Assembly: GCA_017398805.1 (NCBI GenBank)
Contig: JAFQEZ010000067.1
Location: 1-42,935, forward strand
DNA: 42,935 nucleotides
Reading direction: 5' to 3'
Source: Bacteroidaceae bacterium
GTDB taxonomy: Bacteria; Bacteroidota; Bacteroidia; Bacteroidales; Bacteroidaceae
Each line of letters starts with the position of its first letter. Within the stretch, counting starts at the first letter, position 1. This document shows, piece by piece, positions 1-42,935 of this stretch. The notes below the pieces were generated by a model. That model did not search any database. It saw nothing but the letters and a program-made list of their open reading frames with translations, and was not told the DNA's origin. Position numbers and translations under genes: made by a program.

Positions 1-256
1 CGCAGGCAGTGCGCTTGTGCAGGCTTCAAAACCGCAACCGACGCTGTAATGCGAGAGCAGAGAATGCTTGTATTCTATGCCGAGCTACGAGGAGGAAAAG
101 CCACTTAGTGGGTTAATTTACTAAGCGTAAATGAGGATTTTAAAGGCAAACGTAACACAGAAAATTTGTGCAAACGAGTTAAATGCAAAGTTTACTTTGC
201 TATTTTACAACGAGTGTTGCCAAATTTCGGGTACCAAATTTACTTTTTAGTCACCC
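1..256 (+). repeat. Dispersed MITE-like repeat, copy 1 (cut by window edge)
   Basis: Bases 1 to about 165 match the 3' two thirds of the element at 15601-15877 almost base for base. The copy then carries an extra insert of about 70 bases before ending in the same terminal sequence, ACTTTTTAGTCACCC, at 242-256. Its left end lies outside the window. No protein is proposed for it. Confidence 0.75.
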
Positions 257-348
257 TCACTTCTTTTTAGGGTAATTACAATCCCTTTTTTATCCTTTCC
301 ATTAATTAAATTTAAGGAAAAATTTTATATCATTTGACACACTTGTTT

Positions 349-356
349 TACTTTTG
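349..356 (+). promoter_or_regulatory. -7 box of the sialidase gene
   Basis: TACTTTTG matches the Bacteroidetes -7 consensus TAnnTTTG and sits about 60 bases before the ATG at 417. No TTTG is found at the usual 19-20 base spacing, so only the -7 box is called. Confidence 0.45.
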
Positions 357-416
357 CAGTTGGGGGAATATCCCTCATTTTAGAAAAGCCATTATTAACT
401 AACCTAAAGAACATCT

Positions 417-3400
417 ATGAAAAAATTTCTTACACTACTCATTCTGGGAGTGTTGTCTACAACAACCCTCTTTGCCGATGAGCCGTTCCGTAACCACCGC
501 TACGACTCGTTCAAGGTGCTTGCACCCGACGGAGAGAGCATTGTATTCATTGGAAACAGCATTACCGACATGCACTGCTGGCCCGAGGCATTTGTTACCT
601 CAGACGGCAACTATCTGCCTATAGTGAACCGAGGCAACTCGGGTACATACTCTACCGAGCAGAGCAATAACCTTGAAAGCTACATTGCAGGCAAACCAAA
701 GAAGGTTTTCATGATGATTGGCACAAATGACATCGCCACATCAGGAGGCCTCAACTTCAGCGGAGAGCAGGTGCTGCAATATGTAAAGAGCATCGTGGAG
801 CGTATACACAAACGCTCGCCACAGACAAAGGTATACCTTTACAGCATACTCAATAACAAGACCGGCAATCGCGTGGAAGCAACATGGTTGCACACCAACA
901 AGATTGTAAAGGAGTATGTCGAGGCACAGAATGTTGATTGGCTCAAGTACATCGACCTTTATGACAAACTCACAGGCGTTGCCCAGGGCGGTGTTTGGAG
1001 TTACGACAACCTTCACCTTACAGCTGCTGCATACCAGGTATGGTGCGAAACCATATGTGAGTATTTGGCCGAAGATGAGGATTATACCGTTTCAACAGTT
1101 TATCCAGAGAATACATCAACAATACAGGCCAACGGCGGCCTTGGCAGCGCTCACGGCATGCGTGCGACATATTTCAGTGCTCTGCCAATAAGCAACGAGG
1201 ATGTACTTGTGCTTGGCGATGAATTCATAAAGAACGGCGAGTGGCAGGAACTCCTTGGCAATCTCAACGTGAAAAACCGCGGTACAGGCTGGGGCTATGG
1301 TGGCGACATCGCTACTACAAGCAAGCTGGTCGATGCCATGTATGCAAACACAGGCGTTGAGAAGAAGGACGCAAAGGCAATCTTCATCTACACCGGAACA
1401 GCAGACTGCAATGGCAGCACAAGCATCGAGACCGTGAAGAGCAACTACAAGGCTCTTGTAGACAAGGTTGCTGCAAAATCGCCCACATCAAAGATTTATC
1501 TTTTGGCACTCTGCCCCACAAACAACGCTACAACAAATACTTCACGTATCAAGGTGCTCAACGACTACCTTGCGACACTGGAGGCAGGTAACATCGAGTT
1601 CATCGACACATACACCCCGTTGCTCAACGGAAGCGTTGCCAATACAAAATATTTCTATCCTTCGAACTACCTCGGTGGGCTTGGCTATGTAAAGATGGCT
1701 AACCTTATGAAAGATGCACTTGTTGCAGATTTCCCTGAGGATACATACAATGTAATAAGCGAGGCTGACGCCGAGGTACGCTACGCACAGGCAACACTGC
1801 GCAACACATTGTCACAGGCTATTGCACGCGGCCTTATGCTGGAGCGCGGAACAGCAATGGGACAGTACGATCCTGCAAAGCTCGCAACTTTTGACGCTGA
1901 ACTTGAAAAAGCATATGCACTGCTTGAAAAGGAGAGCATCACAGAAGCCGAGGTAACAGAAATGGCAGGCAAACTTGCAGCAGCTGTTGAAGGAGCACTC
2001 GCAATGCCAAAGGCAAGCACCGGCGATGATGAATACTGGTATCAGATTACCTCACTTCGCAGTCCTAGCCTTTATATATCGGCCGAAGGTGACGTTGCAG
2101 GCGTTGCAGGCAAGGACAATACAGGTGCTGCTGCCGTTTCAATGTGGAAGTTCGTCGACCGTGGCGACAACACATTCGACATTGTCAACCGCGAGTATAG
2201 TTCATACCTCAACCCCGTTGCCAACTACAACACACAGATTACAACCACAAAGACAAAGCCTGCAAATGGCTGGACTGTAAGCTATGCCAACACGCCAGGC
2301 TACTACATCATCTCATCGGGAGAAGTGCAGTTAAACCAGACAGGTTCGGGACAGAACTACACAATCTACAACTGGAGCAGCAGCACAAGCCTCGGCAGTG
2401 ACCGTGGCGACACAGGATGTCAGCTTGCGATTGCCGAAGCCGGAGAAATAGAGGAACTTCCTACCTCATTGACATACACTGTAGACAAGAACAACGGCAA
2501 TCTCTACCGCGGAACATCAGTCAACCAGGCATGGAACAGTACATGGAAGAGCAATGCCGCTCCACAGTTGCAGTTCGGTTGCGGAACAATCAACAACATG
2601 AACTGGGAGGGTACAAACGTACAGCTTATGACAGGTACAGCCGGCAGTGCAACATACACACTCACAGCACCTGCAGGCTATGCCATTACCGAGTACAGTT
2701 TCACATTTGCTAACAACAACCACACGACAGGCCTTTCACTCACGATGGAGGACGGTACAGAGTACACCACATCCACCACTCCGCAGACAATAAGCGCAAC
2801 TAAGAAGACACTCAGTTCGGTATCGTTCACACTCGCCGGCAGCAACGGAAAAGGTGTGGTGTTGACAGACTTTACTGTTACAATCAAGGATGACTCTCCC
2901 GAAATGCCTACTATAAGCACTGAGGGTAATGAGCATTGGTACTACATCACCAGTGCATCTACAAAGACATACTGCGCAGGCAAGGTAATATACAACGACA
3001 GCGAGACAGGCAAGCTACGCTTCGGCGACAAGACCTTCAGTGCCGACCGCATCTGGAGTTTCTGGGAGAAGGACGGCAAGCTCGCCATCAAGAACTACAA
3101 AGGCGAGTACTTCGGCACAGCCGGAGCAGGCACAGGCGGCAGCACATCTTTCGGTACAGTTGAGGAGGCTAACTACATATACAACATACAGAGTTCATTC
3201 GGGTTCTTTATTATAAAGGACAATGCTGTAGAGCTGCATGCACAGGAGGCCAGCGCGGTCATTGTACGCTGGGGAGCTGAAGAAGGCGGCGCATCACTCT
3301 GGCGTTTCGACGAGGTTGACACAAGCAATGCACTTGCCGAGTTTGCATCATCGAATGTCGTTCAGGGCAAGGTGAGCACCGGTATCGGCAACAAAGACCA

Positions 3401-5069
3401 GGCAATCGTACGCTCTACAATACGCATCAGCGGTCTTGATGGTAATGTTGAGTTCCAGGGTGTGAAGGGTGCTTTTGTGGGAACTGACAAGAATGATATC
3501 GCCAACGTCAAGGCATACTTCGCCACAAACTCACGCGAGTTGTTCGTTGACGCCGAGAAGAAGATGACCTGGCGCGAGGAGAACGGCGAGCAGTTCGGCG
3601 GGCCGGTGACAATAAACAGCGACGGCACATTCACCGTTACAGGCACAAAAACACTTGAGCCGGGCGATTACTATCTGTGGATTACATACGACATTGCAGA
3701 GACAGCAAAGGAGGGCAATATTGTCGATGTAAACATCACATCGTACACTGTAGACGGCAAGGATATTGCCGAGAACCGAGGCAACCCCGACCACAGCGTG
3801 ACAATTTTCCTCTCCGAGGGAGCAGTGCTCATGCCAATGGACAAGGGTTCACTCTACTACCGCATTCCTGCAATCACTGTAACAAAGGACGGCAAGCGCC
3901 TTGTAACCCTTACCGACGACCGCAAGGGACACAACGCAGACCTTCCGTCGCACTGCTACCTCGTTGCACAGTACTCCGAGGACAACGGCCGCACATGGAG
4001 CGACCCTGTGACAGTGGCAGGAACAAAAGAGACCGGCGGTAACTATGGCCACGGCGATGCTTCAATCGTCACCAACCGCGACAATGGCGAGATAGTAGGT
4101 ATCATGACAAGTGCCGGAACATACGGACACGGATTCTTTGCAGGAACAGCTGCAGAACCACCACGCTGGAAGACAATCACAAGCCGCGACGGCGGTCTTA
4201 CATGGGAAGCACCTGTTGACCATACCGATGACCTCTTCGGTGCAAACTGTTCTAACCCCAATACAAACACATGGAAGAGCGGATTCTCAGGCTCGGGTGC
4301 AGCACTGCAGAAGCGCGACGGTACACTCGTATCAAGTTTCGTGAACCGTCAGGCCGACAACAGCCAGCACTTCTACTTCTTCATGAGCAAGGACGGCGGA
4401 CAGAACTGGTATGTTAGCGGCACAAGCGGCACAAGCGGTGCCGATGAGCCAAAGACCTTGGAGCGCAACAACGGCGACCTCGCTATCAGCGTACGTTCAA
4501 GCGGTTACAACTACTACAACTACACTTCGGATGACGGTGCAACATGGCACCTGCCTTCACAGACACGCTTCACAAGCGGTATCTCAGGCAATGCATGCGA
4601 CGGTGAATATATGGTATGGTGTTCAACAGTTGAGGGTAACCCATGGGATGTCGCGTTGCAGACACTGCCCAACAGCAGCAGCCGTCAGAACGTGAGTATC
4701 GCCCTTTCTACCGATGAGGGCGCGACCTTCGGCACACCCAAGACAATCTGCCCGAGAGGATCTGCCTACAGCGCAGCAGTAGTACTCCCCGACGGCACAT
4801 TGGGCGTGTATTATGAGGAGAACGGAGTATTCGGCGGATATACAATGCGCTTTGTACGTTTCTCACTCGACTGGGCAAGCGACGGCAAGTTCAAGTTCAC
4901 AGCCGACAGCCCATTCTACCCAATCAAGTCGACAAACCCAACAGGGGTTGAAGAACTGAAAACGGAAAACGGAAAGGTGAAAGGTATTTACGACCTGCAG
5001 GGCCGCAAGGTGGAGAACCCAACAAAGGGTATATATATTATTGATGGCAAAAAGGTATTGGTCAAGTAA
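417..5069 (+). CDS. Secreted multidomain sialidase with two SGNH-esterase domains
   Basis: This 1550-residue protein probably removes terminal sialic acid, and acetyl esters on it, from host glycans outside the cell. A signal peptide covers residues 1-20. SGNH domain 1 (about 22-215) has GNS with S48, GTND with N104 and DNLH with D197/H200, so it looks active. SGNH domain 2 (about 245-440) has GDE at 267-269, TGTAD at 326-330 and no DxxH, so it looks catalytically dead. A helical stretch follows (about 445-535), then trefoil- or sandwich-like modules (about 540-970) and a sialidase N-terminal domain (about 980-1140). The GH33 propeller has YRIP (1148-1151) and Asp boxes starting at S1187, S1256, S1324, S1371 and S1431. 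The last 40 residues are a GIYDLQGRK...GKKVLVK sorting tail. The sialidase assignment is firm; the esterase substrate is inferred. The gene appears monocistronic, with a terminator 25 bases after the stop. Confidence 0.93.
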   Translation: MKKFLTLLILGVLSTTTLFADEPFRNHRYDSFKVLAPDGESIVFIGNSITDMHCWPEAFVTSDGNYLPIVNRGNSGTYSTEQSNNLESYIAGKPKKVFMMIGTNDIATSGGLNFSGEQVLQYVKSIVERIHKRSPQTKVYLYSILNNKTGNRVEATWLHTNKIVKEYVEAQNVDWLKYIDLYDKLTGVAQGGVWSYDNLHLTAAAYQVWCETICEYLAEDEDYTVSTVYPENTSTIQANGGLGSAHGMRATYFSALPISNEDVLVLGDEFIKNGEWQELLGNLNVKNRGTGWGYGGDIATTSKLVDAMYANTGVEKKDAKAIFIYTGTADCNGSTSIETVKSNYKALVDKVAAKSPTSKIYLLALCPTNNATTNTSRIKVLNDYLATLEAGNIEFIDTYTPLLNGSVANTKYFYPSNYLGGLGYVKMANLMKDALVADFPEDTYNVISEADAEVRYAQATLRNTLSQAIARGLMLERGTAMGQYDPAKLATFDAELEKAYALLEKESITEAEVTEMAGKLAAAVEGALAMPKASTGDDEYWYQITSLRSPSLYISAEGDVAGVAGKDNTGAAAVSMWKFVDRGDNTFDIVNREYSSYLNPVANYNTQITTTKTKPANGWTVSYANTPGYYIISSGEVQLNQTGSGQNYTIYNWSSSTSLGSDRGDTGCQLAIAEAGEIEELPTSLTYTVDKNNGNLYRGTSVNQAWNSTWKSNAAPQLQFGCGTINNMNWEGTNVQLMTGTAGSATYTLTAPAGYAITEYSFTFANNNHTTGLSLTMEDGTEYTTSTTPQTISATKKTLSSVSFTLAGSNGKGVVLTDFTVTIKDDSPEMPTISTEGNEHWYYITSASTKTYCAGKVIYNDSETGKLRFGDKTFSADRIWSFWEKDGKLAIKNYKGEYFGTAGAGTGGSTSFGTVEEANYIYNIQSSFGFFIIKDNAVELHAQEASAVIVRWGAEEGGASLWRFDEVDTSNALAEFASSNVVQGKVSTGIGNKDQAIVRSTIRISGLDGNVEFQGVKGAFVGTDKNDIANVKAYFATNSRELFVDAEKKMTWREENGEQFGGPVTINSDGTFTVTGTKTLEPGDYYLWITYDIAETAKEGNIVDVNITSYTVDGKDIAENRGNPDHSVTIFLSEGAVLMPMDKGSLYYRIPAITVTKDGKRLVTLTDDRKGHNADLPSHCYLVAQYSEDNGRTWSDPVTVAGTKETGGNYGHGDASIVTNRDNGEIVGIMTSAGTYGHGFFAGTAAEPPRWKTITSRDGGLTWEAPVDHTDDLFGANCSNPNTNTWKSGFSGSGAALQKRDGTLVSSFVNRQADNSQHFYFFMSKDGGQNWYVSGTSGTSGADEPKTLERNNGDLAISVRSSGYNYYNYTSDDGATWHLPSQTRFTSGISGNACDGEYMVWCSTVEGNPWDVALQTLPNSSSRQNVSIALSTDEGATFGTPKTICPRGSAYSAAVVLPDGTLGVYYEENGVFGGYTMRFVRFSLDWASDGKFKFTADSPFYPIKSTNPTGVEELKTENGKVKGIYDLQGRKVENPTKGIYIIDGKKVLVK

Positions 5070-5094
5070 TCGGCAAAAACCATAAGAAACAATT

Positions 5095-5129
5095 GGGAGT
5101 GGTTCACAAAAGAGCCACTCCCTTTTTGT
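5095..5129 (+). terminator. Rho-independent terminator of the sialidase gene
   Basis: An 8-bp perfect stem, GGGAGTGG with CCACTCCC, is followed directly by a T-rich run. Confidence 0.85.
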
Positions 5130-5141
5130 TTTAACAAACTA

Positions 5142-5291
5142 ATGGTTATCGAAACTTTCCTTGTGTTCACGGCAGACAATAAAGAAAAACTATCCAACAA
5201 CAAGTTTTGCAAGACTACACGCGAAGTGGATGATGTTGCTATCGGCAGATATGAGCAGGCTCAGAAGCGTGGGAACTCGATAAAATTATAA
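5142..5291 (+). CDS. Possible 49-residue ORF or gene remnant
   Basis: An open frame from ATG to TAA encodes a charged 49-residue peptide beginning MVIETFLVFTADNKEK and ending in RGNSIKL. I do not recognise it. It lies between the sialidase terminator and the AbiE promoter, with no promoter motif of its own. It could be the tail of a decayed gene. The even, protein-like composition is the only argument for coding. Confidence 0.25.
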   Translation: MVIETFLVFTADNKEKLSNNKFCKTTREVDDVAIGRYEQAQKRGNSIKL

Positions 5292-5327
5292 TAAAGCGCA
5301 CTTAGATAATGAAATTCATTGGAAAAG

Positions 5328-5362
5328 TTGCAAAGGTAAGCGTTTTTTGTTTACCTTTGCAA
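5328..5362 (+). promoter_or_regulatory. Palindromic promoter/operator of the AbiE pair
   Basis: TTGCAAAGGTAA (5328-5339) and its perfect complement TTACCTTTGCAA (5351-5362) are separated by 11 bases. The left arm starts with the -33 TTG. The right arm contains the -7 box TACCTTTG (5352-5359), with 21 bases between TTG and TA. A repressor bound to both arms would cover the promoter. AbiEi-type antitoxins are known to autoregulate by binding inverted repeats in their promoter, so this is the likely operator. Transcription would start near 5367, which rules out the ATG at 5347. Confidence 0.7.
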
Positions 5363-5376
5363 TAAATAAGCCGAAT

Positions 5377-6174
5377 ATGAGTTTGAATGATTGGATAAAG
5401 GAGCAAGAACAAAGAGGAATTACCACATTCTCTTTTCGACAAATCCGATGTGTGTTTGATGAACGCTCTGAGAAGACGCTGAAAACAGACATCAACAGAC
5501 TTACATTGTCTAAGAGGATTCAAAACGTTTATAAAGGTTTTTATGTAATCATCCCTACCCAATATCAGTTAAAGGGAGTAGTGCCACCGACTTATTACAT
5601 CAATGAACTGATGGAGTATCTTGGCAAGCCTTACTATGTGGGATTGCTTTCTGCTGCTGCCATATACGGAGCTTCACATCAGAGAGCAATGATGACTCAG
5701 ATTGTAACTATAGGACCAAGACCAAGAACCTCGAATAAGAATTCGCTTTTGGATTGGAATTACCGTCAGCAAATACCAAGTGAGTTGATTAAAAGCCATA
5801 ACGCAGAAATGGGTCGAATAAATTACTCATCAGCAGAGCTGACAGCAGTGGATATTGTTCAGTTTGCATCAAATATTGGAGGTTATCAAAGGGCTGCCAC
5901 CGTTCTTGCCGAATTGGTGGATGTACTTGATATGCCAAAAATGGAAGGGGTTCTTCCATATACCACAACGACAGCAATGCAACGGCTTGGGTACTTGTTG
6001 GAGTTTGTCTTATTTGAGCAAGAAAAGGCAGACCAATTATACGACATAATGAAAAAGCGGAATGGTTATTTTAATGCTGTGCTTATGAGTTCCGAACATC
6101 CGGCATCGGATGATACAGTGAGTAACCGATGGAGAGTAAACATGAATATTGACATTGAAATTGATGAATTATGA
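5377..6174 (+). CDS. abiEi: AbiEi-family type IV antitoxin
   Basis: This is the predicted transcriptional autorepressor and antitoxin of a type IV toxin-antitoxin pair. The 265-residue protein begins MSLNDWIKEQ, with an N-terminal winged-helix region (about 1-75). The AbiEi-like C-terminal domain follows, including the segment around GLLSAAAIYGASHQ (about residues 86-100). An in-frame ATG exists at 5347, but it lies upstream of the -7 box at 5352-5359, so the start at 5377 is preferred. The stop overlaps the start of the toxin gene by four bases (ATGA), which implies translational coupling. AbiEi antitoxins counteract the toxin without binding it. Family assignment rests on the gene pair, length and partner; the sequence itself is divergent. 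Confidence 0.8.
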   Translation: MSLNDWIKEQEQRGITTFSFRQIRCVFDERSEKTLKTDINRLTLSKRIQNVYKGFYVIIPTQYQLKGVVPPTYYINELMEYLGKPYYVGLLSAAAIYGASHQRAMMTQIVTIGPRPRTSNKNSLLDWNYRQQIPSELIKSHNAEMGRINYSSAELTAVDIVQFASNIGGYQRAATVLAELVDVLDMPKMEGVLPYTTTTAMQRLGYLLEFVLFEQEKADQLYDIMKKRNGYFNAVLMSSEHPASDDTVSNRWRVNMNIDIEIDEL

Positions 6175-6977
6175 TAGATAGAGCTTCCATAATGGCATGG
6201 AATGAATTTGTTCCTTGGACGGATTTTGCAATGGTTGAACAAGATTTGATTATTAGCCGTGCATTGGTAGATATATTTAGCGATGATTTTCTGAGAGAGC
6301 AATTGGCTTTCAGAGGTGGAACTGCATTGCATAAATTATATCTTTCGCCACAAGTCAGATATAGCGAGGATATTGATTTAGTGCAGATTAATCCCGGCCC
6401 AATCAAACCAATCCTATTCCGATTGGGCGAGGTGTTGAGTTGGATGCCCGATAAGGTAATCAAGCCCAAGAGACATAACAACACTATGCTGTTCCGCATG
6501 GAGTCTGAAATACCTCCAGTGCAACCTATACGCTTAAAGGTGGAGATAAACTGTAAGGAGCATTTCAGCGTAATGGGATTCCACAAAGTTCCGTTCGAGG
6601 TAAACAACAAGTGGTTCAGTGGTAAATGTGAGATAACAACCTATGCTCTTGACGAATTAATAGGTACAAAACTGAGAGCTTTATATCAGCGAAAGAAGGG
6701 ACGTGACCTTTTTGATATGCAGGTAGCATTGGATCACGGAAACATAAATGTCGAAAAAACGCTTGAATGTTACAGCAAGTATATGGATTTCGTGGTAGAG
6801 AAAGCACCGACCTATAAGCAGTTTGTGCAGAATATGGAACTGAAGCTTCAAGACCCAGAATTTCTTGATGACACAGATATTCTTCTTCGTGCAGGTGCAG
6901 ATAAGTTTGATCCACAGCGTGCCTATGCTATGGTAAAGGAGGTTTTTATTGATAAATTGCCTGGAAAAAGAGATTAG
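6171..6977 (+). CDS. abiEii: AbiEii-family nucleotidyltransferase toxin
   Basis: This is the toxin partner of the preceding gene, a DUF1814-type nucleotidyltransferase of 268 residues. The signature GGTALHK (49-55) and the metal-binding YSEDIDL block with D67 and D69 are intact, as is a KKGRDLFD block near residue 175. AbiEii enzymes act in abortive phage infection and related members modify tRNA 3' ends; the target here is unknown. The four-base overlap with the antitoxin gene and the strong terminator after the stop define a two-gene operon. Nothing looks truncated, so the pair should be functional. Confidence 0.9.
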   Translation: MIDRASIMAWNEFVPWTDFAMVEQDLIISRALVDIFSDDFLREQLAFRGGTALHKLYLSPQVRYSEDIDLVQINPGPIKPILFRLGEVLSWMPDKVIKPKRHNNTMLFRMESEIPPVQPIRLKVEINCKEHFSVMGFHKVPFEVNNKWFSGKCEITTYALDELIGTKLRALYQRKKGRDLFDMQVALDHGNINVEKTLECYSKYMDFVVEKAPTYKQFVQNMELKLQDPEFLDDTDILLRAGADKFDPQRAYAMVKEVFIDKLPGKRD

Positions 6978-6983
6978 AATAAA

Positions 6984-7028
6984 GCGACCCGTCAGCATCC
7001 CGTAGAACTGCTGGAGGGTCGCTTTTTT
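6984..7028 (+). terminator. Terminator of the AbiE operon
   Basis: GCGACCC (6984-6990) pairs with GGGTCGC (7016-7022). A second inner pairing, CAGCA with TGCTG, is also present. A run of T follows. Confidence 0.85.
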
Positions 7029-7101
7029 ATGTATTGCTCAAACCAGACCTATCTATTAAATCCAAGGCAGAAGAATGAACGTGATATATTAGAATAAATG
7101 A

Positions 7102-7485
7102 CTATCCTTTTCTACTCCAAGCGGAAATATTGATGTAAAAATCGTTATAGTCTTCATCCCCTTGATCTTCTATGCAGAAAGAATAGATTTGGCCGACTTT
7201 GTTTGCATTACTATCAGTTATGCTGTTAGATGCAATACTTTGACGGATTTCATTGCTCTCATATATTTCGATGTCAAGATGAAGACTTTTTCCATAGAAA
7301 TCGAACTGTCCATTTCCTAAGACCATATAAGATTGGTTTCTACTAGTCTTTTCTACTTCGGCAAGAGTTGTCCCTTTTTCGTCAACAAGTTTGATTGTTC
7401 CAGTAAACATTGCTTGAGAAGCAACATACCAACCTACATTATTACCAGTTTCTACTTCTGTCAAGTTTAATCTTTTTGTTGCCAT
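7102..7485 (-). CDS. Small beta-rich protein with a LecB/PA-IIL-like calcium-lectin signature
   Basis: This 127-residue protein has no signal peptide. Its C-terminus reads EDQGDEDYNDFYINI and ends in glycine. In fucose-binding lectin LecB (PA-IIL) the two calcium ions are held by an E-D-x-x-D-x-D-Y-N-D block and the C-terminal glycine of a neighbouring subunit. Here E106, D110, D112, N114, D115 and G127 occupy the matching places. The rest is short, beta-prone and close to LecB length (114). The likely start is MATKRLN at 7485; an upstream ATG at 7530 would translate part of the repeat hairpin at 7515-7537. The sugar specificity is unknown. A DUF4114-like calcium module is the main alternative. 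The gene stands alone. Confidence 0.55.
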   Translation of the reverse strand: MATKRLNLTEVETGNNVGWYVASQAMFTGTIKLVDEKGTTLAEVEKTSRNQSYMVLGNGQFDFYGKSLHLDIEIYESNEIRQSIASNSITDSNANKVGQIYSFCIEDQGDEDYNDFYINISAWSRKG

Positions 7486-7514
7486 AATGCTGAAAATTCT
7501 AAAATTGTTTTGTT

Positions 7515-7760
7515 CCAGCGGATGTGTCATCCGCTGGTGTTAAGGTGAGGATGACTCGGATTTTGAAATCCCATGGTGTTGAGGCAGGGGTTTGCAACCC
7601 CTTTTGTTCTATCGGGTCAGAGACCCTGACACTCATACCCGGCGGATAACATATCCGCCGAGACGGAAGAATGTCTTGCCCAATCGTCTACGTCCATAGA
7701 CAATGACAAACTCTGACTGTTCGCCCTGATAATCGTTAACGGCGGATAACATATCCGCCG
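7515..7760. repeat. Array of short perfect hairpins (REP-like)
   Basis: Six small stem-loops occur in about 245 bases. CCAGCGGAT pairs across GTGTC (7515-7537); GGATTT with AAATCC (7558-7571); AGGGGTT with AACCCCT (7586-7602); GGGTC with GACCC (7614-7626). CGGCGGATA pairs across ACA at 7640-7660, and an identical copy stands at 7740-7760. The stems differ while the hairpin form is kept. No gene was seen between 7486 and 7858. Confidence 0.7.
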
Positions 7761-7858
7761 GGACAGAAGCAAAAGACATTTAAGTCCGATCATATTATGT
7801 TACAAGCAGAAAACTTTTATACCTTTGCCGTAGGTTTAAGCAATAGAGAGATAAGACT

Positions 7859-8072
7859 ATGAAGGATTTAACCGTTTCAAGGCCATTCAACGAAGATGAG
7901 TATAACGAACTACTGCAACAGGCTGTCGCAGTTTTGCCGTGGAGTCATAATCTACTTCTGATGAGCCACAATCTATCTCCCGAACATATCGTGTTTATGC
8001 CAACGAAATTGTTTCTAAAGGTTGGTCACGCGATATGTTAGATCACGCAATTTTGATCTCGACAACACCACG
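7859..8072 (+). pseudogene. Remnant of a DUF1016 (YhcG-type) nuclease gene
   Basis: The first frame reads MKDLTVSRPFNEDEYNELL and then VLPWSHNLLLM, the N-terminal signature of DUF1016 proteins. At about 7985 the similarity jumps to another frame, which reads ANEIVSKGWSRDMLDHAI, the next conserved block of the same domain. The segment between the blocks is shortened and the nuclease domain is absent, so the gene is frameshifted and truncated. A -7-like TACCTTTG remains at 7820-7827. Intact DUF1016 proteins are PDDEXK-type nucleases linked to restriction and defence loci, which fits the AbiE pair nearby. Confidence 0.75.
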
Positions 8073-8133
8073 AAAATTTGAATTACATAACTTTATATAC
8101 AAATCACCGGTTTTTATAATACGAATTCTTATC

Positions 8134-8838
8134 ATGAAAAATTTATTCTATGTTACACTTGCCATGATGCTTATGACAAGCTGTGGTGATGACAACAAGT
8201 CTGATACAAAGGAGAGAGATTCAATAATTCAGAATCGTTTACGCAACATGCAGGGTTTGCATGTAACATTGCCCAGAAAGAATATTGATGAGAACCAGGA
8301 TGTTCCCCAGATAAAGGAGAATAATGTCATGAAAGTCATACTTGGCAAACAGGATAAAATAAAAGTAACAGCCGGTGAATTCAATTGTAAAGAGATTGGT
8401 ATGAAATATGGACTTCCTAAAGATTCTCTTACCGGTGAATATATTGTCGAGCCGGAACATTTGAGGCAAATTGCTAAGGATTTCATCTCCAATAAGCCTA
8501 AGTCGGAAAAATATCCTGCAATGACGAATGTCTCGTACACATTTAATGAATACGATGATGACGGGAAATTTGTGAAAGAACATAGGCTGCCAAGTGGAAA
8601 GCAGTATAGCATAGCCGAGAATCATGTAATATCACTTACCACAGACCGTGGAACAAGCTATTCGTTGTATTTCAAGGTACTGAATGAGTTGTATGCTGCA
8701 TACAATGAGTTGAGGGATGAAATGTCTATAAATGAGTACGGAAAGAAGTTCTCGGAACTTGAGCCTGGTGAACAAGGCTTGATAAATATGTTCTATAAGT
8801 ACAGAATATTCGAGGCTGAACCAACTATAGATGAATAA
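8134..8838 (+). CDS. Lipoprotein with an ExbD-like periplasmic domain
   Basis: This 234-residue protein has a lipoprotein signal peptide ending in LMTSC (C17), so it should be anchored to a membrane by a lipid. The mature part resembles, from memory of the family, the long periplasmic domain of Bacteroidetes ExbD proteins. The clearest stretches are the HVISLTTDRGTSY block, the LNELYAAYNELRDE block and the FEAEP end. ExbD normally has one transmembrane helix with an essential aspartate that couples to the proton gradient; here that helix is replaced by the lipobox signal and no aspartate is left. There is no exbB nearby. An in-frame ATG at 8035 lies inside the DUF1016 remnant, so the start at 8134 is chosen. 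Its role is unknown; it may modulate or mimic the Ton motor. Confidence 0.6.
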   Translation: MKNLFYVTLAMMLMTSCGDDNKSDTKERDSIIQNRLRNMQGLHVTLPRKNIDENQDVPQIKENNVMKVILGKQDKIKVTAGEFNCKEIGMKYGLPKDSLTGEYIVEPEHLRQIAKDFISNKPKSEKYPAMTNVSYTFNEYDDDGKFVKEHRLPSGKQYSIAENHVISLTTDRGTSYSLYFKVLNELYAAYNELRDEMSINEYGKKFSELEPGEQGLINMFYKYRIFEAEPTIDE

Positions 8839-8864
8839 TTCTATTTATTAAAAACCTACAACAT

Positions 8865-8983
8865 GGGGGTGACTAAAAAGTAAATTTCTGTGTTACGTTT
8901 GCCTTCAAAATCCTCATTTACGCTTAGTAAACTGCGGTTTTGAAGCCTGCACAAGCCTTGAACTTTGCTTTTTATTCACCCCC
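8865..8983 (-). repeat. MITE-like repeat, short copy (119 bp)
   Basis: Terminal inverted repeats GGGGGTGACTAAAAAG and, on the other strand, GGGGGTGAATAAAAAG bound the element. Internally CTTCAAAA (8903-8910) pairs with TTTTGAAG (8938-8945) and TTTAC (8917-8921) with GTAAA (8927-8931), so the whole copy can fold into one nested hairpin. Relative to the 277-bp copy at 15601 it is inverted and lacks two internal segments. Confidence 0.8.
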
Positions 8984-8991
8984 AACAAAAA

Positions 8992-9015
8992 GAGGGTGAC
9001 TTTCGGGTCACCCTC
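8992..9015. terminator. Hairpin next to the short MITE-like copy
   Basis: GAGGGTGAC pairs perfectly with GTCACCCTC across six bases. The same type of hairpin (TGACTTTCGGGTCA core) borders the same end of the copy at 15601. It may be part of the element or a terminator for the lipoprotein gene. Confidence 0.5.
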
Positions 9016-9110
9016 AACACTTATCAACAGAAAACATGTTTTCACATTTAATTTTTCTGTATACAAACAGAAAACATTAAATTCGCAAAAGAAAAAAAAG
9101 ATACACGACA

Positions 9111-11222
9111 ATGAAAAGACTGATCATCACTCTACTGCTCGCGCTGCCGCTGATGGCTGTAGCGCAGGAGAAGATAAAGGTTGCCTGCGTGGGCAACAGT
9201 GTTACATACGGTTACGGACACAAGAACCCTGCCGAAACCTCCTACCCCACCCAATTACAGCAGCTGCTCGGCGAGGAGTACGAGGTGCGCAATTTCGGGC
9301 ATTCGGGTGCAACCCTGCTGAACAAGGGACACCGCCCATACACTTCTCTGCCCGAATACAAGGCTGCACTTGAGTTCGCTCCCGACATTATTGTAATTCA
9401 CTTGGGTCTCAACGACACCGACCCTCGCAACTGGCCCAACTACCGCGACGAGTTCTTCGGCGACTATACCGGTATAATCGACAGTTTCAGGAAGGCGCAC
9501 CCAGACGGCAACCCAAAGATTATCGTTTGCCGCATGACACCTATTTTTCATTGGCACCGACGTTTCAAGAGCGGTACACGCGACTGGTATTGGCAGATTC
9601 AGGAGAAGATTGAAGAGATTGCACAGCACGAGAATCTTGAACTTGTCGACCTCAGCCGTTACCTTTACAGCCGTCCCGACCTTATGCCTGATGCACTGCA
9701 CCCCGACGCAGAAGGTGCTGCTATTATTGCAAAGCAGGTATATTCGGCAATAACCGATGATTTCGGCGGACTATCCCTGCCTGCCATATACAGTGATAAC
9801 ATGGTTATACAGCAGAACAAGCCTTTTGTCGTTGCAGGAACAGCCAATGCAGGCAAAGAGGTTGTAGCACGCTTCGGCAAACAGAAGAGAGTAACAACTG
9901 CAGCCGAGGACGGGAGTTGGAAGGTGATGTTCACTCCAATGATGGCCGACGGCGAGAAATACACCATTACCGTTGAATGCGGAAAAGAGAAAGTAAAATT
10001 CAAGAATGTTGTCATTGGAGAAGTGTGGCTCTGCTCGGGACAGTCGAACATGGCATTCATGGTCAAGGAGAGCTCCCACAAGGCACAGAGCCTCGCAAAC
10101 GTGAAAGGCAAGGATATACGCCTCTATGACATGAAGCCGCGCGTATTTACCGACAACATCGAGTGGGACAGCACCAGCCTTGCGGCACTGAACAGGCACG
10201 ACTATTACAGAGCTACAGAATGGCAGCTTCAGGATGAGAAGAACGTCAGTGACTTCTCGGCTGTGGCATATCACTTCGGTGCCATGCTTGCCGACTCTTT
10301 GGGAGTTCCCGTGGGACTTATCTGCAATGCTGTCGGCGGTGCTCCTGCCGAGTCTTTCATCGACCGCAAGACACTGGAGTTCAACCCTACACTTGTAGAC
10401 ATCCTCTACAACTGGCGCGAAAATGACATGATACAGGACTGGTGCCGCGGACGTGCAGCAAAGAACATTGCCAAGAGCACAAACAAGTTGCAACGCCACC
10501 CTTACGAGCCTTGCTACCTCTACGAGACCGGCATTGCGCCTATCGCATGCTACCCCATCAAAGGTGCAATATGGTATCAGGGTGAATCGAACGCGCACAA
10601 TGTAGAGTTGCACGAGACAATATTCCCCACCCTTGTCGACTGTTGGCGCCGCACATGGAATAATCCCGAAATGCCGTTCTACTTTGTTCAGCTGTCAAGC
10701 ATCAAACGCCCCTCGTGGCCGCACTTCCGCGACTCACAGCGCCGTATGGCCGACTCAATACCATTCTGCGACTTTGCCGTATCGAGCGACAAGGGACACC
10801 CTACCGATGTACATCCCAAGGAGAAAGCACCGGTGGGCGAACGTCTTGCACGTCTTGCACTGAACCAAACATACGGTATGGAACATGTTGCCCAGCACGG
10901 ACCTACTCCTGCCAGGGCCTTCAGTTTCAGTGGCAAGACTGTAATCGAATTCAGCGATGCCAATGAACTGATGACAAGCGACGGTGCCCCCCTGCGCGGC
11001 CTTGAGATTGCCGGCAAGACAGGCGGATTCACTGCTGTAGATTTTGAGAAACAGGCTACAATAAAAGGCAACCGCATAATCATTGAAGGCGAAGCACACC
11101 GCATACGTTACGGCTGGAGACCGTTTACCGACGCCAATCTTGTAAATGAGACAGGCCTGCCTGCAAGCACATTCGAGATTGAGGCAAGCACACCGTCAAG
11201 AAAACACAGAAACAGCTGGTGA
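9111..11222 (+). CDS. Two-domain sialate O-acetylesterase (SGNH plus SASA)
   Basis: This 703-residue secreted enzyme should remove O-acetyl groups from sialic acids so that sialidases can act. Residues 1-19 are a signal peptide (cleavage after AVA-Q). The N-terminal SGNH domain (20-215) has GNS with S30, GLND with N101 and DALH with D194/H197. The C-terminal domain is of the sialate O-acetylesterase family: CSGQSNM (308-314) with nucleophile S312, an IWYQGESN block and a DVHP motif. Two active-looking esterase domains on one chain recall the NanS/EstA enzymes of Tannerella and Bacteroides. It carries no sorting tail, unlike the sialidase at 417. Context with a sialidase and another SGNH esterase supports the sialic-acid role. 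Confidence 0.9.
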   Translation: MKRLIITLLLALPLMAVAQEKIKVACVGNSVTYGYGHKNPAETSYPTQLQQLLGEEYEVRNFGHSGATLLNKGHRPYTSLPEYKAALEFAPDIIVIHLGLNDTDPRNWPNYRDEFFGDYTGIIDSFRKAHPDGNPKIIVCRMTPIFHWHRRFKSGTRDWYWQIQEKIEEIAQHENLELVDLSRYLYSRPDLMPDALHPDAEGAAIIAKQVYSAITDDFGGLSLPAIYSDNMVIQQNKPFVVAGTANAGKEVVARFGKQKRVTTAAEDGSWKVMFTPMMADGEKYTITVECGKEKVKFKNVVIGEVWLCSGQSNMAFMVKESSHKAQSLANVKGKDIRLYDMKPRVFTDNIEWDSTSLAALNRHDYYRATEWQLQDEKNVSDFSAVAYHFGAMLADSLGVPVGLICNAVGGAPAESFIDRKTLEFNPTLVDILYNWRENDMIQDWCRGRAAKNIAKSTNKLQRHPYEPCYLYETGIAPIACYPIKGAIWYQGESNAHNVELHETIFPTLVDCWRRTWNNPEMPFYFVQLSSIKRPSWPHFRDSQRRMADSIPFCDFAVSSDKGHPTDVHPKEKAPVGERLARLALNQTYGMEHVAQHGPTPARAFSFSGKTVIEFSDANELMTSDGAPLRGLEIAGKTGGFTAVDFEKQATIKGNRIIIEGEAHRIRYGWRPFTDANLVNETGLPASTFEIEASTPSRKHRNSW

Positions 11223-11235
11223 TAGGTATATTACC

Positions 11236-11281
11236 AACCATAATTAGGGTCATATCAATTGATATGACCCTAATTATGGTT
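11236..11281. terminator. 46-bp perfect palindrome after the esterase gene
   Basis: From 11236 to 11281 the sequence is its own reverse complement, with AATT at the centre and no mismatch. There is no T-run. It probably ends transcription or protects the transcript end, but it could be a protein-binding site. Confidence 0.6.
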
Positions 11282-11698
11282 AGCCACTTTAGTCCCTTTA
11301 AAGCCGCGCGCAAAAAACGCGTAGACGTCATTTTGAGCTAAGCGAAAAATCTCAATCAACATTACACTTTGCACTTTAATCTTTTTTAATACCCCTCAGC
11401 CTGCGGCACCTGGATTGCTCCCCTGTTTTACCTTAGATTTGCGCAAGATAAAAAAGATAAAGTAGAATGATTATATTTGCCTATGATGTTTAACTGATGT
11501 AAAGGAAGGCGGAGAGTGAACCAACCTCTGTCATGGTAAACAGGACCTTTCCTCTATTTGGTCTCTTCGCCTTGCTTGAACCCAGACCTGTATAGGGGAG
11601 GTGCCGTAGGCGGAGGGGGATTTCTTTGCTCTTTTGGGCACCCACAAGGGATGCCCCTACGGCTACAGTTTTCCACTTTCCACTTTCAGTTTTCAACT
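11282..11698. other. Intergenic region with dispersed repeat fragments
   Basis: No gene was found. It holds a half copy of the TCATTTTGAGC...AAATCTC repeat (11326-11353), a fragment of the CTGCGGCACCTGGATTGCTC family (about 11400-11425), and a REP hairpin GGGCACCC...GGGATGCCC (11636-11660). Purine/pyrimidine-rich CACTTTC filler follows, up to the kbl stop. Confidence 0.6.
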
Positions 11699-12889
11699 TT
11701 ACTTTATCACTCCCAGTTCCTTACCTACCTTGATGAAGGCATTGATTGCCTTGTCGAGATGCTCTTGCTCATGAGCAGCAGAGAGCTGGACACGGATGCG
11801 AGCCTCGCCCTTTGGAACAACAGGATAATAGAAACCTGTGACGAAGATACCCTCCTGGGCCATCTTCTGCGCAAACACCTGAGAAAGCGGAGCATCGTAG
11901 AGCATCACAGCACAGATAGCCGACTGTGTAGGCTTGATATCGAAACCTGCAGCAAGCATCTTCTCGCGGAAGTAGTTGACGTTGTTCTGCAATTTTGTAT
12001 GAAGTTCGTCACTCTCGGCAAGCATCTTGAACACCTCGATAGATGCGCCAACCACTGAAGGCGGCAATGAGTTGGAGAAGAGATAAGGACGTGAGCGCTG
12101 ACGCAACATGTCGATAATCTCCTTGCGGCCTGTCGTGAAACCGCCCACAGCACCACCGAACGCCTTACCGAGTGTACCGGTGAATATATCTATGCGGCCA
12201 TAGCAACCGAACTGCTCGGCAACACCGTGTCCTGTTGCGCCCACTACACCGGCAGAGTGACTCTCGTCGACCATTACAAGAGCATCGTACTTCTCGGCAA
12301 GGTCGCATATCTTGTCCATTGGAGCCACATTGCCGTCCATTGAGAACACACCGTCGGTAACAATGATGCGGTAGCGCTGCGCCTGAGCCTCTTGCAGACA
12401 ACGCTCAAGGTCGGCCATGTCGGCATTCGCATAGCGGTAGCGCTGGGCCTTGCACAGACGCACACCGTCAATGATTGATGCGTGGTTCAGAGAGTCCGAA
12501 ATGATTGCATCCTCAGCAGTAAAGAGAGGCTCAAAAAGACCTCCGTTGGCATCGAAACAAGCCGCATAAAGGATTGTATCCTCGGTTTTGAAATAGTCGG
12601 CAATAGCCTTCTCAAGAGTCTTGTGATAATCCTGTGTACCACAGATGAAGCGCACCGACGACATTCCGTAGCCGCGTGCCTCCATAGCCTCCTCGGCAGC
12701 CTTCATCAGGCGTGGGTTGTTCGACAGACCAAGATAGTTGTTGGCGCAGAAGTTCAGCGCTTTTGAACCATCCTCGAGGGTAATCTCGGCAAACTGCTGC
12801 GACGCAATGTTACGCTCTCTCTTGTACAAACCGGCCTCATCGATGGCAGCCAGTTCATTCTGCAAATGTTGTTGGAATTTACCGTACAT
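11699..12889 (-). CDS. kbl: Glycine C-acetyltransferase (2-amino-3-ketobutyrate CoA ligase)
   Basis: This PLP enzyme of 396 residues cleaves 2-amino-3-ketobutyrate with CoA to glycine and acetyl-CoA, the second step of threonine breakdown. The alpha-oxoamine synthase fold is complete: H136 stacks on the cofactor, VDESHSAG carries D208 and H211, and the PLP lysine is K242 in TGTLGKAFGG. Length equals the E. coli enzyme. It is divergent from the threonine dehydrogenase gene at 13084, which makes the ketobutyrate, so the two share a regulatory gap of about 190 bases. Related acyltransferases such as 8-amino-7-oxononanoate synthase are less likely, given the FCANNYLGLSNNP start region and the partner gene. 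Confidence 0.93.
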   Translation of the reverse strand: MYGKFQQHLQNELAAIDEAGLYKRERNIASQQFAEITLEDGSKALNFCANNYLGLSNNPRLMKAAEEAMEARGYGMSSVRFICGTQDYHKTLEKAIADYFKTEDTILYAACFDANGGLFEPLFTAEDAIISDSLNHASIIDGVRLCKAQRYRYANADMADLERCLQEAQAQRYRIIVTDGVFSMDGNVAPMDKICDLAEKYDALVMVDESHSAGVVGATGHGVAEQFGCYGRIDIFTGTLGKAFGGAVGGFTTGRKEIIDMLRQRSRPYLFSNSLPPSVVGASIEVFKMLAESDELHTKLQNNVNYFREKMLAAGFDIKPTQSAICAVMLYDAPLSQVFAQKMAQEGIFVTGFYYPVVPKGEARIRVQLSAAHEQEHLDKAINAFIKVGKELGVIK

Positions 12890-12928
12890 GTTATTTTCGT
12901 TTAGAGTTTGTTAAATCATACACTATCG

Positions 12929-12959
12929 CAAATGTACCCTTTTATAAAAAAAAACACAA
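12929..12959 (-). promoter_or_regulatory. Promoter of kbl
   Basis: Read on the minus strand, TTG, 20 bases, TACATTTG matches the Bacteroidetes -33/-7 pattern. It lies 40-70 bases before the kbl start. Confidence 0.6.
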
Positions 12960-13083
12960 CACTTGCTATATTTTTTTAACATAAAAAAAGTGCCATACCT
13001 TATGTATGTTTCAAAAATAAAAGTAACTTTGGAAGTTAGAACTCCAAAAGATAGAGAAACGACATTACACATTATATATAATT

Positions 13084-14040
13084 ATGAAAAACGTACTTGT
13101 TATTGGTTCTACCGGACAGATAGGTTCGGAGCTTACAATGAAGTTACGCAACATGATTCCCGACGGCAATATTGTTGCAGGTTACATCCCAGGTGCTGAG
13201 CCCAAAGGCATTCTGCTTGAGAGCGGCCCCGCCGAGGAGGCAAACGTAAAGAATGCGCAGCAGCTTGCCGACATTGTAGAGAAATACAAGATTGATACCA
13301 TATATAACCTTGCGGCACTTCTCTCGGCCGTTGCCGAGGCAAAACCGCTGCTCGCATGGGACATACAGATGAACGGCCTCATCAACATACTTGAGATTGC
13401 CCGCGAAAAGAAGTGCGCAGTCTTCACCCCAAGTTCAATAGGTTCGTTCGGCCCTAACACCCCTGCCGACAATACCCCACAGGACACAATACAGCGTCCG
13501 CGCACAATGTATGGTGTAACAAAGGTTGCCACAGAGCTGCTCAGCGACTACTACTTCATCAAGTACGGAGTCGACACACGATCGGTGCGTTTCCCGGGTC
13601 TCATCTCCAACGTGACACTCCCCGGTGGCGGTACAACTGACTACGCTGTGGAAATCTATTACGCAGCCGTAAAGGGCGAGGAGTTTGCATGCCCCATCCA
13701 GGCAGGCACATTCATGGATATGATGTATATGCCCGACGCATTGAAGGCTGCTGTGGATATCATGAACGCCGACCCCTCGCGCCTCGTTCACCGCAACGCA
13801 TTCAACGTGGCATCAATGAGTTTCGACCCGGAGATTATCAAGGCATCCATACAGAAGTACATCCCCGACTTCAAAATGCACTACGAGTTTGACCCTGTGC
13901 GTCAGGCAATCGCCGACTCATGGCCCAACAAGCTCGACGACTCATGCGCACGCAACGAGTGGGACTGGAAACCCAGTTACGATCTTGACACAATGACACA
14001 GGACATGATAAAGACCCTTCGCGAAAAGTTCGGGAAATAG
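13084..14040 (+). CDS. tdh: L-threonine 3-dehydrogenase, short-chain (SDR) type
   Basis: This 318-residue NAD-dependent enzyme oxidises L-threonine to 2-amino-3-ketobutyrate, the substrate of kbl. It belongs to the extended SDR/epimerase-like class of threonine dehydrogenases, not the zinc-dependent class. The Rossmann motif GSTGQIG (8-14) and the catalytic YGVTK (Y143, K147) are intact, with TPSSIG at 115-120 supplying the serine. The length is normal for the class. A possible -7 box TAACTTTG stands at 13024-13031. The head-to-head arrangement with kbl strongly supports the assignment over a generic epimerase. Confidence 0.92.
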   Translation: MKNVLVIGSTGQIGSELTMKLRNMIPDGNIVAGYIPGAEPKGILLESGPAEEANVKNAQQLADIVEKYKIDTIYNLAALLSAVAEAKPLLAWDIQMNGLINILEIAREKKCAVFTPSSIGSFGPNTPADNTPQDTIQRPRTMYGVTKVATELLSDYYFIKYGVDTRSVRFPGLISNVTLPGGGTTDYAVEIYYAAVKGEEFACPIQAGTFMDMMYMPDALKAAVDIMNADPSRLVHRNAFNVASMSFDPEIIKASIQKYIPDFKMHYEFDPVRQAIADSWPNKLDDSCARNEWDWKPSYDLDTMTQDMIKTLREKFGK

Positions 14041-14056
14041 AACAAAAAACAAATAA

Positions 14057-14082
14057 GGTGGGTGGCTTAAAAGTCACCCACC
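14057..14082 (+). terminator. Hairpin after tdh
   Basis: GGTGGGTG pairs with CACCCACC across ten bases. There is no strong T-run, so it is a weak intrinsic terminator or a processing hairpin. Confidence 0.5.
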
Positions 14083-14115
14083 AATACTACTGCAGTGTCA
14101 CTATCATTTTAAAGA

Positions 14116-15561
14116 ATGAAGATATATACATTGGATACGGTTAAAGAACTTATTACTTGTGAGAGTCAAACAGTTGAGTTCAAGAAATCTACGGGGCAGT
14201 TGGAACGTGGAATGGAAACGATATGTGCTTTCCTCAATGGAGAGGGAGGCACTGTCCTTTTTGGAGTACATGACAGTGGAAAGATATTGGGGCAAGATGT
14301 AGCAGATACGACCAAAAGGGATATTGCCAACGCCATTAACCGCATTGAACCACAAGCTGAAGTTCAAATAAGCTATGTTCCATTACCGGATTCAGACAAA
14401 CAGATAATAACATTACATGTAGAAGAATCAAGATACGAAAGACCTTTTACTTATAAGGGGTGTCCGTATCACCGCATAGAGAGTGTTACCACTACTATGC
14501 CACAAGCGGTGTATAATGATTTACTGATGGCTCGTGACGGGCACAAATACCGTTGGGAGAAATTAGAGGATAAGGATTTGTCTTTGAAAGACCTTGACGA
14601 GAATGAGATTCTTAAAACCGTCCGTCTTGGTATCAATGCCGGCCGTTTACCGGAGAACACAGGCAATGATATTCCGGCCATTCTTGAGAAATTCGGTCTT
14701 ATGAGCAATGGTGTTCTCAACAATGCTGCAATGGTACTGTTTGCCAATCCCGATACATTCGGATATACCCAATGCTTATTGCGTTTAGCCCGTTTCAGAG
14801 GAACCGACAAAACTGAATTTATCGATAGCCAACGAATACAAGGTAATATTTTCCTGCTATTTGATGCAGCAATGGCGTTTATATTCAAGCATCTTTCATT
14901 ATCAGGAAAGATAGAGGGTTTTGAAAGAGAAGAACAACTGACAATACCATATAAGGCCATAAGGGAGGGTGTTATAAACTCACTGTGCCATAGATGTTAC
15001 AGAGAGCCCGGTGGCTCTGTAGGTATTGCCATCTACGATGACCGTGTAGAGATTGAAAATCCGGGAACATTGCCAAAAGGCTGGAATTTGGACAAGTTGT
15101 TGTCAGAACATGAATCCCAACCACAGAATCCGATTATTGCAAATGTACTATACAAGCGTAAGGTTTTGGAAAGTTGGGGACGAGGTATCAACCTTATTAT
15201 GAATGAATGCAAGAATGCCAATCTGCCCAAACCGGAGTTTGAAGCATCCGGCAACTCCATAAAATTGGTATTCCGTTATGCATCTATCAACAACCCGACA
15301 AGTACCGACCAAGCAACCGACCAAGCAACCGACCAAGCAACCGACCAAGTTCTGCGATTAGTGTCACTGTTGAATGGGAAACACTTGTCAATAAAACAAA
15401 TAATGAAAGAAATTGGACTTAGCCATAGACATACATTCAGGACAAATTATCTGCATCCTGCTTTGAAAAACGGCTATATAGTACCCGATTATCCGGAACA
15501 ACCAAATCATCCAAGACAAAAATACAGTCTAACAGAAAAAGGTAAAACATTACTCAAATAA
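14116..15561 (+). CDS. AlbA_2 (Schlafen-like)/GHKL ATPase family protein with C-terminal winged helix
   Basis: This 481-residue protein is of the type often labelled putative transcriptional regulator or RecG-related. The N-terminal AlbA_2 domain (about 8-130) has EFKKSTG and FLNGEGGTVLFGV. The central part (about 250-390) is a GHKL-like ATPase (HATPase_c_4) with REGVINSLCHR, VEIENPG and SWGRGINLI. Residues 398-412 are a linker of four near-identical ATDQ units, encoded by a 12-base tandem repeat at about 15303-15349. A winged-helix domain (about 415-481) ends in YSLTEKGKTLLK. The biochemical role is not settled; DNA or RNA binding coupled to ATP is inferred. It is a single gene, closed by the hairpin at 15569. 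Confidence 0.8.
   Translation: MKIYTLDTVKELITCESQTVEFKKSTGQLERGMETICAFLNGEGGTVLFGVHDSGKILGQDVADTTKRDIANAINRIEPQAEVQISYVPLPDSDKQIITLHVEESRYERPFTYKGCPYHRIESVTTTMPQAVYNDLLMARDGHKYRWEKLEDKDLSLKDLDENEILKTVRLGINAGRLPENTGNDIPAILEKFGLMSNGVLNNAAMVLFANPDTFGYTQCLLRLARFRGTDKTEFIDSQRIQGNIFLLFDAAMAFIFKHLSLSGKIEGFEREEQLTIPYKAIREGVINSLCHRCYREPGGSVGIAIYDDRVEIENPGTLPKGWNLDKLLSEHESQPQNPIIANVLYKRKVLESWGRGINLIMNECKNANLPKPEFEASGNSIKLVFRYASINNPTSTDQATDQATDQATDQVLRLVSLLNGKHLSIKQIMKEIGLSHRHTFRTNYLHPALKNGYIVPDYPEQPNHPRQKYSLTEKGKTLLK
15303..15349 (+). repeat. 12-base in-frame tandem repeat (ATDQ linker)
   Basis: The unit CCGACCAAGCAA is repeated about four times. Because 12 is a multiple of three, slippage would change linker length but not the reading frame. 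Confidence 0.85.
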
Positions 15562-15568
15562 CCAACAA

Positions 15569-15594
15569 GAGGATGACTTTCGGGTCATCCTCTT
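15569..15594 (+). terminator. Terminator of the AlbA_2/ATPase gene
   Basis: AGAGGATGAC pairs with GTCATCCTCT across TTTCGG, followed by TTT. The next base pairs lead straight into the MITE-like element at 15601. Confidence 0.7.
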
Positions 15595-15600
15595 TGGGTT

Positions 15601-15877
15601 GGGGGTGAATAAAAAGCAAAGTTCAAGGCTTGTGCAAGTGAGCTAAACATAAAGTTTACTTTAATGTTTTTCAGCGAACGAAGCCAAGGCTCGCCGCAGG
15701 CAGTGCGCTTGTGCAGGCTTCAAAACCGCAACCGACGCTGTAATGCGAGAGCAGAGAATGCTTGTATTCTATGCCGAGCTACGAGGAGGAAAAGCCACTT
15801 TGTGGGTTAATTTACTAAGCGTAAATGAGGATTTTGAAGGCAAACGTAACACAGAAATTTACTTTTTAGTCACCCCC
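15601..15877 (+). repeat. MITE-like repeat, full copy (277 bp)
   Basis: It is bounded by near-perfect terminal inverted repeats: GGGGGTGAATAAAAAGCAAA at the left, and on the complement GGGGGTGACTAAAAAGTAAA from the right. Copies or fragments stand at 1-256, 8865-8983 and 35913-36023. An open frame inside it starting MREQRMLVFYAELRGGK occurs in two copies, but it is repeat sequence with no further support. No transposase is encoded, so it would be non-autonomous. Confidence 0.8.
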
Positions 15878-15912
15878 TTGTTGTCGGGGGTAATAAAAGT
15901 TTTTCTTAACCA

Positions 15913-16893
15913 TTACTTCGACAGTTCAAGCATGCGCACAATAGGCCTCTTTGCATCTTCGCGGATTGACTCATCGAGTTCTACCGCAGGCCACTCATAC
16001 TTGAGGGTATTATAAAGCTTCTCAAGGGTATTCAGGCGCATATATGCACACTCGTTGCAGGCACAAGGGCCTGTCATCGGGGGTACAGGAATGAAACTCT
16101 TTTCGGGACAGCGCTTCTGCATCTCGTGCAGGATACCGCTCTCGGTTGCAACGATGAACTCCTTTGCTTCGCTCTTCTCGGCATATGAGAGAATAGCGGC
16201 TGTAGAGCCTATGAAGTCGGCAAGCGCAAGCACACCGCTCTTGCATTCGGGATGCGCAAGAACCTTTGCATCGGGGTGAGTGCTGCGCAACTCCACAATC
16301 TTCTCTATCGAGAACTGCTCATGTACATGGCATCCGCCGTTCCAGAGAAGCATATTGCGGTGAGTCACAGCATTGAGGTAACCGCCAAGATTCTTGTCGG
16401 GCGCAAAAATTATCTTCTCGTCCTTTGGAAAACTCTCCACCACGGCACGCGCATTAGTAGATGTCACTACAATGTCGGTCAAAGCCTTAACCGCAGCCGA
16501 AGTATTGACATATGCAACCACCTTGTAACCCGGATGTTCTTCCTTGAACTTCGCAAGTTCCTCGGCCGGACAACTCTCGGCAAGCGAGCAACCTGCATTC
16601 AGGTCGGGAATAAGCACCAGTTTGTCGGGCGAAAGAATCTTGTTTGTCTCGGCCATGAAGTGCACTCCGCACATCACAATAATGTCGGCAGTTGTCTTCT
16701 CGGCAAGCTGGGCAAGAGCAAGACTGTCGCCTACAAAATCCGCTACATCCTGCACCGCACCGTCGGTATAATAGTGCGCAAGCACCACTGCATTCTTCTC
16801 CTCACACAAGCGACGGATTTCGGCTCTGAGGTCAACCCCGTCGGGTACGGGTTCGTCTATGTACCCTTTTTCTATCCATTCCTGCTTTACCAT
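15913..16893 (-). CDS. nadA: Quinolinate synthase
   Basis: NadA condenses iminoaspartate with dihydroxyacetone phosphate to quinolinate in de novo NAD synthesis, using a [4Fe-4S] cluster. The 326-residue length matches the family. Cluster ligands are probably C102 in NAGCSLAE, C188 in NGGCHVHE and one of C277/C279/C282 in GPCACNEC. Other landmarks are LAHYYTDGAVQD (38-49) and MAETNKIL. No nadB or nadC is adjacent. Upstream on the minus strand there is a TATCTTCG box. Function and start are clear. Confidence 0.95.
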   Translation of the reverse strand: MVKQEWIEKGYIDEPVPDGVDLRAEIRRLCEEKNAVVLAHYYTDGAVQDVADFVGDSLALAQLAEKTTADIIVMCGVHFMAETNKILSPDKLVLIPDLNAGCSLAESCPAEELAKFKEEHPGYKVVAYVNTSAAVKALTDIVVTSTNARAVVESFPKDEKIIFAPDKNLGGYLNAVTHRNMLLWNGGCHVHEQFSIEKIVELRSTHPDAKVLAHPECKSGVLALADFIGSTAAILSYAEKSEAKEFIVATESGILHEMQKRCPEKSFIPVPPMTGPCACNECAYMRLNTLEKLYNTLKYEWPAVELDESIREDAKRPIVRMLELSK

Positions 16894-16922
16894 GGTTCTC
16901 TTTGATTTTTCTTGAAACTACG

Positions 16923-16930
16923 CGAAGATA
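16923..16930 (-). promoter_or_regulatory. -7 box of nadA
   Basis: TATCTTCG on the minus strand, 30 bases before the start, is the TAnnTTCG variant also seen before the genes at 25397 and 28783. TTTA is at 19-base spacing. Confidence 0.45.
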
Positions 16931-16993
16931 ATAAAAAATCACGCACATTTAAACTTTATCGGCAGTTATAACCTTTTATAACATTAGGAAGCG

Positions 16994-17539
16994 TCAGAAC
17001 TTCATCGAGAAGTAAACTCCGCAATTGCCTTCGTGGTTTATCACCGGTGTGAGCACTACATCGTGCTTTCTGGCAAAGGGCGTCGTGAACAGAAAACCGC
17101 TGCCCGCACCTATTGCAGCACCGGCGAGGACATCCCACACGTCATGACGTTCGGAATAGACCCTGCCCCACGCCACATATCCGCTTACAAGATATGCCGG
17201 CACGCCCCACTTCCAACCGTAACGCTTCTGCAGGAATGTAGCGCCTGCAAACGAAAAACCTGTGTGGTTCGACGGGAAAGAATGGTTGTCACTGCCGTCA
17301 GGGCGTTCCTTTTTCACTGTATATTTAAGTGCATAACTGGCGGCCACAGAGACCGCAAGCGACTCTCCCAACTGGAGCAGACCTTTATAGTCACCCTCGG
17401 CAAGTGCCACTCCTGCACCCACTGCAGCAGGAGCGAACATCGCAATGTCGGTAGAGGTTTCTATTGCATTGCGCGACTGCGCATGCCCCACCGCAAACGG
17501 GAAGATCACTACCACAAATATCAACAAGAGACGTTTCAT
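16994..17539 (-). CDS. PAP2-family phosphatase, secreted
   Basis: This 181-residue protein has a signal peptide (1-20, ending GHA) and the PAP2 phosphatase motifs in order: K72...R79-P80, SFPSNHTG (87-94, catalytic H92 with PSNH in place of PSGH) and R126...H132...D136. It should hydrolyse phosphate esters of lipids or small molecules in the periplasm. It is the last gene of a three-gene operon with the SPFH and ribbon-helix-helix genes, nine bases after the latter. The substrate cannot be told from sequence. The hydrophobic segments are weaker than in six-helix PAP2 enzymes. Confidence 0.82.
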   Translation of the reverse strand: MKRLLLIFVVVIFPFAVGHAQSRNAIETSTDIAMFAPAAVGAGVALAEGDYKGLLQLGESLAVSVAASYALKYTVKKERPDGSDNHSFPSNHTGFSFAGATFLQKRYGWKWGVPAYLVSGYVAWGRVYSERHDVWDVLAGAAIGAGSGFLFTTPFARKHDVVLTPVINHEGNCGVYFSMKF

Positions 17540-17548
17540 ATAGAAGAT

Positions 17549-17728
17549 TTATTCTTTGCTGTCAATACTGCCACATTTGGGCAGACGCCCTGCCTTGCGC
17601 AAAGCGTCGGTTATAATATACTCCAGTTGCCCGTTTACACTGCGGAACTCGTCGGCAGCCCACTTCTCGAGCGCCGACATCGTTTCGCCGTTTATACGCA
17701 ATACAAAAGATTTCTTCTCTTTTGCCAT
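17549..17728 (-). CDS. Arc-like ribbon-helix-helix protein
   Basis: The minus-strand frame from ATG at 17728 to TAA at 17549 encodes 59 residues starting [17 protein letters not shown]. The beta strand SFVLRI followed by two helices ([13 protein letters not shown] and [16 protein letters not shown]) is the ribbon-helix-helix pattern of Arc/MetJ-type DNA-binding proteins. It sits nine bases after the SPFH stop and nine bases before the PAP2 start, so it is the middle gene of one operon. The same SPFH-plus-Arc pairing is, from memory, common in Bacteroidetes. Its target could be its own operon. Confidence 0.8.
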
Positions 17729-17737
17729 GACACTCCA

Positions 17738-18643
17738 TTACTGGTACAACGAACCTGCATTCACAACAGGAGTTGCAGCCCTGTCGCTCGTTAGCACAAC
17801 CATCAGGTTGCTCACCATTGCAGCCTTCTTCTCCTCGTCAAGTTCAATAATCTCCTTCTCGCTCAGCTGTTCAAGTGCCATCTGCACCATGCCTACGGCA
17901 CCTTCCACAATCTTGTGGCGTGCCGCCACCATTGCCGTCGCCTGCTGACGCTGGAGCATTGCCCCGGCAATTTCAGGAGCATAAGCAAGATAACTTATGC
18001 GTGCTTCAATGACCTCGATACCTGCAATGGCAAGTCGTTCAGCAAGAGAATTCTCAAGCAAGTCATTCACCTCCTCGCCTCCGTTACGCAGGGTAATTGA
18101 AGCATCCTCATCCTCAAGATTATCATATGGGTAAGCACCTGCAAGATTACGTATAGCAGCCTCGCTCTGTATATCTACGAAACGAGAATAGTCATCAACC
18201 TCGAAAGAGGCCTTGAAAGTATCCTTTACTCTCCACACAAGCACCACACCAATCATTATAGGGTTACCCATAAGGTCATTTACCTTGATAGGCTCACCGT
18301 TCAGATTGCGTGCACGCAGCGAAACACTCTTTTTAACGGCGAAAGGATTCATGAAGAAAAAGCCGTTCTCGACAACAGTGCCCACATACTTGCCGAAGAA
18401 TGTCATTACCGCACTCTCATTAGGGTTCACGACAAACAGTCCGCACATCAGCACGAGACAGACTACCGGGATAATAAACAGCCAACCCCACATATCGCTG
18501 CCACCGTTTGCAAGCAGTGTAGCAGGCACTGCAATTCCTGCAATAGTACCTGTCAAGGTCACAAAAAGCATTAACCATCCATTTGCCGGACGTATATAAA
18601 CCTCACTTCCACCTACATTGGCATTGTTCTTTGTTGCATCCAT
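17738..18643 (-). CDS. SPFH/band-7 (stomatin-prohibitin-like) membrane protein
   Basis: This 301-residue protein (from the chosen start MDATKNN) has two N-terminal membrane segments (about 22-45 and 52-72). An SPFH domain (about 75-230) follows, with the typical [24 protein letters not shown] and [12 protein letters not shown] stretches, and then a helical tail rich in A, E and Q. Such proteins form oligomeric scaffolds in membrane microdomains and often associate with proteases or phosphatases. A further ATG at 18670 is only about 14 bases from the predicted transcription start, so 18643 is preferred, though not certain. It is the first gene of the SPFH/RHH/PAP2 operon. Confidence 0.88.
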
Positions 18644-18690
18644 AGTTTCTAATTTTATCAGATTAATCAATTAATATCATTTTGATATCA

Positions 18691-18721
18691 CAAAGATATA
18701 TACAATCAGAAACTATGCAAA
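18691..18721 (-). promoter_or_regulatory. Consensus promoter of the SPFH operon
   Basis: On the minus strand TTTG, 19 bases, TATCTTTG is a perfect match to the Bacteroidetes housekeeping promoter. Confidence 0.8.
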
Positions 18722-18813
18722 CAATAAGCGACATTTTTTATCAAAAAAAAAATCCAAAACAGAACGGTACCTACGCTGTTTATCTTTATATTCGCGCCGT
18801 AAAACAGCAACCA

Positions 18814-19476
18814 ATGGATATTCTTAACTACATAGCAGACTCTTTCGGGAGCATCACTTTCCTAAAGATCATTGATTTCATAGGCACATTTGCCTTTGCG
18901 ATAAGCGGTATCCGACTTGCATCGGCAAAACGGTTCGACTGGTTCGGAGCATACGTTGTGGGTGCGGCAACCGCCATCGGCGGCGGTACTCTGCGTGATG
19001 TGATGCTCGACGTGCCCGTATTCTGGATGCACGACGGCATATACCTCTTCTGTACAGGACTTGCCTTGCTATGGGTGATAATGTTCCGCCGTCATCTGGT
19101 GCACATGCGCAACACATTCTTTGTCTTTGACGCCGTGGGACTCGCCCTGTTCACCATCGTGGGAATACAGAAGACTCTTGAATGCGGAATGCCGATATGG
19201 GTTGCCATCGTCATGGGAACAATGACCGGTGCCGCCGGCGGTGTCATACGCGACGTACTCATAAACGAAGAACCGCTGATTTTCCGCAAGGAGATTTACG
19301 CCATGGCATGCGTTGTTGGCGGTGTGGTGTTCGGCATCAGCGACTGGCTTGGCGCACCGTTGGAAGTGACCCTGCTACTGTGTGGAACCGCAGTATTCCT
19401 CACACGAGTGCTTGCCGTGAAGTACCACATATGCCTCCCCACGCTAAAAGCCGAGGATGACGGGAAGAACGGTTGA
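18814..19476 (+). CDS. TRIC-type (UPF0126/YicG-like) cation channel
   Basis: This integral membrane protein has about seven helices in two repeated halves. Each half has a glycine-rich pair of helices: FAFAISGIRLA with AIGGGTLRDVML, and DAVGLALFTIVGI with GAAGGVIRDVL. This is the signature of the prokaryotic TRIC channel family. The open frame begins at 18682, but the first 44 residues are not membrane-like and overlap the SPFH promoter, and the conserved domain begins at MDILNYIADSF, so the start at 18814 is used (220 residues). A TATATTCG box lies at 18788-18795. It is convergent with the kinase gene. Confidence 0.85.
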   Translation: MDILNYIADSFGSITFLKIIDFIGTFAFAISGIRLASAKRFDWFGAYVVGAATAIGGGTLRDVMLDVPVFWMHDGIYLFCTGLALLWVIMFRRHLVHMRNTFFVFDAVGLALFTIVGIQKTLECGMPIWVAIVMGTMTGAAGGVIRDVLINEEPLIFRKEIYAMACVVGGVVFGISDWLGAPLEVTLLLCGTAVFLTRVLAVKYHICLPTLKAEDDGKNG

Positions 19477-19485
19477 GCAGAACAG

Positions 19486-19533
19486 ATATGAATCATGAGA
19501 GGGACGGTTCGCCGTCCCTCTCATGATTCATAT
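19486..19533. terminator. Bidirectional terminator between convergent genes
   Basis: A perfect 22-bp stem with the stable TTCG tetraloop (19508-19511) lies between the stops of the TRIC and kinase genes, ten bases from one and 13 from the other. It should serve both strands. Confidence 0.8.
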
Positions 19534-19545
19534 TATCACTTAACT

Positions 19546-21312
19546 TTACTGCAATGTAAAATTGATGGGCAATGTGAACAAGCTGAAAACATTCATGCCA
19601 TTCTGCCGCGCCGGTATCCAATTAGGCATTAAACTGACTACACGAATAGCCTCATCGTCAAGGAAAGAATCACCCGAAGATTTTATAATTGTAATATTAT
19701 CAATTCTTCCGTCCTCAAGTACTTTGAATCTCAAGATTACCCTGCCTTGTGAACCGTTATTACGTGAAACTGCAGGATATTTAAGATTATTGCGTACAAA
19801 TTCCCACATTTTCTGCATACCTCCAGGGAAAGAAGCCTGTTGCTCATCTGCCAGAAAGATTTCTTCCTCTTCAGTTTCTTCCACAACCTCGAGAACCTCG
19901 GTATGGCAATCAACATCAACGAGATCTTCCACAGCACACTCCTCTTCCCAATCCTCATCTATAATTTTGATTTGTTTGTCTATTTTTTTGACGGGAGTCG
20001 GACAACCGACTATTGGGCTTTTGGTCACTTCATCATGGATTTCTTCATCAACAATATTGATTTCTGCCTGTGGCATAGCAACAGAAGAGTCAACCTCGCT
20101 CTTTTCAACATTTACATGAACATCATTTTCTTCGGTCTGTTCCATTATGCCTACAGTGTCTTTCTTTACAGAATAGTCATGTTTTGTTCCATCACCATTA
20201 TTAATTAACAAGAACACACCAGCTGCAATAAACAAGAATAGCAAAAGTAAGAGAAATACGCCACTGCTACCATTTTTCTTAGGCGGTGGATTACCGTTAC
20301 GCCTTTCAGCTCCTAAAGATTTGCTTCCGTTATTCCTTGCAGGATCATTGGGAGTCTCTTTCTTGACAACCTCCTTCTCATTATTGCCTATAACCGTATC
20401 AGAAGTTGCAGCGACAACGGTTTCCCCACCAAGTAGAACAGCCGCGGCGCGATTGTCACCATCAAGCAGCGCCAGGAATTCATCAATATTCTGCGGACGT
20501 TTGTTTCTTGGAATCTGCATAGCTGCCTCAACAGCCCTACGCACCGGTGCAGAGAACGTTTCGGGAAGCCGTTCCAGTGATTCACCGCTTGCAATCAATG
20601 ACGCAGGTGGCGGAGTAACTCCTGTCAAAGCCTTGTAGAGTGTTGCACCAAGCGCATAAATATCTGATGCCGGACTGAATATTGTCAAATTTGCGCCATT
20701 CTGCTCTATCGGTGCATATCCGGGTGTTGAGCCGACCAATGTCGAAGTATTCTCGCCGCTTACCTCATCATATTGCTTCGACACTCCAAAATCTATAAGA
20801 ATAGCATCACCGCTACTGTTAATCATTATATTCTGCGGTTTGATATCCAGATGAAGCCGATTCAGCGAGTGAACATACTTCAAGGCATCGGCAACCTGAC
20901 GGATATATCCAACAGCCTCCTTCTCGGGAAGAGCGCCACGCTCACCAATGAGGCCGGCAAGCGAAGGACCGCTGATAAAATCCATTACATAATAGGCTGT
21001 ATTGTTCTCTTCGAATATATCGGTCACGCGGACAATATTCTGGTGGTGCATATCAAAGAGAGCCTGCGCCTCGGCAACAAATTTGCCACGAAGTTTCTCA
21101 ATCAAGGAGACTTTGCTCTCCGAAGCTATATAAATACTGTTTGTTGTACTGTCTCTATTGCAAAAGTCCTTCACAAAGAACTCCTTTATTGCAACACTCT
21201 TATTCAGCATCGCATGCTTCGCTTCGTATGTGCATCCAAAGCCGCCACTGCTTATAAATCGGACAATCTCATATTTACCCCCTTGCAGGCGGGTTCCTGC
21301 CGGCATTTGCAT
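19546..21312 (-). CDS. Membrane Ser/Thr protein kinase with periplasmic TonB-type C-terminus
   Basis: This 588-residue protein has a cytoplasmic Hanks-type kinase domain (about 10-290), with glycine loop SSGGFGCTY, VAIKEFF (K43), HLDIKPQN (D156) and DFG (D174). Arginine of the HRD motif is leucine, so it is a non-RD kinase. One membrane helix (about 350-370) leads to an acidic region (about 380-500) and a TonB C-terminal domain (about 505-588, with FPGGMQKMWEFV, QGRVILRF and DDEAIRVV). Signals from the envelope might reach the kinase, or the TonB-like part might bind outer-membrane or cell-wall partners. The frame runs up to 21426, but the promoter at 21340-21370 lies inside that extension, so the start is M at 21312 (or 21306). 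Confidence 0.88.
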   Translation of the reverse strand: MQMPAGTRLQGGKYEIVRFISSGGFGCTYEAKHAMLNKSVAIKEFFVKDFCNRDSTTNSIYIASESKVSLIEKLRGKFVAEAQALFDMHHQNIVRVTDIFEENNTAYYVMDFISGPSLAGLIGERGALPEKEAVGYIRQVADALKYVHSLNRLHLDIKPQNIMINSSGDAILIDFGVSKQYDEVSGENTSTLVGSTPGYAPIEQNGANLTIFSPASDIYALGATLYKALTGVTPPPASLIASGESLERLPETFSAPVRRAVEAAMQIPRNKRPQNIDEFLALLDGDNRAAAVLLGGETVVAATSDTVIGNNEKEVVKKETPNDPARNNGSKSLGAERRNGNPPPKKNGSSGVFLLLLLFLFIAAGVFLLINNGDGTKHDYSVKKDTVGIMEQTEENDVHVNVEKSEVDSSVAMPQAEINIVDEEIHDEVTKSPIVGCPTPVKKIDKQIKIIDEDWEEECAVEDLVDVDCHTEVLEVVEETEEEEIFLADEQQASFPGGMQKMWEFVRNNLKYPAVSRNNGSQGRVILRFKVLEDGRIDNITIIKSSGDSFLDDEAIRVVSLMPNWIPARQNGMNVFSLFTLPINFTLQ

Positions 21313-21339
21313 ATTCGTGTTTTTTAATGTTAATCTGCA

Positions 21340-21370
21340 CAAAGATAGCACATCTTGCATAAAAAGCAAA
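21340..21370 (-). promoter_or_regulatory. Consensus promoter of the kinase gene
   Basis: On the minus strand TTTG, 19 bases, TATCTTTG is a perfect match. Its position inside the open frame fixes the true kinase start downstream. Confidence 0.8.
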
Positions 21371-21464
21371 AACAGTTCAAGTTTCATTTGCCAATATTGA
21401 ACCATAAGCGCAGCCTGCATTCGCAAAGAATGATATAATTAAACAGTTTCTTAGAAATATTCAT

Positions 21465-21472
21465 TATATTTG
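21465..21472 (+). promoter_or_regulatory. -7 box of the hexosaminidase gene
   Basis: TATATTTG lies 30 bases before the ATG. No clear -33 TTTG is present. Confidence 0.45.
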
Positions 21473-21501
21473 CAAAGTAAGTATTACTAACCATAAACTA
21501 T

Positions 21502-24500
21502 ATGAAAAAATTCACACTATTGATTATCGCGCTGTTGTGCCTGCCAATGGCAATGCGCGCCGACGGTGACATCAACCTCACCCCCGTACCCATGAAGATG
21601 ACTAAGGGAAACGGCAGCCTGCTGTTGCCCGAGAGTTTCACCATTGCCACAGGAGAACTCAGCGATGAGAATGCAGCAGAGGCTGTAAAGTTCGCCACGC
21701 TTCTGAGCGAAGTCACAGGCTACAATATCGAAGTAAAGAAAGATGCCGATGATGCACTGATAACAATGTCAATGTACACAGGCAACGAAGAACTTGGCAT
21801 CGAGGGCTATACCCTTGACATCACTGCCGACGGCATTGCCATTGCTGCCAATGAGGCGAACGGTTTCTACTATGCTTTCCAGACTATCAAAAAAATACTC
21901 CCTGCGAATGTAATGGCAGAAGTAAAGGACAGTAAGGTTACCGAATACTCCATGCCCACAGTAAGCATAGTGGATGCTCCACGCTTCGAATACCGCGGAT
22001 TCATGCTCGATGTAAGCCGCCACTACTTCGGCATCGAACAGATAAAGCGCATGATTGACGTGATGTCATACTACAAGATGAACCGTTTCCACTGGCACCT
22101 TACCGACGACCAGGGTTGGCGTTTTGAGGTAAAGAAATATCCGTTGCTTACCACAGTAGGCGCCACACGCAACAACAACTGGGTAACCGACCGCGTATAT
22201 GGCGGATACTACACAGGCGAACCTTACGGACCATACTACTACACACAGGAGGAGTGCCGCGAGATTGTGGCATACGCTGCCGAGCGTCATATTGAGGTTG
22301 TACCCGAAGTTGAATTCCCCGGTCACTCATGTGCTGTGAACGCGGCATATCCCGAACTGAGCTGCAACCCCAACGGCGCACATAATGTGCAGGTAAACGG
22401 AGGCGTTTATGCTGATGTACTGAACGTAGCAAGCCCATTGGTAATGCAGTTCGCAAAGGATGTGCTGGATGAGATAATAGAAGTATTCCCCTACAGCCAG
22501 ATTCACATAGGCGGCGACGAGACTCCCACAAGCGCTTGGCAGAACAACGCCGAATGCCAGGCTATGATGCAGGAGCTCGGGCTTACCAATGTACGTCAGT
22601 TGCAGTCGCACTTCGTGCGCAAGTTATCGGATTATGTTACATCAAAGGAGGGCGACAAGAAGCGCACCGTAATCATGTGGAACGAGAGCCTAACTGCCGG
22701 CGGAACCGATGAGGAACTCATTAAAGGCACAGGCGGCACGATGATGTGCTGGGAGATAGGCAATGCACAGCCCTGTGCCTTGAAGGCTGCGCGGTACGGA
22801 ATGAAATCCATCATCACCACACAGGTTCCATATTACATCAACCGCCGCCAGAGCACCGATGCCGACGAACCTAAGGTTGCAGGTTACGGAACAGACAACG
22901 TAAAGGCTGTATATGACTATGTTCCCGTGCCGGCAAACGTTCCCACCGAACTGCACAAATATTATATTGGCGTACAGGGAACATTCTGGACAGAGCATGT
23001 GCAAGACAACAGCCTTCTCGAGTATCTTGCCCTGCCACGTCTTATGGCTATAGCCGAGACAGGCTGGACACCGGCAGCCAAGAAGAACTTCAGCGACTTC
23101 CAAGAGCGTATCACAAAGGACACCCTGCTGCTCAACTACAACAAATACGACTACGGCCGTCATTACATCCTCGGCAGCAACAGTGGCACAAGCGGCAAGG
23201 TAATGCCTACAGCATCGACCGATGAGAAGCAGACCTGGTACCGCATCGTGACAACTGCCACCGATGCACGCGCAGGCCGTTGCATACAGCTGTTGCGCGA
23301 AGGAATGAACATTGCCGACAAGACAGGCACTGCGCCTGCCGGCCGTCTGTGGAACAGCGAAATAATAGAAGATGAGAGCAACGAGGGCTACGACTACCAA
23401 TTGTGGGCATTCATGCAAGACCCCGACAACCCCGAGCGTTGGGCAATCGTGAACAAGGCAAAGCCTAACGGCTCTGTAAAGGGCACACCAACTGCCGAGA
23501 ACAATACAGGTCGCTGGGACTATGACGAAAACAACCGTCACTATGACTTTATCCTCGGCGACAAGGCATATGCACAGAACGGCAACAACTACAACTACAG
23601 CATACGCAGTCAGAAGGTATCCAACGGCAATATGTGCCTCAACTACGCAGGCCCCGGACAGAACCACTCCATAAACCTGTGGAGCGACCCTGCTGACGGC
23701 AACGGAGGAATATGGGAGTTCCGTCCTGTGGCAGCACAAGGCAGTGACAATGTAATCGACTACCCCGCCGCAGGCACAACCTACCGCATTGTCAACAACA
23801 CCGAGCGTTTCAAGGGATGGAGCCTCTACGACAATGGCGAGGCAACCGTTACAGCTGCACAGCAACAGTATGGTGCAGATTTATGGGAAATCACCGATGC
23901 CACCATAACCGATGCCGGGCAGACATTCAAACTGCGTAACGTGGCAACAGGCCGCTACATAAGCAGCACCAATGCTCCTGTTGCACTTGGCGAGAACGGC
24001 GTGACACTCACCAACGTATATAACACCGGAAGCGATGATTTCAGCATCATGGCAGGTGACGGTGCACTCTACCCCATCCCCGAGCGTGCAGCAACCAACC
24101 CCGGCACTTTAGGCAAAGGCGGTATATATCCGCAAGGCACCGGATGGGTATATGAGAAGGCATTCCTCGTCACTTTCGAGTGCCATGACCAAGAGGGCAA
24201 TCTGCTGCAGACACTCTACCGTTCGGTAGCCGAAGGCAATGAATTCACAGCCGACATCCCTCAAATCGCCAATTATGAGGCGACATCGCACACTGTTGAA
24301 AATGACGGCAACAACAAGATTGTCAAAGCAACATACAACCGTGTATCCTACAGCATAACCTACCGTTGCTACACAATGGACGGCAACCTCATCACAACAA
24401 TTGACGTACCTTGTAACATCGGTGACAGCTATTCTGTAGAGTATCCCAATGTAGAGTTCTATACATGCATTGGTAGCGATACCGAGGAGCGCACAATAAT

Positions 24501-25314
24501 AATCCCCACAGAAGATACCGTTATCGAAGTCTACTACGACTGCGAAGGCATAATGGGTGCGGCAGCCGTTGGAGATCCTGTCACAGAACTTGAAGGCGGA
24601 GCATCGTACCTTATATATAATGCCAAGAACGAGGCGAGCCGCAGCGGATTCCTCAGTGTAGGAGCCGTGGGCGAGGGCATCACAACCACCAACGGCATAA
24701 TAGAAGCAAGCCCAAGCTTCGTTTGGTACTTCGAGGGCGACGGCAACCGTTTCACAGTGATGAACAACTATGGCATATACATACCGCAGTTGCTGCGCGG
24801 TTCACTGGTAACAGGCGGTGATACCCCCGAGGAGTTCATCTTCACATTCGATGAAAGCACCGCCACTTGGAGTGTCAAGGGCACAAGCAACAACTACTAT
24901 TGGAACGGCAACGCCGACAACACCTTTACCGGTTGGGACGGCGGGCATCCCTTCATAATCTACCGTTACAAGCCGCACCCCTACTTCACAGTAACCTATA
25001 AGTGTGTAGACGGAGAGGGCAACGAACTTGCAAGCGGCACACGATACATTAAGGGAGGTGACCAGTTCGCAATGCTTACCCCGATATTCGAGGGCTACAG
25101 TTTCAAGGAGAGCAATGCAGTATATGAGGAACTTGCACGCGTGAGCAAGAACATAGAGATAACACTCACCTACACAAACGGCGAGACAGGAGTTGTCGAG
25201 GTGAAAGGTGAAAACGGAAAGATGAAAGGTATTTACGACCTGCAGGGTAGAAAGATAGAGAGCCCCACAAAGGGGATCTATATCATAAACGGCAGAAAGA
25301 TTCTTATCAAATAA
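21502..25314 (+). CDS. Secreted GH20 beta-N-acetylhexosaminidase with C-terminal modules
   Basis: This 1270-residue exo-enzyme should release terminal beta-linked GlcNAc or GalNAc from glycans. Residues 1-20 are a signal peptide. A GH20b domain (about 25-155) precedes the catalytic barrel (about 160-540), with RGFMLDVSRHYF, HWHLTDDQGWR (197-207) and the catalytic pair D339-E340 in HIGGDETP. The C-terminal half holds two trefoil-like regions (about 570-730 and 755-870), three MucBP-like beta repeats (from about 890, 955 and 1165) and an intervening 1030-1150 module. The last 33 residues are the sorting tail KGIYDLQGRKIESPTKGIYI, also found in the sialidase. The tails are nearly identical at DNA level. 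Length is about twice that of a minimal GH20 enzyme. Confidence 0.95.
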   Translation: MKKFTLLIIALLCLPMAMRADGDINLTPVPMKMTKGNGSLLLPESFTIATGELSDENAAEAVKFATLLSEVTGYNIEVKKDADDALITMSMYTGNEELGIEGYTLDITADGIAIAANEANGFYYAFQTIKKILPANVMAEVKDSKVTEYSMPTVSIVDAPRFEYRGFMLDVSRHYFGIEQIKRMIDVMSYYKMNRFHWHLTDDQGWRFEVKKYPLLTTVGATRNNNWVTDRVYGGYYTGEPYGPYYYTQEECREIVAYAAERHIEVVPEVEFPGHSCAVNAAYPELSCNPNGAHNVQVNGGVYADVLNVASPLVMQFAKDVLDEIIEVFPYSQIHIGGDETPTSAWQNNAECQAMMQELGLTNVRQLQSHFVRKLSDYVTSKEGDKKRTVIMWNESLTAGGTDEELIKGTGGTMMCWEIGNAQPCALKAARYGMKSIITTQVPYYINRRQSTDADEPKVAGYGTDNVKAVYDYVPVPANVPTELHKYYIGVQGTFWTEHVQDNSLLEYLALPRLMAIAETGWTPAAKKNFSDFQERITKDTLLLNYNKYDYGRHYILGSNSGTSGKVMPTASTDEKQTWYRIVTTATDARAGRCIQLLREGMNIADKTGTAPAGRLWNSEIIEDESNEGYDYQLWAFMQDPDNPERWAIVNKAKPNGSVKGTPTAENNTGRWDYDENNRHYDFILGDKAYAQNGNNYNYSIRSQKVSNGNMCLNYAGPGQNHSINLWSDPADGNGGIWEFRPVAAQGSDNVIDYPAAGTTYRIVNNTERFKGWSLYDNGEATVTAAQQQYGADLWEITDATITDAGQTFKLRNVATGRYISSTNAPVALGENGVTLTNVYNTGSDDFSIMAGDGALYPIPERAATNPGTLGKGGIYPQGTGWVYEKAFLVTFECHDQEGNLLQTLYRSVAEGNEFTADIPQIANYEATSHTVENDGNNKIVKATYNRVSYSITYRCYTMDGNLITTIDVPCNIGDSYSVEYPNVEFYTCIGSDTEERTIIIPTEDTVIEVYYDCEGIMGAAAVGDPVTELEGGASYLIYNAKNEASRSGFLSVGAVGEGITTTNGIIEASPSFVWYFEGDGNRFTVMNNYGIYIPQLLRGSLVTGGDTPEEFIFTFDESTATWSVKGTSNNYYWNGNADNTFTGWDGGHPFIIYRYKPHPYFTVTYKCVDGEGNELASGTRYIKGGDQFAMLTPIFEGYSFKESNAVYEELARVSKNIEITLTYTNGETGVVEVKGENGKMKGIYDLQGRKIESPTKGIYIINGRKILIK

Positions 25315-25327
25315 CACCTAAACAAGC

Positions 25328-25359
25328 AGTAGCGCACTTTTTTGGTGCGCTACTTTTTT
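25328..25359 (+). terminator. Terminator of the hexosaminidase gene
   Basis: AGTAGCGCAC pairs with GTGCGCTACT, followed by seven T. The -33 element of the next gene's promoter lies in its loop. Confidence 0.9.
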
Positions 25360-25372
25360 TGTGTTATCTTCG
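25341..25372 (+). promoter_or_regulatory. Promoter of the TSCPD gene
   Basis: TTTG, 20 bases, TATCTTCG. An in-frame ATG at 25361 precedes the -7 box, so translation should begin at 25397. Confidence 0.55.
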
Positions 25373-25396
25373 CATAAAATTAGCAAAACAGAGAAT

Positions 25397-25651
25397 ATGA
25401 AAACAGTAACCTACCAGACAACGGGCACATGTTCACGCTTCATAGAGCTGACAGGCGACAACGGCAAAATTGTAGATGTAAAGTTCTACGGTGGCTGCCA
25501 CGGCAACCTGCAAGGTATCAGCAGCCTTGTAAAGGGCATGAAGTACGAAGATGTAATCGCACGCCTCAATGGTATAAGCTGCAACGGCAAGCCAACCTCC
25601 TGCCCCGACCAGCTTTGCCGCGCAATAGAGCAGCTGATGAGCGAAGAGTAA
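25397..25651 (+). CDS. TSCPD-domain small protein (TIGR03905 type)
   Basis: The 84-residue protein carries the motif that names the family, TSCPDQL, near its end, plus conserved cysteines in GTCSRFIEL, GGCHGNLQGI and ISCNG. Related domains occur at the C-terminus of some vitamin B12-dependent ribonucleotide reductases; the free-standing form is uncharacterised and the cysteines suggest metal binding. The start at MKTVTYQTTGTC is preferred over the upstream ATG at 25361 because of the promoter. It is likely transcribed alone. Confidence 0.85.
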   Translation: MKTVTYQTTGTCSRFIELTGDNGKIVDVKFYGGCHGNLQGISSLVKGMKYEDVIARLNGISCNGKPTSCPDQLCRAIEQLMSEE

Positions 25652-25679
25652 TGCAACAATATTTTAAAAGGGCATTTTT

Positions 25680-25770
25680 TAGAAAAGGGCACTAAGGAAC
25701 ATTAAGGGCACTAATGTTTTTCCTTTAGAACCATTAGAGCCCTTAGCCCCCTTAAACCCCTTAATCAAAA
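25680..25770. repeat. TTAG-decamer inverted repeat, empty copy
   Basis: CTAAGGAACATTAAGG and AAGGGCACTAATG at the left are mirrored by CATTAGAGCCCTT at the right. This is the same pattern that flanks the four-helix-bundle gene at 30101, here with no gene between the arms. Confidence 0.7.
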
Positions 25771-25772
25771 CT

Positions 25773-26183
25773 ATGGCAAAAATTAAAAACCCCGAATACA
25801 AACAAAAGAACAAAGCCTTCATGCAGGCACTGCGTGACGGCAAAGAGGAGTTGCTGGAGATTTCCCAAGGCGTGCTTGTGAAGATACTCAAGAGCGGCGA
25901 AGGAGAGCGTAGCCCACGTCAAGGAAATGTCGTTACCGTGAACTACAAGGGAAGTCTCATCAACGGCAAGATTTTTGACAGCAGTTACGAACGCGGATAC
26001 CCCGAGGCATTCCGTCTGAGCGACCTCATCGTCGGTTGGCAGATTGCCCTGACACAGATGCACATAGGCGACCATTGGATAGTATACATCCCATGGGAAG
26101 CTGGTTATGGCAGCCGCGCCAACGGCAATATCCCGGCATACTCCACCCTCATCTTTGAAATGGAATTGGTTGCAATAATGTAA
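25773..26183 (+). CDS. FKBP-type peptidyl-prolyl isomerase
   Basis: This 136-residue protein is a single FKBP domain that should catalyse proline isomerisation or act as a chaperone. Typical stretches are VTVNYKGSLINGKIFDSSYERG, PEAFRLSDLIVGWQIALTQM, GDHWIVYIPWEAGYG and IPAYSTLIFEMELV. Unlike many Bacteroidetes FKBPs it has no signal peptide or lipobox, so it is probably cytoplasmic. The Asp and aromatic pocket residues look conserved. The REP array begins 23 bases after its stop. Confidence 0.93.
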   Translation: MAKIKNPEYKQKNKAFMQALRDGKEELLEISQGVLVKILKSGEGERSPRQGNVVTVNYKGSLINGKIFDSSYERGYPEAFRLSDLIVGWQIALTQMHIGDHWIVYIPWEAGYGSRANGNIPAYSTLIFEMELVAIM

Positions 26184-26206
26184 CGCCATGGACGAAAACG
26201 GCAACC

Positions 26207-26455
26207 GTAGGGGCATCCCTTGTGGGTGCCCAATAGAGGAAGCCGCAACCGTAGGGGCATCCCTTGTGGGTGCCCAACAGAGGAAGCCGCAACCGTAGGG
26301 GCATCCCTTGTGGGTGCCCAACAGAGGAAACCGCAGCCGTAGGGGCATCCCTTGTGGGTGCCCAACAGAGGAAGCCGCAACCGTAGGGGCAGACCGACGT
26401 GTCTGCCCAAATGAAAACAGCATGATTGAGGGCGAACACACCGGTTCGCCCCTAC
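26207..26455. repeat. REP array: five 44-bp tandem units plus one inverted hairpin
   Basis: Units start at 26207, 26251, 26295, 26339 and 26383, exactly 44 bases apart. Four carry the hairpin GGGCATCCC/GGGTGCCC (one bulged T). The fifth has GGGCAGAC/GTCTGCCC in the same place. An inverted unit with GGGCGAAC/GTTCGCCC ends the array at 26430-26455. The regions between hairpins are also repeated, so this is not a CRISPR array. Confidence 0.9.
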
Positions 26456-26489
26456 AATAAATACAACAAAAAAACAGCACAATACCACA

Positions 26490-27032
26490 ATGTACGACCC
26501 CGAGCAACATCACCGCCGTTCAATACGACTGAAGGAGTACGACTATGCATCAGAGGGATTATACTTTGTAACCATTTGTGTACACGAATACCGCCCGATG
26601 CTCGGAACCGTCATTGACGGGACAATGCATCTCAACGATGCAGGAAGAATGGTAAAAGAATGGTATTACCGCTGCGCAGAGCACTTCCCCGACATTGAGT
26701 GCATGGAAATGGTAATTATGCCCAATCATTTCCACTGCATTTGGCGCAATGTAGGGGCAGACCGATGTGTCTGCCCAACAGAGGACCACAGGAATTCGGG
26801 CGAACACACCGGTTCGCCCCTACATCGTGTGGTACAATGGTTTAAGACTATGACCACCAACGGTTACATCCATGGTGTGAAACAATTTGGATGGATACCG
26901 TTCAACAAACACCTTTGGCAACGCAACTATTACGAACACATAATACGCAACCAACAATCATTTGAAGAAATTGTTGCATATATAATTGAGAACCCGATAC
27001 ATTGGAAAAATGACAAACTGTATATTGAATGA
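26490..27032 (+). CDS. REP-associated tyrosine transposase (RAYT)
   Basis: This 180-residue protein is a single-strand DNA transposase-like enzyme of the Y1/HUH (IS200-related) superfamily. The HUH pair is H80 and H82 in MPNHFHCIW, and the catalytic tyrosine is Y147 or Y148 in NYYEHIIRN. The N-terminal YFVTICVHEY and the C-terminal IIENPIHW are also typical. RAYTs are domesticated transposases that act on REP hairpins; such hairpins lie directly upstream here. Residues 88 to about 112 are encoded by two inverted REP hairpins (26751-26776 and 26798-26823), which keep the frame open. It belongs to the REPs and not to its neighbours. Confidence 0.92.
   Translation: MYDPEQHHRRSIRLKEYDYASEGLYFVTICVHEYRPMLGTVIDGTMHLNDAGRMVKEWYYRCAEHFPDIECMEMVIMPNHFHCIWRNVGADRCVCPTEDHRNSGEHTGSPLHRVVQWFKTMTTNGYIHGVKQFGWIPFNKHLWQRNYYEHIIRNQQSFEEIVAYIIENPIHWKNDKLYIE
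26751..26823. repeat. Two inverted REP hairpins inside the RAYT gene
   Basis: GGGCAGAC/GTCTGCCC and, in the other orientation, GGGCGAAC/GTTCGCCC stand 21 bases apart within the coding sequence. Confidence 0.9.
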
Positions 27033-27039
27033 TGACGTA

Positions 27040-27385
27040 TACCCCTCTGCCTGCGGCACCTCCCCTGTAAATACCCCTCACCGCTTTGCGGAGCTCCCCT
27101 AAAACAGGGGAGCAATTCTGGAGTTAGCTGTCACATAGTGACTGAGAGGTACAGGGGAGGATGTGGTTACCTTTGAGCCTGCGATGCCGTCTCCTACCTT
27201 GGCTGCACTCGCGGTGTAATTACAAGCAAGCTTGCATTGCGCTCATTTGCACAAGTTTTCACTTTTCACTTTGACAACACCGTCTAATCGCAACCCGCAG
27301 GGCGTGACCATGCCACGCTGCCTGCGACTAATTGCTGCCGGTGTTGCCGAAGTCTGCAACTTTCATCTTTCCACTTTCAGCTTTC
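27040..27385. repeat. Intergenic repeat mosaic before the MATE gene
   Basis: 27040-27170 belongs to the CTGCGGCACCTCCCCTGT / AGGGGAGCAATTCTGG family also present at 41570-41815. 27270-27385 (TTTGACAACACCGTCTAATC and following) recurs at 41276-41444 with an insertion. No gene is seen between 27033 and 27395. Confidence 0.7.
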
Positions 27386-27395
27386 CGTTTTAAAA

Positions 27396-28718
27396 ATGAA
27401 ACCATACTCAGCACATTATAAGGAACTGTTCCGTTTGGGACTGCCTATCATCATTGGACAGATAGGCATCATCTTTGTATCCTTTGCCGACACTTTCATG
27501 GTGGGACAATATGGCACAGCTGACCTCGGTGCTGCAAGTTTCGTGAACAACCTGTTCAACCTGGCAATAATATTCGCCATGGGATTCTCCTATGGACTCA
27601 CCCCTATCGTGGGCAGGCTGTTCGGCAGCGGAAACAAAAGAGGTATCGGGTCGACACTGAGAAATGCCCTGCTCGCAAACAGCGCCATCGCACTTTTGCT
27701 TTTTATCGTAATGGGTATACTCTACCTGAACATAGGCAATTTGGGACAACCCGAAGAGCTGCTTGAACTGATGCGACCCTACTACATTGTATTGCTGATG
27801 TCGCTCCCCTTCATAATGATCTTCAACGCCTTCAAGCAGTTTGCCGACGGTATCACCGACACAAAGACACCGATGTGGATAATGCTCTTCGGCAATGTGC
27901 TGAACATCATAGGCAACTACATGCTCATATTCGGCAAATGGGGCGCTCCGGAACTTGGTCTTTTAGGTGCAGGAATATCCACACTTATTTCACGCATGGC
28001 AATGCTCGCAGTCTTTATGCTCATATTCTTCCGCAGCAAGCGCTACAGGGAATATGCCCAAGGCTTCATGCGCGGAAAGATTACAGGCCGCGATCAGAAG
28101 GAACTGTTCGGCATTGGCATGCCTGTTGCCCTGCAAATGGGTATGGAAACGGCATCGTTCAGCCTTGCCACCATCATGGTCGGCTGGTTGGGTACAGCTG
28201 CGCTTGCGGCACACCAGATAATGTGCACCGTGGGACAATTGGGATTCATGATGTACTACGGCATGGCTGCAGCCGTGGCAGTAAAGACAAGCAACTACAG
28301 CGGTACGGGCGAGCGTGACGACATACGCCGATCGGCAAACGCAGGATTCCACCTCATACTTGCCATGGCACTCTTTGCCTCTGTTGCCATATATTTTGCA
28401 AGGAACAGCATAGGAAGCATCTTCACCAATGATGCCCAGGTATCGCTGCTTGTTGCACAACTTGCAGTGCCTTTTATCCTGTACCAGTTCGGTGACGGTC
28501 TCCAATGCAACTTCTCCAATGCCCTGCGCGGAATATCGGACGTAAAGCCCGTGATGCTCTATGCCTTCATCGCATACTTCGTGATATCACTGCCTGCAGG
28601 CTACCTGTTTGGTTTTGTATTCGACTGGGGACTACCCGGTGTGTGGATGTCATTCCCGTTCGGCCTCACCAGCGCCGGAGTGATGTTCTACCTAAGATTC
28701 CGTTCAAGAGTGAGGTAA
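27396..28718 (+). CDS. MATE-family efflux transporter
   Basis: The 440-residue inner-membrane protein has about twelve helices in two halves, as in NorM/DinF-type sodium- or proton-driven exporters. Family stretches include LGLPIIIGQIGIIFVSFADTFMVG at the start, TPIVGRLFGSG, NVLNIIGNYMLIFG and GIGMPVALQMGMETASF opening the second half. The substrate cannot be predicted. No promoter box was found; the upstream region is all repeats. The stop is followed within 65 bases by prmA, but a promoter before prmA suggests separate transcription. Confidence 0.93.
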   Translation: MKPYSAHYKELFRLGLPIIIGQIGIIFVSFADTFMVGQYGTADLGAASFVNNLFNLAIIFAMGFSYGLTPIVGRLFGSGNKRGIGSTLRNALLANSAIALLLFIVMGILYLNIGNLGQPEELLELMRPYYIVLLMSLPFIMIFNAFKQFADGITDTKTPMWIMLFGNVLNIIGNYMLIFGKWGAPELGLLGAGISTLISRMAMLAVFMLIFFRSKRYREYAQGFMRGKITGRDQKELFGIGMPVALQMGMETASFSLATIMVGWLGTAALAAHQIMCTVGQLGFMMYYGMAAAVAVKTSNYSGTGERDDIRRSANAGFHLILAMALFASVAIYFARNSIGSIFTNDAQVSLLVAQLAVPFILYQFGDGLQCNFSNALRGISDVKPVMLYAFIAYFVISLPAGYLFGFVFDWGLPGVWMSFPFGLTSAGVMFYLRFRSRVR

Positions 28719-28722
28719 TAGG

Positions 28723-28754
28723 CTTGCCATGCTCGCATAAATGTATTACATTCG
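28723..28754 (+). promoter_or_regulatory. Promoter of prmA
   Basis: CTTG, 20 bases, TACATTCG (28747-28754). It overlaps an upstream in-frame ATG at 28741, which therefore cannot be the start. Confidence 0.55.
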
Positions 28755-28782
28755 CAAAATAAAACAGGAAAACCATATTGTC

Positions 28783-29631
28783 ATGAATGACTACACAAGA
28801 GTAAAATTCACAGTAGTGCCTAACGAAGAGGCAGCTACCGATGTCCTTGCAGCACTGCTTGCCGAGGTTGGTTTCGAGAGTTTCGTACAGGAAGAGAACG
28901 GAATGTCGGCGTATGTTCCACAGGCTCTTTACAATGCCGAAAACATCGCGACCGTTGTCGAGGAGTTCCCCTTGCAGGGATTTGCAATAACATACGAGAG
29001 CGAGATCATCGAGGGCGAGGACTGGAATGCCGAGTGGGAGAAGAACTATTTCCAGCCCATCGTGCTTGGCGAAGAGTGCGTTATACACAGCACCTTTCAC
29101 AAGGATGTCCCCAAGGCACGTTACGACATACTCATCGACCCCAAGATGGCTTTCGGCACAGGCTACCACCAGACCACATGTCACATGCTTCGTGCAATAC
29201 TTGCGAGCGACATGACCGGCAAGAGCGTCCTTGACATGGGATGCGGTACAGCCCTGCTTGCCATCCTTGCACGCAAACACGGTGCAACAGATGTCGTTGC
29301 AATCGACATCGACGAGTTCGCATATGAGAATGCCAAGGAAAACGTCGTACTCAACGGCACGCCCGACATCGAAGTGCGCCTGGGTGGTGCCGAGGCAATA
29401 AAGGAAAGCGACAGCTTTGATTTTGTCATAGCCAACATCAACCGCAACATCCTGCTCATGGACATGAAGAACTATGTGCGTTGCATGCACAAAGGGTCAC
29501 AGATATTCATCAGCGGATTCTACACCGATGACATGGATGTCCTCAAGGAAGAAGCAGCACGCCACGGCCTACAATACATCGACTACGCCGAGGACAACCG
29601 CTGGGCAATGATGAGATTCACGAAAAGATGA
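28783..29631 (+). CDS. prmA: Ribosomal protein L11 methyltransferase
   Basis: PrmA trimethylates ribosomal protein L11 using S-adenosylmethionine. The 282-residue protein has the short N-terminal L11-recognition domain, then the linker with FGTGYHQTT and the methyltransferase motifs VLDMGCGTALLAI, VVAIDIDEFA and FDFVIANINRNIL. Length is normal for the Bacteroidetes form. The start at MNDYTRVKF is chosen because the promoter lies between it and the ATG at 28741. Confidence 0.93.
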   Translation: MNDYTRVKFTVVPNEEAATDVLAALLAEVGFESFVQEENGMSAYVPQALYNAENIATVVEEFPLQGFAITYESEIIEGEDWNAEWEKNYFQPIVLGEECVIHSTFHKDVPKARYDILIDPKMAFGTGYHQTTCHMLRAILASDMTGKSVLDMGCGTALLAILARKHGATDVVAIDIDEFAYENAKENVVLNGTPDIEVRLGGAEAIKESDSFDFVIANINRNILLMDMKNYVRCMHKGSQIFISGFYTDDMDVLKEEAARHGLQYIDYAEDNRWAMMRFTKR

Positions 29632-29696
29632 AAGTTGAAAACTGAAAACGAAGTTTCGATAACACGAGCAGTGATAGAACACTTATTTTTAAAAAC

Positions 29697-29987
29697 ATGA
29701 ACGCAGAGACTTTATACACCATTTGCGGCTATGCTGCAAGCATTTTCCTCATTTTGGGTTACTTGCCCCAAGCCATTGAAACCATACGCACACGCAACAC
29801 CGACGGTATTGCCCTGCCCACATTCCTTATGATGGCAGCCGGTTCTGTTGCTTTCGTTATCCAATCCCTTTGCCACGAAGCCGGCATCATCTGGTCAATG
29901 CTCATCACCAATGCCGTAACATTTATATGCAGTTGCATAGTCTTTGGAATTAAAATCAATAACGACTACTTTAAAAAGAAAGAGTAA
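29697..29987 (+). CDS. SemiSWEET-type PQ-loop transporter (copy A)
   Basis: The 96-residue membrane protein has three helices and the PQ motif GYLPQAIETIRTRNTDGIALP, typical of bacterial SemiSWEETs, which dimerise to move sugars across the membrane. A second gene at 30775-31065 on the opposite strand encodes a protein about four-fifths identical. The two genes converge on the four-helix-bundle gene at 30101. The transported sugar is unknown. Confidence 0.88.
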   Translation: MNAETLYTICGYAASIFLILGYLPQAIETIRTRNTDGIALPTFLMMAAGSVAFVIQSLCHEAGIIWSMLITNAVTFICSCIVFGIKINNDYFKKKE

Positions 29988-30016
29988 AGAGGCTTTGTAG
30001 TTAAAAGAAAAAGGAG

Positions 30017-30062
30017 AACTAAAGGGGCTAAGGAACATTAAGGGGACTAATGTTTTCCCTTG
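30017..30062. repeat. TTAG-decamer element, left arm
   Basis: CTAAGGAACATTAAGG is followed by AAGGGGACTAATGTTTT. Its inverted counterpart, AAGGGGGCTAATGTTTT on the minus strand, begins the right arm at 30651. Confidence 0.75.
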
Positions 30063-30100
30063 GCAACTTTATTATATTTTATTGCTTAAAACATACAGTA

Positions 30101-30652
30101 ATGACAACTTTAATTCCTAATCGTGGTAATTACCGTAACTTGCTTTGCTACAAGAAGGCTGAGGCAATTTATGATATTACCTGTCATTTCGTTGAGCGTT
30201 TTTTGCATCGTGGCGACCGCACAATTGACCAAATGGTGCAGGCAGCACGCAGTGGAAAGCAGAACATTGTAGAGGGATATACAGCTGGCGCTACATCGGT
30301 TGAAACGGAATTAAAATTGGTGAATGTTGCAAAAAGCAGCATGCAAGAACTTTTGGTTGACTACGAAGACTATTTACGCACGCATGGCCTGCATCGTTGG
30401 GAAAAACATTCAAGGGAACTTATTTGTGCACAACAACTTGGACGCGAGCATAATGATACCGCTTTTTGGATGAATATTGTACGTACAAGGAACGATGAGG
30501 TTATTGCAAACATTGCAATTGTGCTCATCTATCAGACCGATTATTTACTTTACAAGTATCTGCAGACTGCCGGCGAGCGATTTATAAACGAAGGTGGTTT
30601 TCGTGAAAGGCTGACCCGTGAGAGAATAAAAGCAAGGAACAGCGAAAAGTAA
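30101..30652 (+). CDS. Four-helix-bundle suffix-domain protein
   Basis: This 183-residue protein, starting MTTLIPNRGNYRNLL, is all-helical and basic. It fits the family of four-helix-bundle proteins related to those encoded in 23S rRNA intervening sequences, with the longer C-terminal suffix seen in Bacteroidales. Landmarks are YKKAEAIYDITCHFVERFL, RTIDQMVQAARSGKQNI and EGYTAGATSVETELKL. The surface is rich in lysine and arginine, consistent with nucleic-acid binding, but no activity is known. The gene sits between inverted repeat arms and looks like the cargo or driver of that element. An ATG at 30050 lies inside the left arm, so 30101 is preferred. Confidence 0.8.
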   Translation: MTTLIPNRGNYRNLLCYKKAEAIYDITCHFVERFLHRGDRTIDQMVQAARSGKQNIVEGYTAGATSVETELKLVNVAKSSMQELLVDYEDYLRTHGLHRWEKHSRELICAQQLGREHNDTAFWMNIVRTRNDEVIANIAIVLIYQTDYLLYKYLQTAGERFINEGGFRERLTRERIKARNSEK

Positions 30653-30780
30653 AAAAACATTAGCCCCCTTATTTCTTTAGTGTTCATTAGTAGCCCTTAG
30701 TGCTCCTTAGTGCTCCTTAGTGCTCCTTAGTGTTCCTTAGTTTCCTTAGTTTCCTTAATTTCCTTTAGTACTCTTTAGTC
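30651..30780. repeat. TTAG-decamer element, right arm
   Basis: After AAAAAACATTAGCCCCCTT come seven consecutive decamers, each ending in TTAG, from 30671 to 30740 (three are TGCTCCTTAG). Less regular TTAG units follow up to the end of the inverted SemiSWEET gene. Confidence 0.8.
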
Positions 30781-31065
30781 TTTCTTTCTGACGTAGTCAT
30801 TGTGAATTTTTATTGCAAAGACTATACAACTGCAACTGCAGGTTACGGCATTAGTTATTACCATAGACCATATTATGCCGTCTTTGTGCAACAGGCCTTG
30901 AATGACAAATGCCAGTGCACCAATCGCCATCATCAGAAATGAGGGAAGCGCAATGCCGTCGGTATTGCGTGTGCGTATGGTCTCAATGGCTTGGGGCAAG
31001 TAACCCAAAATGAGGAAAATGCTTGCGACATATCCACATATTGTGTAGAGCGTCTCTTGTTCCAT
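30775..31065 (-). CDS. SemiSWEET-type PQ-loop transporter (copy B)
   Basis: The 96-residue paralogue of the gene at 29697 is in inverted orientation, with the same GYLPQAIETIRTRNTDGIALP block. Over the first 45 codons the two genes are almost identical at DNA level, whereas the last third has diverged. Both keep three helices and the PQ motif, so both may be active. SemiSWEETs work as dimers, and the pair could form hetero-dimers. Its stop codon overlaps the end of the TTAG-decamer array. Confidence 0.88.
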   Translation of the reverse strand: MEQETLYTICGYVASIFLILGYLPQAIETIRTRNTDGIALPSFLMMAIGALAFVIQGLLHKDGIIWSMVITNAVTCSCSCIVFAIKIHNDYVRKKD

Positions 31066-31212
31066 ATCCTTTTTATTTTTAAAAACGTACTACAGTGTTT
31101 TTGTTCAACCATTTTAATGACATTAAAGAAGATTTGCACCCTCACCAGCCCTTATTTCTTCACTTTTACCATTTTTAACCATATCAGGCACATTAAAAAA
31201 GAGGCATATCCA

Positions 31213-31220
31213 TATATTTG
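31213..31220 (+). promoter_or_regulatory. -7 box of the tandem SGNH esterase gene
   Basis: TATATTTG lies 39 bases before the ATG. No -33 TTTG is present at standard spacing. Confidence 0.45.
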
Positions 31221-31258
31221 CAGGAGAAGATAAAACAAACCTTAAACAACTTTATAGA

Positions 31259-33946
31259 ATGAAAAGATTTATACTCTCTCTGCTTATTATGGTTGCAACA
31301 TTACAGTCATCGGCTCAAGACCCGTTCCGCAACCACAGATATGATGTGTTCAAAGTGCTTCCGGTCAAGAACGAGAATATTGTCTTCATTGGAAACAGTA
31401 TCACCAACATGCACGAATGGTGGGAGGCATTCGGCAGCAACCACAATATAATAAACCGCGGCGTATGGGGTACATTCATAAACGAGACAGTTGACAACAT
31501 TGAGGCCATTGCTGTTGGAAAACCACAAAAGGTATTCATCATGGTTGGCACCAACGATCTTGGAAAAAACGGCAGCAGAAACATCGATAACATAATAGCA
31601 AGCACACGTACAATTGTAGAACGCTTCAAGCGAGTGTCTCCCAATACAGAAATCCACATTCAAAGCATACTGCCCAGCGTATATAACAGAGAGTTGTCAC
31701 AACTCGAGGAGACCAACAGGCGGTTGAAAGCATTGTGCGATGAAGAAGAGATTACATACATAGACCTTTGGGATGACCTTTACAGTTTGACCCAAGACTA
31801 CACACATACGCTTGACGGCCTGCACCTCAAGGCATCGGGTTACCAAATTTGGACAAAAAAGATAGAACAGTACATAGGTTGCAGCACGGTATACCCCGAT
31901 GATTGCGCCGAGAGGCAAAGTACAAACGGCATATCAAACGCCGCATACGGAATGCGTGCGACAATATTCAGCACTCTTCCTGTCAGCGACAGTGACATAC
32001 TGATAATAGGCGACGAAATGATTCACGGAGGAGAGTGGCACGAACTCCTGCAAAGCGGCAAAGTCAAGAGCCGCGGCAGCGGTTGGGGATACGCAAGCCC
32101 CGGCATCGATGTAATACAGAAAGAGATACCGCTTATATTGAACAATAATAGCAGCCCATCGAAAGTGCTTTTGTATGCAGGTGCGGCTGAACTCAACGGC
32201 ACTGCAACACTTGACAACATTGAAACAGCATACAGGAATATCATAGACAAAATAAAGGAACTTTCACCCGATACCGAAATTCTGCTTATGAGCCTGTTGC
32301 CGACCGGCAATTCAAGCACCAATACCGGACGAATTGTACCGTTCAACAACAGGTTGCAGAAAATAGCCGAGGAGGATACACAGATAGGGTTTATCGACAT
32401 ATACAGCAGCCTTGCCAACGGCAATGTCGCCGACAGCAGGTACATCAGCAACAATTACCTGATGGGAATGGGATATGTCAAGGTTGCGCAGAAGATTGCG
32501 GAAGCCATTGACGATGCAGACATCGTTGCAATAACCGACGAGGAGGCCGAAAATAATTACAGGACATTCCGGCTTCGCAGCACACTTGGCAATGCCATTG
32601 CAACCGCCACGGCGCTCAAAGAGGGCGACGGAGTGGGCGAATACACGACAGAGAGCCTTTCCGAACTTCAGAGAATAACCGACGAGGCATACACACTGCT
32701 GCAAACAGGGGGAACCGAAGAAGAGTTCCAGGCGATGGGCGAGAGAATTGCCACAGCTGTAAATTCTGCGCTCGCAAACATAAACAAGCCATCGGCAAGC
32801 AACGACCGGAATGAGTATTGGTACAAGATGTATACTCCCAACCGCAACAACCGCTATCTATCGTCGAACGGAGACGGCAATGCTGCCACTGGCAAAGAGG
32901 AGAGCAACCGGGCTGACAGTCAATGGAAATTCGCGGAACGCACCGACGGAACATTTAACATTATAAACCGTGCCGACGGAACATATCTCAACCCGGTTGC
33001 AGCACACAACACATCCATCACCACAACATCGGCAGAACCGGCCCGTGGCTGGGAACTCAGTTACAGCAACACACCGGGGCTGTTCATAATAAACAGTGGA
33101 ACAACGCAGTTGAACCAGACACAAAGCCACTTAGAGTGGAAGATATACAATTGGAGTACAAAAGCCGACGGACAGGACCGCAACGACACCGGTTGCCAAT
33201 ACAAAATAGAACTTGTAACCGAAGAACCCGAAGAGATAATCCCCGAAGACTTTTTACACTTCTCGTTCTCACGCGGCACATCGCTCACAAACAGTTATGT
33301 CACAATCACCGATGAAACAGGCAACAACACAAGCGGAGTTAATGCAAGCATAACTGCAGGCGGAGCCACGGGGTGGCTGGCAAGCAACAAAGCTGCTGCC
33401 GACAGTATACTATGCCTGAACATAAACACCAATGGAACAACAGCCGACACCCCCATAACCTACACATTGTCAATAGACGGCATTGACAACAACTTCAGCA
33501 TCAACAGCATAACATTCAGCGGAGTGGCGCTCAACTATGCCGGCAATTGGCAAGGAGCCACAGAGACACGCCATTGCAACTTTGAGTGCAGCTATGGCAA
33601 CGACAACAACCTTAAGGCACTCGCACCAATTAAAGACGAAAGCATAATGGTAGCCTCGGGAGCGCTCAAAGATGTAACCTTTGAAACAGAGGGCATAATG
33701 CCTTCCAACGGCAAGCTCAACATAAAACTCAACATATACAAAGGAACAAACAACCTTGGATGTTTCTATGGCCTGACTGGCATAACATTAAGAGGAGTCG
33801 ATACTGAGATGCCAGAGACAGGAGTTGACGAGATAACAGAGAACAGAGTACAAAGTACAGCTATTTACGACCTTACAGGCCGCAAGGTAGAGAACCCCAC
33901 AAAGGGTATATATATTATTGACAGCAAAAAAACACTGATAAAATAA
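31259..33946 (+). CDS. Secreted tandem-SGNH esterase, sialidase-less relative of the gene at 417
   Basis: The 895-residue protein repeats the N-terminal plan of the sialidase at 417. It has a signal peptide (1-19), an active-looking SGNH domain (S47, N99, D186/H189), a second SGNH domain with GDE at 251-253 and no DxxH, and a helical stretch (about 425-500). A trefoil-like module (about 515-655) follows. It then has a beta module (about 665-850) ending in KGTNNLGCFYGLTGITL where the sialidase has its catalytic part. The sorting tail closes it. Carbohydrate deacetylation is the best guess, possibly of sialic acid. Expression as a single gene is likely. Confidence 0.85.
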   Translation: MKRFILSLLIMVATLQSSAQDPFRNHRYDVFKVLPVKNENIVFIGNSITNMHEWWEAFGSNHNIINRGVWGTFINETVDNIEAIAVGKPQKVFIMVGTNDLGKNGSRNIDNIIASTRTIVERFKRVSPNTEIHIQSILPSVYNRELSQLEETNRRLKALCDEEEITYIDLWDDLYSLTQDYTHTLDGLHLKASGYQIWTKKIEQYIGCSTVYPDDCAERQSTNGISNAAYGMRATIFSTLPVSDSDILIIGDEMIHGGEWHELLQSGKVKSRGSGWGYASPGIDVIQKEIPLILNNNSSPSKVLLYAGAAELNGTATLDNIETAYRNIIDKIKELSPDTEILLMSLLPTGNSSTNTGRIVPFNNRLQKIAEEDTQIGFIDIYSSLANGNVADSRYISNNYLMGMGYVKVAQKIAEAIDDADIVAITDEEAENNYRTFRLRSTLGNAIATATALKEGDGVGEYTTESLSELQRITDEAYTLLQTGGTEEEFQAMGERIATAVNSALANINKPSASNDRNEYWYKMYTPNRNNRYLSSNGDGNAATGKEESNRADSQWKFAERTDGTFNIINRADGTYLNPVAAHNTSITTTSAEPARGWELSYSNTPGLFIINSGTTQLNQTQSHLEWKIYNWSTKADGQDRNDTGCQYKIELVTEEPEEIIPEDFLHFSFSRGTSLTNSYVTITDETGNNTSGVNASITAGGATGWLASNKAAADSILCLNINTNGTTADTPITYTLSIDGIDNNFSINSITFSGVALNYAGNWQGATETRHCNFECSYGNDNNLKALAPIKDESIMVASGALKDVTFETEGIMPSNGKLNIKLNIYKGTNNLGCFYGLTGITLRGVDTEMPETGVDEITENRVQSTAIYDLTGRKVENPTKGIYIIDSKKTLIK

Positions 33947-34009
33947 ACACCTGAGCGCTTGATTCAAAAAAGGCACATTTTTTTTAAAAAAAGGTTTTTT
34001 TTAACAAAG

Positions 34010-34085
34010 GCGCTAAGGAACATTAAGGAACACTAAGGGCGCTAATGTTTTTGCCTTTAGAACCGTTAGCGCCTTTAGAGCCTTT
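34010..34085. repeat. TTAG-decamer inverted repeat, empty copy
   Basis: GGCGCTAAGGAACATTAAGG...GGGCGCTAATG faces CGTTAGCGCC. Both the GCGC core and its complement differ from the copy at 25680, where the core is GGGCAC/GAGCCC, so the pairing is kept while the sequence changes. Confidence 0.7.
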
Positions 34086-34142
34086 TTATTTTCTTTTAAC
34101 ATTATTTAACTATTAGGGGGGGGTAAAAAGTTAACTTATTAT

Positions 34143-34150
34143 TACTTTTG
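34143..34150 (+). promoter_or_regulatory. -7 box of the gene at 34198
   Basis: TACTTTTG, 48 bases before the ATG. Confidence 0.45.
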
Positions 34151-34197
34151 CACAAAATAGCAAAAAGCGAATTTTTAATAAGTTAACGTATTATATT

Positions 34198-35913
34198 ATG
34201 AGAAAATTTTTACTTTCAATGGCGCTTGTGTTCTGCACAGCAGGAGCAATGGCGCAAGGAACAATCGAACTGACATTTAATAAAACAGATGCAACAAATG
34301 CAACTGTTGAAGTTGCCAGCGATGCAATTGATGTCGCAGGTATTACAGCGACTGTGACCTCTAATTATAATTGGAAAACACTGACCGCCAATAACACGAC
34401 ATTCCCGACAGCGAGCATGCTTTGCCCTGATAAAAATACAACAGATATGACATCCGGGAATGAAGCAGTCTTTACAATAACACTAAACAATGTTCCGGCA
34501 AACTATTCTTTCAAGAACACAACTTTTACAAGTGCGGCTTTAACCGGTGGAGGTGCATTCCAAGAGCACACTGAGACACGACATGTGGATTTTACTCTTA
34601 AGAAAGGAGAAGAGATACTTGGCACAAAGACCGATGAAAGCATTATGGTAACTTCACATAATGGAACTGCGGTTAACATTGAATTCGAGATGAATACTGC
34701 TTATAAAGCAGAAGATGGTACATTAACTCTTACACTGACCTTAGCAAAAGGTACAAACAATAATGGCTGTTTCTATGGCTTGACAAAAATCACATTTGAA
34801 ACTATAACCACTCTTTACCATTTAAGCGATAAAAACCTTACTGCAAGCGACTTGATGTCAAAGACAGAGCCTACATACATTGCAATGAAAAACCTGTCAA
34901 GAAGAAATCCTGATTGGTATGCAGGCACAAGTAGCAGTGCATTGATTACAGATGCAAATATTTTTGTATGGGAACCGACTGATGATGGTTTCCGTTTGAA
35001 GAATTTGGAAGGACAATACATACAGAGCGGCAATGAGAATGTAAACATCAGCTTTGGAACAGTTGATAACGCTGCTGTATTCACAGTTGTGAAGCCATAT
35101 GTTGGTGGTAGTGAAACAGCAGCAATGGACCACGACAATGATTCAAATCCTTATATCACAAGTGACCAGGACGAGAACCTTGTACGCTTTGTAAACGAAA
35201 AAGATGTTTGGATCAATGTCCAGAACACCGACGGTACACCAGGTACTCCAAAATACAATAAAGGAAAACGCGGCTGGACAATCCAGTATGTATATGAGGT
35301 GACAATGGTTGAAGCTTATGACGTTGAAATCACTGATGCTAAATATGCCACATTCTATGCTGTTAGCGAGTCTACAGCGCCCGAAGGTGTTGAAGTATAT
35401 TATGTGACCAACGAAGGTGTCGAAAGCGAAAAAATAAACCTTACAAAAATTGAAAACAGAATAATCCCTGCAAACACGGCTGTAATCATTTATTCTGAAA
35501 CTGCTGGAAATTATGAGTTTAGCGCTTCAACAACAAATGCTCCTGCAATAAGCGACAACCTTCTTAAGGGCACACCAATAAGTACAAACATCACTGAAGA
35601 AGCTTATGTTCTTGGAAATAAAGATGGAGTTGGACTTTACAAGGCTATAACAAAAGATGTGAGCACTAGTGGTGGCACAAAGAAGGTATTCCTCAACAAC
35701 GCCAACAAGGCATACTTGCCGGCAAGCGCAGTTCCTGCTGCAGCACAGGCAAGCAATGGTTTCCGCTTCGGCGAGGGCACAACAGGCATTGATGAGATAA
35801 CAGAGAACAGAGTACAGAGTACAGTTATCTACGACCTTACAGGCCGCCGTGTAGAGGCTATCACCGCTCCTGGTATTTATATTGTAGGTGGCAAAAAGGT
35901 TTTGGTTAAATGA
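34198..35913 (+). CDS. Secreted modular surface protein, unknown function
   Basis: The 571-residue protein has a signal peptide (1-19, AMA-Q) and an N-terminal beta module (about 22-205) ending KGTNNNGCFYGLTKITF. This is the same module found C-terminally in the protein at 31259 and N-terminally in that at 36753. A trefoil-like region (about 205-370, with DANIFVWEPTDDGFRLKNLEGQY-type text) and a further beta domain (about 375-530) follow. The tail TGIDEITENRVQSTVIYDLTG...GGKKVLVK is a sorting signal. No catalytic motif was recognised. Glycan or matrix binding is an inference from the modules. AT content is somewhat higher than in neighbouring genes. Confidence 0.7.
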   Translation: MRKFLLSMALVFCTAGAMAQGTIELTFNKTDATNATVEVASDAIDVAGITATVTSNYNWKTLTANNTTFPTASMLCPDKNTTDMTSGNEAVFTITLNNVPANYSFKNTTFTSAALTGGGAFQEHTETRHVDFTLKKGEEILGTKTDESIMVTSHNGTAVNIEFEMNTAYKAEDGTLTLTLTLAKGTNNNGCFYGLTKITFETITTLYHLSDKNLTASDLMSKTEPTYIAMKNLSRRNPDWYAGTSSSALITDANIFVWEPTDDGFRLKNLEGQYIQSGNENVNISFGTVDNAAVFTVVKPYVGGSETAAMDHDNDSNPYITSDQDENLVRFVNEKDVWINVQNTDGTPGTPKYNKGKRGWTIQYVYEVTMVEAYDVEITDAKYATFYAVSESTAPEGVEVYYVTNEGVESEKINLTKIENRIIPANTAVIIYSETAGNYEFSASTTNAPAISDNLLKGTPISTNITEEAYVLGNKDGVGLYKAITKDVSTSGGTKKVFLNNANKAYLPASAVPAAAQASNGFRFGEGTTGIDEITENRVQSTVIYDLTGRRVEAITAPGIYIVGGKKVLVK

Positions 35914-36023
35914 TTAAAAAGGCGAATTTCTGCGTTACGCTAGCCCGCTAAATCCTCATTTACACAAAAGTAAACTGCTGTTTAGCGAGCGTCGCAAGCC
36001 TTGAACTTCATCCTTTTTATCTC
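35913..36023 (-). repeat. MITE-like repeat, diverged copy
   Basis: It aligns with the copy at 8865-8983 along its length, but the internal stem has changed from CTTCAAAA/TTTTGAAG to CGCTAAA/TTTAGCG (35946-35952 and 35981-35987). The inner TTTAC/GTAAA pair is retained. Terminal repeats are degraded. Confidence 0.7.
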
Positions 36024-36049
36024 ATTTAACTTGAGACAGCAAGAATAAT

Positions 36050-36122
36050 GTAGGGGCGAACCGGTGTGTTCGCCCAACAGAAATACCGCAAATGTAGGGC
36101 AGACACATCGGTCTGCCCCTAC
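36050..36122. repeat. Two REP hairpins
   Basis: GGGCGAAC/GTTCGCCC (36050-36075) and, inverted, GGGCAGAC/GTCTGCCC (36094-36122). These are the two stem types found inside the RAYT gene, in the same head-to-head arrangement. Confidence 0.85.
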
Positions 36123-36160
36123 GGGCGCGGAAAATAAAAGACAAAATAATTATACAAGAT

Positions 36161-36334
36161 ATGAAGAAGACTTATGTATCACCTCTCATGGTAGAGGTAA
36201 ACGTAGAAGCAGAGCAGATGCTCGCAAACTCATTGAAGATAGGTGGTAATGACCAAACAGTAGACACCTCTGTCTCTGGTAACCAGCTCGGCAAGGACAA
36301 TGGCCGTGCATGGGGAAACCTCTGGGGTAAGTAA
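36161..36334 (+). CDS. 57-residue peptide of the MKKTYVSPLMVEVNVE type
   Basis: A clean frame from ATG to TAA encodes a peptide starting MKKTYVSPLMVEVNVEAEQM and ending WGNLWGK, with no signal peptide and no cysteine. Its first 20 residues resemble, from memory, many uncharacterised small Bacteroidales peptides: MKKTY, a proline, a VEV strand and an EQMLA helix start. These are followed by a variable Gly/Asn/Asp-rich tail with aromatic residues. The function is unknown. A leader-plus-core organisation, as in modified peptides, is only a thought. A good terminator follows at 36430, and the gene lies among secreted-protein genes. Confidence 0.6.
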   Translation: MKKTYVSPLMVEVNVEAEQMLANSLKIGGNDQTVDTSVSGNQLGKDNGRAWGNLWGK

Positions 36335-36752
36335 AACAAGCATAAGGCCATAAGGACCTTATAAAATGCGGAAATTTATTTTTTCATTTGAATAATTTTC
36401 TCATTTGAATAATTATTAAGTTAATCGGGAGGACTGTTTTTTGTAAAAGAAAGAACAGTCCTTTTTCATTCCAAGAATGTTTACCTTCATTATATATTTT
36501 GTCTCAGTAGCAAAAAGGTGTGGTACAGCAAAATATTTGCGGTAGCTATGAAAAAGAGTTCCCTCTTCGCTACGCTCTGTAGGGATGACAAATGACAACT
36601 GATTAAGGGTAAAACAAACCAAGGAATAACAGTTCTATTGTACCATAGTTATTTCGCCCACACTAAATTTCTACTGAGCCTATATTTTTCACTATTTTAA
36701 CAACTTATTCAAATCAAAAAACATATCTTTACACAAACTAACCTTTAAAAGC
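36335..36752. other. Intergenic region with terminator and repeats
   Basis: No further gene is seen. It holds a 14-base direct repeat TCATTTGAATAATT (36384 and 36401), the terminator at 36430, and a stretch at about 36600-36632 that recurs inverted at 42694-42735. A TATCTTTA box at 36724-36731 precedes the next gene. Confidence 0.55.
36430..36466 (+). terminator. Terminator after the 57-residue peptide gene
   Basis: AGGACTGTT pairs with AACAGTCCT, followed by TTTT. Confidence 0.75.
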
Positions 36753-39182
36753 ATGAAAAAATTTTACCTGACCATTCTGACACTGCTTGTCATGGCAGTA
36801 CAGCCCATCATGGCAGTGTCCGGCATTGGACTCAAGTTCAACCGAACAGGTACCGATGCATCGTCTGTTACAATCACTGTCGTTGATGAAAATGACGCGG
36901 CCATTGAGGGTGCAACGGCTACCGTTGCTACATCACACAGTTTCAAGCCTACAAGCAATGCTGTTACCGGTGCTATTCTTTGCCCCAACATCAATGCAAA
37001 CACAAACCCCAACATTGAACTGGCATTCACCATCAATGGTGTACCTGCTGGCTTTACCTTCGACAAGGTGGGGCTTGACATCCACGCTCTGAATGGTGGC
37101 AGCAACTATCAAGAACCATCAGACGGCGTTACCCGTCAGTGGAATGTGACAACAACCGTGAACGACGCTACATTCGGTTCACTCAGCGACATTGACATCG
37201 CTGCAAACGTGGGCTCAACCGGCAATGTGCACAAGATATGGGAAATCACAGGTGCAACAGTAAATACCGACGGCACCGTGACCGTGAAACTCACAATTAC
37301 CAAAGGTACTACAAACGGCGGATGTTTCTTTGGTCTTAGCGAGGTACAGTTGAGCGCAGCAGGCACAACACCAGAACCGGAACCGGAACCCGACCCCGTT
37401 CCCGAGCCTGACACCGACGGAGCAAAGGTATACCTTATCTCATGGAAAAACACCGGTGCGAACTATGTTACCGAGGAGAGCGACCACCGCATGACAGTGC
37501 AGTCGAGGGATAATGCAAAGCCACAGTTCTGGATGTTCATCCCCACAGAGAACGAGAACTGCTACTATATTAAGAATACTGCCACAGGCCGTTACATCGG
37601 GACATGTAACCTCACTCCATCATCGGCATCAAAAATCTACACTTCGACAACACCTGTTGAGTACTACGTAAAGCAGACAACTGCTACAAGCGGCGAGATT
37701 GCTAACTGTTACTATTTCAGTTCTACCGACTGTACAGACTACAGCAGCGAAAGTGCCGGACCACGTGCCTTGAACAAGGACGGTGCGTCGGACTATGTCA
37801 TCACATGGCAGGCAGGAACAAGCCGAGTAGGTTCATACTGGCAGCTTATTGAGACAGAGGACCTTTACGAGCCACGCCCGTTCGACGGCAGCGAGGCCAT
37901 AGGCAAGATTGGCGCAAGTTACAACGTAGAGGCCATCAACGGCAAAAACCTGACAATAAGCGAAGGTGCTCCAGCACTTGCTGCCCCCGACGCTTTCGAT
38001 GAGAACCAGGAGTGGTACTTCGTAGGTACAGGCAACACCGGCGGTTGGCAGATAGCATCGGCAGCAGAGCCTGCAAACGTAATTGGCATCGTTGACGGGA
38101 ACATCACAACAGGCAAGGGTCTTGACACCAAGTGGACAGTACACATGTCAAAGGAGAACAGCGGTTACTTCTATTTCAAGAGCAACGGCACAGTGCTCAA
38201 GGTTGAGGGCGACAGCCTATTCAAGTTCAACCGTCTACGCAGCGCCTATGCACGCAAATTGCAAATCTACAACAACCCATGCGGTACTGTCGGCACAAAT
38301 TATGTAAAGAAGTTCGAGCTTCGTGGCGAGGCTGCACTCAGCAACATCATTTATGAGGCACAGAGCAAGCCAGCCAAGTGGCATGTAGTATATGCCAACG
38401 ACAGGGGCGAGGTTGCACAGGGCGGCAAATTCAACCTTGACATTACTCTTTCAAGCAACGCAGCAAGCGACCTTGTTGTTGCCGCACACTTCGACTGGAA
38501 CGGCGACGGCGTATTTGAGACAGAAGTACCGGTGGCTGTAAGCGGAACAGCAGGTACAGCCGAGGTTACCGTACCCGACTGGGCTACAATGGAGCAGACA
38601 CGCATGCGCTTGCGCGTGAACAGCAACGGACTTGACCTTGCCGAGGATGAGGTACAGGGCTTTATCTACGACTTCCACATAAAGGTGGTAGAACCACAGG
38701 AGAATCGCACCGTAACAGTGGGCGTAAACTCTTGGGAACGCGGTTCTGTGGAACTTTCACAGGTTGCCGAGGATTATGCTTACGGCACTACACTCACAGC
38801 GACTGCTACCGCATACGGCAACGGCAAGTTCGTATGCTGGAAAGAGGAAGGCGTTGTTGTATCGACAAGCGCAGAGTACACATTCACAGTTGACCACAAC
38901 GTGAAACTTGTAGCATATTTCGCTCCAAACACCGACGAGAACAGCTACCCCACCGGCATTCAGGAGAATGTTGCAGAGGAGGTAACAGTAACAGTAACCG
39001 ACAACGGCATTGTTGCGACAGGCGACGTGAGAAGCATTGAACTTTTCACCGTAAATGCGGCACTCATTGCCAATGCAAAAGGCGACACAATGAACACTGT
39101 TGCTGTACCCGAAGGTCTGTACATTGTACGTGCAACAACAGCATGCGGTTACAAGAACGTGAAAGTATATATCAAGAAGTAA
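36753..39182 (+). CDS. Secreted protein with GEVED-like and InlB-type repeat domains
   Basis: The 809-residue protein has a signal peptide (1-21) and the beta module also seen at 31259 and 34198 (about 25-200, ending KGTTNGGCFFGLSEVQL). A Pro/Glu linker (about 206-221) leads to trefoil-like domains (about 225-500). A GEVED-like domain (about 540-650, with FDWNGDGVFE and a TRMRLRV strand) comes next, then an InlB-type repeat (about 660-730, GTTLTATATAYGNGKFVCW). It ends in a type-A-like sorting tail, GLYIVRATT...VKVYIKK, that differs from the GKKVLVK tails of its neighbours. No enzyme motif was found; adhesion or glycan binding is inferred. Confidence 0.75.
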   Translation: MKKFYLTILTLLVMAVQPIMAVSGIGLKFNRTGTDASSVTITVVDENDAAIEGATATVATSHSFKPTSNAVTGAILCPNINANTNPNIELAFTINGVPAGFTFDKVGLDIHALNGGSNYQEPSDGVTRQWNVTTTVNDATFGSLSDIDIAANVGSTGNVHKIWEITGATVNTDGTVTVKLTITKGTTNGGCFFGLSEVQLSAAGTTPEPEPEPDPVPEPDTDGAKVYLISWKNTGANYVTEESDHRMTVQSRDNAKPQFWMFIPTENENCYYIKNTATGRYIGTCNLTPSSASKIYTSTTPVEYYVKQTTATSGEIANCYYFSSTDCTDYSSESAGPRALNKDGASDYVITWQAGTSRVGSYWQLIETEDLYEPRPFDGSEAIGKIGASYNVEAINGKNLTISEGAPALAAPDAFDENQEWYFVGTGNTGGWQIASAAEPANVIGIVDGNITTGKGLDTKWTVHMSKENSGYFYFKSNGTVLKVEGDSLFKFNRLRSAYARKLQIYNNPCGTVGTNYVKKFELRGEAALSNIIYEAQSKPAKWHVVYANDRGEVAQGGKFNLDITLSSNAASDLVVAAHFDWNGDGVFETEVPVAVSGTAGTAEVTVPDWATMEQTRMRLRVNSNGLDLAEDEVQGFIYDFHIKVVEPQENRTVTVGVNSWERGSVELSQVAEDYAYGTTLTATATAYGNGKFVCWKEEGVVVSTSAEYTFTVDHNVKLVAYFAPNTDENSYPTGIQENVAEEVTVTVTDNGIVATGDVRSIELFTVNAALIANAKGDTMNTVAVPEGLYIVRATTACGYKNVKVYIKK

Positions 39183-39208
39183 AAGAGACGTATTGACAAA
39201 CAGAGTTC

Positions 39209-39278
39209 TGTCATTCTGAGCAGAGCGAAGAATCTCTATCAAATATCCTTGAGATTTTTCACTACGTTCAAAATGACA
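39209..39278. repeat. Inverted-repeat pair of the TGTCATTCTGAGC family
   Basis: Two 28-base arms (TGTCATTCTGAGC...GAATCTC and its complement TGTCATTTTGAAC...AAATCTC) face each other. Solo arms occur at 11326-11353, 41233-41260 and 41500-41526. Confidence 0.75.
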
Positions 39279-39356
39279 TTAGAAGGAGATATTTCACATT
39301 CACTCAGTATGACAAGTCTCGTAAAATAATAAGTCAGAATAAACAAATTACAAGAT

Positions 39357-40877
39357 ATGGATAACAGCAAATTGTTACTTTTCGGTTGCGGACTGCTCGC
39401 ATCGGCAGCAGTTCAGGCACAGGAGGCACAGAAGCCCAACATCATATACATTATGTGTGATGATATGGGATATGCCGACCTCGGCTGTTACGGACAGCAG
39501 TATATAAGCACTCCTAACCTCGACCGTATGGCACAGGAGGGCATGCGCTTTACACAAGCTTACGCAGGCAGCCCTGTAAGCGCGCCGTCGCGTGCGTGCT
39601 TCATGACAGGACAGCACACAGGCCACACAAAGGTTCGCGGAAACAAGGAGTACCGCATCGGTTCAATCTACTATGGCAACAACCAGGATCCCACACAGAC
39701 AGGACAGGAGCCATACGACCCCGACCACATTATTCTTCCCGAGATTATGAAGGATAACGGCTACACAACCGGTATGTTCGGCAAGTGGGCAGGCGGTTAC
39801 GAGGGTTCGGAATCGACACCCGACAAGCGCGGCATAGACCGTTACTACGGCTTTATGTGCCAGTTCCAGGCACACCTCTACTACCCCAATTTCCTGAACT
39901 CTTATGACAGGGAGGCCGGTGACACCGAGGTGAGACGTGAAATTCTGCAGAACAATATCAACTATGCAATGCACGGCGAAGACTACAAGAACCGCCGCGA
40001 CTACTCGGCCGACCTCATCCACCAGGAGGCAATGAAGTGGCTCGACAAGCAGACAGGCGAACAGCCGTTCTTCGGAATCTTCACATACACCCTGCCACAC
40101 GCCGAACTTGCACAGCCAAACGACTCTATCCTGCAGGCCTACCAGGGCGCTTTCTGCCAGGAGAAGAGCTATGGCGGCGATGCCGGTTCTCGCTATAACC
40201 CCACAAACATTGCACACCAGCAGTTCGCAGCTATGGTGACACGCCTCGACGCATACGTTGGCGAGGTGCTTGCCAAGCTCGAGGAGAAGGGTTTTGCCGA
40301 TAACACACTCGTTATCTTCACCAGCGACAACGGCCCCCACACCGAAGGCGGCGGCGACCCCGACTATTTCAACACCGAGAGACTGTTGCAGGGAACAAAG
40401 CGTTCAACCCACGAGGGCGGTATCCGCGTTCCGTTCATCGCATGGTGGCCCGGAGAGGTTGAGGCAGGCAGCGTAAACGACCACCAGTTGGTATTCTACG
40501 ACCTGATGCCTACATTCTGCGAACTTGCAGGCATTGACAACTATGTCGAGCGCTACACCAACAAGGACCTTGAAGTGGATTACTTCGACGGCCTTTCATT
40601 CGCTCCCACACTCCTTGGCGAGGGCGAGCAGGAGGAGCACGAGTTCCTCTACTGGGAGTTCCACGAGACAAACATGATGGCTCTGCGCATGGGTAACTGG
40701 AAGCTCGTTGTACAGAACGGCAACTGCCGACTCTACGACCTTGTTACAGACCTTCATGAGGACAACAACCTTGCGAGCCAGTATCCCGAAATCGTGAACA
40801 AGATGAAGGAAATCATCAAGCGCGAGCACACTCCAAGCAACATCTCACAGTTCAACAACATCACATTGCCACAGTGA
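39357..40877 (+). CDS. Secreted serine-type sulfatase (family S1)
   Basis: The 506-residue enzyme should remove sulfate esters from a sulfated glycan such as mucin or a glycosaminoglycan. A signal peptide covers about residues 1-21. The metal-binding CDDMG (34-38) and the modification motif S75-A-P-S-R-ACFMTG are intact. S75, not cysteine, would become formylglycine, which requires an anaerobic sulfatase-maturating enzyme encoded elsewhere. FTSDNGPH and KRSTHEGGIRVPFIAWWPG are further family blocks. No sorting tail is present. The substrate position cannot be told from sequence. A 24-bp stem terminator follows immediately. Confidence 0.93.
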   Translation: MDNSKLLLFGCGLLASAAVQAQEAQKPNIIYIMCDDMGYADLGCYGQQYISTPNLDRMAQEGMRFTQAYAGSPVSAPSRACFMTGQHTGHTKVRGNKEYRIGSIYYGNNQDPTQTGQEPYDPDHIILPEIMKDNGYTTGMFGKWAGGYEGSESTPDKRGIDRYYGFMCQFQAHLYYPNFLNSYDREAGDTEVRREILQNNINYAMHGEDYKNRRDYSADLIHQEAMKWLDKQTGEQPFFGIFTYTLPHAELAQPNDSILQAYQGAFCQEKSYGGDAGSRYNPTNIAHQQFAAMVTRLDAYVGEVLAKLEEKGFADNTLVIFTSDNGPHTEGGGDPDYFNTERLLQGTKRSTHEGGIRVPFIAWWPGEVEAGSVNDHQLVFYDLMPTFCELAGIDNYVERYTNKDLEVDYFDGLSFAPTLLGEGEQEEHEFLYWEFHETNMMALRMGNWKLVVQNGNCRLYDLVTDLHEDNNLASQYPEIVNKMKEIIKREHTPSNISQFNNITLPQ

Positions 40878-40886
40878 TTCTGAACA

Positions 40887-40940
40887 GCTGAATAAATGAC
40901 AGTGCCAGCCTTCAAGGGCTGGCACTGTCATTTATTCAGC
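40887..40940. terminator. Long perfect hairpin after the sulfatase gene
   Basis: A perfect 24-bp stem with a six-base loop starts nine bases after the stop. There is no T-run. Confidence 0.75.
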
Positions 40941-41819
40941 AAAGATTACTTCTGCTTGTCATTGCCTATTGTCATCCCGACAGAGCGAAGCTGCGAGAGC
41001 AACTTTCATCTTTTTGGGCACCCACAAGGGATGCCCCTACGTTGCGTGAAAAACCGCGGATTTGTCATTCTGTATTTGCAAGGTCATTGGCTCGTTCATC
41101 CTTTAGCGGCCCGCACGGCATGAGTTAAATTTCTCCTCTGCCTGAGGGGAGGTGCCAGTTTACTGGCGGAGGGGTGGGAGTGCTGCGTGCGACTAACCGC
41201 TAATGAACTCGCCGATAACAAAACTAAAGTTTTGTCATTCTGAGCAAAGCGAAGAATCTCAATAAACTTTCATCTTTGACAACACCGTCTAATCGCAACC
41301 CACAGGGCGTGACTTAAACTCCTCCCCTGCCTGAGGGGAGGTGCCAGTTTACTGGCGGAGGGGTGGGAGTGCGACCTGCGACCTGTTGCTGCCGGTGCCG
41401 TCGAAGTTGCGAGAGCAACTTTCATCTTTGCACTTTCAACTTTTAGGGCAGACACATCGGTCTGCCCCTACATCGCACATCGCGAAAAAACCGCGAACTT
41501 GTCATTTCGACGATAGGAGAAATCTCAATAAACTTTCCACTTTGCTCTTTCCACTTTCCACTTGTACCCTCCCCTCCGCCTGCGGTACCTGGATTGCTCC
41601 CCTGTTGATACCCCTCCGCCTGCGGCACCTGGATTGCTCCCCTGTTTTAGGGGAGCTGTCACGGAGTGACTGAGGGGTACAGGGGAGGAGTTGGCTGTCC
41701 GTAAGGACTGAGGGGTACAGATGAGGAGTTGGCTGTCCGTAAGGACTGAGGGGTACAGATGAGGAGTTGGCTGTCCGTAGTGACTGAGGGGTACAGGGGA
41801 GCAATTCTGGAATTGGCTT
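40941..41819. repeat. Dense mosaic of intergenic repeats
   Basis: No gene is supported in these 880 bases. They hold REP hairpins (41016-41040 and 41446-41471), solo TGTCATTCTGAGC arms (41233 and 41500), two copies of the GGGGAGGTGCCAGTTTACTG block, the TTTGACAACACCGTC block (41276-41313) and the CTCCGCCTGCGG family from 41570. A 38-base tandem repeat starts at 41686, 41724 and 41762. Frames crossing it (PPLKQGS..., PSVLTDSQ...) are repeat translations. Confidence 0.8.
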
Positions 41820-42668
41820 TCACCTTTCACCTTTCCTGAACCTTTTTGTCACCGCTGCATATCCGCATCGGCGACAAAGCGGTTCTACTGCCTCGTGGCG
41901 TGAAAAACCTTCATATATAGCCTTTGCACGCGGTGATGCAAGAATCTCATCGAGCGACTGCTCAAACAGGTTGCCAAGGGGCATATCGCCATCATGATCA
42001 AGGCAACAGGGAACAACCGTTCCGTCGGCAAGCACACCTATCTGGTTACGCAATGCATAGCAGAAAGCCTCATCGTCGGCAAACTCATCCCTCTCGCTGT
42101 CGGGCCACTCGAACATATTGTCGAACTCAAGGTATATATTCTCGGCAAGACGCCAACCGTCGTAACGCTCACCCCACGGACGAGGTACATGCTGCGACAT
42201 CAGTTCAAGCAGCTGTTCATTGGTGCTGTCGTAGCCGCCCTGGTTCCACAATCGCAACACAATGATTATACCTCGCGAAGCGGCCTCCATGGCAAACTGC
42301 ATTACTTGGGAGATATATTGCTCGGGATTGTCCTTTGCATTGCCTTCGTGTGAATGGAGTGATATCTGCACCTTATGAGGGAGGGCGTCTATCACCGCCC
42401 CGGCACGCGACAAGAGCGTGCCGTTGGTCGTAAGCACCGGTATAAAGCCTTTCTCACGCGCCATAATTATGAACTCCGGCAGATGCGCATGCAGCAGCGG
42501 TTCACCCATCAGATGAAAATAGAGAAACTTCACCTTCCCCTGCAAGCGGTCGGTCAACAGCCCGAACTCCTCGGGAGAAAGAGTTCTTTTTGTCCTTTTT
42601 GTCTTTGGACAGAAAAGACAGTCGAGGTTACATATGTTGGTTATCTCAAGATAGCAACGGGTTATCAT
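41820..42668 (-). CDS. Radical SAM/SPASM-domain protein
   Basis: The 282-residue protein binds a [4Fe-4S] cluster through C13, C17 and C20 (CNLDCLFC) and S-adenosylmethionine. The TIM-barrel blocks FHLMGEPLLH and LTTNGTLL follow. A SPASM-type C-terminus (about 205-275) with PCCLDHDGDMPLGNLFEQSLDEI and LCRRCGYA should hold a second cluster. SPASM enzymes modify peptides, proteins or other compounds. It is shorter than, and lacks the cysteine pattern of, sulfatase-maturating enzymes, so it is not an obvious partner of the sulfatase. No candidate substrate gene is adjacent. The first ATG gives the family N-terminus, MITRCYLEITNICNLDC. Confidence 0.85.
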   Translation of the reverse strand: MITRCYLEITNICNLDCLFCPKTKRTKRTLSPEEFGLLTDRLQGKVKFLYFHLMGEPLLHAHLPEFIIMAREKGFIPVLTTNGTLLSRAGAVIDALPHKVQISLHSHEGNAKDNPEQYISQVMQFAMEAASRGIIIVLRLWNQGGYDSTNEQLLELMSQHVPRPWGERYDGWRLAENIYLEFDNMFEWPDSERDEFADDEAFCYALRNQIGVLADGTVVPCCLDHDGDMPLGNLFEQSLDEILASPRAKAIYEGFSRHEAVEPLCRRCGYAAVTKRFRKGER

Positions 42669-42935
42669 TATTAAACTGTATTAAGAAGCTGTTACAATAA
42701 AACTGCTATTCCTTGGTTTGTTTTACCCTTAATCTGTTGTCGTTTATTCTTCTTGTTGTCGTTCTATCACATACTTTTCATGACTGAAAAGTACGCAAAA
42801 GGTCCCGGCACACGGAAATTCCAGTCGACCTTTTCTTTGTTCAGGAATCGCAAGCGATATCCTTCAGTCGAAAAGGTCTTGCCGCTTGAACTTTCTGTTT
42901 GATTTTTGGGTGCTGCGGGACTCCCTCAGTTACCC
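42669..42935. other. Intergenic end of window
   Basis: No gene is seen. 42694-42735 (CCTTGGTTTGTTTTACCC and around) is the inverted counterpart of about 36600-36632. A small hairpin CTTTTCA/TGAAAAG lies at 42774-42791. The remainder to the window edge is not recognised. Confidence 0.5.

Follow-up and report, generated by a model that had tools for sequence, protein, structure and literature searches.

The stretch of DNA analysed here (the window, 42,935 nucleotides; contig JAFQEZ010000067.1 of the Bacteroidaceae bacterium assembly GCA_017398805.1) carries a gene for a putative four-helix-bundle protein between two repeat arms, and similar arms stand elsewhere in the window with no gene between them. 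The locus raises the question of whether the gene and its arms form a mobile element and, if so, which part the protein plays in it. A preliminary description, made from the letters of the window, had proposed such an element with gene-bearing and empty forms. We followed the gene and the arms through the window genome, its genus, other named genomes and plasmids.

Layout of the element in the window

Table 1. Positions of the gene-bearing copy and of two gene-less copies in the window.
Feature	Position	Strand	Basis
Left (upstream) array, YTAAGG-type units, pitch ~10 bp	30017..30057	+	Repeat and inverted-pair analysis
Four-helix-bundle gene, 183 aa, TIGR04258 suffix family	30101..30652	+	Profiles, predicted model
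Right (downstream) array, inverted form CCTTAR, 10-bp pitch	30653..30779 (about)	-	Best downstream period 10, score 42 (locus L029)
Solo copy (no gene), arms adjoining directly, folds as hairpin, best single period 9	25684..25763 (about)	.	Orthologous junction filled or empty among relatives
Solo copy (no gene), arms adjoining directly, folds as hairpin	34009..34085 (about)	.	Pairing and folding

The four-helix gene is placed between two SemiSWEET genes in the annotation of the window and is framed, as had been proposed, by inverted arms. The left arm reads AAGGGGACTAATGTTTT at 30040-30056, and positions 30039-30056 are complementary to 30654-30671 (94% over 18 nt). By their approximate limits in Table 1, the right arm of the gene copy is far longer than the left. 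The listing of open reading frames starts the frame of the gene at 30050, within the left arm; the relatives start at the methionine at 30101. The single conserved arm sequence of the preliminary description had to be given up, as the arms are degenerate arrays of ~10-bp repeats, with YTAAGGNNNN units at a pitch of ~10 bp on the left and their reverse complement on the right. With at most 3 mismatches, CTAAGGAACATTAAGG has 10 matches in the window, compared with a mean of 0.31 and a maximum of 2 in 100 shuffles.

The two gene-less copies, already noticed near 25680 and 34010, were confirmed: their arms are joined directly, and the stretches containing them fold as hairpins better than shuffled sequences (z of -3.5 and -3.6). 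The best single period of the copy at 25680 is 9, indicating that pitches of 9 and 10 mix. The genome-wide search for the arms that had been suggested, performed with the two-unit pattern YTAAGGNNNNYTAAGG, gave 45 exact matches versus one for the reversed pattern. Matches within 150 bp of each other merge to 27 sites in the genome, the two arms of the gene copy counting as two sites, and the genome has a single TIGR04258 match.

Some further observations concern the surroundings. The flanking SemiSWEET genes (29697-29987 and 30775-31065) are inverted and 79% complementary over 287 nt; genome G020 shows the same bracketing layout, and the element may have helped to produce the inverted SemiSWEET duplication. 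On contig C72 of the window genome (~23470-25470), an array with its flank (L015 and L018) forms an inverted pair ~1.9 kb apart around other genes. At 26152-26456 and 26749-26825, the window contains tandem 44-bp units that include GTAGGGGCATCCCTTGTGGGTGCCC, as well as palindromes that terminate in CGCCCCTACA; both are unlike the arrays studied here. We rejected a known RNA family, for which Rfam gave no match at gathering score within 25000-35000, and also a highly stable RNA comprising the whole element (z of -1.06, 2 of 20 shuffles being at least as stable), although the predicted fold has the arms paired with each other.

The encoded protein

The window protein scores 64.6 bits against the NCBIfam profile TIGR04258 (four helix bundle suffix domain), well over the cut-off of 40. 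It lies just above the cut-off of TIGR02436 (25.5 bits, cut-off 24) and under that of PF05635 (22.6 bits, cut-off 33.8). We call genes of the TIGR04258 family suffix genes and the other four-helix genes, matched by TIGR02436, plain genes. The predicted model (pLDDT 94.6) matches the four-helix fold of its nearest solved structures, 2gsc and 2rld, the latter of BT_0352, a plain-type protein; both belong to the S23 family. The next match is Avd of a diversity-generating retroelement, which falls in the range reachable by helical-bundle arrangement alone. Among PDB sequences, the suffix profile matches none with E ≤ 1; the structural link therefore comes from the predicted model. Plain four-helix genes are common: of the 118 genomes sampled from the phylum, 85 have them (E ≤ 1e-8), with up to 15 matches per genome. 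The accessible part of one account describes the function of the S23p family as not known (PMC4990558). A virus-borne origin was considered and dropped, since none of the 77 IMG/VR stretches that matched the peptide pattern, in a single scan with the suffix query, encoded a relative.

Repeat pitch and protein subfamily

We compared the flanks of suffix and plain genes. The suffix set (n = 100) combined 20 loci from the window genome and its relatives with 80 TIGR04258 loci from named genomes, the best 80 of at least 570, belonging to Bacteroidota groups, Planctomycetes, Verrucomicrobia, Kiritimatiellae, Chlorobi and Ignavibacteria; the fragments L039, L040 and L043 were dropped before scoring. 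The plain set (n = 111) consisted of high-scoring four-helix matches, several of them from the same genera. The sets contain one locus twice, as L037 and L074, and two closely similar pairs, L034/L035 and L089/L091. The period of a locus was defined by the best self-match score for periods 5 to 13 in two 200-bp flanks per gene.

Among the suffix loci (20 from the genus and the best 80 of at least 570), the best flank period is 9 or 10 in 89/100 and another in 11/100; 26/100 score below 20, and 72 of the 74 that score at least 20 have period 9 or 10. The plain TIGR02436 loci show a best period of 7 or 8 in 101/111 and another in 10/111; 53/111 score below 20, and the period is 7 or 8 in 57 of the 58 scoring at least 20. 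Control windows from the same loci gave 9 or 10 in 365/1349 and 7 or 8 in 202/1349, and 56/1349 reached a score of 20. An array length near five is partly a product of the score threshold. Both classes are present in the window genome, which has a plain gene (L001) with ~21 heptamers besides the window gene with its decamers.

A further set of plasmids with the plain gene, 14 of 29 records picked before their flanks were seen (12 cyanobacterial, one from Azospirillum and one from Gemmatimonadota), has period 7 in 11/14 and 8 in 3/14, including two weak scores (L305, 15.0; L298, 19.6). On the protein tree, switches of period are rarer than in any of 200 shuffles, and this holds within both families. 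Below 60% protein identity, the plain rule is kept in 64/71 representatives; the suffix set, with its best 80 of at least 570, shrinks to 12, of which 9 have period 9 or 10. Judged from these flanking sequences, the pitch class tracks the protein subfamily, with 7/8 bp beside plain genes and 9/10 bp where the suffix domain is present. The association of gene and arms described from a single Bacteroidales case stands but extends much wider, and the period rule had escaped that description.

Unit sequence and arm orientation

The sequence of the repeat unit differs from gene to gene, even inside one genome. We rejected a fixed conserved terminal repeat because unit sequences vary between genes and lineages while the period is kept. 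In the plain loci, the downstream array is the reverse complement of its own upstream array in 60/110 (score ≥14), compared with 10/110 in direct orientation and 7/110 for arrays paired across different loci. The suffix loci, the best 80 of at least 570 included, have 42/95 inverted and 36/95 direct pairs, and control pairs gave 1/830 and 15/830; either side of a suffix gene often carries both orientations, amounting to one hairpin per side. Plain upstream arrays have a strand sense, with AG exceeding CT in 45/57, the reverse in 2/57 and AG in phase in 36/56. Suffix arrays have no AG-type sense; upstream and downstream alike, the pair most often in phase is TA.

The arrays lie at a median of 32 bp upstream of start codons and 10-12 bp downstream of stop codons. 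Between neighbours of the same direction, plain genes are co-sense in 78 cases versus 8, and suffix genes in 33 versus 6 in the set including the best 80 of at least 570; strands of neighbours were assigned by a longest-ORF rule, which gave no neighbour for 11/111 plain and 36/100 suffix loci. The co-sense placement would fit insertion at the RNA level and equally selection against antisense insertion, and ordinary operon genes are alike in this respect.

Presence and absence within the genus

Among 37 genomes of the genus, a TIGR04258 match is present in 18 (in G004 only as fragments under the cut-off), and 16 have at least five matches of the pattern. Gene and repeats coincide in 13 genomes, the gene is found without the repeats in 5, the repeats without the gene in 3 and neither in 16 (Fisher p = 0.0008, which is only a guide because the genus genomes are related and incomplete). 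The five gene-only genomes have flanks that read differently, so that one TAAGG pattern understates the link between gene and repeats. Two doubts had been raised in advance. That the arms might be no closer to such genes than expected did not materialise, as the arrays are strongly enriched beside the genes. That genomes with many arms might have no gene holds for 3 of the 16 repeat-rich genomes (G011, G033 and G034, 83, 91 and 84% complete) and not for the other 13. In G004, the gene copy is split into two fragments in different frames (L040, L043, L186), and the arrays persist.

At the junction that follows the PrmA-like and SemiSWEET genes, compared over ~1.5 kb downstream in 20 of 30 loci from 40 matched genomes, the gene is present in 7/20 genomes, an array only in 3/20, and the site is bare in 10/20. 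Across all 30 loci, a profile search recovered the gene in these seven and no others. Three of these seven junctions carry it in one orientation and four in the opposite one, one of the four being broken. The TSCPD-FKBP junction, where the first gene-less copy resides, is also patchy; the frame was found in 17 of the 24 loci compared (from 30), with a TAAGG-type array in 7, an array of another unit in 3, a bare site in 6 and one ambiguous case. The three other-unit arrays (L319, L327, L331) have a 9-bp pitch, indicating that arrays at one site can change their unit and keep the pitch class. In other genomes the gene resides elsewhere; judging from the flanks, it follows a uvrA-like gene in L034-L038 and adjoins genes of restriction type in L023.

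Insertions at plasmid junctions

Four plasmid junctions are filled, and relatives 88-93% identical lack the insert. The cas10-cmr3 junction is filled in Picosynechococcus PCC 7003 and empty in plasmid pAQ6 of PCC 7002 (L303, L308), a Nostoc plasmid operon is filled in L304 and empty in L313 and L314, an Aulosira site is filled in L302 and empty in L311 and L312, and a TraM junction is filled in L296 and empty in L310, which has 52 other bases there. The insert comprises the gene with both arrays and lies at a stop/start junction; in L302 it falls within the very end of the preceding gene. At the L296 site, a fifth plasmid (L309) carries a 260-bp gene-less stretch with arms of the same kind. 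L315, with a different small ORF at the L304 junction, was left out of the count. The search for target duplications suggested beforehand revealed no constant one across the four junctions; TTCTA stands on both sides in L304 only. Together with the genus junction, where empty sites in relatives were likewise found, the four plasmid sites support well the proposed mobile element with gene-bearing and empty forms.

Plain four-helix genes also lie inside CRISPR operons of cyanobacterial plasmids in L294, L301 and L303, in the cas6/cas4 and cas10/cmr3 intervals.

Possible mode of action and competing explanations

The comparison of sequences documents the layout, the period rule, the complementarity between the arms of a plain element, the patchy presence, the filled and empty junctions and the insertion as a unit. 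The explanation we prefer, to which we give an even chance, is a mobile element in which an S23-type four-helix gene lies between inverted fixed-pitch arrays, accompanied by gene-less copies, and a ring-shaped protein reads one unit per subunit. We infer the five-membered ring, the nucleic-acid binding and the mode of movement along the following lines. The protein would assemble into a five-membered ring, as its solved relatives do. Each subunit would bind one repeat unit of the array, either in the transcript or in single-stranded DNA. RNA would be the simplest substrate, given the strand sense of plain elements and given that Avd, the closest relative that has been studied, is a component of an RNA-protein complex. 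The protein would thereby set the pitch, to which the extra helices of the suffix family would add about two nucleotides. By closing a stem, the complementary arrays may mark where the element ends, in a manner similar to that of the rRNA intervening sequences with S23 genes, and the complex and a helper enzyme would place copies at gene junctions. The gene-less copies may have moved in trans or been left behind by deletion; the predicted protein may plausibly act on them in trans. Several findings count against this explanation, namely the lack of a constant target duplication, the ordinary stability of the whole-element RNA, the near parity of direct and inverted suffix arrays, the ambiguous Avd match, the low-scoring loci, the loci whose best period falls outside the rule and the 3/16 repeat-rich genomes with no gene match. 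Moreover, units private to each gene demand that sequence recognition be loose or coevolve.

It is possible, if rather unlikely, that the four-helix protein is a helper or passenger of a mobile element whose hairpin arms are acted on by an unrelated transposase or reverse transcriptase, as in MITEs and REPINs. An element with no known recombinase is open to such an account, the window genome has many more solo copies than genes, and a gene-less version is present at the L296 junction; a mere passenger, however, would not explain why the period follows the protein subfamily. A reverse transcriptase as obligate partner found no support, with matches in 9/18 gene-bearing and 5/19 other genus genomes, and as far as the incomplete genomes tell such enzymes are not required in the genus.

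We consider it improbable that the protein is a regulator that binds its own and the dispersed arrays to control transcription or translation, with insertions as rare side effects. The closeness of arrays to start and stop codons and the AG-type sense of plain upstream arrays would suit a regulator, and MacGregor suggests, in the accessible part of the source, post-transcriptional binding sites for TAACTGA heptamers (PMC4679880), but the gene and its arrays are inserted as one unit at junctions, the units are private to each gene and several four-helix genes coexist per genome. Very improbable and strongly disfavoured is the growth of short tandem repeats in intergenic DNA by slippage, with four-helix genes merely among them: the available text of two sources reports heptamer arrays in several bacteria with no known cause (PMC4692102, PMC4679880) and 25/1349 control windows have high-scoring 7-bp arrays, yet the enrichment beside the genes, the split between 7/8 and 9/10, the complementarity of an array to its own other arm and the plain rule among proteins below 60% identity all contradict it.

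Comparison with known systems

Intervening sequences (IVS) interrupt 23S rRNA genes and are excised by RNase III. Those with an S23p/IVP gene resemble the preferred element in the protein family, in the gene between terminal inverted repeats, as found at the window locus, and in being small and selfish. They differ in that the copies here lie between protein genes, with SemiSWEET neighbours and no Rfam match within 25000-35000 at the window locus, that gene-less copies are dispersed and that the pitch is tied to the protein subfamily. In the Coxiella IVS, tandem heptamers precede the gene, according to the accessible part of the source (PMC4990558).

Dispersed intergenic 7-bp arrays of few units are a second likeness, compared here from those parts of the published descriptions that were available: GGGAATC in Xanthomonas, often as inverted pairs, and GGGGAYT in Nostoc (PMC4692102), and TAACTGA in Beggiatoaceae and others (PMC4679880). 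In the same parts, the heptamers are ascribed to G-quadruplexes or an unknown regulator, and no four-helix gene is named (PMC4692102, PMC4679880). By analogy, the Xanthomonas, Nostoc and Beggiatoaceae heptamers resemble the array component of the same system.

REPIN/RAYT systems and MITEs share with the window genome the many short gene-less inverted copies and one gene elsewhere as a candidate actor. They differ in arm layout, each arm here consisting of private units in tandem. REPIN and MITE copies rely on a defining transposase, a RAYT, which is a Y1 HUH enzyme, or an IS relative; between the arms in the window, no transposase is encoded. As for diversity-generating retroelements, no reverse transcriptase lies beside the gene (RVT_1 matches are on contigs C92 and C94, none on the window contig C64), no template/variable repeat was noted, and the Avd fold match is in the ambiguous range. 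The trp RNA-binding attenuation protein (TRAP) offers an analogy only, in that a ring reading a short RNA motif at fixed pitch is the same principle; TRAP has another fold, 11 subunits and a shorter pitch, and is purely regulatory.

The top-ranked matches of an open-access full-text search included no title or abstract tying such repeats to four-helix genes. We rate the system outside the known classes because a coupling of subfamily and pitch in a mobile unit with no known recombinase fits no class known to us or found in the literature searched, and a stricter reader could count it as an IVS variant. Short tandem repeats of 7-10 bp are found widely and, to our knowledge, have no explanation; were the protein to set their pitch, the function of S23p and the origin of these repeats would become one question, and a mobile element carrying no known recombinase would be added to those described. 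With slightly less than even confidence, we propose an undescribed class of mobile element whose sole protein would be a ring-forming four-helix bundle with a fixed-pitch motif, one unit per subunit and 7/8 or 9/10 bp set by the subfamily, which would also account for the heptamers of Xanthomonas, Nostoc and Beggiatoaceae and for those preceding the S23 genes of IVS.
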